DNA from: Planctomycetia bacterium
GTDB taxonomy: Bacteria > Planctomycetota > Planctomycetia > Pirellulales > Thermoguttaceae
Assembly (NCBI GenBank): GCA_030527705.1
Contig: JAUNAI010000004.1
Coordinates: forward strand, 1 to 38,703
DNA length: 38,703 nucleotides
Reading direction: 5' to 3'
Made by a program: the position numbers and the translations under genes. Shown here piece by piece: positions 1 through 38,703 of the stretch (position 1 is the stretch's first letter; the number at the start of each line of letters is the position of its first letter). A model generated the notes under the pieces. It was not told the origin of the DNA. It ran no database searches and saw nothing but the letters and a program-made list of their open reading frames with translations.

Positions 1-398
1 CCAGTTGGCATTCCAGCTGGCATACCAGTCGGCATTCCCATCGGAGCCTGAACTGGTGGTTGCATCGGTTGCTGTGCCATTCCCATCGGATATGCGTTGG
101 GCATTCCTGCTGGCGGATACATCGTCGCACGCAGTTGGGTGTCATAGGCAGTCCGTTTCGTAGCATCCAGCAGAACCACACGCGCCGCAGAAAGTTCGTT
201 GAGCAACTTCTGGGATTCTTTGGAGTGTTTCCCGCTTTGGAACGTTCGAATGTGCGCCATCTGGCGATCTGCCGCGTTGGAAATCACATCCTGATTACTT
301 TCAAATAACGGAATTCCGAGTAATCGATAATGGTTCGGCGGCTGTTCTGCCGGCGAAATTCCTAGCCAGGTATGGTACGGATCAAATGCGTTTGACAT
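1..398 (-). CDS. Planctomycete J-domain-like protein, N-terminal part (runs off the window)
   Basis: Reading leftwards from the ATG at 398, 132 codons are open to the window edge. The product starts MSNAFDPYHTWLGISPAEQP and continues with NHYRLLGIPLFESN. This is the N-terminal module seen on many planctomycete multidomain proteins; it resembles a DnaJ J-domain in layout but lacks a clear HPD. Next comes a helical stretch (SKESQKLLNELSAARVVLLD, then TAYDTQL), which also resembles J-domain helices. From about residue 104 the chain becomes a low-complexity Met/Pro/Gly linker with GMP repeats (GMPTGMPAGMPTG). In this family the module is usually followed by an FHA, kinase or membrane segment, but that part lies outside the window, so the function cannot be assigned. 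It is divergent from the Fn3 gene at 814. Confidence is high for the family signature and low for the role. Confidence 0.8.
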   Translation of the reverse strand, partial: MSNAFDPYHTWLGISPAEQPPNHYRLLGIPLFESNQDVISNAADRQMAHIRTFQSGKHSKESQKLLNELSAARVVLLDATKRTAYDTQLRATMYPPAGMPNAYPMGMAQQPMQPPVQAPMGMPTGMPAGMPT

Positions 399-813
399 AT
401 AACGTTCTCGTGCGTTCTAGGAAAAGAATTAAGGTATATCCATGACAGAAAGACCCGACGTGGCAATATCTTTACGTGGGTCTTCCGTGTCTGGTTCAAA
501 AACTGGCGGATTGGACGAATTTTAGGACGACCTCAATCCAAGATATATTTTACCTTTTCTTTAGTAATCTGTAAAGGGGTGGGGGACTGTTTAATAAAAA
601 TTTTTTGCGTTATATGGATAGATTGTAGGGTTTAGTGGGTTTATGTCGCATTTTAAACATTTTATGATAATGGTTGCTGTTTTTTTATAAATTTCAAATT
701 TTTTTTAAATTCCCCCCTTGACAATTGAGGTGGGGGAGATAAAATGGATAATGTTGGCTGGTGTGGTCAACGATATAGAGCAATGATTTTGATAACTTGG
801 TGAAAGGTACCAT
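399..813. other. Divergent intergenic region with one stem-loop
   Basis: This 415-bp gap lies between the J-domain-like gene (-) and the Fn3 gene (+). It holds an imperfect stem-loop at 451-483: AGACCC(g)ACGT pairs with ACGTGGGTCT, giving 10 bp with one bulged base and no T-run. It could be an operator or leader structure. The sequence then becomes strongly A/T-rich (about 580-710) and ends at the promoter listed at 718-745. No credible ORF was seen. Confidence 0.5.
718..745 (+). promoter_or_regulatory. Sigma-70-type promoter of the Fn3-repeat gene
   Basis: A perfect -35 TTGACA (718-723), a 16-bp spacer and -10 TAAAAT (740-745) lie about 70 bp upstream of the ATG at 814. The -35 is immediately preceded by CCCCCC, a feature shared with several other promoters in this window. 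The same TTGACAATTG start of -35 plus spacer recurs at 28291. Confidence 0.75.
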
Positions 814-3800
814 ATGAAATCGACAAACGAAATGCGTAAACAGAACATGAAACATCAGTCCCTGCGTCTGGAATCCTTGGAAACCCGTCAGCTCCTGACT
901 GCGAATATCGGTATGGATATTACCGATTGTGCTGAGCACTTTGCCGAATACGTGCAGGACTGGGCTGAAAATCTCGGCGACGGTGCCGAAACTTGGGCTG
1001 ACAACATCGCTGACAATGCAGAAAACTTCGGTGACAACATCGCTGACAAGGCTGAAAACTGGACTGACAACATCGCTAACAAAGCTGAAAATTGGGCCGG
1101 CAATTTAGTCGAAAGTTTTAAAAATTACATCCAGAATAACGGCGTTACTGATGCTACGAAACCGGGCATTGATGACGAAATGATGGTGGGCCAGAAGGTT
1201 GATGCGAAAGCCGACGGCTCGAGAATCAGCGTCTCTGTGAACGATCTGGATTCCGGCGATTATTATGACTGGTGCACCACTTTCTACGGCAAATACAATG
1301 CAGAAACTGGAACTTGGGAAGATTTTAATAGCACCTCTTCCAATATTCTGCATTTCATGAATGTTCGCGACGGCTCGTATACCACGAGTTTCAAAGCGGA
1401 AGCTGGTGAAGTGTATATGGTTTTCTCGATGATTACCGATAGTCATATGAGTAGCAAAGACGCGGATGCGATTTGTGCTGAATTCGAAAAAGATATTAAC
1501 GCTGCAGCGGAAAAATATCTCGACAAAATTTATGGCCATTCCGCTGATATTGTCGCGGTTCATGACCTTGAACTAAACGAAGTTCCGAATTCCGCAACGG
1601 AAAGTTCTGTTAGCTTCTCCTTGGATGGTATTTCCGGCGCTCCTTTATCTGCTGTCACCGTTGAAGCAAAATTCAATGATGCGAAACAGAGCACGATTTA
1701 CACTGTCGAAGAATTATTCAAAGATGTTTACACCGAAACGACCGTTGAAGATGCTGCCAATCTTCCGAGTGGAACCAAACAGTATGTGTCGCTTGACGGT
1801 GAAAACTTTGTCTGGATGGAAACTGCTGAAGAAAGAGATGCTTTCCTCGCCGAAAACGCAAATGCCAAATTGTACTATATCTCTGGTCAGGAGTCGCTTG
1901 GTCTCTGGCTCGTCAACGAAGCTGGTGAAGCGTGCTACGAAATTGCGGTCGATGGTTTCGTTGTGACAGTCAAGGGGTTGCAGGCCAAAAAAGATCAGGA
2001 TGTTCGGATTACCATCAGTGCTGCTGAAGACACTGCTGCCACCACCTCCAATTGGTGCAGAATGGAAACGACGGGTGTTCAGAAAGCTACTGCAACCGAA
2101 GTTAAAGCCGAACTGGTTGATGGTGCGCAGTCTGACAGCGTCCTTGTGACGTGGGTGGGTGAAGAAGGTGATACCTACACCATTAAATACACCGATGCGA
2201 ACGGTAAAGAAAAAACCGCAACCTGTAAAGCGACCACGAAAAAAGTGGTTAAATACACCCACGCTGACAAAGAACTTGCGGACAATTACGTTGCGTTCGA
2301 CGCCGATGGCAATATCGTGAACACTGCTGAGCAGGTTGCTGTTACCTACAAACTCATGTCTGAAGTTAAAGCTGAATTGGCGGAGAAAAACGAGGTTCTT
2401 CCGGAAGGTACGTATCAGTACATCAAAACGACCACCTACGAAGGTTCCTTCGTTGTTGACAATCTGAAAGCGGACACGAAATATACGTTCTCCGTGATTA
2501 ACAACGGTGATCGCGATTTCGATGACAGCGTTGCTGTGAAATCTAATGAAGTGACGACGTGGGCTGAACTCCGTACGCCGATCGCCATTAAAGGCACGAC
2601 CACGGATACTTCCGCGACGCTGAAAGTTCTGAACTGGGAAAAACTCGATCTGGAAAAACTCGAAGGCGCGAAAGTTCTCGTCTCTTACGTTGTTGACGGT
2701 ACGACCGAACTCGCTGGCGCTGTGACGTTCGTTTATGTGAATGGCGAGTGGACCTCCACGAACAAGGGTGTGAATGCGAAACTGAACGTTCTGCGCAATG
2801 GTAATGCGGAAATCGTTATCGGTGGTCTGACCGCTGATACGAAATATGATTTCAGCATTGCGACGGTTGCCGATAAAGCGATCAGTGGTAAAGTTGAAGA
2901 AGTCAACAACGTGAAAACCCGTAAAGACGCCAATGATAAACCGACTTGGCTGGAAAATCTGGGCAACTTCCTGACCAAGGGTGAAGAGTCCAATTCCATT
3001 ACGGTCAACTGGGAAGGTCTGGCTGGTAAGAACTACACCATCTCTTACACCGATATTGAAGGTATCACCCGTATCGCTACTGCGTTCGCCAAGACGGATG
3101 CTGAAAACATTGGCAAGTATGTCATCAATAATCTGAAACCGAACATGGAATACATTATTTCCATCTTCACGAATGAAGATAAAGATGGCAGTATCAGCGA
3201 CAAGATCACCGACATCCTGACCACAAAAAGCGAACTGAAGACCCCGATGGCGATGAAAGATGCTACAACGGCGGATTCGGCTACGCTGAAGGTTTACAAC
3301 TGGGACAAGATGGATCTTGAAGCGAAAGACGCGAAACTGCTCGTCTCTTGGGCGGTTGACGGAGCGAACGAACTCACCGGTGCTGCGACCTTCGAATATA
3401 ATGAAGAGAGCAAAACTTGGACGACTAAAGATAAGAGCGCGAACATTGCGACTCTGAAAGTCGTTAACGGTAAAGCGTACATCACGGTGAATGGTCTTAT
3501 GGCCAACACGAAGTATGACTTCACCATTCAGGCTGTTGACGGTGACGCCACCAGTAAAGTGGAAAAAGTCAACAACGTGAAGACGGAAAAGACTTCCAAC
3601 GCGAAACCGACCGATGTGGAAGTGGAGCTGAGTCTGGAAGAACCGTCCTCTACGGCGATTGTGACGTGGAACGGTGAAGTTGGTCAGAAATACACCATCA
3701 CCTATACCGACGCTCAGGGTAACACCCGTACCGCGACGAAATATGCGAAAACCGACGCGAATGGCGTTGGTCGTTATGAACTGGACGACCTGAAAGATGG

Positions 3801-4257
3801 AGCGACTTACACCATTCAGATTCAGGCTTCCAAAGACAGTGACGGTAGCGCGAGCGATTTCGTTGAAGCTGGTGAAGTCACCACGTTGGCCGCTCTGAAG
3901 AAGGCGATCGTCTGCCGTACAACCTCCACGAAAGATAGCGCGTCCTTCATCATCGCGAACTGGGGCAACATGGATCTCCAGGACAAGAACGCTGAACTGA
4001 TCGTGAAATACGGCGAAAATTTCGTCACGTTCACCTACGACGCGAAAGCTGGTTGGACCTCCGACGTTGAAGGTTGCACGCTGAACGCGAAGAAGAGCAT
4101 CGCGACTGTCGTTATCGGTGGTCTCGAAGCGAACACGAAATACACGGTTGAATTCGCTTCCATCGTTCGTGACAATGGTGCTGTGATCGCCGCCAGCGAT
4201 ATTCAGGAAGTCAGCACTCGTACCTCCGGATCTTATTCTTGGAAGTGGTGGAACTAG
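814..4257 (+). CDS. Large extracellular fibronectin type III repeat protein
   Basis: The 1147-residue product is probably exported. Residues 14-31 carry the planctomycete extracellular N-terminal signature (LRLESLETRQLLTAN). Residues 50-104 are five consecutive 11-residue repeats of the type WADNIADNAEN, predicted to form an amphipathic helix. After a unique region (about 110-430) the rest is built from Fn3-like beta-sandwich domains. Two kinds of domain alternate: one with VTWNGEVGQKYTITYTDAQG-type strands, and one beginning near residues 585, 807 and 1027 with TSATLKVLNWEKLDLE-type sequence. The pair repeats about every 220 residues. There is no dockerin, PEP-CTERM or membrane anchor; the protein ends SYSWKWWN. 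The ATG at 814 follows GAAAGG; an in-frame ATG at 832 is an alternative start. The gene is flanked by its own promoter and terminator, so it is probably monocistronic. A surface or matrix role is inference. Confidence 0.85.
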   Translation: MKSTNEMRKQNMKHQSLRLESLETRQLLTANIGMDITDCAEHFAEYVQDWAENLGDGAETWADNIADNAENFGDNIADKAENWTDNIANKAENWAGNLVESFKNYIQNNGVTDATKPGIDDEMMVGQKVDAKADGSRISVSVNDLDSGDYYDWCTTFYGKYNAETGTWEDFNSTSSNILHFMNVRDGSYTTSFKAEAGEVYMVFSMITDSHMSSKDADAICAEFEKDINAAAEKYLDKIYGHSADIVAVHDLELNEVPNSATESSVSFSLDGISGAPLSAVTVEAKFNDAKQSTIYTVEELFKDVYTETTVEDAANLPSGTKQYVSLDGENFVWMETAEERDAFLAENANAKLYYISGQESLGLWLVNEAGEACYEIAVDGFVVTVKGLQAKKDQDVRITISAAEDTAATTSNWCRMETTGVQKATATEVKAELVDGAQSDSVLVTWVGEEGDTYTIKYTDANGKEKTATCKATTKKVVKYTHADKELADNYVAFDADGNIVNTAEQVAVTYKLMSEVKAELAEKNEVLPEGTYQYIKTTTYEGSFVVDNLKADTKYTFSVINNGDRDFDDSVAVKSNEVTTWAELRTPIAIKGTTTDTSATLKVLNWEKLDLEKLEGAKVLVSYVVDGTTELAGAVTFVYVNGEWTSTNKGVNAKLNVLRNGNAEIVIGGLTADTKYDFSIATVADKAISGKVEEVNNVKTRKDANDKPTWLENLGNFLTKGEESNSITVNWEGLAGKNYTISYTDIEGITRIATAFAKTDAENIGKYVINNLKPNMEYIISIFTNEDKDGSISDKITDILTTKSELKTPMAMKDATTADSATLKVYNWDKMDLEAKDAKLLVSWAVDGANELTGAATFEYNEESKTWTTKDKSANIATLKVVNGKAYITVNGLMANTKYDFTIQAVDGDATSKVEKVNNVKTEKTSNAKPTDVEVELSLEEPSSTAIVTWNGEVGQKYTITYTDAQGNTRTATKYAKTDANGVGRYELDDLKDGATYTIQIQASKDSDGSASDFVEAGEVTTLAALKKAIVCRTTSTKDSASFIIANWGNMDLQDKNAELIVKYGENFVTFTYDAKAGWTSDVEGCTLNAKKSIATVVIGGLEANTKYTVEFASIVRDNGAVIAASDIQEVSTRTSGSYSWKWWN
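961..1125 (+). repeat. Five tandem 33-bp units encoding an 11-residue repeat
   Basis: In-frame units encode WAENLGDGAET, WADNIADNAEN, FGDNIADKAEN, WTDNIANKAEN and WAGNLVESFKN. The regular spacing of aromatic, Ile/Leu and Asn positions is typical of a hendecad amphipathic helix. The middle units are the most alike at DNA level, which suggests recent internal duplication. Confidence 0.85.
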
Positions 4258-4309
4258 TTCTGAAAATCCCGTTCTCGCGTAAGTGAAAACGGAATTCCGG
4301 AAATGAGAG

Positions 4310-4353
4310 AAAATCCTCGTTGGAGACTTTTTCTGACGAGGATTTTCCTTTTT
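4310..4353 (+). terminator. Rho-independent terminator of the Fn3-repeat gene
   Basis: A perfect 11-bp stem (AAAATCCTCGT at 4310-4320 with ACGAGGATTTT at 4336-4346) is followed by CCTTTTT, about 50 bp after the stop codon at 4257. Confidence 0.8.
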
Positions 4354-4451
4354 GGGGAAGAAGTCGAACTTTTTTCGTAAGAATTTCGCGAATGAATGGA
4401 TTTTTTCGGGAAAACTTTCCAAAGAATTAGGGAAGAACCGGGGGTGCCCCC

Positions 4452-4480
4452 TTGATTTTTTTGGGTTTTTCAGGTATCCT
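4452..4480 (+). promoter_or_regulatory. Promoter of the phosphofructokinase gene
   Basis: -35 TTGATT (4452-4457), a 17-bp spacer and -10 TATCCT (4475-4480). A CCCCC run directly precedes the -35, as at 718. The predicted leader to the ATG at 4528 is about 40 nt and carries the GGGAG ribosome binding site. Confidence 0.6.
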
Positions 4481-4527
4481 GAAGTATATTTTAATGAGTT
4501 GTTAGTCTAATTTGGGAGAAACATTTC

Positions 4528-5721
4528 ATGCTTAAAGGAAATGCTATTATTGGTCAGAGTGGCGGTCCGACGTCGGTCATTAACTCCAGCTTGTGCGGCG
4601 TCATTCAGGCGTGCGCGAAGTTCCCGGAAGCTATCGAGAAAATCTACGGTATGCGCTACGGTATTGAAGGTTTCATGAAGGAAATGCTTATCGATTTAGG
4701 TGCCGAGCGTGCTGAGATCGTTGAAGGTCTGAAATCCACGCCGTCCAGTGCGTTGGGAAGTTGCCGACACAAGATGCGCGATGAAGATTTCCCCGTCGTG
4801 CTGGAATTGCTGAAGAAGTATAACATTCGTTACTATTTCCTCATCGGTGGAAACGACACGATGGATACGATTCACCGTATTGAAGCGTATTGCCGTGAAC
4901 AGGGTTACGACCTGATTGGCGTCGGTATTCCGAAGACGGTCGATAATGACCTTTTCGCAACCGACCACACCCCTGGTTTCGGTTCCGCGGCGCGTTATGT
5001 TGCCATGTCCGTCATGCAGGCGGGTATGCTCGCCCGTGACATGAATCATGTGGACCAGTTTGTCATTTTCCAGACCGTCGGACGTAGCGCCGGTTGGCTT
5101 CCCGCCGCGGCTGCGTGTGCGAAACGTGCAGAAGACGACGCTCCGCATATCATTCTTCTTCCGGAACGTCCGTTCGATACCGACAAGTTCCTTGCCGAAG
5201 CGAAATCGGTTTACGACCGTTATGGTTGGGTGAGCATCGTATGTGGTGAAGGCGTCTGTTTCGCGGACGGTACCCCGATTAGTGCGACGAGCGTGAATGA
5301 CCGTTTCGGTAATAAAGAATTTGGCGCGATGGGCGGTACGAGCGCGGCGTTGGTTCTGCACCAGCTTCTCTCCAAGACATTCGGCTGGCGTGGTGAGTTC
5401 CAGGTCACGGAATCCCTCCAGATGAGCGGTGCGGACCGTGCGGTAGCTGGCGACATCGAAGAAGCCTACGCTTGCGGCGCACGCGCTGTGGAACTGGCGG
5501 TTCAGGGCACGAGTGGCGTGATGGTGACGATTCAGCGCGATTCGAATTCTCCGTATACGTGGTCGCTGGGGACGGCTCCTCTGCGTGAAGTGGCACTTGG
5601 CGAGAAACCGATGCCGGATGAGTATATCTGTGAAGATCGCAGTTTTGTGACTGATGCGTGCCTCGAGTACCTTCGTCCGCTGGTTGGCGAGTTGCCGAAA
5701 TACGTGCGTTTCGAGGGGTAA
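4528..5721 (+). CDS. pfp: Pyrophosphate-type 6-phosphofructokinase
   Basis: This 397-residue glycolytic enzyme phosphorylates fructose 6-phosphate to the 1,6-bisphosphate. The N-terminus GNAIIGQSGGPTSVINSS is the phosphate-binding glycine loop. LIGGNDTMDT carries the GGND signature: Asp at the position where ATP-dependent enzymes have Gly indicates PPi as phosphoryl donor. IPKTVDND is the catalytic substrate-binding motif with its Asp pair. GFGSAARY and FQTVGRSAGWL fit sugar-phosphate contacts. The length fits the roughly 400-residue PPi-PFK group. The start follows GGGAG with suitable spacing. The gene has its own promoter and is followed by a copy of the multi-hairpin element and then riboflavin synthase. 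PPi use is inferred from family knowledge of the GGND motif. The reaction is then reversible, so the enzyme could also work in gluconeogenesis. Confidence 0.92.
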   Translation: MLKGNAIIGQSGGPTSVINSSLCGVIQACAKFPEAIEKIYGMRYGIEGFMKEMLIDLGAERAEIVEGLKSTPSSALGSCRHKMRDEDFPVVLELLKKYNIRYYFLIGGNDTMDTIHRIEAYCREQGYDLIGVGIPKTVDNDLFATDHTPGFGSAARYVAMSVMQAGMLARDMNHVDQFVIFQTVGRSAGWLPAAAACAKRAEDDAPHIILLPERPFDTDKFLAEAKSVYDRYGWVSIVCGEGVCFADGTPISATSVNDRFGNKEFGAMGGTSAALVLHQLLSKTFGWRGEFQVTESLQMSGADRAVAGDIEEAYACGARAVELAVQGTSGVMVTIQRDSNSPYTWSLGTAPLREVALGEKPMPDEYICEDRSFVTDACLEYLRPLVGELPKYVRFEG

Positions 5722-5737
5722 AAAACAGAATAAATCC

Positions 5738-5860
5738 CTGCGACGCAGTCGCAACTAAGAGTTTTTTGAAAAGGGAGTTTGAGGGGAAAGCAATTTTGTA
5801 AAAATGTTTTCCCCTCAAGAACGTCACATTACGACGGATTGAATGTTTCTCCCAGAACAC
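5738..5860 (-). repeat. Multi-hairpin intergenic element, copy C
   Basis: Read on the minus strand, this matches the copies at 24531 and 32535. In minus-strand order it has a GGGAGAAAC remnant of hairpin 1 (about 5844-5852), then CGTAATGTGACGTTC, then the long hairpin at about 5781-5816. That hairpin has a 12-bp stem, GAGGGGAAAGCA with TGTTTTCCCCTC read on the plus strand. CTTTTCAAAAAACTCTTAGTTGCG follows in shortened form, then the terminal hairpin GCGAC-TGC-GTCGC near 5740-5752. The outer part of the long stem differs from the other copies on both arms, so pairing is kept. It sits between pfp and riboflavin synthase and reaches into the latter's leader. Confidence 0.75.
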
Positions 5861-5884
5861 ACACGATTAAAGGAGAAAAGAAGC

Positions 5885-6514
5885 ATGTTTTCAGGTATTG
5901 TCGAGAAAATGGGAACGATTGCGAAAATCGAGATGGAAGCTAACGGTCCCGGTTGTCGGCTGGTCATTCGTGAAGCGAAAATCGCGTCGGAAACGAACGT
6001 TGCGGACAGTGTGGCGATTAATGGTTGCTGCCTGACCGTCGTGGAAAAGAACGGCGACGAGTTGGGATTTGACGTTGGTCCAGAATCGCTTGCGCGGACG
6101 AATCTCGGCGAGAAAAAAGTTGGCGATGCGGTTAACATGGAGCGTGCACTGGCGGTTGGCGACCGTCTCGGTGGGCATATCGTTTCCGGTCATGTTGACG
6201 GTACTGGCGTTCTTCTGGAACGGAAAGATGAGAAAGAGTGGTCTTTCTTCAAGTTTGGCATCTCTCATGAAATCGCGAAACAGATGGTCGAAAAAGGTTC
6301 CATAGCAATTGATGGCACGAGTCTGACGGTCTGTGAGGCGGAACCGGACTACTTTACCGTCGCACTGATTCCGTTCACGCTGGAAGTTACGACGCTTGGA
6401 AAAATGCAGCCCGGTGACCGTGTGAATCTGGAAACGGACATTCTCGCGAAGTATGTTCAGCGTCTCGTGGAAGCCCGTGCGTGGGACGACGGTCAGACAG
6501 ATTTAGGGAAATAA
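5885..6514 (+). CDS. ribE: Riboflavin synthase (alpha chain)
   Basis: The 209-residue enzyme converts two 6,7-dimethyl-8-ribityllumazine molecules to riboflavin. The N-terminus MFSGIVEKMG is the conserved start of the family, and AAAGGAG at 5869-5875 fixes the ATG at 5885 rather than an upstream in-frame ATG at 5843. Two tandem lumazine-binding (beta-barrel) domains are visible. The first has NGCCLTVV and DVGPESLARTNLG; the second has GHIVSGHVDGTG, IDGTSLTVCE and FTLEVTTLG. The C-terminal helix, LETDILAKYVQRL, mediates trimerisation in the family. No FMN riboswitch is recognisable in the short leader, and no other riboflavin genes are adjacent. The symbol ribE follows the Gram-negative convention (E. 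coli ribC). Confidence 0.95.
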   Translation: MFSGIVEKMGTIAKIEMEANGPGCRLVIREAKIASETNVADSVAINGCCLTVVEKNGDELGFDVGPESLARTNLGEKKVGDAVNMERALAVGDRLGGHIVSGHVDGTGVLLERKDEKEWSFFKFGISHEIAKQMVEKGSIAIDGTSLTVCEAEPDYFTVALIPFTLEVTTLGKMQPGDRVNLETDILAKYVQRLVEARAWDDGQTDLGK

Positions 6515-6538
6515 GTAGCCTAAGCATAATCGTCAGAT

Positions 6539-6589
6539 AGCCTATAATGGAGGCGCTGAGTGCTCGTTTTAGTCGTTCCATTATAGGCT
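6539..6589. terminator. Strong stem-loop between convergent genes
   Basis: AGCCTATAATGGA (6539-6551) pairs perfectly with TCCATTATAGGCT (6577-6589). It lies between the ends of the riboflavin synthase gene (+) and the DUF1570 gene (-). It lacks a clear T-run on either side, so it is a probable bidirectional end-of-transcript structure rather than a textbook terminator. Confidence 0.5.
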
Positions 6590-6609
6590 CTATAAATGAG
6601 TCGCTAATT

Positions 6610-7983
6610 TTACTTTAATTTCTGAATCTTGATATAGCGGACGAATTCCTTTTCCAGTTTTTCGGTCGGGCCGAAAATGTTCTCGAATTCCGCGAGTCGC
6701 TCTTCATGCGAGTCCCAGATTAAAATTGGTTTTTCACCCATTTTCCGGCAAAATTCCGCGTACTGTTTCGGTCGGGTACGTATTAGAAACCACGTTAACG
6801 CCCATGATTCTGCATATGCGTCCTGAACCGTCGCGTTTCCCTGAAAGAGTGAGTCATTCGTTAGAATCTGTTCCAGCTGTCCCTCTGGTCGTGTGGGAAT
6901 CTGACGTTTAAAATGTGGTAACCAGAAAGGATTCGGACGGCCGATACCGGTCCAGCCACGCTCACTTTTCATGTTCGGCGACTCGAAAAAAAGCGCAATT
7001 CCTTCATTATACCAGAGCGGAACATCTCCGTAACGGTGCGCCAGTCCACGATTGTGCGCGAGTTGGTGCGTGGCTTCATGGATAATTGTCGCAATCTGTT
7101 TCGCTGCGTCGGGGCGCTCGACCATTTCGCGTGTAAAAGTCGTGAAATTCACCCTCCGTCCACCGTCTCCACTACGGTTTCCGCTATTTCCACTACGGTT
7201 TCCACTGGTTTCATGATTTCTACCATCATTCTGACCACTTAAATCATAACACGTGACGCGATTCGTCTGGAAACTGTAGTACGCGATGACGGAACGTCCG
7301 ACGTGTTCCCCCTGTGCGTCTGCGAATGCGTGGTATTCTCTACTATTCGGAAAAACGACACAGAATAGCGGGAATTCCGGCTCGGTGAGCGTCACGCCCT
7401 GTTTCGCCCAGAAGGTCTCGAAAGCGTCGTAAAGTCGCTCCAGAAGAAGACCGTTCCAACGTGCGTACTCACGGGAAGTCTTATAAAAGACGATAAAATG
7501 GTCTGTTTTCCACGCCTGAAAGCCACCGGGAAGGCGTTTAAGATATGTTTCCGCCAGTTCATCTTGTGTCATTGGCACGAATTCTAGCGCGTTACGCGTC
7601 GCACGCACGAGCATCTCCGCTTCCACGGGATGAATCTCACCTGTCCGGTCCTGAATGAGTAAACTTCGGTCCTGTGCGACGGTCAGAACGCGTCCTACTG
7701 TGGTGATTTCCTCTGCGTCCGGAGTTGGTTTCCAGATGACCGTATCTAACGCATATCCCGACGTAGGTGAAAGCCAAAACAGGGAAAATAGCGCAAGAAA
7801 TAAGAATAGAAGCAGAATCCGGGAGGGAGCCTGAAACGGATTTATACCCGATATAGTATAAAATTTCACTTTACCGTCGTTTCGCGTTGCTGAGACGATT
7901 GCCGAAAGGACCACCCTTCCCTGAAATTTCAAGTGGAACCAGTATATAAACCGCACAAAAAACAGGTGTAAACCGGATTTCAT
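6610..7983 (-). CDS. DUF1570 family protein, putative gluzincin-type metallopeptidase
   Basis: The 457-residue product starts at the ATG at 7983. The longer ORF reaching 8184 overlaps the small gene at 7992-8171, so its extra N-terminus is rejected. A strong hydrophobic segment (RILLLFLFLALFSLFWLSPTSGYA, about residues 57-79) acts as signal or anchor. It is preceded by an unusually long basic region, so a GTG start at 7869 is also possible. H302-E303-A-T-H306 is a HEXXH zinc motif. YNEGIALFFE supplies a glutamate (E327) 25 residues after the first His, the gluzincin spacing. The upstream ERPDAAKQIATIIHEATHQL segment is characteristic of the planctomycete DUF1570 family. A low-complexity SGNRSGN stretch, with a DNA repeat near 7160-7205, precedes the active site. 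It is probably secreted or periplasmic; the substrate is unknown. Confidence 0.8.
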   Translation of the reverse strand: MKSGLHLFFVRFIYWFHLKFQGRVVLSAIVSATRNDGKVKFYTISGINPFQAPSRILLLFLFLALFSLFWLSPTSGYALDTVIWKPTPDAEEITTVGRVLTVAQDRSLLIQDRTGEIHPVEAEMLVRATRNALEFVPMTQDELAETYLKRLPGGFQAWKTDHFIVFYKTSREYARWNGLLLERLYDAFETFWAKQGVTLTEPEFPLFCVVFPNSREYHAFADAQGEHVGRSVIAYYSFQTNRVTCYDLSGQNDGRNHETSGNRSGNSGNRSGDGGRRVNFTTFTREMVERPDAAKQIATIIHEATHQLAHNRGLAHRYGDVPLWYNEGIALFFESPNMKSERGWTGIGRPNPFWLPHFKRQIPTRPEGQLEQILTNDSLFQGNATVQDAYAESWALTWFLIRTRPKQYAEFCRKMGEKPILIWDSHEERLAEFENIFGPTEKLEKEFVRYIKIQKLK

Positions 7984-7991
7984 GGAATATT

Positions 7992-8171
7992 TTACTGTTC
8001 GCGGTAGGTTAAAAAGCTGAGAACCGCGAGAACTGCTCCGGCCGCGATGAAAACGGAATCGAGAACGATACTGTCGCGGTGGAACGGAATTCCAGTGCTC
8101 AGGTCCAGAATGAAAACAATCATAAGAATGACCGCAAGCGCGAGGCTGAAAAGACACAGAATCTTGGACAT
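7992..8171 (-). CDS. Small two-helix membrane protein (59 residues)
   Basis: The product begins MSKILCLFSLALAVILM and ends VLAVLSFLTYREQ. It has two hydrophobic segments (about residues 4-23 and 36-54) separated by a short polar loop (DLSTGIPFHRDS), so it is probably a hairpin inner-membrane protein. GGGGATTCCT lies upstream of the ATG. The stop is 8 bp before the ATG of the DUF1570 gene, so the two are probably co-transcribed. The general pattern resembles small conserved hypothetical membrane proteins of planctomycetes that end in a short basic/acidic tail; no function is known to me. It is too short for usual ORF cut-offs and is out of frame with the DUF1570 reading frame that overlaps it. 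Confidence 0.65.
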   Translation of the reverse strand: MSKILCLFSLALAVILMIVFILDLSTGIPFHRDSIVLDSVFIAAGAVLAVLSFLTYREQ

Positions 8172-8195
8172 AGGAATCCCCCATAAAAATGTAAT

Positions 8196-8397
8196 GTTTT
8201 CGCTTGAAAATTCAGGGAAGGTTGGTCCTTCCGGTTATCATTCCAGCAACGTGAAATAACGGTAAAGCTGGATTTTATAGTGTGTTGGATTTATAAAGTT
8301 TTCACTTGAAAATTCAGGGAAGGTTGGTCCTTCCGGTCATCATTCCAGAACGTGAAATGACGGTAAAGCTGGATTTTGTCGCGCGTCGGATTTCTAA
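8196..8397. repeat. Two tandem copies of a 102-bp repeat
   Basis: The unit begins GTTTTC(A/G)CTTGAAAATTC at 8196 and again at 8298 and is nearly identical across the pair. Each copy holds two stem-loops: GGAAGG-TTGGT-CCTTCC, and a second arm pair TCCAG...CTGGA around CGTGAAAT(A/G)ACGGTAAAG. A TTATAG versus TTGTCG difference lies near the unit ends. It sits between the divergent small-protein gene (-) and the GlmU-like gene (+). The rest of the 8172-8645 gap is A/T-rich and contains the promoter at 8560. Confidence 0.85.
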
Positions 8398-8559
8398 TAT
8401 TTCGATAATGACGACGCAATTACGATGAAAACGCAGTAAAAATATTTTTCTTTCTTCTATTTTATCACACTCTGGCCATTCTGCCTACCCCTGACATGGA
8501 AAAAAAACGAAAAACCACGAAATTTTTACAGTTTTTATCGGAAAAAAACGTATTACACG

Positions 8560-8588
8560 TTGCAATTCTTCCTGAAATGCGCTATAAT
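8560..8588 (+). promoter_or_regulatory. Promoter of the GlmU-like gene
   Basis: -35 TTGCAA (8560-8565), an exact 17-bp spacer and perfect -10 TATAAT (8583-8588). It lies inside an in-frame upstream extension of the gene (from the ATG at 8496), so translation must start after it, at 8646. Confidence 0.75.
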
Positions 8589-8645
8589 CGACATAATAGG
8601 TGTACTTTTCAGTTAGATAAGATTGAAGCGCGGAGTGATTTTCCC

Positions 8646-9989
8646 ATGAAGGTCATAATTTTTGAAGACCCGGGTGTTCTGGAACTGTTTCCCGTCACGA
8701 TGGGGCGCGGTGCGTATGCGATTACGTGCGCGACGCTCCGAATGATAGATGTAGCCGCTCAGATTCCGTGTGAGTCGATTAACTTTCTCTGTCGTCCGTA
8801 TCTAGAAGGAATTTCGCAGTATGAGTATCCTGAAAAGAATTTTCATTTTGGAGTGGAGGCGGTCTGTGAGGAACTTGAGAGTGCGACGGAGGGAGAAAAC
8901 GTTCTTTTTTTGAATGCGCGACTTGTGCCGGATATTCGACTTCTGGATTTTTTCAGGGACGGTATCGCGCAGAATGAGCTGGTCAGTTTCCCGTGGGACG
9001 ATACGTTGGCATGTGCGTGTGTGCCGGCGAAGCGTGTGTTGAAAATTCTGCGTGAGTTACCACCTACGCCAGTGACGGATGTTTTACCGATTGATTGTGG
9101 AAAAATTGCGTGTGGATGCCGACAGTGTGTGCATTATCCGATGGAGTTATTTACGCACCCACATGATTTGGTTCGGAATAATATGGCGTTATTTTCGTCG
9201 AATCTCGCGTACCGTCTCACGCATACCGTTCCTGCGCAGACGGGAAAAAAAGAAACTCCGTGGACGGATGGTAGCTGGACGGAAATCCGTGAGGGGGTTT
9301 ACATTGGGAAAAATGTGAAACTCGGAGAATATCTTGTCACCGACACGACGAATGGTCCAATTCTGGTAGATGAGGGAGCGTCGATTGGTCCATTTTGTTA
9401 CCTGAAAGGGCCGGTTTATATCGGTCCGTACTCGAAAGTGATAGAACATGCAGCGTTGAAGGATTTTGTGGGACTTGCGCACACGACGAAAGTTGGCGGT
9501 GAAGTGGAAGCATCGACGATTGAGCCGTACACGAATAAACAGCATCATGGTTTTCTGGGACACTCGTATCTTGGAAGCTGGATTAATCTCGGTGCCGGAA
9601 CCTGTAACAGTGACCTGAAAAACACCTACGGAAGTATTACGATGCAGTATAAAGAAGGGCGCGTTGCGACGGAAATGCAGTTTCATGGCTGTATTATCGG
9701 TGACTACTCGAAGACGGCAATTAACACGAGTATTTTTACTGGTAAAATCATCGGAAGTTGTAGTATGGTTTACGGTTTTGTGACGCGGAATGTACCGTGT
9801 TTCGTGAATTACGCGCGTTCTTTCGGCCAGTGTACAGAACTTCCGGTGGAGGTGATGATTAACACGCAGCAGAGGATGTTCAGTCGGCGGAATGTACAGC
9901 AGGAACAGGTTCACATTAACTTACTGTATGAGATGTTCGCCATGTCGCAGAGCGAGCGGCAGATGGAAAATGAGCCGTTATCATTATAA
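8646..9989 (+). CDS. GlmU-like sugar nucleotidyltransferase / left-handed beta-helix protein
   Basis: This 447-residue protein belongs to the alternative GlmU family found in planctomycetes and Bacteroidetes. It probably makes a nucleotide-activated (amino)sugar such as UDP-GlcNAc. The N-terminus MKVIIFEDPGVLELFPVTMGRGAYA fits the divergent NTP-transferase half. The C-terminal half (about residues 205-390) has hexapeptide repeats of the left-handed beta-helix (ILVDEGASIGPFCYLKGPVYIGPYSKV). It also has GGEVEASTIEPYTNKQHHGF and GSWINLGAGTCNSDLKNTYG, which are highly characteristic of the acetyltransferase-like half. The ATG at 8646 is chosen because a strong promoter ends at 8588; the upstream in-frame ATG at 8496 precedes that promoter. 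The kinase gene follows 15 bp later. The substrate sugar is inferred from family members, not seen here. Confidence 0.8.
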   Translation: MKVIIFEDPGVLELFPVTMGRGAYAITCATLRMIDVAAQIPCESINFLCRPYLEGISQYEYPEKNFHFGVEAVCEELESATEGENVLFLNARLVPDIRLLDFFRDGIAQNELVSFPWDDTLACACVPAKRVLKILRELPPTPVTDVLPIDCGKIACGCRQCVHYPMELFTHPHDLVRNNMALFSSNLAYRLTHTVPAQTGKKETPWTDGSWTEIREGVYIGKNVKLGEYLVTDTTNGPILVDEGASIGPFCYLKGPVYIGPYSKVIEHAALKDFVGLAHTTKVGGEVEASTIEPYTNKQHHGFLGHSYLGSWINLGAGTCNSDLKNTYGSITMQYKEGRVATEMQFHGCIIGDYSKTAINTSIFTGKIIGSCSMVYGFVTRNVPCFVNYARSFGQCTELPVEVMINTQQRMFSRRNVQQEQVHINLLYEMFAMSQSERQMENEPLSL

Positions 9990-10004
9990 AAAAGGAGGCG
10001 CGGT

Positions 10005-11731
10005 GTGAATTCTGATTTATCCATCAATGACCTGAAAACGCACGCGCCGACGGAATTTTCGGACCCATTTTTACTGAAACTGGAGCGTGGGAAGGTACTC
10101 AGTGCTAAATATCGGCTGGAAGAAAAGGTCGGTGAAGGTGGAATGGGCGTTGTCTGGAAAGCGTACGACACGGTCGGAGAACGGTATGTTGCGCTGAAAT
10201 TCGTTCCTGCAGAGATTCGGTACCGAGAAGAAGCCATAATACAGGTGAAAAAGACATTCAGCACGATTCAGGCACTGAATCACACGCACATCTGCCCCGT
10301 TCTGGCACTGGAAAAGGACGCTGTTCTGGGATATTATCTTGTGATGAAATGGCTGGAAGGAATGACGCTCGCCGAGTTACAGAAAACGGGACTTTTACGT
10401 GAAAATGGAGCGGAAATACGTCTCGTTCTACCGATTCTGGAGGCAGTGGCCGAGGCACTGGATTATGCGCACGCCCATCATGTGATTCATCGGGATGTGA
10501 AACCGTCGAACATTTTCGTGGCGCTGAAACAGGGAAAAGGGACGGGAAAGATGACGCTTGGAGAACTGATGAAAGTTCCAGAAGTTGCGGAAGTTTTCCT
10601 GATAGATTTCGGTCTGGCGACGGAAATTGTGGAGACGATGACACGGTTTTCGAAACGGAAAGTGGATACGAGTGGGACATGGCCGTATATGCCTCCGGAG
10701 CAGTGGAAAGGGAAAAAACAGACGCCACAGACGGACCAGTATGCACTGGGAGTGGTGGCGTATGAGCTTTTAGCGGGTGAGCGACCGTTTATGATTTCAG
10801 ACGTGACGCTTCTGCGACTTGCGGTCATGCAGGACGAGCCAGAGGAAATTCGTGGACGGCCGGAGTCTGTAAATAAGGCACTTCAACGTGCGTTGGCGAA
10901 AAAACAGACGGACCGATTTCCGACGTGTGCAGAATTCATTACTGCTCTGGGAAAATCCCCTGCGCTGTATCGTTCGGTAGGTGAAGGAATGGAGAAGGTC
11001 GTGGACGGTGTGAAGTATCCATTTCGGTGGTGTCCGCCGGGAAGGTTTCTGATGGGAAGTCCGGAAACAGAGGAAAAACGGTACAGTGATGAAGGTCCAC
11101 GACATCAAGTAACGCTGACGCGTGGATTCTGGATGCTGGGGAAACACAGGTGACGCAGGAAATGTGGACACAGGTGGTGGTAAAGAATCCGAGTAAATTC
11201 CATTATAATTCGACTCCATTCGAGATGATGCCGGTGGAAGAAGTAAGCTGGAATGACTGTCAGAAATTCTGTTTATGTCTGTCTCGGAAACTGGGTGTAA
11301 AAGTGAGCCTGCCGACAGAGGCGCAGTGGGAATATACCTGTCGCGCGGGGACGGAGACGCCGTTTTCACATGGAGATACATTATACGGCGACTGGGCGAA
11401 CTGTAACGGTACGAAACCTTACGGAACGACGATGACGGGGAGAAATTTTCAGAAACCGATACTAGTGAGTTCTTTTTATCCGAATCCGTGGGGGTTACGG
11501 AACATGCACGGAAATGTATGGGAATGGTGTGCCGACTGGTACGACAGCCATTATTATGAGAACTCACCGACACATGACCCGAAAGGGTAGGAAAGTGGGA
11601 AATTCCGTGTGAATCGTGGTGGGTGCTGGGCAAGTGATGCGAAATACTGCCGCTCCGCATGTCGTGCACGTTATTTTCCGGACGGACATGGGAGTTATAT
11701 AGGATTACGTGTGGTAATTGAGGAAGAGTAA
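10005..11731 (+). pseudogene. Ser/Thr protein kinase fused to an FGE-sulfatase-type domain, interrupted twice
   Basis: The GTG start at 10005 follows AAGGAGG. The kinase domain looks intact: glycine loop GEGGMG from residue 43, K65 in ALKFV, HRD at 162-164, DFG at 201-203, and SGTWPYMPPEQ as the activation end and P+1 region. From about residue 332 an FGE/SUMF1-type domain begins (CPPGRFLMGSPETEE). The frame breaks near 11128-11150 after GFWMLG. One extra G in the G-run would give GFWMLGETQVTQEMW, and the next frame continues with LPTEAQWEYTCRAG and HGNVWEWCADWY. An in-frame TAG (11588-11590) follows DPKG, and the same frame then runs on with ESGKFRVNRGGCW to a TAA at 11729-11731. This is the usual FGE C-terminus. 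As read, the product would stop as a kinase with only the start of FGE. Possible causes are decay, sequencing error, or less likely recoding. Confidence 0.8.
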
Positions 11732-11764
11732 TAAAATAATAAAAAAATAAAGTAATAAATAAAA

Positions 11765-12472
11765 ATGAAGATGAAACGAGAAGCGCCGACGCCACATATA
11801 TTTAATTTTGAAGACCTACAGAATCAGGCTGAAACGTATCTTGAGGCGGTCCGGAAGAAAGCGCGTGAAATTATTTCGGAAGCGGCGCTGGAAACGAAAC
11901 TGCAGCAGGAACGTCTTCTGGCGGAAGCGGACACAATACGGGAAAAAGCTCGACAGGAAGGGTATCAGGAAGGAGTTCGGCTTGGTACTCTTGAGGCGGA
12001 AAATAAGATTCAGGCGGAACTCCAACGCCGATTACAGCGTGAAGTGGCCAGTGCGGTAGACTCGTCGCGGAAGGGAATGGTGAATCTTCTGGAACAGTGC
12101 GCCAATCTGCGTGAGGAAATGACGCAGAACTGGGAAAATGCGTTTCTCCGTCTTGTTTTTCGAGTCGCGAAGACCGTTATTCGGCGGGAATTAAAACAGG
12201 AACCACAGATTTCTGTGCAGTGGATCCGCGAGACGCTGGAATTAAGTCTCGGCGAGAACGGACTGGTTTTAATCCTAAATCCGGAAGACGCAGTTCTTCT
12301 GAAAACGCCATTAGAACGCCTTTTCAGCGAGTTTCGGCAACTTGGGCAGATTGAAATCCGGACCGACGCAACACTCTCACGCGGTGACTGCATTCTGCGC
12401 TCAGAGAATGGTCAGTTGGACCAGCGTCTCGACAGTCAGCTTGCACGAATAGAGGAGGAGTTGAGCGCATGA
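11765..12472 (+). CDS. fliH: Flagellar assembly protein FliH (stator/regulator of FliI)
   Basis: The 235-residue product is a cytoplasmic peripheral stalk protein of the flagellar type III export ATPase. It has a long alpha-helical N-terminal half rich in Glu, Arg, Gln and Ala (YLEAVRKKAREIISEAALET, then LAEADTIREKARQEGYQEGV). The C-terminal domain (FRVAKTVIRRELKQEP, SLGENGLVLILNPEDAVLL, GDCILRSENGQLDQRLDSQL) matches the FliH/YscL/V-ATPase E-subunit fold. The central GYQEGVRLG is typical of the family. The 3' end overlaps fliI by four bases (ATGA), indicating translational coupling. The region before the ATG is A-rich with no clear Shine-Dalgarno, and 11771 is an alternative ATG. It follows the broken kinase-FGE gene closely. 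No other flagellar gene lies in the window. Confidence 0.85.
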   Translation: MKMKREAPTPHIFNFEDLQNQAETYLEAVRKKAREIISEAALETKLQQERLLAEADTIREKARQEGYQEGVRLGTLEAENKIQAELQRRLQREVASAVDSSRKGMVNLLEQCANLREEMTQNWENAFLRLVFRVAKTVIRRELKQEPQISVQWIRETLELSLGENGLVLILNPEDAVLLKTPLERLFSEFRQLGQIEIRTDATLSRGDCILRSENGQLDQRLDSQLARIEEELSA

Positions 12473-13947
12473 ATCCACTCTCACTTCTGAATCAGCTTGA
12501 CACGATTATTCCGACGGCGATTACAGGGACCGTTCAGGAAACAGCAGGAACAACGGTTCTCGTCAGTGGTTTTCCTGCTCCGGTCGGCGCGTTGGCAGAA
12601 ATTCGGCTCCGAGATCGGTCCGTACTACCGGCGGAAGTGATAGGCTTCCATGATAAAACAGCCGTTCTGTATCCGCTTCAGTCGACGCATGGTATCCGTC
12701 ATGGTGACCGTGTTCATCTGGTGCAGACTGCGCCGTGGCTGACGGTCGGAGAAGGAATGCTCGGAAAAGTCCTCGACGCGCGCGGACGTGTGATGGAAAC
12801 CAGCGGTTCTGTGTCAAGTTCCACCTACGGTTCAATGTATAATTCCACGTATAATTCCGCATATAATTCTACGTATGGCACAGCGAGTAATTCAGCATAT
12901 CGCACTGGTTCAGGAAATGGAAACGCCTCTACTCCGGTACGTAAAAATGGCTCCGTTTTGCGAGAAGCCCCAACGAATGACGCGATTCTGAATACGGAGC
13001 GGATTCCGTTTCATCGGGAAGCGCCTAAAGTTTTCGAGCGGCCGAGAATTACGACTCCGATTTCCACGGGCGTGCGGGCGATTGACGCGGTTCTAACGCT
13101 CGGTGAGGGACAGCGTGTCGGGATTTTTGCTGGTTCCGGCGTCGGGAAAAGTACGCTTCTGGGGATGATTGCGCGTTATTCGAATGCCGACGTAATCGTT
13201 ATTGGGCTGGTTGGGGAACGCGGACGTGAGGTGAATGACTTTCTAGAACGAGATTTAGGGCCGGAAGGACAGAAACGGAGCGTGGTGGTCGTCGCAACAA
13301 GTGATGAACCCGCTATTTTACGTGTCCGTGCGGCTCAGACAGTGACGGCAGTCGCGGAATATTTCCGAGATCAGGGGAAAAATGTCCTGCTTCTGATGGA
13401 TTCTCTGACGCGATTCGCCATGGCACAGCGTGAAATCGGTCTTGCGGCTGGTGAGCCACCCACGCGGAATGGTTATCCGCCGTCGGTTTTCGCTATGCTT
13501 CCGGCGCTTGTGGAACGTACGGGACGCACGCGGACGGGAAACATTACCGCCATGTACACGGTTCTGGTGGAAGGGGACGACGAAAATGAACCGATTGCGG
13601 ACACAGTGCGTGGACTTCTGGATGGACATATCTGGCTCTCGCGGAAATTGGCGTCGGCGGGACATTATCCAGCAATTGATATTCCGTCGAGCATCAGTCG
13701 GCTTATGAATGACATTTGTGAGCGTGACCACGTTCAGACGGCGCAGGAACTCCGCGCGATGATTTCTCTGTGGCGTGAGTTTCAGGATTTAATTGCGATT
13801 AACGCATATAAACGCGGCACGAATCCGGCACTGGATGTCGCGTTGGAGAAAAAGAAAGCGATTACGTACTTTTTGCGTCAGAATACCGATGAGCCATCCA
13901 CGCTGGAAAAAGCAGTCACGGAGATGATGGAAATAATTCGGCGATAA
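12469..13947 (+). CDS. fliI: Flagellum-specific ATPase FliI with a low-complexity insertion
   Basis: The 492-residue product is the hexameric ATPase that energises flagellar protein export, related to the F1 beta subunit. Walker A is GSGVGKST (222-229). The flanking motifs are GVRAIDAVLTLGEGQRVGIF, IGLVGERGREVNDF and the Walker B-like NVLLLMDSLTRFAMAQREIG, followed by EPPTRNGYPPSVF. The C-terminal AINAYKRGTNPALD is typical of FliI. Between LDARGRVMET and KVFERPRITTPIST the chain is about 45 residues longer than usual. The extra part (about residues 112-165) is Ser/Tyr/Asn-rich with YNST/YNSA repeats encoded by 12-bp DNA repeats. The insertion lies between the N-terminal beta-barrel and the ATPase core, so the core may still work. 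It is coupled to fliH by an ATGA overlap and followed by a terminator at 13964. Confidence 0.9.
   Translation: MNPLSLLNQLDTIIPTAITGTVQETAGTTVLVSGFPAPVGALAEIRLRDRSVLPAEVIGFHDKTAVLYPLQSTHGIRHGDRVHLVQTAPWLTVGEGMLGKVLDARGRVMETSGSVSSSTYGSMYNSTYNSAYNSTYGTASNSAYRTGSGNGNASTPVRKNGSVLREAPTNDAILNTERIPFHREAPKVFERPRITTPISTGVRAIDAVLTLGEGQRVGIFAGSGVGKSTLLGMIARYSNADVIVIGLVGERGREVNDFLERDLGPEGQKRSVVVVATSDEPAILRVRAAQTVTAVAEYFRDQGKNVLLLMDSLTRFAMAQREIGLAAGEPPTRNGYPPSVFAMLPALVERTGRTRTGNITAMYTVLVEGDDENEPIADTVRGLLDGHIWLSRKLASAGHYPAIDIPSSISRLMNDICERDHVQTAQELRAMISLWREFQDLIAINAYKRGTNPALDVALEKKKAITYFLRQNTDEPSTLEKAVTEMMEIIRR
12838..12885 (+). repeat. 12-bp tandem repeat inside fliI
   Basis: Four in-frame units (TATAATTCCACG, TATAATTCCGCA, TATAATTCTACG, TATGGCACAGCG) encode YNST, YNSA, YNST and YGTA. 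This is the core of the non-conserved insertion, which probably arose by slippage. Confidence 0.85.
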
Positions 13948-13963
13948 AAATATCTCTGAAATG

Positions 13964-13997
13964 AAGAAAGAGTTAAAAATCGTTGCTCTTTCTTTTT
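13964..13997 (+). terminator. Terminator after fliHI
   Basis: AAGAAAGAG (13964-13972) pairs with CTCTTTCTT (13986-13994), and the T-run continues to 13997. It lies 17 bp after the fliI stop. Confidence 0.7.
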
Positions 13998-14083
13998 AAT
14001 AAACGCTGATGAACTCATCTTTTTGTTATTTAGTGCGTGCTTTAAGATAAAATCAGATAATATGATAATAAGATAAAAACTAG

Positions 14084-14126
14084 AAAAAAATAAAAGCAGT
14101 CCGAATAATATATTCGAACTGCTTTT
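14084..14126 (-). terminator. Terminator of the candidate small RNA
   Basis: AAAAGCAGTTCGAA and TTCGGACTGCTTTT (minus strand) form a 14-bp stem with one G-U pair, followed on the minus strand by TTTTATTTTTTT. On the plus strand the stem has a C-A mismatch and only a short T-run, so the minus direction is favoured. Confidence 0.8.
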
Positions 14127-14283
14127 AAACTGGTATCTATGGAGGAAAAGCGTACTTATTGATCTGATCCCTCAGACCTCCCCGGAAAAGAAGACGCTTT
14201 ATCATCCCTAATCCTGCCATCCCCAGTGGTATAAATTGTCGAATTTCAGGAAAAGATAGGAGAAAAGCCATCCTTCATGGATA
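14085..14283 (-). ncRNA. Candidate structured small RNA (about 200 nt), family unknown
   Basis: A complete transcription unit without an ORF. On the minus strand a TTGCAA-N17-TAGAAT promoter predicts a start at about 14283. The first and last 13 nt of the body (14271-14283 and 14134-14146) pair as a closing stem with two A-C mismatches, which would be G-U on the plus strand. Inside are two arms. The first pairs CCTA/TAGG and TCCTG/CAGGA (14207-14216 with 14247-14260), capped by AAATT-CGAC-AATTT. The second pairs AAAGCGTCTT with AAGTACGCTTT (14147-14157 with 14191-14200), containing the hairpin GGTCTGA-GGGA-TCAGATC (14161-14178). A rho-independent terminator follows at once. Size fits 6S RNA, but the branched fold does not clearly match its rod, and the SRP RNA tip motif is absent. 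The remaining part of the 13948-14540 gap is A/T-rich spacer. Confidence 0.65.
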
Positions 14284-14288
14284 TTCCT

Positions 14289-14317
14289 ATTCTAACACTC
14301 ATTTCAGTATTTTGCAA
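14289..14317 (-). promoter_or_regulatory. Promoter of the candidate small RNA
   Basis: On the minus strand, -35 TTGCAA (14312-14317), a 17-bp spacer and -10 TAGAAT (14289-14294). The predicted start falls exactly at the foot of the closing stem. The same -35 hexamer is found at 8560 and 21787. Confidence 0.7.
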
Positions 14318-14540
14318 GTGTTTTCCCTAAAATTTCCCCAAAAAAGTCTAAATTATTCCAAAATTTTATAAAATTCGGATGTAAACACAGTTTTTCCGTT
14401 TTTTCGCATCTAAATAGTACAAAAAATCAGTATAAATTGGCTAAAATCCCCCCTGACCCTCCTTTTTTTTCCTGAATTCTAGAGTATAATAGAAGTGTAT
14501 AATTATTTTCGACACACGTCGTAACAAGGAGAATGTTCCC

Positions 14541-15437
14541 ATGTCCAAAAATGCCCTTCTTCAGTCGTCACTCGATTTTCCTGTTCGTCACGGAAAGGTG
14601 CGCGACGTTTATGACCTCGGCGACGAAGTGCTTCTCGTCAGCTCTGACCGAATCAGCGCGTTCGACTGGATACTGCCGTCCGGAATTCCGGATAAAGGCC
14701 GAGTTCTGACGCAGATTGCTGCGTTCTGGTTTGAGAAATTGGGGGAAGAAAATCATCTGGTGACTGTCGATGTGGATAAAATGCCGTGTCTGGACGGTGT
14801 GGACGCTGCGACGAAACAGGACTTGGCAGGGCGTTCCACGCTGTGTAAGAAATCGAGCGTTTTCCCGGTTGAGTGTATTGTTCGTGGTTGTCTGACCGGT
14901 TCCGGTTGGAAAGAATATCAGAAAAATCAGACGATCTGTGGAATTCAGCTTCCTGCTGGTCTACGTGAGAGTGAGCGTCTCGAGACGCCGATTTTCACCC
15001 CGACGACGAAAGCGGAAGAGGGACATGATGAAAATATCACGTTTAAGCAGATGTGTGAAATCGTTGGAACGGAAGCTGCGACGGAACTGCGTGACCGGAG
15101 TATCTCCCTGTTTCAGCGTGGTGCGGAATATGCGGCAAGTCGCGGAATTATTATCGCCGACACGAAATTCGAGTGGGGGCTGCGTGACGGAAAAATCATC
15201 TTGATTGATGAAGTTCTTACGCCGGACAGTTCACGTTTCTGGCCTGCCGACGATTATGAAGTGGGACGCTCGCAGAAATCATTCGATAAACAGTTCGTGC
15301 GTGACTGGCTTCTCGCTTCCACGTGGGACCGAAACAGCGTTCCGCCACAGTTGCCGGAAGATATTATCGCGAAAACGCGCGAGAAGTATATCGAGGCATA
15401 TGAAAGACTGACCGGAATGGAATTTCCGTGGAAATAG
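14541..15437 (+). CDS. purC: Phosphoribosylaminoimidazole-succinocarboxamide synthase (SAICAR synthase)
   Basis: The 298-residue enzyme of purine synthesis joins CAIR and aspartate with ATP hydrolysis to form SAICAR. Family motifs in order are [20 protein letters not shown] (nucleotide-binding loop), [66 protein letters not shown] and [15 protein letters not shown]. The length fits the longer purC subfamily, as in yeast Ade1-like and planctomycete forms. CAAGGAG lies 8 bp before the ATG. A -10-like TATAAT at 14485-14490 lies upstream but has no convincing -35. Other pur genes are not adjacent. It is followed by the inverted-repeat element at 15449 and then the acyltransferase gene on the same strand. 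Confidence 0.95.
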
Positions 15438-15448
15438 TTAAAGGAATC

Positions 15449-15615
15449 GCTGATTAAGTCGTATTTTGTGAGGCGACGCGTCTCGCGTCACTGTGATGTG
15501 CCTTAAATGTTGAATTTCGGCTTAAATTGGTGATTTTTGGGAGACTTTTTAGGTTAAAATTTGCATTTTTCACCACTTCTGCGACGCGAGACGCGTCGCC
15601 TCCCAATTAATCAGC
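15449..15615. repeat. MITE-like inverted-repeat element with GCTGATTAA termini
   Basis: The 167-bp element has terminal GCTGATTAA (15449-15457) and TTAATCAGC (15607-15615). Inside these is a perfect 20-bp inverted repeat, GAGGCGACGCGTCTCGCGTC (15470-15489) against 15583-15602. Each arm also contains its own near-palindrome (GACGCGTCTCGCGTC). The A/T-rich centre has no ORF. GCTGATTAAGTC recurs at 22488 and 24471. The element lies between purC and the next gene, which are on the same strand. Confidence 0.8.
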
Positions 15616-15634
15616 ATTTATTTAAGGAGGTTCG

Positions 15635-16360
15635 ATGAAAATCACTTGTGGTGACCGATTTCTCGGGCTGGTCGGAGCGTGGTTTTTACATCGGTATTCC
15701 TCGCAGTGGGATGCACGTCTGTGGGGGGCCGATTCCGCATTTTATCCGAAAAGTCGAAATCCAGGCGGTCCATATATGTATGCGTTTTGGCATGAATATA
15801 TCCTCCTGCCGGTTAGTTTTTTCGGACATTGTAATGTCGCGACTATCACATCGAAGCACCATGACGCAGAAATCGCGACGCTCCTATCTCGACACATGGG
15901 ATTCCGTATTTTTCGGGGTTCTACGACTCGGGGAGGTACGGAAGCTCTTCGGTCACTGCTTGCGGCAGGAAAAGAGGGGGCGCACCTGACGATGATGCCG
16001 GATGGTCCGAAAGGGCCACGACGTACCATGTCGCTGGGGACGGTTTATGCTGCCTCAAAACTTGGTTTTCCTATTATTCCGACGGGGATGGGGGTCAGTC
16101 ATGCATGGCGCGCGAATTCTTGGGACCGATTCGCGATTCCGAAACCGTTTTCACGGATACGATTTGTTATGAAAGATGCGATTTTCGTTCCGGATCGTCT
16201 TTCGCGGAAAGAATTGGAAGAATATCGGGGACTCGCAGAAGAAAAACTGCATGAAGTGACGCTCGATGCGGAAAATTGGGCACTGACGGGAAATGAACGG
16301 TCTGGAGAAGTGGCACTGGACCACCGACCGATGTACGTCAAAGCGTATCGGATTCCGTAA
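15635..16360 (+). CDS. DUF374 / lysophospholipid acyltransferase-like protein
   Basis: The 241-residue protein has the DUF374 pattern, a branch of the glycerophospholipid and lipid A acyltransferase superfamily. YAFWHEYILLP is the WHE-type motif. VATITSKHHDAEIATLLSR supplies the HxxxxD-like S.H.D catalytic pair. FRIFRGSTTRGGTEALRSLL, MMPDGPKGPRR, SLGTVYAASKLGFPIIPTG and RANSWDRFAIPKPF complete the set. It probably acylates a lipid precursor at the inner membrane; the N-terminal VGAWFLHRY segment may associate with the membrane. AAGGAGG at 15623-15629 fixes the start. The exact acyl acceptor cannot be read from the sequence. The next gene follows after about 50 bp and may be co-transcribed. 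Confidence 0.85.
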   Translation: MKITCGDRFLGLVGAWFLHRYSSQWDARLWGADSAFYPKSRNPGGPYMYAFWHEYILLPVSFFGHCNVATITSKHHDAEIATLLSRHMGFRIFRGSTTRGGTEALRSLLAAGKEGAHLTMMPDGPKGPRRTMSLGTVYAASKLGFPIIPTGMGVSHAWRANSWDRFAIPKPFSRIRFVMKDAIFVPDRLSRKELEEYRGLAEEKLHEVTLDAENWALTGNERSGEVALDHRPMYVKAYRIP

Positions 16361-16411
16361 ATAATAAAAGAAAAAAGAACCGCTTATCAAAATAGTACGC
16401 AGAGTAAGAGT

Positions 16412-18193
16412 ATGGAATACAGTATCGAGACAATTCGTTTTTTAGCGCCGAATGATTTCGCGACGGAAGAGATGCTCCAGACGATTCATATGTTAGCGCT
16501 GGACCGGACGATGATTCCCGTGGAGGCGGAACTTGTCGGAAACGAGTTGCGGTTACATTATCCTGATCTGGATAATCTGCGTTTTTGCGTGCCGTGGACG
16601 ATTCCGAATGTCGGAAATAAGATGCTCACGACGGGAACGCTTCTTGCAACGGATAAACCTTATTTTCTTTCTCTGGAACTTGCTCGTGGCATGTGTGTGA
16701 GTGTCCGGAATCAGGCAGCCGACTGGGAAACTGCTGGACTGACGATTGAGCCGGAAATCACGCAACGTATTCAGGAAGCAGGCACGTATCTTTTCCACGC
16801 AATTAAACTGGCTTATCATAAAACGGAATATGATCCAGAAGTGGATAAGTACTCCAATTACGTCATGACGCTCTGCACGCAAGCGACGTTGTTGCTGGTG
16901 AAAGCCTATATTGAACGCGTGTTACGACTCCGAAAAATAGCGAAACAGTCCGCAGATGCCGCCATCATTGCGATGAGTGGAAGTCAGCCACTTGCTCTGC
17001 AGGATGATTTATTAGAAAATGATGAGCTTTTCGATGAAGATAGTGTCACGCATTTTCTTGCTCAGCTGGATCAGGCGCAGTCCCGGAATCGAGATATGAA
17101 TTCAAGTGGTTTAGGGGACAGTTTTCATGATGGTTTTTATGATGCTTTCGATGATTCTGATGATATTTCAGGCGATGATACCGCTGTCCACATCATTGAG
17201 GCAGTTCCACCCAAGTATGTCGGCGTGAATCTCGGAGCACGATTACTCGGAAAACAGGATAAAAATATCTTTTTTGAAACGTGTAACCACATCATTATCG
17301 ACACGCCATGGCGATTGATTCATGAAGCTCCGGAACATCTTCAGGAATATGATTCCCAGATAGAATGGGCAGAAAGTAATGGTTTTAGTGTTTCGGTCGG
17401 TCCACTTTTAAATTTCTCGCCGAATCATCTTCCGGATTATCTGATGCGTATGAACGGAGATTACGACGCAATCTGTCATGAAGTTCGTGAGCATGTCGCG
17501 CATATTGTAAAGCGTTATCGCTCGAAAGTTTCTACATGGATTGCGTCTTCCCGTGTAAATACCTTTTTTCCGTTCGGGCTGACGTTACTACAGCAGTTGG
17601 AATTGACCGGGAAAATCGTGACTTGGATTCATGAATTTCATCCGACTGCAGAAGTGTTTACATCACTTGATATGCCGTGGGGTGATAACGTGTTACCACC
17701 GCCGTTCGGAGCGGAGGATGAAGAGGGACGGATTTATCCGACGATTGTCTGCGCGGACTATCTTCTACGTTCCAAATGTAAAGTTGACGGTTTTCAACTG
17801 GAATTTAATATCGGTTATCGAAAACGCGCAACTTATGATCGCCCGATTGTGGATTGGTCGCGCATGATTGATCGTTGGTCGCACTTCGGCGTTCCACTTT
17901 ATCTTCAGGTTCGGGTACCAAGTTCGTGTGAACCTGACCCGCTCGCTCTGAATCCTGAGCCTCCTCTTTGGAGTGGTTGGACACCTCGTTATCAGGCACT
18001 CTGGGCGTCGCACGTTCTGCCAGTTTTATTGGCGAAACCGAACGTTTATGGTATCGACTGGTGTGTTTTCCGCGATTCTCGTCCGCATGATTATCCGAAT
18101 GCCGGCTTAATCGATAGAAACGGACAGCCGAAACGTGTTCAACAGGTTCTTTCCGAGATGCTGAAGTATTTCATGGCGGATATGGACCTGTAA
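16412..18193 (+). CDS. GH10-like TIM-barrel protein, probably without glycosidase activity
   Basis: The 593-residue product has no signal peptide, so it is predicted cytoplasmic. The N-terminal half (1-200) is of unknown fold. It is followed by an acidic, Asp/Ser/Phe-rich linker (about 200-260). From about 265 the pattern resembles GH10 xylanases: VGVNLGARLLG, YDSQIEWAESNGFSVSVGPLL, LPDYLM, and near the end YGIDWCVFRDSRPHDYPNAGLIDRNGQPK, similar to the GH10 closing motif. The strand that normally ends WDVVNE reads WIASSR (W376 to R381). The strand that normally carries TELD reads LQVRVP (R501). By this alignment both catalytic glutamates are Arg. I infer a non-hydrolytic sugar-binding or regulatory role. 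Planctomycete homologues are mostly annotated hypothetical. The family match comes from reading motifs only. Confidence 0.6.
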   Translation: MEYSIETIRFLAPNDFATEEMLQTIHMLALDRTMIPVEAELVGNELRLHYPDLDNLRFCVPWTIPNVGNKMLTTGTLLATDKPYFLSLELARGMCVSVRNQAADWETAGLTIEPEITQRIQEAGTYLFHAIKLAYHKTEYDPEVDKYSNYVMTLCTQATLLLVKAYIERVLRLRKIAKQSADAAIIAMSGSQPLALQDDLLENDELFDEDSVTHFLAQLDQAQSRNRDMNSSGLGDSFHDGFYDAFDDSDDISGDDTAVHIIEAVPPKYVGVNLGARLLGKQDKNIFFETCNHIIIDTPWRLIHEAPEHLQEYDSQIEWAESNGFSVSVGPLLNFSPNHLPDYLMRMNGDYDAICHEVREHVAHIVKRYRSKVSTWIASSRVNTFFPFGLTLLQQLELTGKIVTWIHEFHPTAEVFTSLDMPWGDNVLPPPFGAEDEEGRIYPTIVCADYLLRSKCKVDGFQLEFNIGYRKRATYDRPIVDWSRMIDRWSHFGVPLYLQVRVPSSCEPDPLALNPEPPLWSGWTPRYQALWASHVLPVLLAKPNVYGIDWCVFRDSRPHDYPNAGLIDRNGQPKRVQQVLSEMLKYFMADMDL

Positions 18194-18315
18194 TTGGATA
18201 TTCTCGGTATAAATTTTCGTTATTCCCCTAGAATTTCCAGAAGTAACGTCGATTTAAGCATTTTGAAACTGTATTTCAGAGAGAAAGTGCTATCCTTCTC
18301 CACATCATAACGCAA

Positions 18316-18353
18316 GCAGTGCACACGTTACGAAAATCGACCGTATACACTGC
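18316..18353. repeat. Stem-loop between convergent genes
   Basis: GCAGTG (18316-18321) and CACTGC (18348-18353) with a partly pairing interior (CACACG/CGTATA). It lies in the 209-bp gap between the GH10-like gene (+) and the PEP-CTERM gene (-). No T-run follows, so the terminator role is unsure. Confidence 0.3.
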
Positions 18354-18402
18354 CTGTAAAACTGTTTTAGGCTTGATTTTAGCCATTTCTACAATTTCGT
18401 AG

Positions 18403-20480
18403 TTAAATTTTCCGTGATTTTCTTCTCAGGAAAACGATTCCAACTGCGCCACCGAGAAGCATTACCCACGTCGCAGGTTCCGGGACGGCGTTGTGATTGA
18501 GGGAAACGGTGAAACCATTACCAACGGCGGTAAGCAACCACAAATTCGACGAACTTTCCGCCAAGCTCGCTCCCAGAGCGTCCCAATTGAGACCTTCGAC
18601 AAAAGTTACGCTATTCGCGGTCAACTCATAGGACGCCATAAACATTTCGTCTGTCGTCAGTCCGTCCGAAAGCACGGAAATTGACGCGCCCTTGCCAAAC
18701 AAAACACTGCCATATACCGTTCCGACATCGTTTAACGAGCCGTTCGTGAAATCAATAACCAAATCGCCGTTAAGTGTCAAATCTTTACTGATTTTTCCCT
18801 CAAGATTCAGCCCCGCGTCAGCGTTGACCGTTACATTAGAACTCGTAAATTGGGCAGTGGAAGTAAGTCGCAGAACGCCACCTTCGACCGTTGTTGTACC
18901 GGTGTGGGTACTCGTTCCGGTTAGCGTCCACGTTCCCGGTCCTGCTTTAACGAGGTTTAAGTTACCGTCGAATTTTCCGGCAAAAACGTTATCCATGTCG
19001 GAAACTAACTGCGTCGGACCTCCAACTTTCACCGTCGGTGTTCCGGAACTGGTGCCACTTCTCGTGATTCTCGTGTTTGAATCATTACCGACTAGCGCAC
19101 CGAAGTGGAACGTTTCAGCTCCCTCCGAGCAAAACGCAATCCCGTTCGCTCCAGTGATGTCGTAAATCGCCTTCGCGCTGATAGAACACGCGCGGTAAGG
19201 TTCTAACCATGCCGGACTTGATGAACGCAGGGTACCGGTAAATTCGCGGTTATCACCGAAAAGGTCTAATTTAGTGTTCTGCGTATGAAGTAACGTCCCC
19301 GACCCAGTTATGTCGCCACGAATCCCGATGCCATTTATTTTTGTGTTAAGTGTCTGGATTTCAAGTGTGCCATTTGCGATTTCAAGGTCAGCGTTTAAGA
19401 AAACCGCGTTGTTCGTCGCATTCTCATCCGAAAAACTACGAGCAAAAGTTTCAACGGCACTGTCTTCCGAGAATGTCAGCGTTAATTTTCCCGTGCCGTC
19501 CTTTACTAATTTAGCACTGATAAAATCGGTATCAACGGTCGGGTTGTAAATCCTTCCTGCCCACGCGGTTCCGGAAGTTTCTGTCGTAAGATTCACAATA
19601 TATTTCACATCGTCGGAACGGTTAAACTTCAGCGTCCCTGCTTTTCCGATGGTAATATTCGGCGCGATTGTGTCATTCGCGGTATATATGGTGTTTTCTA
19701 AATCTAAATCTACCTTGCTCACGACGCCCGTCGTCCCGCCGTTTCCGATGGCGAGCGTTCCACCTGTGACGGTGATTCTGTCGCTTAGTTCAACTTTTCC
19801 GGTTAGTGTCCATTCTCCAGTGCCGACTTTATTAATGCCGAGAGGGTATTAGCAGTGATTTCGAATTTTCCTGCGTACGTCGAGTTTTTATTCAATGCTC
19901 CGACTTCACAGATGATGAGAGATTTTGCATTCGTACTTGTAACCGTCGAACTTTTCGAGGAAGACTGAATTGTCGTACTGGCGTTAGAGGTACTCATGTC
20001 GCCGAAAGCGAAAATTGCCGTAGGAACGTCTATCTGAGAGGCAAGTGCGAATCCCTGTGTGTGAGAAGCCGTGAAAGAAATGTGACTCATATCCCACATA
20101 CTTGTATCACCAGAAGTTGTGGAGTTGCCCGCGACGGAGTACATCTCAATCCAACGGTTGATTTCGTTACTAATCGTGCCAGTGAAACCGCTCAAGTCGG
20201 ATTTCAGAAGTAAGGTATTCGCCGGACCTGTGTGCCGAATCGTTCCCGTCCCGGTAATCGGACCGGTCAACGTGATATTTCCAGCGGAACAGTTGAAAAT
20301 CGTGTCACCACTGACGTTAATTGTTTCAGAATAAGTGCCGCTTCCAGACCAAGTATTCTTGTCTGGATTGTACGTAACCTCCGAAAACGCACTCGTCGTT
20401 ATCCCCACGACTAAAACGGAAAACGCGGCGATTTTATGAAGCCGATTCCGGAAAACGGGATATTTATAGGTTATTTTCAT
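18403..20480 (-). pseudogene. PEP-CTERM autotransporter-repeat protein, frameshifted
   Basis: Translation starts at the ATG at 20480 after GGAG, with signal peptide RLHKIAAFSVLVVGITTSAFS. The chain is Ser/Thr/Gly-rich passenger-like beta-helix sequence. The first frame ends at 19803 (SALENGH). The continuing sequence is in another frame: INKVGTGEWTLTGKVELSDR, then SKVDLDLENTIY onward. That frame has a TAA at 19849-19851, so the break lies within 19803-19851, probably near CCCTCTCGG at about 19838-19848. Downstream, KAGPGTWTLTGTSTHTGTTT is an autotransporter-associated beta-strand repeat. The C-terminus VPEPATWVMLLGGAVGIVFLRRKSRKI is a classic PEP-CTERM sorting signal: VPEP, membrane helix, Arg/Lys cluster. 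It would be an exported surface protein of about 690 residues if the frame were intact. It lies 46 bp after the DUF1559 gene, so co-transcription is likely. A sequencing error is possible. Confidence 0.8.
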
Positions 20481-20526
20481 GATTATTCTCCAATTTTGGA
20501 AAAATGACAGTTTTTTGTTTCTTTAT

Positions 20527-21618
20527 TTAATTCAGCGACAACGACGAGGCGGCTTGTCCATCGTTTCGGCTTCCTTTACAGTAATACACCTCCGGGTCGA
20601 CACTGTAACTCACTCGCTGAATCGACGCGTCGCACATTGCCATTCCAGCTGCGCCGGAGTGACAACTTCCGAAACGATAACCGTAAGTTCCCTGGTCGTT
20701 AATTCCTGCACGGTCTTGCATAATCATGTCAAGATTCGAGCCGGTATACTCGTTAAACGTGTTCCCGGAATAATAGCCCGTCCGTGTAGAACGAAGACAA
20801 TCGCGGTCACCACCGGTAAATGGACTGTAATCGTCGGAACACGTTTGATCATTCTTTTCATAATAATCCGACGGAAGATGTTTTTCGCCGAGTAGGAATG
20901 TGTTCGTGGAACCGTCGCGGATTTCACCCATCGTTACACGCGAGAGATAAAATAACACGCCCGTATTCGATGAGGAGTAGTTGGGCCAGTTATTCTTGGA
21001 AACCCACGATTTCAGCGTACTTACCGACGGATTCTGATGAACGGGAACGCGTTCGGTGTAAATTCCATCGCTGTAACATTTTGACACGTCGCCAGCATTG
21101 CCCGCGTAGTCGGTTTTGCCAGACAAATCCGACGCTTTCAACTCAAAATTAACCATACTTCTGTCTTTAGTCGGGTATAACTTCGGCGTACGTCGCGAGG
21201 GACAAAAAAACAGCGAAACGGGCGTATTTAATAACTGCGACATTCCTGAATTTTTGGGTTGCGCGACGTCCGCAGTGTTTCCATCCGACGGAAGCTGATA
21301 CAGCGCGTTCTGCTCAATCATCGGAAGAATCGTGTACATCCACGAGCCAGGCTGTTTATAACCGAGACCATTTTCAGGGTCGCCACTCCAGTTATATCCA
21401 AAACCGCCACTGGGAAGGGCGCGAATGGAACTTTCGACGTTCATACATGCCAGCGCGAGGTTTTTCAGATTATTGTTACACTGCATCACTCTCGCCGCCT
21501 CACGTGCCTGCTGAACTGCCGGAAGAAGCAGACCAACCAACATTCCGATAATGGCGATAACGACGAGAAGTTCGACAAGTGTAAAGGCACGCCGAGACAG
21601 AAAAAGAGATTTTGGCAT
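20527..21618 (-). CDS. DUF1559 protein with prepilin-type N-terminus
   Basis: The 363-residue protein has a type IV pilin-like N-terminus, RRAFTLVELLVVIAIIGMLVG, containing the prepilin peptidase site after Ala-Phe. The helix continues LLLPAVQQAREAARVMQCNN, as in all DUF1559 members. The globular part carries the usual family features: MIEQNALYQLP, FFCPSRR, TDYAGNAGD, GEIRDGSTNTFLLGEK, and a closing FGSCHSGAAGMAMCDASIQRVS. The ATG at 21618 follows GAAGGG; the in-frame upstream ATG at 21690 gives a 24-residue extension without family features and is rejected. DUF1559 genes are expanded in planctomycetes and are thought to encode pseudopilin-like surface proteins of unknown role. It has its own promoter at 21765 and precedes the PEP-CTERM gene. 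Confidence 0.9.
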   Translation of the reverse strand: MPKSLFLSRRAFTLVELLVVIAIIGMLVGLLLPAVQQAREAARVMQCNNNLKNLALACMNVESSIRALPSGGFGYNWSGDPENGLGYKQPGSWMYTILPMIEQNALYQLPSDGNTADVAQPKNSGMSQLLNTPVSLFFCPSRRTPKLYPTKDRSMVNFELKASDLSGKTDYAGNAGDVSKCYSDGIYTERVPVHQNPSVSTLKSWVSKNNWPNYSSSNTGVLFYLSRVTMGEIRDGSTNTFLLGEKHLPSDYYEKNDQTCSDDYSPFTGGDRDCLRSTRTGYYSGNTFNEYTGSNLDMIMQDRAGINDQGTYGYRFGSCHSGAAGMAMCDASIQRVSYSVDPEVYYCKGSRNDGQAASSLSLN

Positions 21619-21764
21619 AGTTTTTCCCTTCTCTAAATTACGCAACTTAACGTCTGCGCTCATTTTGGGGCGACATTTTAATTCGTTCATCTCGCGTCCT
21701 TTATTCTATTTTAATTTTCAACGGACATTATATCTCATCATAAGATTCGATAATCACAAAATAT

Positions 21765-21792
21765 ATTATACACCGACCGGTTTATTTTGCAA
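21765..21792 (-). promoter_or_regulatory. Promoter of the DUF1559/PEP-CTERM genes
   Basis: On the minus strand, -35 TTGCAA (21787-21792), a 16-bp spacer and perfect -10 TATAAT (21765-21770). The leader to the ATG at 21618 is about 140 nt. Confidence 0.65.
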
Positions 21793-21859
21793 GATTTTTT
21801 ATTAAAAATAAAAAAATTTAAAAAGAATCTTCCGTTTTAAACGCTCTTAGGGCTTATTT

Positions 21860-22474
21860 CTAGAAAAAATGGAAAATTTTATCAAGGATTTTGCCAAAAA
21901 ATCCACGTTTTTTAGACGTTCCGTAATGATACAGAATTTCATGAATCGCGCCAATTCCGAAACACTCCAGAAGCCGATTCATAAATGGTTCCAGCAACTC
22001 TTCCTGACACCTAAAAGAAAAGGTGTAATTATCCGCGCAGGGAGTAATACCACCCATCCAGTAACAGAAAATAATCTCCGCGACAGCCGTATTTTGCGCG
22101 TCGAAATACTCGATTCTGTCCGGCGGTTCCAGAAAATCGTCATATTCATCATCTTCATTTCTCGGAATCGTTTCCAGAAGTTCTCGGTTCCCCAATTCTT
22201 TTTGCCCGAAAATCAATTTTTGAGCTTCCGTCAATTCCTGGTACTCACTGCGGATTTTTCTTTCCGTAAAGTCCAGAAGATTCTCAAAAATCCGGATAAT
22301 TTCCAGCATTAACTCGCTTTTTCCCGTCGTAGACAATTCCTTGAAAGAATCCACATAGGTAAGAACCACGACCGTAAATGGATCGGGAAAATCCCTCATT
22401 TCCCAGTTTACATAATCTCGAATCGGAAAATTCTTGATAATCGTCAGTAGTTCTCTCATTGGTTTTTCTTTCAT
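21860..22474 (-). CDS. Hypothetical protein, 204 residues
   Basis: I do not recognise the family. It is predicted soluble, with no signal peptide or strong membrane helix. The N-terminal half is helical and acidic/basic mixed (ELLTIIKNFPIRDYVNWEMR, then KSELMLEIIRIFENLLDFTE). An acidic linker follows (RNEDDEYDDFLEPPDRIEYF). The C-terminal part contains Cys residues (CYWMGGITPCADNYTFSFRC) and ends GFFGKILDKIFHFF, an amphipathic tail. The start is unsure: ATG at 22474 or 22459 (MRELLTI), neither with a clear Shine-Dalgarno. It stands alone between the DUF1559 leader and an inverted-repeat element. Codon use is slightly more A/T-rich than its neighbours. Coding status rests on ORF length and plausible composition. 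Confidence 0.55.
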   Translation of the reverse strand: MKEKPMRELLTIIKNFPIRDYVNWEMRDFPDPFTVVVLTYVDSFKELSTTGKSELMLEIIRIFENLLDFTERKIRSEYQELTEAQKLIFGQKELGNRELLETIPRNEDDEYDDFLEPPDRIEYFDAQNTAVAEIIFCYWMGGITPCADNYTFSFRCQEELLEPFMNRLLECFGIGAIHEILYHYGTSKKRGFFGKILDKIFHFF

Positions 22475-22487
22475 TTTTACTTAAGTC

Positions 22488-22654
22488 GCTGATTAAGTCA
22501 CATTATTTAAAGCCTCCCTTTTTAGGGGAGGTGGTGCCGAAGGCGACGGAGGGGGGGGAATTGCCGAATACCGATTCTGGAACGTCTTTAGGAGATTTCC
22601 ACTCCAACTCCTCCGCCTCACATATGTTCGGCACCTCCCCTAAAAGGGGAGGCT
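22488..22654. repeat. Long inverted-repeat element with GCTGATTAAG end
   Basis: The element begins GCTGATTAAG (22488), the sequence that also opens the element at 15449. Arms at 22511-22552 and 22610-22654 pair. The left arm has AGCCTCCCTTTTTAGGGGAGG then TGGTGCCGAAGGCGACGGAGG. The right arm is its imperfect complement, CCTCCGCCTCACATATGTTCGGCACCTCC and then CCTAAAAGGGGAGGCT. Each arm also folds on its own (CCTCCC...GGGGAGG). The general CCTCCCCTTTT...GGTGCCGA pattern is a common intergenic inverted-repeat type in bacteria. A right-arm copy lies at 35909-35950. It fills most of the 22475-22793 gap. Confidence 0.8.
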
Positions 22655-22713
22655 GAGTGTTCCGCTTCTCCATTACGGGTTCTCTCTATATTTATATAGA
22701 TGTCCATTTCCCC

Positions 22714-22746
22714 CAAAAAAACCGGACCACTTTCGTGACCCGGTTT
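22714..22746 (-). terminator. Terminator after ilvC
   Basis: On the minus strand, ACCGGGTCAC-GAAA-GTGGTCCGGT forms a 10-bp stem with two G-U pairs and a GAAA loop, followed by a run of seven T. It lies about 50 bp after the ilvC stop. Confidence 0.85.
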
Positions 22747-22793
22747 CTTATTCTCGGTTTTATTCAGGCTCTATTTCAGCGTGAAATCTAAAA

Positions 22794-23798
22794 TCAGACT
22801 TCTTTCGCGTCAATCCAGCTCATCAGTTTACGCAGTTTGCGACCGGTAACTTCCAGTTCGTGTTTCGCTTCCTGAGCACGAATCGCCTTGAAGTTCGGAG
22901 CCTTGACCTGGTTCTCGAGCAGCCAGTTGCGGGCAAACGTACCGTTCTGGATTTCGGTGAGAACTTTTTTCATTTCTTTCTTCGTTTCTTCGGTGATCAG
23001 ACGGTTACCAATCATGTAATCGCCATATTCCGCCGTGTTGGAAATGCTGTAACGCATGTAGCCCAGACCACCCTGATAAATCAGGTCAACGATCAATTTC
23101 ACTTCATGACAGCATTCGAAATACGCCATTTCCGGCTGATAACCAGCTTCAACTAGCGTTTCGAAACCAGCTTTAATCAAAGCGGACAGACCGCCACACA
23201 ACACAACCTGTTCACCGAAAAGGTCGGTTTCGGTTTCTTCGGCAAACGTCGTTTCGATGACGCCTGCGCGCGTTCCGCCAATACCTTTGGCATAAGCCAG
23301 CCCCATCGCTTTTTCAGCATCACCAGCACCTTCGCCCAGAGCGATCAAGCACGGAACGCCAGCACCTTTCACAAATTCAGCGCGAACGAGGTGCCCCGGA
23401 CCTTTCGGCGCGATCATGATGAATTTGTTGTCTTTCGGAACGTCGAACTGACCGAAATGCACGTTGAAACCGTGGGACGCGACGAGAATAGCTCCCGGTT
23501 TCAAATTCGGACGAATACTTTCGGCGAAAATTTTGCCCTGAAGTTCATCGGGAAGCAAAATCGTAATCATGTCCGCCTGCGCAACCGCTTCCGGAATGCT
23601 CATCGGCTGAAAACCGTGAGAAACCGCCAGTTCATAGTTCGCCGTGCCGGGAAGTTCAGCAACGATGACGTTCACGCCGTTGTCGCGCAGGTTCTGCGCA
23701 TGACCGTGCCCCTGACTGCCGTAACCAAGAATGGCGACGGTTTTGCCGTTCAGCAGAGAAAGATCCGCATCGTTATCATAATACATTTTAGCAGCCAT
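22794..23798 (-). CDS. ilvC: Ketol-acid reductoisomerase
   Basis: The 334-residue class I (short) enzyme of branched-chain amino acid synthesis isomerises and reduces acetolactate to dihydroxyisovalerate. The Rossmann motif [20 protein letters not shown] is at about 21-40. The catalytic region has [28 protein letters not shown] (metal-binding Asp/Glu) and the C-terminal knotted domain with [25 protein letters not shown] and [11 protein letters not shown]. The cofactor loop after strand 2 reads [15 protein letters not shown] (Glu48). Typical NADPH enzymes have GLR-K-GS-S there with basic or Ser residues. The pattern suggests NADH preference; this is inference from loop chemistry. The start follows CAGGAGG. 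The gene lies directly downstream of ilvN (18-bp gap), and the pair shares the promoter at 24328. Confidence 0.97.
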
Positions 23799-23816
23799 TG
23801 AGTATTCCTCCTGAAC

Positions 23817-24296
23817 TTAATTCCCTCTTGTCATGGCGATCCGACCGGAACGCGCTAATTCCAAAATGCCAAAAGGACGCATCAGTTCAATAAAAGCATC
23901 AATTTTATTCTCTTTTCCAGAGAGTTCAATCACAATCGAGTCCAACGCAACATCCACAATTTTCGCACGGAAGATGTTCACCAACTCATGAATCTCCATA
24001 CGACGTACCGAATCCGCCTGGACCTTAATCAGTGCAAGATCACGTTCGACGTAATCGCGCTCACTAATGTCTTCCGCACGAACAACTGTCACGATTTTTT
24101 CCAGCTGCTTACGAACTTGGTCCATCGTATGGTCATCACCGTCTACAACGACCGTCATACGGGAAAGCTCCGCACGATGCGTTTCGCCAACAGTCAGACT
24201 TTTAATATTATAACCGCGCGCCGAGAACATACCTGAAATATGCGACAGCACACCGGGCACGTTATGAACCAGCGCGTAAAACACGTGTTGCGACAT
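23817..24296 (-). CDS. ilvN: Acetolactate synthase small (regulatory) subunit
   Basis: The 159-residue regulatory partner of IlvB activates it and confers valine feedback. The N-terminal ACT domain contains HVFYALVHNVPGVLSHISGM and SARGYNIKSLTVGETHRAEL, including the Asn-rich valine-site loop (HNVPGVLS). RMTVVVDGDDHTMDQVRKQL and VVRAEDISERDYVERDLALI bridge to the C-terminal domain (IVDVALDSIVIELSG, MRPFGILELARSGRIAMTRG). The length is normal. GGAG in the leader precedes the ATG at 24296. ilvC follows 18 bp later on the same strand. The large-subunit gene ilvB, usually next to ilvN, is absent from the 24297-24816 gap and from the rest of the window, so it must lie elsewhere. Confidence 0.96.
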   Translation of the reverse strand: MSQHVFYALVHNVPGVLSHISGMFSARGYNIKSLTVGETHRAELSRMTVVVDGDDHTMDQVRKQLEKIVTVVRAEDISERDYVERDLALIKVQADSVRRMEIHELVNIFRAKIVDVALDSIVIELSGKENKIDAFIELMRPFGILELARSGRIAMTRGN

Positions 24297-24327
24297 ATTG
24301 AATCTCCTGAAATAACTATCACATTAT

Positions 24328-24355
24328 ATTTTATCACATTTCCACAACGATACAA
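24328..24355 (-). promoter_or_regulatory. Promoter of ilvN-ilvC
   Basis: On the minus strand, -35 TTGTAT (24350-24355), a 16-bp spacer and -10 TAAAAT (24328-24333), with CCCCCC directly upstream of the -35. The leader is short (about 25 nt), leaving no room for a classic leader-peptide attenuator. Confidence 0.65.
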
Positions 24356-24530
24356 GGGGGGATACCGCCCGAAATCGAAAAAGTTACCCGCTTACCGAAA
24401 ATTTTTCAGGGATTTCCGTCCTTTTTCGGTCTGGGTTACGTTTAAATTTATCTTAAAATCATCAGTAAACGCTGATTAAGTCACCTTTTTATAAAACAAA
24501 AAAAGGAGGGACGGAGTAGAGTAAGTTTTA

Positions 24531-24784
24531 GGCTAAACTCATTACACAAGATTCCACCCTATTGGGAGGAACTTGTTACCCGTCATGTCGTGACGCTCGT
24601 GGGGAGAAAACATTTTGAAAATTGTTTTCTCCCCAGACCCACTAAAAGGGTTAAATTACCATACCACGTTGGGCGGTCCCGTCGCAAGTCGTTTCGTAAC
24701 GCGTAACGACGGTGAAACAAAATATCACGTTGCGTCGGTATTAAAAGTTTCAAAAACTTTTTAATCGCGACTACATCGCAGAAG
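24531..24784 (+). repeat. Multi-hairpin intergenic element, copy A (with an internal insertion)
   Basis: The core at 24531-24640 matches 32535-32642. It has GGCTAAACTC, hairpin 1 (TTCC-A-CCC-TATT-GGG-A-GGAA), CGTCATGTCGTGACG, then hairpin 3 with perfect arms GGGGAGAAAAC/GTTTTCTCCCC (24601-24634) and CAGACCC. About 100 bp of extra sequence with its own stems follows. The shared tail TTTCAAAAACTTTTTAATCGCGAC then appears (about 24748-24772), ending in a Cys-loop-like GCGA...TCGC stem near 24776. GCTGATTAAGTC lies upstream at 24471. This occupies most of the 24297-24816 gap, downstream of clpP. Confidence 0.75.
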
Positions 24785-24816
24785 TTTGTTTATTTTCTCT
24801 TCTCTCTTTTTCCTTT

Positions 24817-25407
24817 TTACTCCGCCAGCGGCGTTTCAATCACGTGGTCGATAATGTGATACTCACACGCTTCTTCTGCTGACATGAAATTGTCACGGTC
24901 CGTGTCCGCCTCGATTTTCTCGTAAGAATGACCCGTGTGTTTAATCAAAAGTTTATTCAACTTCCGCTTCGTCTTCTCAAATTCCGTAGCGTGAATCAGA
25001 ATCTCTTCCGCCGTTCCCTGTACTCCCGCGCTCGGCTGGTGAATCATAATCCGCGCGTTGGGTAACGCATAACGTTTTCCAGGCGTCCCCGACGCGAGAA
25101 GGAAAGCACCCATCGACGCACACTGACCAATTCCGTACGTCCGAACATCACACGAAATGAAATTCATCGTGTCGTAAATCGCCATTCCTGCCGTCACGCT
25201 TCCGCCGGGGGAATTGATGTAAAAATGAATGTCCGCTTTCGGATCTTCCGATTGTAAATAAAGCATCTGTGCCACAATCGAATTAGCTGACTCGTCCGTG
25301 ACTTCCGTTCCCAGAAAAACGATTCGATCACGCAGAAGCCGACTGTAAATATCCATCGCGCGTTCGTCGCGTCCATTTTTGTCGATAACAAAAGGAATCA
25401 GCGCCAT
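24817..25407 (-). CDS. clpP: ATP-dependent Clp protease proteolytic subunit (second of two)
   Basis: The 196-residue serine protease subunit forms the tetradecameric chamber that works with ClpX or ClpA. The catalytic triad is visible: S98 in [11 protein letters not shown]123 in [11 protein letters not shown], and D172 in DTDRDNFM. The oxyanion segment [20 protein letters not shown] is canonical. The N-terminus is short, with no long propeptide. AAAGGAGGAGAG lies just upstream of the ATG at 25407, a very strong ribosome binding site in the 29-bp gap after the first clpP. The order tig-clpP-clpP is typical of bacteria with two paralogues, whose products can form mixed ClpP1P2 rings. It has the consensus active-site context (ASMGA), so it is probably the classical subunit. 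Confidence 0.96.
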
Positions 25408-25436
25408 TTTTCTCTCCTCCTTTTCATCCTCTCTCT

Positions 25437-26075
25437 TTATTTCTGCTGTTCTTCCGGTTTTTTCACAATCGAGTCCACAATTCCGTACTCGACAGCTTCC
25501 TGAGCCGTCATGTAATTATCACGGTCGGTGTCTTTTGCTAACTGCTCAACCGTACGGCCAGTGTCTGCCGCCATGATTTCGTTCAGCAACGCACGCGTTT
25601 TCAGAATTTCATCCGCCTGAATTTTAATGTCTGAAACCTGACCTCCGACCTGTCCCCAAGGCTGATGAATCATCACTTTTGCGTGTGGGAGAATAAAACG
25701 TTTCCCTTTCGCGCCGCCACCGAGCAACACCGCTGCCGCACTTGCCGCCAGTCCTACACAGTAGGTGTTTACCGGACAACTTAAAACGTGCATCGTGTCG
25801 TAAATTGCCATCGCAGCCGTCACACTACCGCCGGGCGAATTGATGTAAAAATGAATGTCCTTCCGGCGATTGTCGCTCTGAAGATAAAGAAGCTGCATCA
25901 CAATCGCGTTAGCTGTCGCGTCGGAAATCTCTCCCTGAAGGAAAATAATTCGATTTTCCAGCAGTAAGTCGGAAATCGTCATCTGTCGCTGACGCTGATA
26001 ATCTCCAGCGCACATCGGCTCAACCGGCCGCGACCCTGAAAAGGAGGAAAAGGGCGTGTTATTCATGTTATTCAT
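25437..26075 (-). CDS. clpP: ATP-dependent Clp protease proteolytic subunit (first of two)
   Basis: The 212-residue ClpP paralogue has triad S112, H137 (VMIHQPWGQ) and D186 (DTDRDNYM). The nucleophile context is [17 protein letters not shown] rather than the usual ASMGA, a difference that may alter the active-site pocket. [21 protein letters not shown] and [17 protein letters not shown] are standard. The ATG at 26075 follows GGAAAG and gives a short N-terminal extension before [10 protein letters not shown]. The longer in-frame ORF to 26156 overlaps the hairpin region and is rejected; a second ATG at 26066 is also possible. It lies downstream of tig across a small hairpin and 29 bp upstream of the second clpP, so all three may be one operon with partial read-through. 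Confidence 0.94.
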
Positions 26076-26154
26076 CGGTTCTTTCCACAAAAAAAGGTTA
26101 AATTGGGGCAAAACGAACTGAATTTTGGATGAAAAAAGATGTTCACTAATACGC

Positions 26155-26186
26155 AATAAAGCCGAATCGACGCGAATCGACTCGGC
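26155..26186 (-). terminator. Hairpin between tig and clpP
   Basis: On the minus strand, GCCGAGTCGA-TTCGCG-TCGATTCGGC forms a 10-bp stem with one G-U pair, followed by TTTATT. It is a modest terminator or processing site that may set the clpP:tig ratio. Confidence 0.6.
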
Positions 26187-26245
26187 AAGTCTTAAAACCG
26201 TTATAAACAGTCATTTTATTCTATTACGACAGGCAACGGATAAAA

Positions 26246-27670
26246 TTATTCCGCGTCTTTCGCTTCCGCGTCCGCGTCGGCTTCCGCTTCATCAGCTTTA
26301 CCGTTACCACCTGCCGGGAAGGCGACATTCGCCATCTCTTCCGGATACGGCTCGAACGTGGTTTCCTCGAATTCCGCGTTGTCCTGAATCATCTTCACAA
26401 CTTTACGTTCGATAATCTGGTTGCGAAGAATGTCCATCTGATTATGCTGCTCGATACGAGCACGGATACGACGAGCGGATTCCTGCGTACGAATCGCAAT
26501 TTCCTGAATTTCTTCATCATAATCTTCGTCGGTCGCGTCGATATTTTCCTGTTCCGCGATACGTTCGAGAATGAAGTGTTCTTTCAAGGATTTCTTGGTA
26601 TTTTCGTGGCTGTTTTGACGGAGCAAGTTGACATGTTCCTCAATTTTTTCAATTGGGAAACCACTACGCTGCAGTTCAAGAATCGTACGATACAATTCAC
26701 GTTCGGTCTGACGTTCCAGAAGAGCCGGCGGGAGTTCCCAGTCCGCGGATTCCAACAACATACTGCTGATTTTTTCACGGGCGGTCTGCTGCTGCTGATA
26801 AGCCATCTGGCTTTCCAGATTCATCTTCAGGAAGGAACGATAATCTTCTTCGTTCTCGAAACCGAGCTTGCTGAGGAATTCTTCATTCACTTCCGGCAGG
26901 TTCAGCTTGTAAACCTTCAGAACTTCAAACACAGCCTCCACTTCCTTACCACGGAGCAACACGTTCGGCGCGGATTCGGAAAGAGTGAACTTCAGCGTAC
27001 GACTTTCACCCGCTTTCACACCTTCCATCTGCTCGTCGAACTTCTCAATCGTGGCATCACTGAACAGGAGGGACGGACGAAGACGAATCGTTTCGTGATC
27101 GCTGGAGTTAATAATTTCGTCGTTGTAACGGATGAACAGTTTCGTGGCAATATAGTCGCCTGAGACCGCGCCTTCTTCAGATTCATCCAACTTCCCCTGA
27201 CGGGAACGGAACGAAACGGAAGCAGCATCCACATCGGCATCCGAGAAATCACGGACCGGTTTCTCGATTTTCATGCCTTTCCAGTTCGGAACTTCGAATT
27301 CCGGACGAACTTCGATGTCATATTCGAATACGAAATCGCCTTTTTCCGGAACCTCCAGCGCCATGTAATCGAACATCGGGTCACTGATCGGTGCCAGATT
27401 TTTCGTTTCATTGACCTGGGAAATACTTTCCATCAGAACCACGCTTTTCACGCGGTCAGCAACATCCTTACGGAAACGGGCTTTCACGATGCTCATCGGA
27501 GCACGACCGGGACGGAAACCAGGAATCTGAGCAACCGGCTTAAGCTGCTCATATTCTTTATCCATGAAACGCGCAATGTCGTCACTGGAGACCGTAACCG
27601 TGATATGACGCTCGCAAGCACTGCGTTCATCGACATTGATTTCCAGATTCAGTTTTTCGTTATCAGCCAT
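26246..27670 (-). CDS. tig: Trigger factor
   Basis: The 474-residue ribosome-associated chaperone contains a peptidyl-prolyl isomerase domain. The N-terminal domain has PGFRPGRAPMSIVKARF, which includes the ribosome-docking signature (family form GFRxGKxP). The PPIase (FKBP-like) middle has GDYIATKLFIRYND and KAGESRTLKFTLSE. The C-terminal helical arms (LERQTERELYRTILELQRSG, EQENIDATDEDYDEEIQEIA) form the cradle. The acidic tail (ADEAEADADAEAKDAE) is a lineage-specific extension. The start is the ATG at 27670 (MADNEKLN) after GGAAC; the upstream in-frame ATG at 27703 adds 11 residues without similarity. It leads the tig-clpP-clpP group; the next gene upstream is a tRNA. Confidence 0.93.
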   Translation of the reverse strand: MADNEKLNLEINVDERSACERHITVTVSSDDIARFMDKEYEQLKPVAQIPGFRPGRAPMSIVKARFRKDVADRVKSVVLMESISQVNETKNLAPISDPMFDYMALEVPEKGDFVFEYDIEVRPEFEVPNWKGMKIEKPVRDFSDADVDAASVSFRSRQGKLDESEEGAVSGDYIATKLFIRYNDEIINSSDHETIRLRPSLLFSDATIEKFDEQMEGVKAGESRTLKFTLSESAPNVLLRGKEVEAVFEVLKVYKLNLPEVNEEFLSKLGFENEEDYRSFLKMNLESQMAYQQQQTAREKISSMLLESADWELPPALLERQTERELYRTILELQRSGFPIEKIEEHVNLLRQNSHENTKKSLKEHFILERIAEQENIDATDEDYDEEIQEIAIRTQESARRIRARIEQHNQMDILRNQIIERKVVKMIQDNAEFEETTFEPYPEEMANVAFPAGGNGKADEAEADADAEAKDAE

Positions 27671-27773
27671 GACTTTTGTTCCAGTATGTCTTAGAGTCGG
27701 CATTCATCGGCAGAAGGAACCATGAATTCCTGTGTTTTCGCCGAGTCGTGCAAAATTGGTTCCAATATGGCAA

Positions 27774-27799
27774 ACGGCTCAAGCATTCGCCAGAGCCGT
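27774..27799 (-). terminator. Weak stem-loop downstream of the tRNA genes
   Basis: ACGGCTC (27774-27780) pairs with GAGCCGT (27793-27799). The T-rich stretch TCTTTTATTTTTG right after the second tRNA may add to termination. Support is limited. Confidence 0.35.
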
Positions 27800-27822
27800 C
27801 CCATTTAACTCAAAAATAAAAG

Positions 27823-27895
27823 AGCGGGCGAAGGGGTTCGAACCCTCGACAACGACGTTGGCAACGTCGTGCTCTGCCAACTGAGCTACGCCCGC
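27823..27895 (-). tRNA. tRNA-Gly (anticodon GCC), copy 2
   Basis: The 73-nt cloverleaf has acceptor GCGGGCG/CGCCCGC, D-arm GCTC-AGTTGGCAG-AGC, anticodon stem CGACG/CGTCG with loop TTGCCAA (anticodon GCC), and T-arm GAGGG-TTCGAAC-CCCTT. CCA is not encoded. It is identical to the copy at 27962 and sits 66 bp after it in the direction of transcription. Confidence 0.95.
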
Positions 27896-27961
27896 AAGAT
27901 GAATCTGAAGTAAAAAACTTTTCGACTCAAAATGATTGTTTTTTTTGAAAAATTTTTCAAG

Positions 27962-28034
27962 AGCGGGCGAAGGGGTTCGAACCCTCGACAACGACGTTGG
28001 CAACGTCGTGCTCTGCCAACTGAGCTACGCCCGC
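27962..28034 (-). tRNA. tRNA-Gly (anticodon GCC), copy 1
   Basis: Same 73-nt cloverleaf as the copy at 27823, with anticodon GCC in loop TTGCCAA. It is transcribed first, from the promoter at 28088, about 50 nt upstream. Identical tandem tRNAs suggest a recent duplication and high Gly demand. Confidence 0.95.
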
Positions 28035-28087
28035 AAGGTATTTATTTAAGAGAGTTAAAATTTAATTTCTCTCAAACAACAAAAGGA

Positions 28088-28115
28088 ATTATAACCACTT
28101 TCCGATTTTACACAA
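28088..28115 (-). promoter_or_regulatory. Promoter of the tRNA-Gly pair
   Basis: On the minus strand, -35 TTGTGT (28110-28115), a 16-bp spacer and perfect -10 TATAAT (28088-28093), preceded by CCCCC. No GC-rich stringent discriminator is obvious. The remaining part of the 28035-28415 gap is A/T-rich and otherwise empty up to the opposite-strand promoter at 28291. Confidence 0.65.
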
Positions 28116-28290
28116 GGGGGACACCCCGATATTTTTCAATTTTTCTTTAATTTCTTTCAATTTTCTTCTAAAATGCCTGATTTCATTTTCTCTTTTACTC
28201 CCTATTTTCCGTATTTAACTCGAATTACACTCCAGAAATAAAATTTTCTTTTTTTCTCCATAATTTAAGATTCTCTCTGTTTCAGAACCC

Positions 28291-28319
28291 TTGACAATTG
28301 GGGGGCTGTAGAGTAAAAT
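28291..28319 (+). promoter_or_regulatory. Promoter of the secreted glycosidase gene
   Basis: Perfect -35 TTGACA (28291-28296), a 17-bp spacer and -10 TAAAAT (28314-28319). The start of -35 plus spacer, TTGACAATTG, equals that of the Fn3-gene promoter at 718. The leader to the ATG is about 90 nt. Confidence 0.7.
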
Positions 28320-28415
28320 CGGAGAATCAGGGGGACAATTATGTCTGAACTGCAAGAAAAAAATTAAAACTGAAAAACTGGAAAACAGTAGAAACCTCAA
28401 GAGAAAAGGCGGATT

Positions 28416-31400
28416 ATGGGTGAAATGAATCTGTTTCGGAAACGAAAAGTGAGGCAGTGGGGAAATTTCTTCCTTTTACTGGCGTTCATGGTCGGGTACT
28501 CGTGCGGAAATTGGACGCAGTCGGCTGTGGGAGCTGAGAAAAAAATGGAGAATCGTGGAAATGCTGAGGCGGAAAACGTTACGCAGAAAACGTTGGAGGC
28601 GGACTGGTGCACAATTACCTATCCGGAAAAAGCAATTCCCGGCGAGACGTTTAACGTTCAGGTGACGCTAAAAGAAATCCCGTCGGGGAAAAAAATCGGC
28701 GGAGACCTGCATCACTCGCGTGCCGGGGCGTATGTCGGTTTCGCGTCGTGGGGCGGAAATCCGAAAGATGCGAAAACGGGCGAAACGGTGACTTTTCGGT
28801 ATAAAATGCCGGATTTCGTCGCGGAAAATCAGGGTGCGCAACCAATTTTCTATCTGTCGGAAAAAGGCTGGAATGAGGCAGAGCTGAAAGCGTTCGGACC
28901 GGTGATTCTACCACTGATGAATGATGAAATTCGGAGTCGATTCCGACCAAAAACCGCCACGCTGAAGAAAAGTTGGCTCGTTTTCGGCGCTCCGAGAAGT
29001 GAATCCGGGGGTGAGCCGGTCTGGAAAAGTGGTGAGAAAGTTGTCATTCCGGGAGAATATTATGTAGATCCGTCGGACGACTGGGGGAAAACGACGCTGT
29101 CGCTCTGGATTCTGGGACCGTGGGTGGACTGCCCGGACGGGAAATATACGGAGAAACGTCAGCATTTCTCCGCGCGTGTCGGTGTAAAGGATATTGAATG
29201 CGAAATCGGAAAGCGAGTGAAAACGTCGTGGACGATTACTCTGCCGAAAGCGTACGCGGAGGGGAAGCCGGAAGAGGGGAAGATGGGAGATTCTCTGCTT
29301 CTCGTGGGACAGTTTAAGGGACGGGATAAGAAGAACTGGCCCTGGCAGGCACGGTATGGATTGCCGACTTTTGAGCGTAATGGTGGGTATTTCGACGTGG
29401 ACGCGCCGACGCCGGGGAATCTGTTCACGTATGAAGAAGCGGTGAAAATGCTTGTCCGTCCGACGGAAGAGGGGCGGAAACTTGACGCGGGAAAAATCCG
29501 GTGGCGCGTGACGAATACGCAGGGAAAAACGGTTCTGGAAGGGACTGAAAATTTCCCGCCGGCGGATGGAAAAATGGTCGAAATTCCGATGAAAATCACG
29601 GAAAAAGGGACGTTCCTGTTTCGGGTGGAGTTGCCGGGAAAAGAGACACGGGAAGTGACGTTCGCGCGGATTCCGGATGTGGAAAAAGTCTTGAAAAACG
29701 GTCCGTCGCCGTTTGGCGGGCAGAAAATTTACGGGGATGAAGAGGCGATTCAGGCGGCGAGAAAGCTGGGAATGAGCGTCTGTCGCGTGTGGGCAAATTG
29801 GAAACAGCTGGAACCTGCGCCGGGGGTGTTTCCGGAAGAATCGTGGAAGGAACTACGGAGAAATCTGGACGTGCTGAATCGGAATAAGATTCGGCCATGG
29901 ATTTTGATTGACGGAATCCCACCGTGGGCGATTCAGAATCCGGAAGCGTACGGCGCGCAATTTACGGCATTACCGCTGAAAGATGCGGATATTGAGCGGT
30001 TTATTACGCGGTTGTCGCGCGAATTTCGAGACGATATTCTCGGTTTCGAGTGGCAGAATGAAATTATTCCCGGAACCGTCTGTGAAGACCCCGTTGCGGA
30101 TTATCTCCGTTTTTGTCGTGTTGCGGACGCGGCGTCGAAACGGGTGAATCCCAAGTTCAGGAATCAGATGGCGGGGGGATTGTGGCCCCAGACGTTCCGG
30201 CAGGGATTAATTGCGGGCGGAATCGCGGAATTTACGGATATTTTGCCGATTCATTATGGGAATGGAAGCACGGTGCGCGGTGCGTTCCGTGACCTGGAAA
30301 CGGTCGGTGCGTCGGAAAAAGTCGCGGTCTGGGATAATGAGACGGCTCGTGGAACTGCGACGTGGGGAATGCCGCTTACGGAAGCGATGCGCGAGACGGC
30401 ACAGGCGGATTATATGTATCAGAATTTTCCGGATGAACTTCTGGCGGGGTGCGAGAAAATCGTTATTTTCGGTGGTGAAGCATCTCCGGCGGGTGACTGG
30501 AGCCATTTTTGGGCGGATCACAGTCCGCGACCTGCAGCAGCTGCGTTGGCGGTACTCGTGAATGCGCTGGCGGATGCGCGTCCAGTCGGGGAATTCACGC
30601 TGGGAAAAAGCACGTCGCTGAAACTTTTTGAACGTCCTGGACGTCCACCGGTGATGGTGGTTTCCTCGGCGGAAAAGTCGGGCGAGACGATTCGTCTGGC
30701 TGTCGGAAAAAAGCGTGTGGTGGCGATTGACCAGCAGGGAAATGAGACGGAATTAAAGCCGAAAAAGGGAGTGGTGACGCTTACGGTCGGTGAAAGTCCG
30801 TATCTGGTGGAAGGTGGCGACGCGGATGTGCTCAAGGCGCAACTCGTTCTCTCATTTCCGGGGACGGGAACTGGTGCGGCGATGGAATTACCGACGTTCC
30901 GTGCCGTGGCGGGACAGCCGATGGAAGTTCCAGTCCGTTTCACGAATCAGTTAAAACGGCCGATTTCTTATACGCTGACGCTCGCGCTGGAAAAAGGGAA
31001 GCCGATTGCGGAGCCGATTTCCGGAAAACTCGCGGTGGGAGCTGAAGACGCAGAACGGCTGACGATCGACACGGAAAAAGCTCTCCCGGCAGGTACGTCG
31101 GTGGCGGAAGTGACGCTGAAATTTACGGACGACGCGTTACCAGTCGTGAAGCGTAAGATTCTCCTTCAGACCGTCCGCCCGAACGAAATCGGAAACCTGA
31201 TTCAGAATCCCGGTTTCGAGAATGTGGACGAAAATGTAGATGCGGAATCCCCCACGGCGGCGTTTTGGGGCGGTTCCGGACGGCAGGGCGCACGCGTGAA
31301 ACATGAGGATGCCAACGCGCTGGGACACGGGGATTATGTGTACCGTTTCGAGAAGACGGACGGGAAGTATTTTAACATTTTCCAGAACGTGCCGAAATTG

Positions 31401-32423
31401 CCGACGACGGGCGGAACGTATGTTTACAGCTTCTGGGTACGGTCCGATAACCTGACACTCGGGTCCAACATGGGCGGAAAAACGGTGGATGGTGAGAACT
31501 GGAACCGACACTGGTTACAGGTTTTTCAGGCGGCGCGGACACAGCCACACTGGCAGGTTTACACGAAACGCCTAGAACTGACACCGGGAACGGAAAGTCT
31601 TACACCTGCTCCGGTCTGTCAGGGGGACGGCTGGGCGATGATGGATAATGTGCAACTCGTGCCGTATGAAGGGACGGAGTATGTCGGTTTCGCGCCGAGT
31701 GTGGCGGGGACAGCGGGTGTTTCTGATACGGTGGGTACTTCTACTGAAAATAAAAAGACCGTGGAAGATTCCGGAAACGTGAAGAAAATCACGATTGACG
31801 GTGATTTGAGCGATTTTCGGAAAGACGCGCCGATTCCGCTTCTGGGAGCGAATCAGCTGAAAGTTCTGGAAAAATCGTACGACTGGTCGCCAAAAAATTG
31901 TAGCGCGGTCACGTATTTTAACTACGACGCACAGTATTTATATGTTGGCGTGGAGGTGATTGACGATCTCCATCAGGTCGGACTTCAGAATGAACGTTGC
32001 ACGGATAATGACGCGGTAAGAATCGGAATTCACCCCCTGAATCGGCTTCCTGGTGAGGACGGAAAGGCGTTCTGTCTCGATTTAAGCGCGGTTTCGCCCG
32101 GCGGCGGGAGCGGGAAACATACGATTTACCGTCCTGAAGCGTTTTCCGGCGGAATGAAGAGTGGGTCGCTTGCGAAAGATTCGTCCGTTTACGACATTTC
32201 CGTGCGTCGTGACGGGAATCGGACGATTTATGAAGCGGCGATTCCGTGGACAGAAATCGGCGTTTCTGGTGGAATCGGGCAGAAAATTGGCCTTTCTTTA
32301 CGCCTGACCGATTGTGACGGGAAAGGAAACAGCGCGAAACCGGCTGCGTACATGCTCTGGGGTGAGGGACTTTATCCGACATGGAGTCCTTCTGCGTTCG
32401 GAATCCTGACGCTCACGGAGTAG
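28416..32423 (+). CDS. Secreted multidomain glycoside hydrolase (clan GH-A) with carbohydrate-binding modules
   Basis: The 1335-residue product has a basic N-terminus and hydrophobic segment (NFFLLLAFMVGYSCG) that serve as a signal peptide, possibly a lipoprotein-like one. Residues 60-420 are beta-sandwich-like. A TIM barrel spans about 425-720, starting FGGQKIYGDEEAIQAARKLG. FEWQNE supplies the putative acid/base E549 after Asn, and VWDNET the putative nucleophile E642, the clan GH-A pattern near GH5/GH39. NLIQNPGFENVDENVDAESP (about 926) starts a CBM4/9-like sandwich. From about 1122, TIDGDLSDFRKDAP to the end is a CBM9/DOMON-like domain. A start at 28425 is possible. The protein probably cleaves a complex polysaccharide outside the cytoplasm; the substrate is not readable. 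Multi-hairpin copy B follows. Confidence 0.8.
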   Translation: MGEMNLFRKRKVRQWGNFFLLLAFMVGYSCGNWTQSAVGAEKKMENRGNAEAENVTQKTLEADWCTITYPEKAIPGETFNVQVTLKEIPSGKKIGGDLHHSRAGAYVGFASWGGNPKDAKTGETVTFRYKMPDFVAENQGAQPIFYLSEKGWNEAELKAFGPVILPLMNDEIRSRFRPKTATLKKSWLVFGAPRSESGGEPVWKSGEKVVIPGEYYVDPSDDWGKTTLSLWILGPWVDCPDGKYTEKRQHFSARVGVKDIECEIGKRVKTSWTITLPKAYAEGKPEEGKMGDSLLLVGQFKGRDKKNWPWQARYGLPTFERNGGYFDVDAPTPGNLFTYEEAVKMLVRPTEEGRKLDAGKIRWRVTNTQGKTVLEGTENFPPADGKMVEIPMKITEKGTFLFRVELPGKETREVTFARIPDVEKVLKNGPSPFGGQKIYGDEEAIQAARKLGMSVCRVWANWKQLEPAPGVFPEESWKELRRNLDVLNRNKIRPWILIDGIPPWAIQNPEAYGAQFTALPLKDADIERFITRLSREFRDDILGFEWQNEIIPGTVCEDPVADYLRFCRVADAASKRVNPKFRNQMAGGLWPQTFRQGLIAGGIAEFTDILPIHYGNGSTVRGAFRDLETVGASEKVAVWDNETARGTATWGMPLTEAMRETAQADYMYQNFPDELLAGCEKIVIFGGEASPAGDWSHFWADHSPRPAAAALAVLVNALADARPVGEFTLGKSTSLKLFERPGRPPVMVVSSAEKSGETIRLAVGKKRVVAIDQQGNETELKPKKGVVTLTVGESPYLVEGGDADVLKAQLVLSFPGTGTGAAMELPTFRAVAGQPMEVPVRFTNQLKRPISYTLTLALEKGKPIAEPISGKLAVGAEDAERLTIDTEKALPAGTSVAEVTLKFTDDALPVVKRKILLQTVRPNEIGNLIQNPGFENVDENVDAESPTAAFWGGSGRQGARVKHEDANALGHGDYVYRFEKTDGKYFNIFQNVPKLPTTGGTYVYSFWVRSDNLTLGSNMGGKTVDGENWNRHWLQVFQAARTQPHWQVYTKRLELTPGTESLTPAPVCQGDGWAMMDNVQLVPYEGTEYVGFAPSVAGTAGVSDTVGTSTENKKTVEDSGNVKKITIDGDLSDFRKDAPIPLLGANQLKVLEKSYDWSPKNCSAVTYFNYDAQYLYVGVEVIDDLHQVGLQNERCTDNDAVRIGIHPLNRLPGEDGKAFCLDLSAVSPGGGSGKHTIYRPEAFSGGMKSGSLAKDSSVYDISVRRDGNRTIYEAAIPWTEIGVSGGIGQKIGLSLRLTDCDGKGNSAKPAAYMLWGEGLYPTWSPSAFGILTLTE

Positions 32424-32462
32424 GGGAGTCATGAAAGGAGATACGGAAGTCGTCGCTGAAAA

Positions 32463-32525
32463 TCGCGCTTGCGCGACAGTCCCGAAAGAACTTCGTTTTA
32501 CTAACTGTAGACTTCAGTCTACAGT
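32463..32525 (+). repeat. Two perfect hairpins upstream of element B
   Basis: TCGCGC-TT-GCGCGA (32463-32476) and ACTGTAGACT-TC-AGTCTACAGT (32504-32525) are perfect stems with two-base loops. They lie just after the glycosidase stop and just before the multi-hairpin element. Loops this tight suggest DNA cruciform or structured 3' UTR rather than a standard terminator. Confidence 0.7.
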
Positions 32526-32534
32526 GGAGGTTGT

Positions 32535-32680
32535 GACTAAACTCTAATACCGATTTCACCCTGTCGGGAGAAATCGGCTACCCGTAATGTCATGACGTTC
32601 GTGGGGAGAAAACATTTTGCAAATTGTTTTCTCCCCAGACCCCTCTTTCAAAAACCTTTTAATCGCAGTCTTCGACTGCT
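32535..32680 (+). repeat. Multi-hairpin intergenic element, copy B (most regular copy)
   Basis: In order: GACTAAACTC; hairpin 1 with perfect GATTTC-A-CCC-TGTC-GGG-A-GAAATC; CCCGTAATGTCATGACG; hairpin 3, GGGGAGAAAAC with GTTTTCTCCCC (about 32603-32636); CAGACCC; CTTTCAAAAACCTTTTAATC; and terminal hairpin GCAGTC-TTC-GACTGC (32665-32679). It lies between the convergent glycosidase (+) and HzsA-related (-) genes and has no ORF. Confidence 0.8.
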
Positions 32681-32711
32681 TGCTTTTTCTTGTCCTTTCT
32701 TGCTTTCTACA

Positions 32712-35700
32712 TTACTGTAGTTCCTGCATCGGGATCGGTTCACCACGGAACTGTTTATCCAGATACTCATGGTCCGTCGTGCCGTAGAAAATGGCATTCT
32801 GGTCAATCCACGCGGCAATCGTCGCCCAATCCTCATCAGTGAGGCCGATGTTTCGGTGATTTTCGTCTGCCAGAACCTTCTTTAGACCGGAACCAATCGA
32901 GCCATTTTCACCACCCGGAGGCGTCATTTCAACACGATTACGTTTTGGCCAATGCGGAATCATGCCCGGACGTTTCGTCAGTGTAACATACGATTCACTG
33001 AACCATTTACTCGCTTCATTCTTCGCGCGCGTCAGGTTAATTGAATTCTTCTTATATACTTCATTTTCCGGATCGCCACCGTGGCATGAAATACATTTCG
33101 CGTCGAGAATTGGCTGAACCGACTCCATGAATGAGAACGGACGGCCTTCCAGTTTACCCGGCACAATCCGCGACGGTTCACGACCTGCCGCAATCGGTAA
33201 CGACGGACGACCTGCGTTTCCAGCCATTCCAGCCGCTGCGCCAACTGCAGACGGATTAAAGTATGGCGATTTTCCATCCACCACGCTATTTCGGTCTTCA
33301 TGGCAGCCGATACACGCGATTTCTTCACCCGGCTGAAGATACGTGAGTGAGCGCATAATCTGGAACGCTTCCCCCTTCTCATTCAGCGCCTGGAATAGAA
33401 TCGGTTTCCGTGCCGGAGCAATGAAATTTACCGAGCCGTCAGCTTCTACCGGAACCGTACCGAGAATGGCGCGACCGTTTTCCTCGCCAGCCACTCCCAT
33501 AATCGGGTCGAACTGGTCAAGCGTCGTTTTCGGGAAAATCTGGACAATTCGCAGAGCTTTAATACTTCCGCGCTCCACCTTGTCGCCAAGTCCCTGATAA
33601 ATATCCTGGACGAAGAACCGCCCCTCATCCGGCGCATTTTCTGGAAGGAAACTCGGTAACACCGGCGGCATTTTTCGCGCCGCGAACGGCATCGGCGAGT
33701 CACACCCAATTTCGCGATCACGATACAGCAACTCACGGTTTCCGAAACGGTCATAGACATAAAGTCCCAGCGCCTCATCTCGACACGGTTTCGGCTCGAA
33801 CTCCAACCGATACGGGCTGTACGCCGTCAGATAAAAGTCCTCAGACAGCGGCCACGGCGACGCATAAAATTGCGGAATGTCATTCGTCTCGGCTTCCGGG
33901 AACGGAATTTCTGGCGTGATACGCTCAATCGCCGCAGGTCCGTCCTTCGCGACAGCTGGGTCAAGAATCACAAGCGATCCACCTGTGCAGGAATGGTGCG
34001 CTGTCGCCGTTAATACCCATTTCCGACTTCCCGGAATCGGCTTCGCCTGGAACGTGCTGAAAATATCCAGCGACGCATTTCCCCACACCGCCGTCGGATT
34101 CGTTCCGTCAGGGCGCATGGACCAGAGATTCTGGTGCGTTACCGCGTCTCGGTCGATATAATCCCAGCGCGAGTAAAAAACCTGTCCGTCATGGGAAACT
34201 GTCGGGTACCACTCATTCGTTTCATGCCATGAGAGCGCGTAAATTCCGCTTCCGTCCGCGTTCATTTTGTGCGTGGTGTAATTCGTCCAGCGCTCGCCGA
34301 AACCCCACCAGAAACAGCGCGGGTGTCCCTTACGGCGACTCGACACAAACACGATATTTCCCTCCGGCAGGTAACACGGCATGAGGTCTTCATAACATCC
34401 GTCCGTCAACTGACGCAGACCCGTTCCGTCCGCGTTCACTTCATAAATATGGTAATATTCATGATGACTTTCTTCTTTTTCATTCACGACTTTCGGCGTC
34501 CACGCTTCCTGCCACGGGAAACGTTTTCCATCTTCTTTCAGTTTCACCCACGAGAAGACAATTTTCTTTCCGTCCCACGACAGACACGGATCCGCGATGT
34601 TTCCGCCTTCCATCTGTCCCGCGAGAATATCCTGACATTTCAGGGTTTTTCCCGGTTCATCCAGTACGTAAAGTCCGCCACCACGCTGCGCACGCCAGCC
34701 GAAATACTGCATGACGATGTGGTTATAAGAAGTCGGACGGCGTTTCACGAACAGCAATTTCCCCGATTCTTTCACGAGTGGATTCGCGAGCACCAGCGCA
34801 CGTTTCCAGACGCGCGTTTCAAAATAAATCGGTAAAATATCCGTCACCCAGACCGATTCAGCATTCAGCGCGGCGAAACGTTTTTCCAGCTCCGCGAGTT
34901 TCGTGCCGATTTTCGCCATTTCCGCTTTATCTGCCGTATCCGCGAGCTTCTCATACAACTGACGCATTCCCTTCAGATGTTTTTCCAATTTCTTCAGGAA
35001 TTCAGCTCTTACAACTAACAACGGTTCAGAATCTTTCGGATTCGCCGAGTTTTTCAGGAATTTTCTGCTCGGCGCGTCGTCTGTTTTCCATTCTTCGAGC
35101 ACAAGCCGCCACAGATTCGCATCGGTCGGCATTTCGTATCCTTCCGAGACCGCTTTCTTGAGCGTCGCACGGAGCAAATCCAGTTCCGCCTGCATCACGC
35201 TTCCAGCTTTCGGCGCATTGGTATTTTCGCGGTAATAACTCCAGCAATTCGCCGGGTTCTGCGGGTCGCCTTTCGCAGCAACGAAACCTTCCGCAGCTGT
35301 GAAGTCCGCATCATCTTCACGGAACATAATCGATGGATTCCATCCTGTCGTGTCCGCAGCAATCGTCGGTCCGGAACTGACACGGAAATAAACACGGTCA
35401 CCGACTTTTAGCGCAATTCGGATATCGTGAGAGGTACCCTGCGCGTCATTTCCGGCAATATCCGCTTTCCATGTGACAGGGTCATCATTTACACTGATTT
35501 CCGCACGGATACCGTCGCCGGACGTGTGCAGTTTTCGGACTGTTCCGCGAATATAAGCGGTTCCTTCACGCGGTGAGGTGAAAACTCGTACAATCGGTGC
35601 GTTCTGACCGGGGTGAACCCACGTTTTTCCGATGCGCGACCAAGCACCTTTATTACCTTCAAAAAAGTGCGACCCGAACCAGATTTCGTTCGGTTCCCAA

Positions 35701-35852
35701 GTCAACGGAATGTAACGTTCACCGGTAGACTTATCCCCGTCCCATGCCGACGACGTCCAAAAATCGTCTGCCAGACACGTAAAACTACATGCCGCCATGG
35801 ATAAAAACAGTAACGACGTTTTTATCATGGCGGAAAGTTTAAATGATAACAT
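32712..35852 (-). CDS. HzsA-related c-type cytochrome / beta-propeller protein
   Basis: The 1046-residue product is exported (signal segment MIKTSLLFLSMAACSFTCLA). The first 200 residues are a sandwich-like domain, followed by a helical linker. A PD40/TolB-like propeller carries MNADGSGIYALSWHETNEWY and EGNIVFVSSRRKGH. The C-terminal part shows the hydrazine synthase alpha-related pattern: DIYQGLGDKVERGSIKALRI, PVEADGSVNFIAPARKPILF, and then the haem c sites CIGCH (C847-H851) and CISCH (C920-H924). AGAAGGGA precedes the ATG at 35852; the ORF reaching 35891 extends beyond a plausible start. Such proteins are common in planctomycetes that cannot do anammox, so hydrazine synthesis is not implied. 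A periplasmic redox or binding role is inferred. Confidence 0.8.
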   Translation of the reverse strand: MLSFKLSAMIKTSLLFLSMAACSFTCLADDFWTSSAWDGDKSTGERYIPLTWEPNEIWFGSHFFEGNKGAWSRIGKTWVHPGQNAPIVRVFTSPREGTAYIRGTVRKLHTSGDGIRAEISVNDDPVTWKADIAGNDAQGTSHDIRIALKVGDRVYFRVSSGPTIAADTTGWNPSIMFREDDADFTAAEGFVAAKGDPQNPANCWSYYRENTNAPKAGSVMQAELDLLRATLKKAVSEGYEMPTDANLWRLVLEEWKTDDAPSRKFLKNSANPKDSEPLLVVRAEFLKKLEKHLKGMRQLYEKLADTADKAEMAKIGTKLAELEKRFAALNAESVWVTDILPIYFETRVWKRALVLANPLVKESGKLLFVKRRPTSYNHIVMQYFGWRAQRGGGLYVLDEPGKTLKCQDILAGQMEGGNIADPCLSWDGKKIVFSWVKLKEDGKRFPWQEAWTPKVVNEKEESHHEYYHIYEVNADGTGLRQLTDGCYEDLMPCYLPEGNIVFVSSRRKGHPRCFWWGFGERWTNYTTHKMNADGSGIYALSWHETNEWYPTVSHDGQVFYSRWDYIDRDAVTHQNLWSMRPDGTNPTAVWGNASLDIFSTFQAKPIPGSRKWVLTATAHHSCTGGSLVILDPAVAKDGPAAIERITPEIPFPEAETNDIPQFYASPWPLSEDFYLTAYSPYRLEFEPKPCRDEALGLYVYDRFGNRELLYRDREIGCDSPMPFAARKMPPVLPSFLPENAPDEGRFFVQDIYQGLGDKVERGSIKALRIVQIFPKTTLDQFDPIMGVAGEENGRAILGTVPVEADGSVNFIAPARKPILFQALNEKGEAFQIMRSLTYLQPGEEIACIGCHEDRNSVVDGKSPYFNPSAVGAAAGMAGNAGRPSLPIAAGREPSRIVPGKLEGRPFSFMESVQPILDAKCISCHGGDPENEVYKKNSINLTRAKNEASKWFSESYVTLTKRPGMIPHWPKRNRVEMTPPGGENGSIGSGLKKVLADENHRNIGLTDEDWATIAAWIDQNAIFYGTTDHEYLDKQFRGEPIPMQELQ

Positions 35853-35887
35853 AATGAAATCCCTTCTAAAAATACGAATAAATTTCT

Positions 35888-35971
35888 GCAACGCAGTCGC
35901 GATTACCCCTCCGCCTCACATACGTTCGGCACCTCCTCTAATAGGGAAAGTTAGAATCACGACTGCGTCAC
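35888..35971. repeat. Nested inverted repeat sharing sequence with the 22511 element
   Basis: Outer arms GCAACGCAGTCGCGATT (35888-35904) and AATCACGACTGCGTCAC (35955-35971) pair imperfectly. The interior CCTCCGCCTCACATACGTTCGGCACCTCC (about 35909-35934) is the right arm of the element at 22610-22640. The outer ACGCAGTCGC resembles the terminal hairpin of copy C, so this copy appears to combine parts of two repeat families. It lies between the HzsA-related and GH16 genes. Confidence 0.65.
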
Positions 35972-36001
35972 ATGCTTTTCATATTTATTTACAATTCTCG
36001 G

Positions 36002-36916
36002 CTACTTCTTCTTCCATACTCGAACATAATCGACTTCAAAATCTAACGGATATGGCATGTTCGGGTCTGTTTCGCCGACCCAGCCCCCAATCTGGAACAT
36101 GCACATGAGCAGATACATCTCATTCGCAGGCGTCGGTCCTTCATAGTCCCAGAACACTTCGCCATCCAGATACCACGTAATCCGACCTTCCTGCCAGTTA
36201 ATCGCCCAGGTGTGGAACTCATCCGTTATATCCGCCGGACACGGCAAGAATCGGTGTGCCGCATCAATAAAATGCACGTGTAACTGAATTTCTTCCGGTT
36301 TCTTGCACAGCCACTCGAAAATGTCGATTTCTTTCGCGCGCGAGCCGCCGACCGGTCCAATCTGACGGATTCCTTCCGGGGAGAATTCCTGATTTTTCGC
36401 GCCGACGCTGTGTAACCAGAACGACACATACGCACCACTCTTTCCTTTCGGCATCCGGCAACGAATCTCCCACCAGCCGTATTTCTGGGAGAATTTAATT
36501 TCATCACGGAACTCTTTCGTCGCTTCATCATACCGATAAATTGCGGACGTAATCCCCGACGCGGTTTTCGTTTCCGGAGTGTCGCGTTTCGGAAGGTCTT
36601 TATCGACACGCAGTTTCAGAATTCCGTCCGACATGACATAATGCGCAATCGGCGGATTCGGCTGCCAGCCGCGGACGTGGTCATTCGGGAAACCGATACG
36701 CGTATAGTATTCGACGCGCCCAAGACGGTAACCGGGGAACCATTTATTCGCGTCCAGTTCCGTACCGTCGAAATTATCCTCGAACGTCATTTCCCAACTC
36801 GCGTCCTGCGACGGGTGCAACGTTTTTTCAGCCTCATTTTCCGTCGCCCATAATGTCATGGAGCTTGAGAGAATAAAAAGACCAAGAATAGAAACAAAAA
36901 AACATTTTTTTGTCAT
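36002..36916 (-). CDS. Secreted GH16 family glycosidase (laminarinase/beta-glucanase type)
   Basis: The 304-residue product has signal peptide KKCFFVSILGLFILSSSMTLWA. A single GH16 jelly-roll follows. WEMTFEDNFDGTELDANKW opens the fold. The catalytic motif EIDIFE has E196 (nucleophile), D198 and E201 (acid/base). The family strands include GWWEIRCRMPKGKSGAYVSF, DEFHTWAINWQEGRITWYLD and FEVDYVRVWKKK at the end. The EIDIFE form, with one residue between the first Glu and Asp and two before the last Glu, is typical of GH16 beta-1,3/1,4-glucanases and agarase/carrageenase relatives; the exact glucan is not readable. AAAGG lies upstream of the ATG. It is downstream of the DUF1559 gene and upstream of the HzsA-related gene on the same strand. 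Likely a secreted or periplasmic polysaccharide-degrading enzyme. Confidence 0.9.
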   Translation of the reverse strand: MTKKCFFVSILGLFILSSSMTLWATENEAEKTLHPSQDASWEMTFEDNFDGTELDANKWFPGYRLGRVEYYTRIGFPNDHVRGWQPNPPIAHYVMSDGILKLRVDKDLPKRDTPETKTASGITSAIYRYDEATKEFRDEIKFSQKYGWWEIRCRMPKGKSGAYVSFWLHSVGAKNQEFSPEGIRQIGPVGGSRAKEIDIFEWLCKKPEEIQLHVHFIDAAHRFLPCPADITDEFHTWAINWQEGRITWYLDGEVFWDYEGPTPANEMYLLMCMFQIGGWVGETDPNMPYPLDFEVDYVRVWKKK

Positions 36917-37016
36917 GGTGAAAACCTTTCTTTATTTTTTTAAGGTGGGTATAATCACATATTTATGTAGGTAAATAAGTCATCATTTATATGGAAATCA
37001 AGTCTCATGGCGGAAC

Positions 37017-37955
37017 TTAATCCAATTCGCCAATGACTTCATCGCCCTGAATGGAGCCAAGCGCACGCCAGGTTTCGATGTCGATGCCGTTCTTGACGAA
37101 ACGGACGGAACCGTCACCGTTCGCCGCGTTGACGCCGCCTGCGTGATTACTTCGCGCGGAAACGAACACTTGCGAGGGATTTTGCTGCGCCGGACCCGGT
37201 AAATCGCGGTTACTTCCGTACGGACTGGCAAGAGAATCCACGCCGGAATTCGGAGAATAAACCGTCATGAACTGCGCGCAACCGCCGTCATCATTAATAA
37301 TGTCGCCACGGAAATCCTGCGAGTCGTCTTCCAGTGCCTGAATGATTTCAGAGACGAACACGGTATTCGATAAACCGTCACGGATTTCGGACGCTTTATT
37401 CGCGCGGTTCGTGCCGAAAGCGGAACGATAATACTTACTTCCTTCATACGGACGGTGTTCGTGATCGCCATAACCCCAGTTTACGACATAATTTCCACGA
37501 GAACGCACTACCTGACCGCCTTGTATCCAGAGTCCTTTTCGGTCTTCCGGGCAGAAGTATAACGGAACCTGAACCTCCAAATTCGCACTGTCTTTCCAGC
37601 AACGCAACAAATCCATCGTGGGGAAATCGCTGGCAAGTGCTTCCTGCTCGATATAGGGCCACAACTGGTGGACGAACGTTCCGCGTGATTCCGGATACTT
37701 GAATTTCGGATACCGTGTTGGATCACGTTGTACGCTGGACGGCGCGTTGTAACCGTGAATCGCCCCATACGGGAACGTTCTCATCGCGGATTCATGGGTG
37801 TTCATTGCAAGAATCCACTGTTTACAGTGATTCGTGCACTGCATTCGCCTCGCCGCTGCGCGTGCCTGCTGGACTGCCGGGAGAAGAAGTCCCACCAACA
37901 TTCCGATAATAGCGATGACGACCAGAAGTTCAACTAATGTGAAACCTTTTTTCAT
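37017..37955 (-). CDS. DUF1559 protein with prepilin-type N-terminus
   Basis: The 312-residue protein begins MKKGFTLVELLVVIAIIGML, with the prepilin cleavage site after Gly and the canonical Glu5. LLLPAVQQARAAARRMQCTN continues the helix. The rest has the usual DUF1559 features: GTFVHQLWPYIEQEALASDF, VPLYFCPEDRKG, EIRDGLSNTVFVSEI, and the closing FVSARSNHAGGVNAANGDGS with FVKNGIDIETWRALGSIQGD. It overlaps the upstream lipoprotein gene by 4 bp (ATGA at 37952-37955), indicating translational coupling. GH16 follows about 100 bp downstream. The N-terminal 35 residues are nearly identical to those of the DUF1559 protein at 20527, as expected for the paralogous family. A pseudopilin-like surface role is likely; the function is unknown. 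Confidence 0.9.
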   Translation of the reverse strand: MKKGFTLVELLVVIAIIGMLVGLLLPAVQQARAAARRMQCTNHCKQWILAMNTHESAMRTFPYGAIHGYNAPSSVQRDPTRYPKFKYPESRGTFVHQLWPYIEQEALASDFPTMDLLRCWKDSANLEVQVPLYFCPEDRKGLWIQGGQVVRSRGNYVVNWGYGDHEHRPYEGSKYYRSAFGTNRANKASEIRDGLSNTVFVSEIIQALEDDSQDFRGDIINDDGGCAQFMTVYSPNSGVDSLASPYGSNRDLPGPAQQNPSQVFVSARSNHAGGVNAANGDGSVRFVKNGIDIETWRALGSIQGDEVIGELD

Positions 37956-38353
37956 GGTAAATCCCCCGGGTTATATTCCATCTGTTTTCCGTCAATCGTA
38001 ACTCGAATATCCGAATTGGCATTCATTTTTGGTGGCATTACCTGCTCAAGAAGGTCCTGAGGCACCATATTTCCCATACCATCGTCAATCATGCGTGTAC
38101 CTTTTTTCTTATACGCGAAAATACGCACGATTTTCTCTCCCGGCGGAACGTTAACCGTGTACACTCCGTTCTCGATAATACCAGCAACGGACGCGGTCTT
38201 TCCGTCAACCGGGGCGAATTCCATCCGTCCTTCCACCACCGGTTCACCTTTCCACGACACATTCCCCGTGACGGTCGTGAGTTTCTCTCCTCCACATCCA
38301 CTCAGGAAAGAGATGAGGAGGAGGGATAAAATCAGAAATCCTTTCTTTAACAT
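37952..38353 (-). CDS. Small lipoprotein with an Ig/regulatory-like beta domain
   Basis: The 133-residue product has a lipoprotein signal: basic MLKKG, hydrophobic FLILSLLLISFL, lipobox LSGC with acylated Cys at about residue 20, followed by GG and not an inner-membrane retention Asp. The mature part, LTTVTGNVSWKGEPVVEGRM and GIIENGVYTVNVPPGEKIVR, resembles the carboxypeptidase regulatory-like/transthyretin-type beta fold that accompanies DUF1559 genes in planctomycetes. The end (MEYNPGDLP) overlaps the DUF1559 start by four bases. AGAGG precedes the ATG at 38353. No precise function is known. The operon position suggests it is presented on the surface with the DUF1559 protein. Confidence 0.8.
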   Translation of the reverse strand: MLKKGFLILSLLLISFLSGCGGEKLTTVTGNVSWKGEPVVEGRMEFAPVDGKTASVAGIIENGVYTVNVPPGEKIVRIFAYKKKGTRMIDDGMGNMVPQDLLEQVMPPKMNANSDIRVTIDGKQMEYNPGDLP

Positions 38354-38372
38354 TTTTTTCCTCTTTTTATCC

Positions 38373-38488
38373 TTATTTACCTTTTTTTCTCACGAACACA
38401 ACGCCGACAGCGCCCAATACCATCATCGCCCGCGCTACCAACGCAAAAGTCAATTACGGGAGGGAGATAATAGGTAAAATGTGTTCAT
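38373..38488 (-). pseudogene. Remnant of a small exported (PEP-CTERM-like) gene
   Basis: An ATG at 38488 with AGGAG upstream gives MNTFYLLSPSRN and a stop at 38450-38452. In another frame, from 38453, LTFALVARAMMVLGAVGVVF and VRKKGK run to a TAA at 38373. The latter is a hydrophobic helix plus basic tail like the C-terminus of PEP-CTERM proteins, but no VPEP box remains. The two parts look like the start and end of one gene after internal deletion. It could instead be a true tiny membrane protein with a non-ATG start. The DNA from 38489 to 38703 is A/T-rich with no ORF seen; AATCAGC near the edge (38696-38702) resembles the repeat termini. Confidence 0.4.
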
Positions 38489-38703
38489 GGCAACACTCCT
38501 ACTAGTTTTATTTTGGTGCTTGGTTAAAAAACGCCAAAATACGCAAATTTAATTGTTTTATTGTATATCAAATATAAAACGTTCTACACTCATCCACCCA
38601 CAGTTTCCGTTATTTTACTTTATGTAAAATGAATTGATAAAGAAGGCGGGTAAAATTTGTCGTTCTTACGAATTAAATAACATATCGAGCTTGAAAATCA
38701 GCT

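Follow-up and report, generated by a model that had tools for sequence, protein, structure and literature searches.

An intergenic segment from a Planctomycetia bacterium carries an element that is almost certainly a real RNA gene without a cis-acting role, restricted, as found so far, to one genus of gut Thermoguttaceae (Planctomycetota, Pirellulales). In the stretch of DNA analysed here (the window; 38,703 nucleotides), this gene lies on the minus strand, flanked by the unrelated genes fliI and purC on the plus strand, as a unit with an extended −10 promoter, an RNA of about 200 nt and an intrinsic terminator, and homologues are present in six of the eight genomes of the same genus (G000, the window genome, and G002, G003, G004, G005 and G007). 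We propose, tentatively and with somewhat less than even confidence in the statement as a whole, a stand-alone non-coding RNA gene whose product acts in trans by pairing through its pyrimidine blocks. A literature search found no paper describing this RNA, which we regard as a new family within a well-known class and not as an unfamiliar type of system. Few small RNAs have been mapped in the Planctomycetota: for the PVC group as a whole, an Rfam survey names only 8 sRNA families (PMC9029176). A conserved candidate whose ends are well defined, from a genus that seemingly lacks Hfq and has several CsrA genes, offers a concrete entry to planctomycete RNA regulation.

A complete, independent minus-strand transcription unit had been described in a first-pass annotation of this DNA, and the promoters and terminators of the six homologues bear that description out (Table 1). 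The TTGCAA-N17-TAGAAT promoter that it reported recurs in every copy as TTGCNN and TA(A/G)AAT, separated by a spacer of 16–17 nt that ends in TGN; the window copy, too, has a TG upstream of the −10 hexamer, which the annotation did not mention. The adjoining rho-independent terminator with its T run was likewise correctly recognized, and a strong terminator follows the RNA in all six copies, with sequences that are unrelated or nearly so. Scans of the window gave four promoter-like sites against 2.4 expected in shuffled sequence and one terminator against 1.4, so that the motifs alone are near chance and derive their significance from conservation in six genomes. The annotation had hesitated between the strands, a doubt that is settled because all six promoters and terminators are compatible only with the window's minus strand. 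Transcription probably starts at about 14282, giving a predicted RNA of roughly 195–200 nt.

Table 1. Coordinates of the RNA gene, its predicted parts and its neighbours in the window.
Feature	Position	Strand	Conservation or remark
purC	14541–15437	+	
Whole transcription unit	14085–14317	−	
−35 hexamer, TTGCAA	14312–14317	−	TTGC equidistant in six of six homologues
Extended −10, TGT TAGAAT (TAGAAT at 14294–14289)	14289–14297	−	TGN-TA(A/G)AAT in six of six, spacer 16–17
Predicted transcript	about 14282 to about 14085	−	
5′ hairpin, ATCC-ATGAA-GGAT	14270–14282	−	alternative to the closing stem; 92.5% of cells paired in five sequences, mostly by invariant pairs
Pyrimidine block A, GCTTTTCTCC	14259–14268	−	anti-Shine-Dalgarno-like; GGATG(A/G)CTTTTC(T/A)C in five genomes, weaker in G007
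Arm P2, CTTTTCCTG ... GGATGGCAGGAT	14211–14255	−	nearly fixed in G000, G002 and G003
Purine strand M, AAAGCGTCTT	14191–14200	−	conserved; can pair with block A or block B
Apical hairpin, GGTCTGA-GGGA-TCAGATC	14161–14178	−	forms in six of six homologues; ANGGA at the loop
Pyrimidine block B, ACGCTTTTCCTCC	14141–14153	−	conserved; kept in five genomes
GATACCA	14131–14137	−	invariant in five genomes
Intrinsic terminator, 17-bp stem and T run	14084–14127 (stem 14127–14091)	−	terminator of unrelated sequence at the same place in six of six
fliI	12469–13947	+	

When 60 related genomes were searched at the DNA level, G002 and G003 matched strongly; identity with the closest relatives extends from the promoter region to GATACCA and does not continue into the genes on either side. 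Five copies (G000, G002, G003, G004 and G005) served to build a covariance model, which recovered each of these, its own sources, at 3e-32 or better and gave no convincing match beyond them in 119 genomes of the family. Searching the other three members of the genus under relaxed settings yielded a weak match in G007 (E 0.03), which we consider a convincing homologue because it occupies the same position as in G002, G003 and G004, divergent from a metallophosphoesterase-like gene, with the same promoter, motifs in common and a terminator. The same search found no homologue in G001 or G006, in which the element is either dispensable or diverged beyond reach. Conservation in relatives, the point on which the first-pass annotation had staked its reading, therefore stands in six of the eight genomes: the linear blocks, the apical hairpin and the terminator are kept, and the closing stem that it proposed holds in only three.

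Of the known homologues, a pattern scan of the named genomes recovered just three. The weak hits that the model gave outside the genus and a second one in G005 (L040–L044 in all) were judged to be chance, as the conserved blocks were not seen in them, and the G007 sequence used as a query found no homologue outside itself, the inspected matches looking coding or fortuitous. In arm P2 of the G007 copy (L090, about 1501–1760), an extra hairpin separates the ACAAATT motif from ATACCAC. Of the homologous contigs, two come from a Thermoguttaceae bacterium (goat colon and water deer rectum) and a third from a Planctomycetia bacterium.

The neighbours differ: fliI and purC in G000, another context in G005 and the phosphoesterase gene in G002, G003, G004 and G007. 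The combination of a conserved promoter, a turned-over terminator and differing neighbours therefore argues for an independent RNA gene. As far as sequence can tell, the element looks like a discrete RNA gene maintained by selection and has the marks of a trans-acting sRNA gene: its own promoter, an intrinsic terminator, an orphan context and no conserved open reading frame.

Conservation resides in linear blocks more than in helices. The blocks that stand out in the alignment are GGATG(A/G)CTTTTC, AGCG(T), CGCTTT(T/C)(C/T)CTCC and GATACCA, and blocks A and B hardly vary across five genomes; parts of arm P2 are recognizable in G007, and the arm has diverged in G004 and G005. Folded with the terminator, both strands lie below shuffled sequences (z = −2.9 for minus and −3.5 for plus), but the window core without the terminator is no better than shuffles (z = −0.2), some other copies being modestly better. 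Most of the low energy behind any fold-based claim is thus the terminator. In the window copy, the 13-bp closing stem of the first-pass annotation amounts to 11 pairs and includes A-C mismatches. It pairs better in G002 and G003, is weak or missing in G004, G005 and G007, and competes with the local 5′ hairpin. With the closing stem confined to the three closest relatives (G000, G002 and G003), the three-way junction is confined to them as well and fails as a defining fold. Predicted folds are multi-arm. In the model structure, 92% of cells are paired, mostly through invariant pairs, and covariation in the stems proved weak, with two both-side changes, a number that 30 of 500 shuffles matched or exceeded. 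Among the internal helices the apical hairpin is best supported: it forms in all six copies from unrelated stem sequences and is clearly below shuffles in four of them, the window copy not being one of these four.

The element fits no known RNA family, in line with the annotation's label of an unassigned RNA. The Rfam search that it recommended (6S/SsrS, SRP and all others) was run with Rfam 15: no family reached the gathering cut-off for the window copy, and the homologues gave no match even at E 0.5. The SRP RNA model (RF00169) was rejected as an identity, matching elsewhere in all four genomes tested and nowhere in the window. RF00013 found no 6S RNA in the genus, which at first left it possible that the element was a diverged 6S. 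We therefore used a planctomycete 6S model, derived from relatives that lie outside the genus and oriented as the Rfam hits are. It detected a single locus in every genus genome, eight in all (3e-15 to 1e-9), carrying the motifs TTGGTGAGCCGATA and GGGCTCTCCAATA. Neither this model nor RF00013 matches anything in the window or at the homologous loci. Given a separate 6S locus in every genus genome and no match of the model at the element, the element is a different RNA, in agreement with the annotation, which had set 6S aside. The two are alike in length (about 200 nt), in having their own promoter and terminator and in their orphan position; 6S RNA (SsrS, RF00013), however, is a long rod with a central bubble, which the predicted folds here lack.

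How the RNA works is suggested by its most conserved segments. We infer that it acts in trans as a regulator and that it most likely does so by presenting the pyrimidine-rich blocks CUUUUCNCC and CGCUUUUCCUCC, which would pair with the ribosome-binding sites of target mRNAs; such pairing is favoured because the blocks resemble anti-Shine-Dalgarno sequences. The eight genus genomes gave no Hfq hit, and pairing, if it occurs, would have to do without that protein. Trans-acting sRNAs that are independent of Hfq and have C/U-rich seeds are known, for example RsaE/RoxS of Firmicutes, which share with the element conserved pyrimidine-rich blocks complementary to the Shine-Dalgarno sequence, a likeness of description. 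The purine strand AAGCGUC is able to mask each of the two blocks and may decide which of them is free. This same capacity to hide both blocks counts against pairing, and among 30 loci that match the complement of block B exactly, a part of all such matches, no convincing ribosome-binding site was seen outside the element. Pairing of the purine strand with block A or B has good predicted energies in all six copies but shows no covariation beyond composition. Compared with cross-genome pairings, the native ones are barely more stable in one comparison and less stable in the other (−13.3 versus −12.9 and −12.8 versus −13.7 kcal/mol), so the switch has no support beyond composition, and we rejected it as a proven feature. 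On balance, pairing through the pyrimidine blocks is the mechanism to which we incline, as a tentative proposal.

Binding of a protein offers a different account of the same RNA. The main rival to pairing, a serious one although we think it unlikely, is that the apical ANGGA hairpin titrates one or more CsrA paralogues, making the RNA a reduced CsrB or RsmZ. It is motivated by 3–5 CsrA genes in every genus genome (G000–G007), alongside the apparent lack of Hfq, and by an ANGGA at the apical loop of G000, G002, G003 and G005 despite the unrelated stems. Across the six RNAs there are 39 GGA triplets, compared with 17.5 expected from base composition, but the count does not significantly exceed that of dinucleotide shuffles (34.6 expected, p = 0.15). 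Most are predicted to be paired, which usually leaves one clearly exposed per RNA, and the apical loops of G004 and G007 have no GGA; the multiple exposed ANGGA hairpins of a CsrA-titrating RNA are therefore not seen. In its ANGGA loop and its host with several CsrA genes the element resembles CsrB/RsmZ-type RNAs, which differ in presenting many exposed sites; no Rfam match links the two. Somewhat less likely is that the RNA serves another protein as scaffold or regulator, for example RNA polymerase in the manner of 6S, with the conserved blocks as protein contacts. The predominance of linear blocks over helices and a size near that of 6S would suit it, and the dedicated 6S gene in all eight genomes, the failure of the 6S model to match and the absence of a rod-like fold argue against it. 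Very unlikely, finally, is a bistable genus-specific RNA in which the purine strand covers either anti-Shine-Dalgarno block and the GGA hairpin recruits CsrA; if true, CsrA binding would switch which mRNAs pair in an Hfq-less planctomycete.

Readings that would place the function in a peptide or in the adjacent gene are more improbable still. The first-pass annotation was mistaken in stating that no open reading frame is present: a minus-strand ATG at 14271 of the window copy opens a frame of 44 codons. A small protein encoded there is nonetheless highly improbable, for although the frame is open in G000 and its first twelve or so codons are common to G003, one- and two-base indels disrupt it in G002 and G003, the frames of G004 and G005 end early and differ, and G007 has no equivalent; no reading frame is conserved among the homologues. 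We give equally little credence to a role in cis, as a leader or riboswitch. The G007 copy is followed by a methionine synthase-like gene in the same orientation, but that gene has its own promoter-like site past the terminator, and in the window the next gene downstream is the convergent fliI. A cis role is unlikely because the neighbours differ, and no downstream gene is conserved among the homologues.

The 6S search also yielded genes beyond the comparison for which it was made. The set comprises L061 (179–380, +), L052, L053, L055, L056, L057, L058 and L060, together with L031–L034 and L047–L050, and covers Thermoguttaceae and relatives, including all eight genus genomes. Most of these genes are missed by Rfam's model, and in several genomes the 6S gene adjoins a gene for an ATP-binding protein that is larE-like in appearance. 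6S RNA has been reported absent in Thermogutta terrifontis, with its absence in Pirellula and Rhodopirellula cited there (PMC5673643); the loci found here call into question the absence reported for Pirellulales. Elsewhere in the window, two tandem tRNA-Gly(GCC) genes with equal covariance scores lie 65 nt apart at 27822–28034 (−), and 18403–19722 (−) encodes a protein with a passenger-associated-transport repeat and a PEP-CTERM motif.
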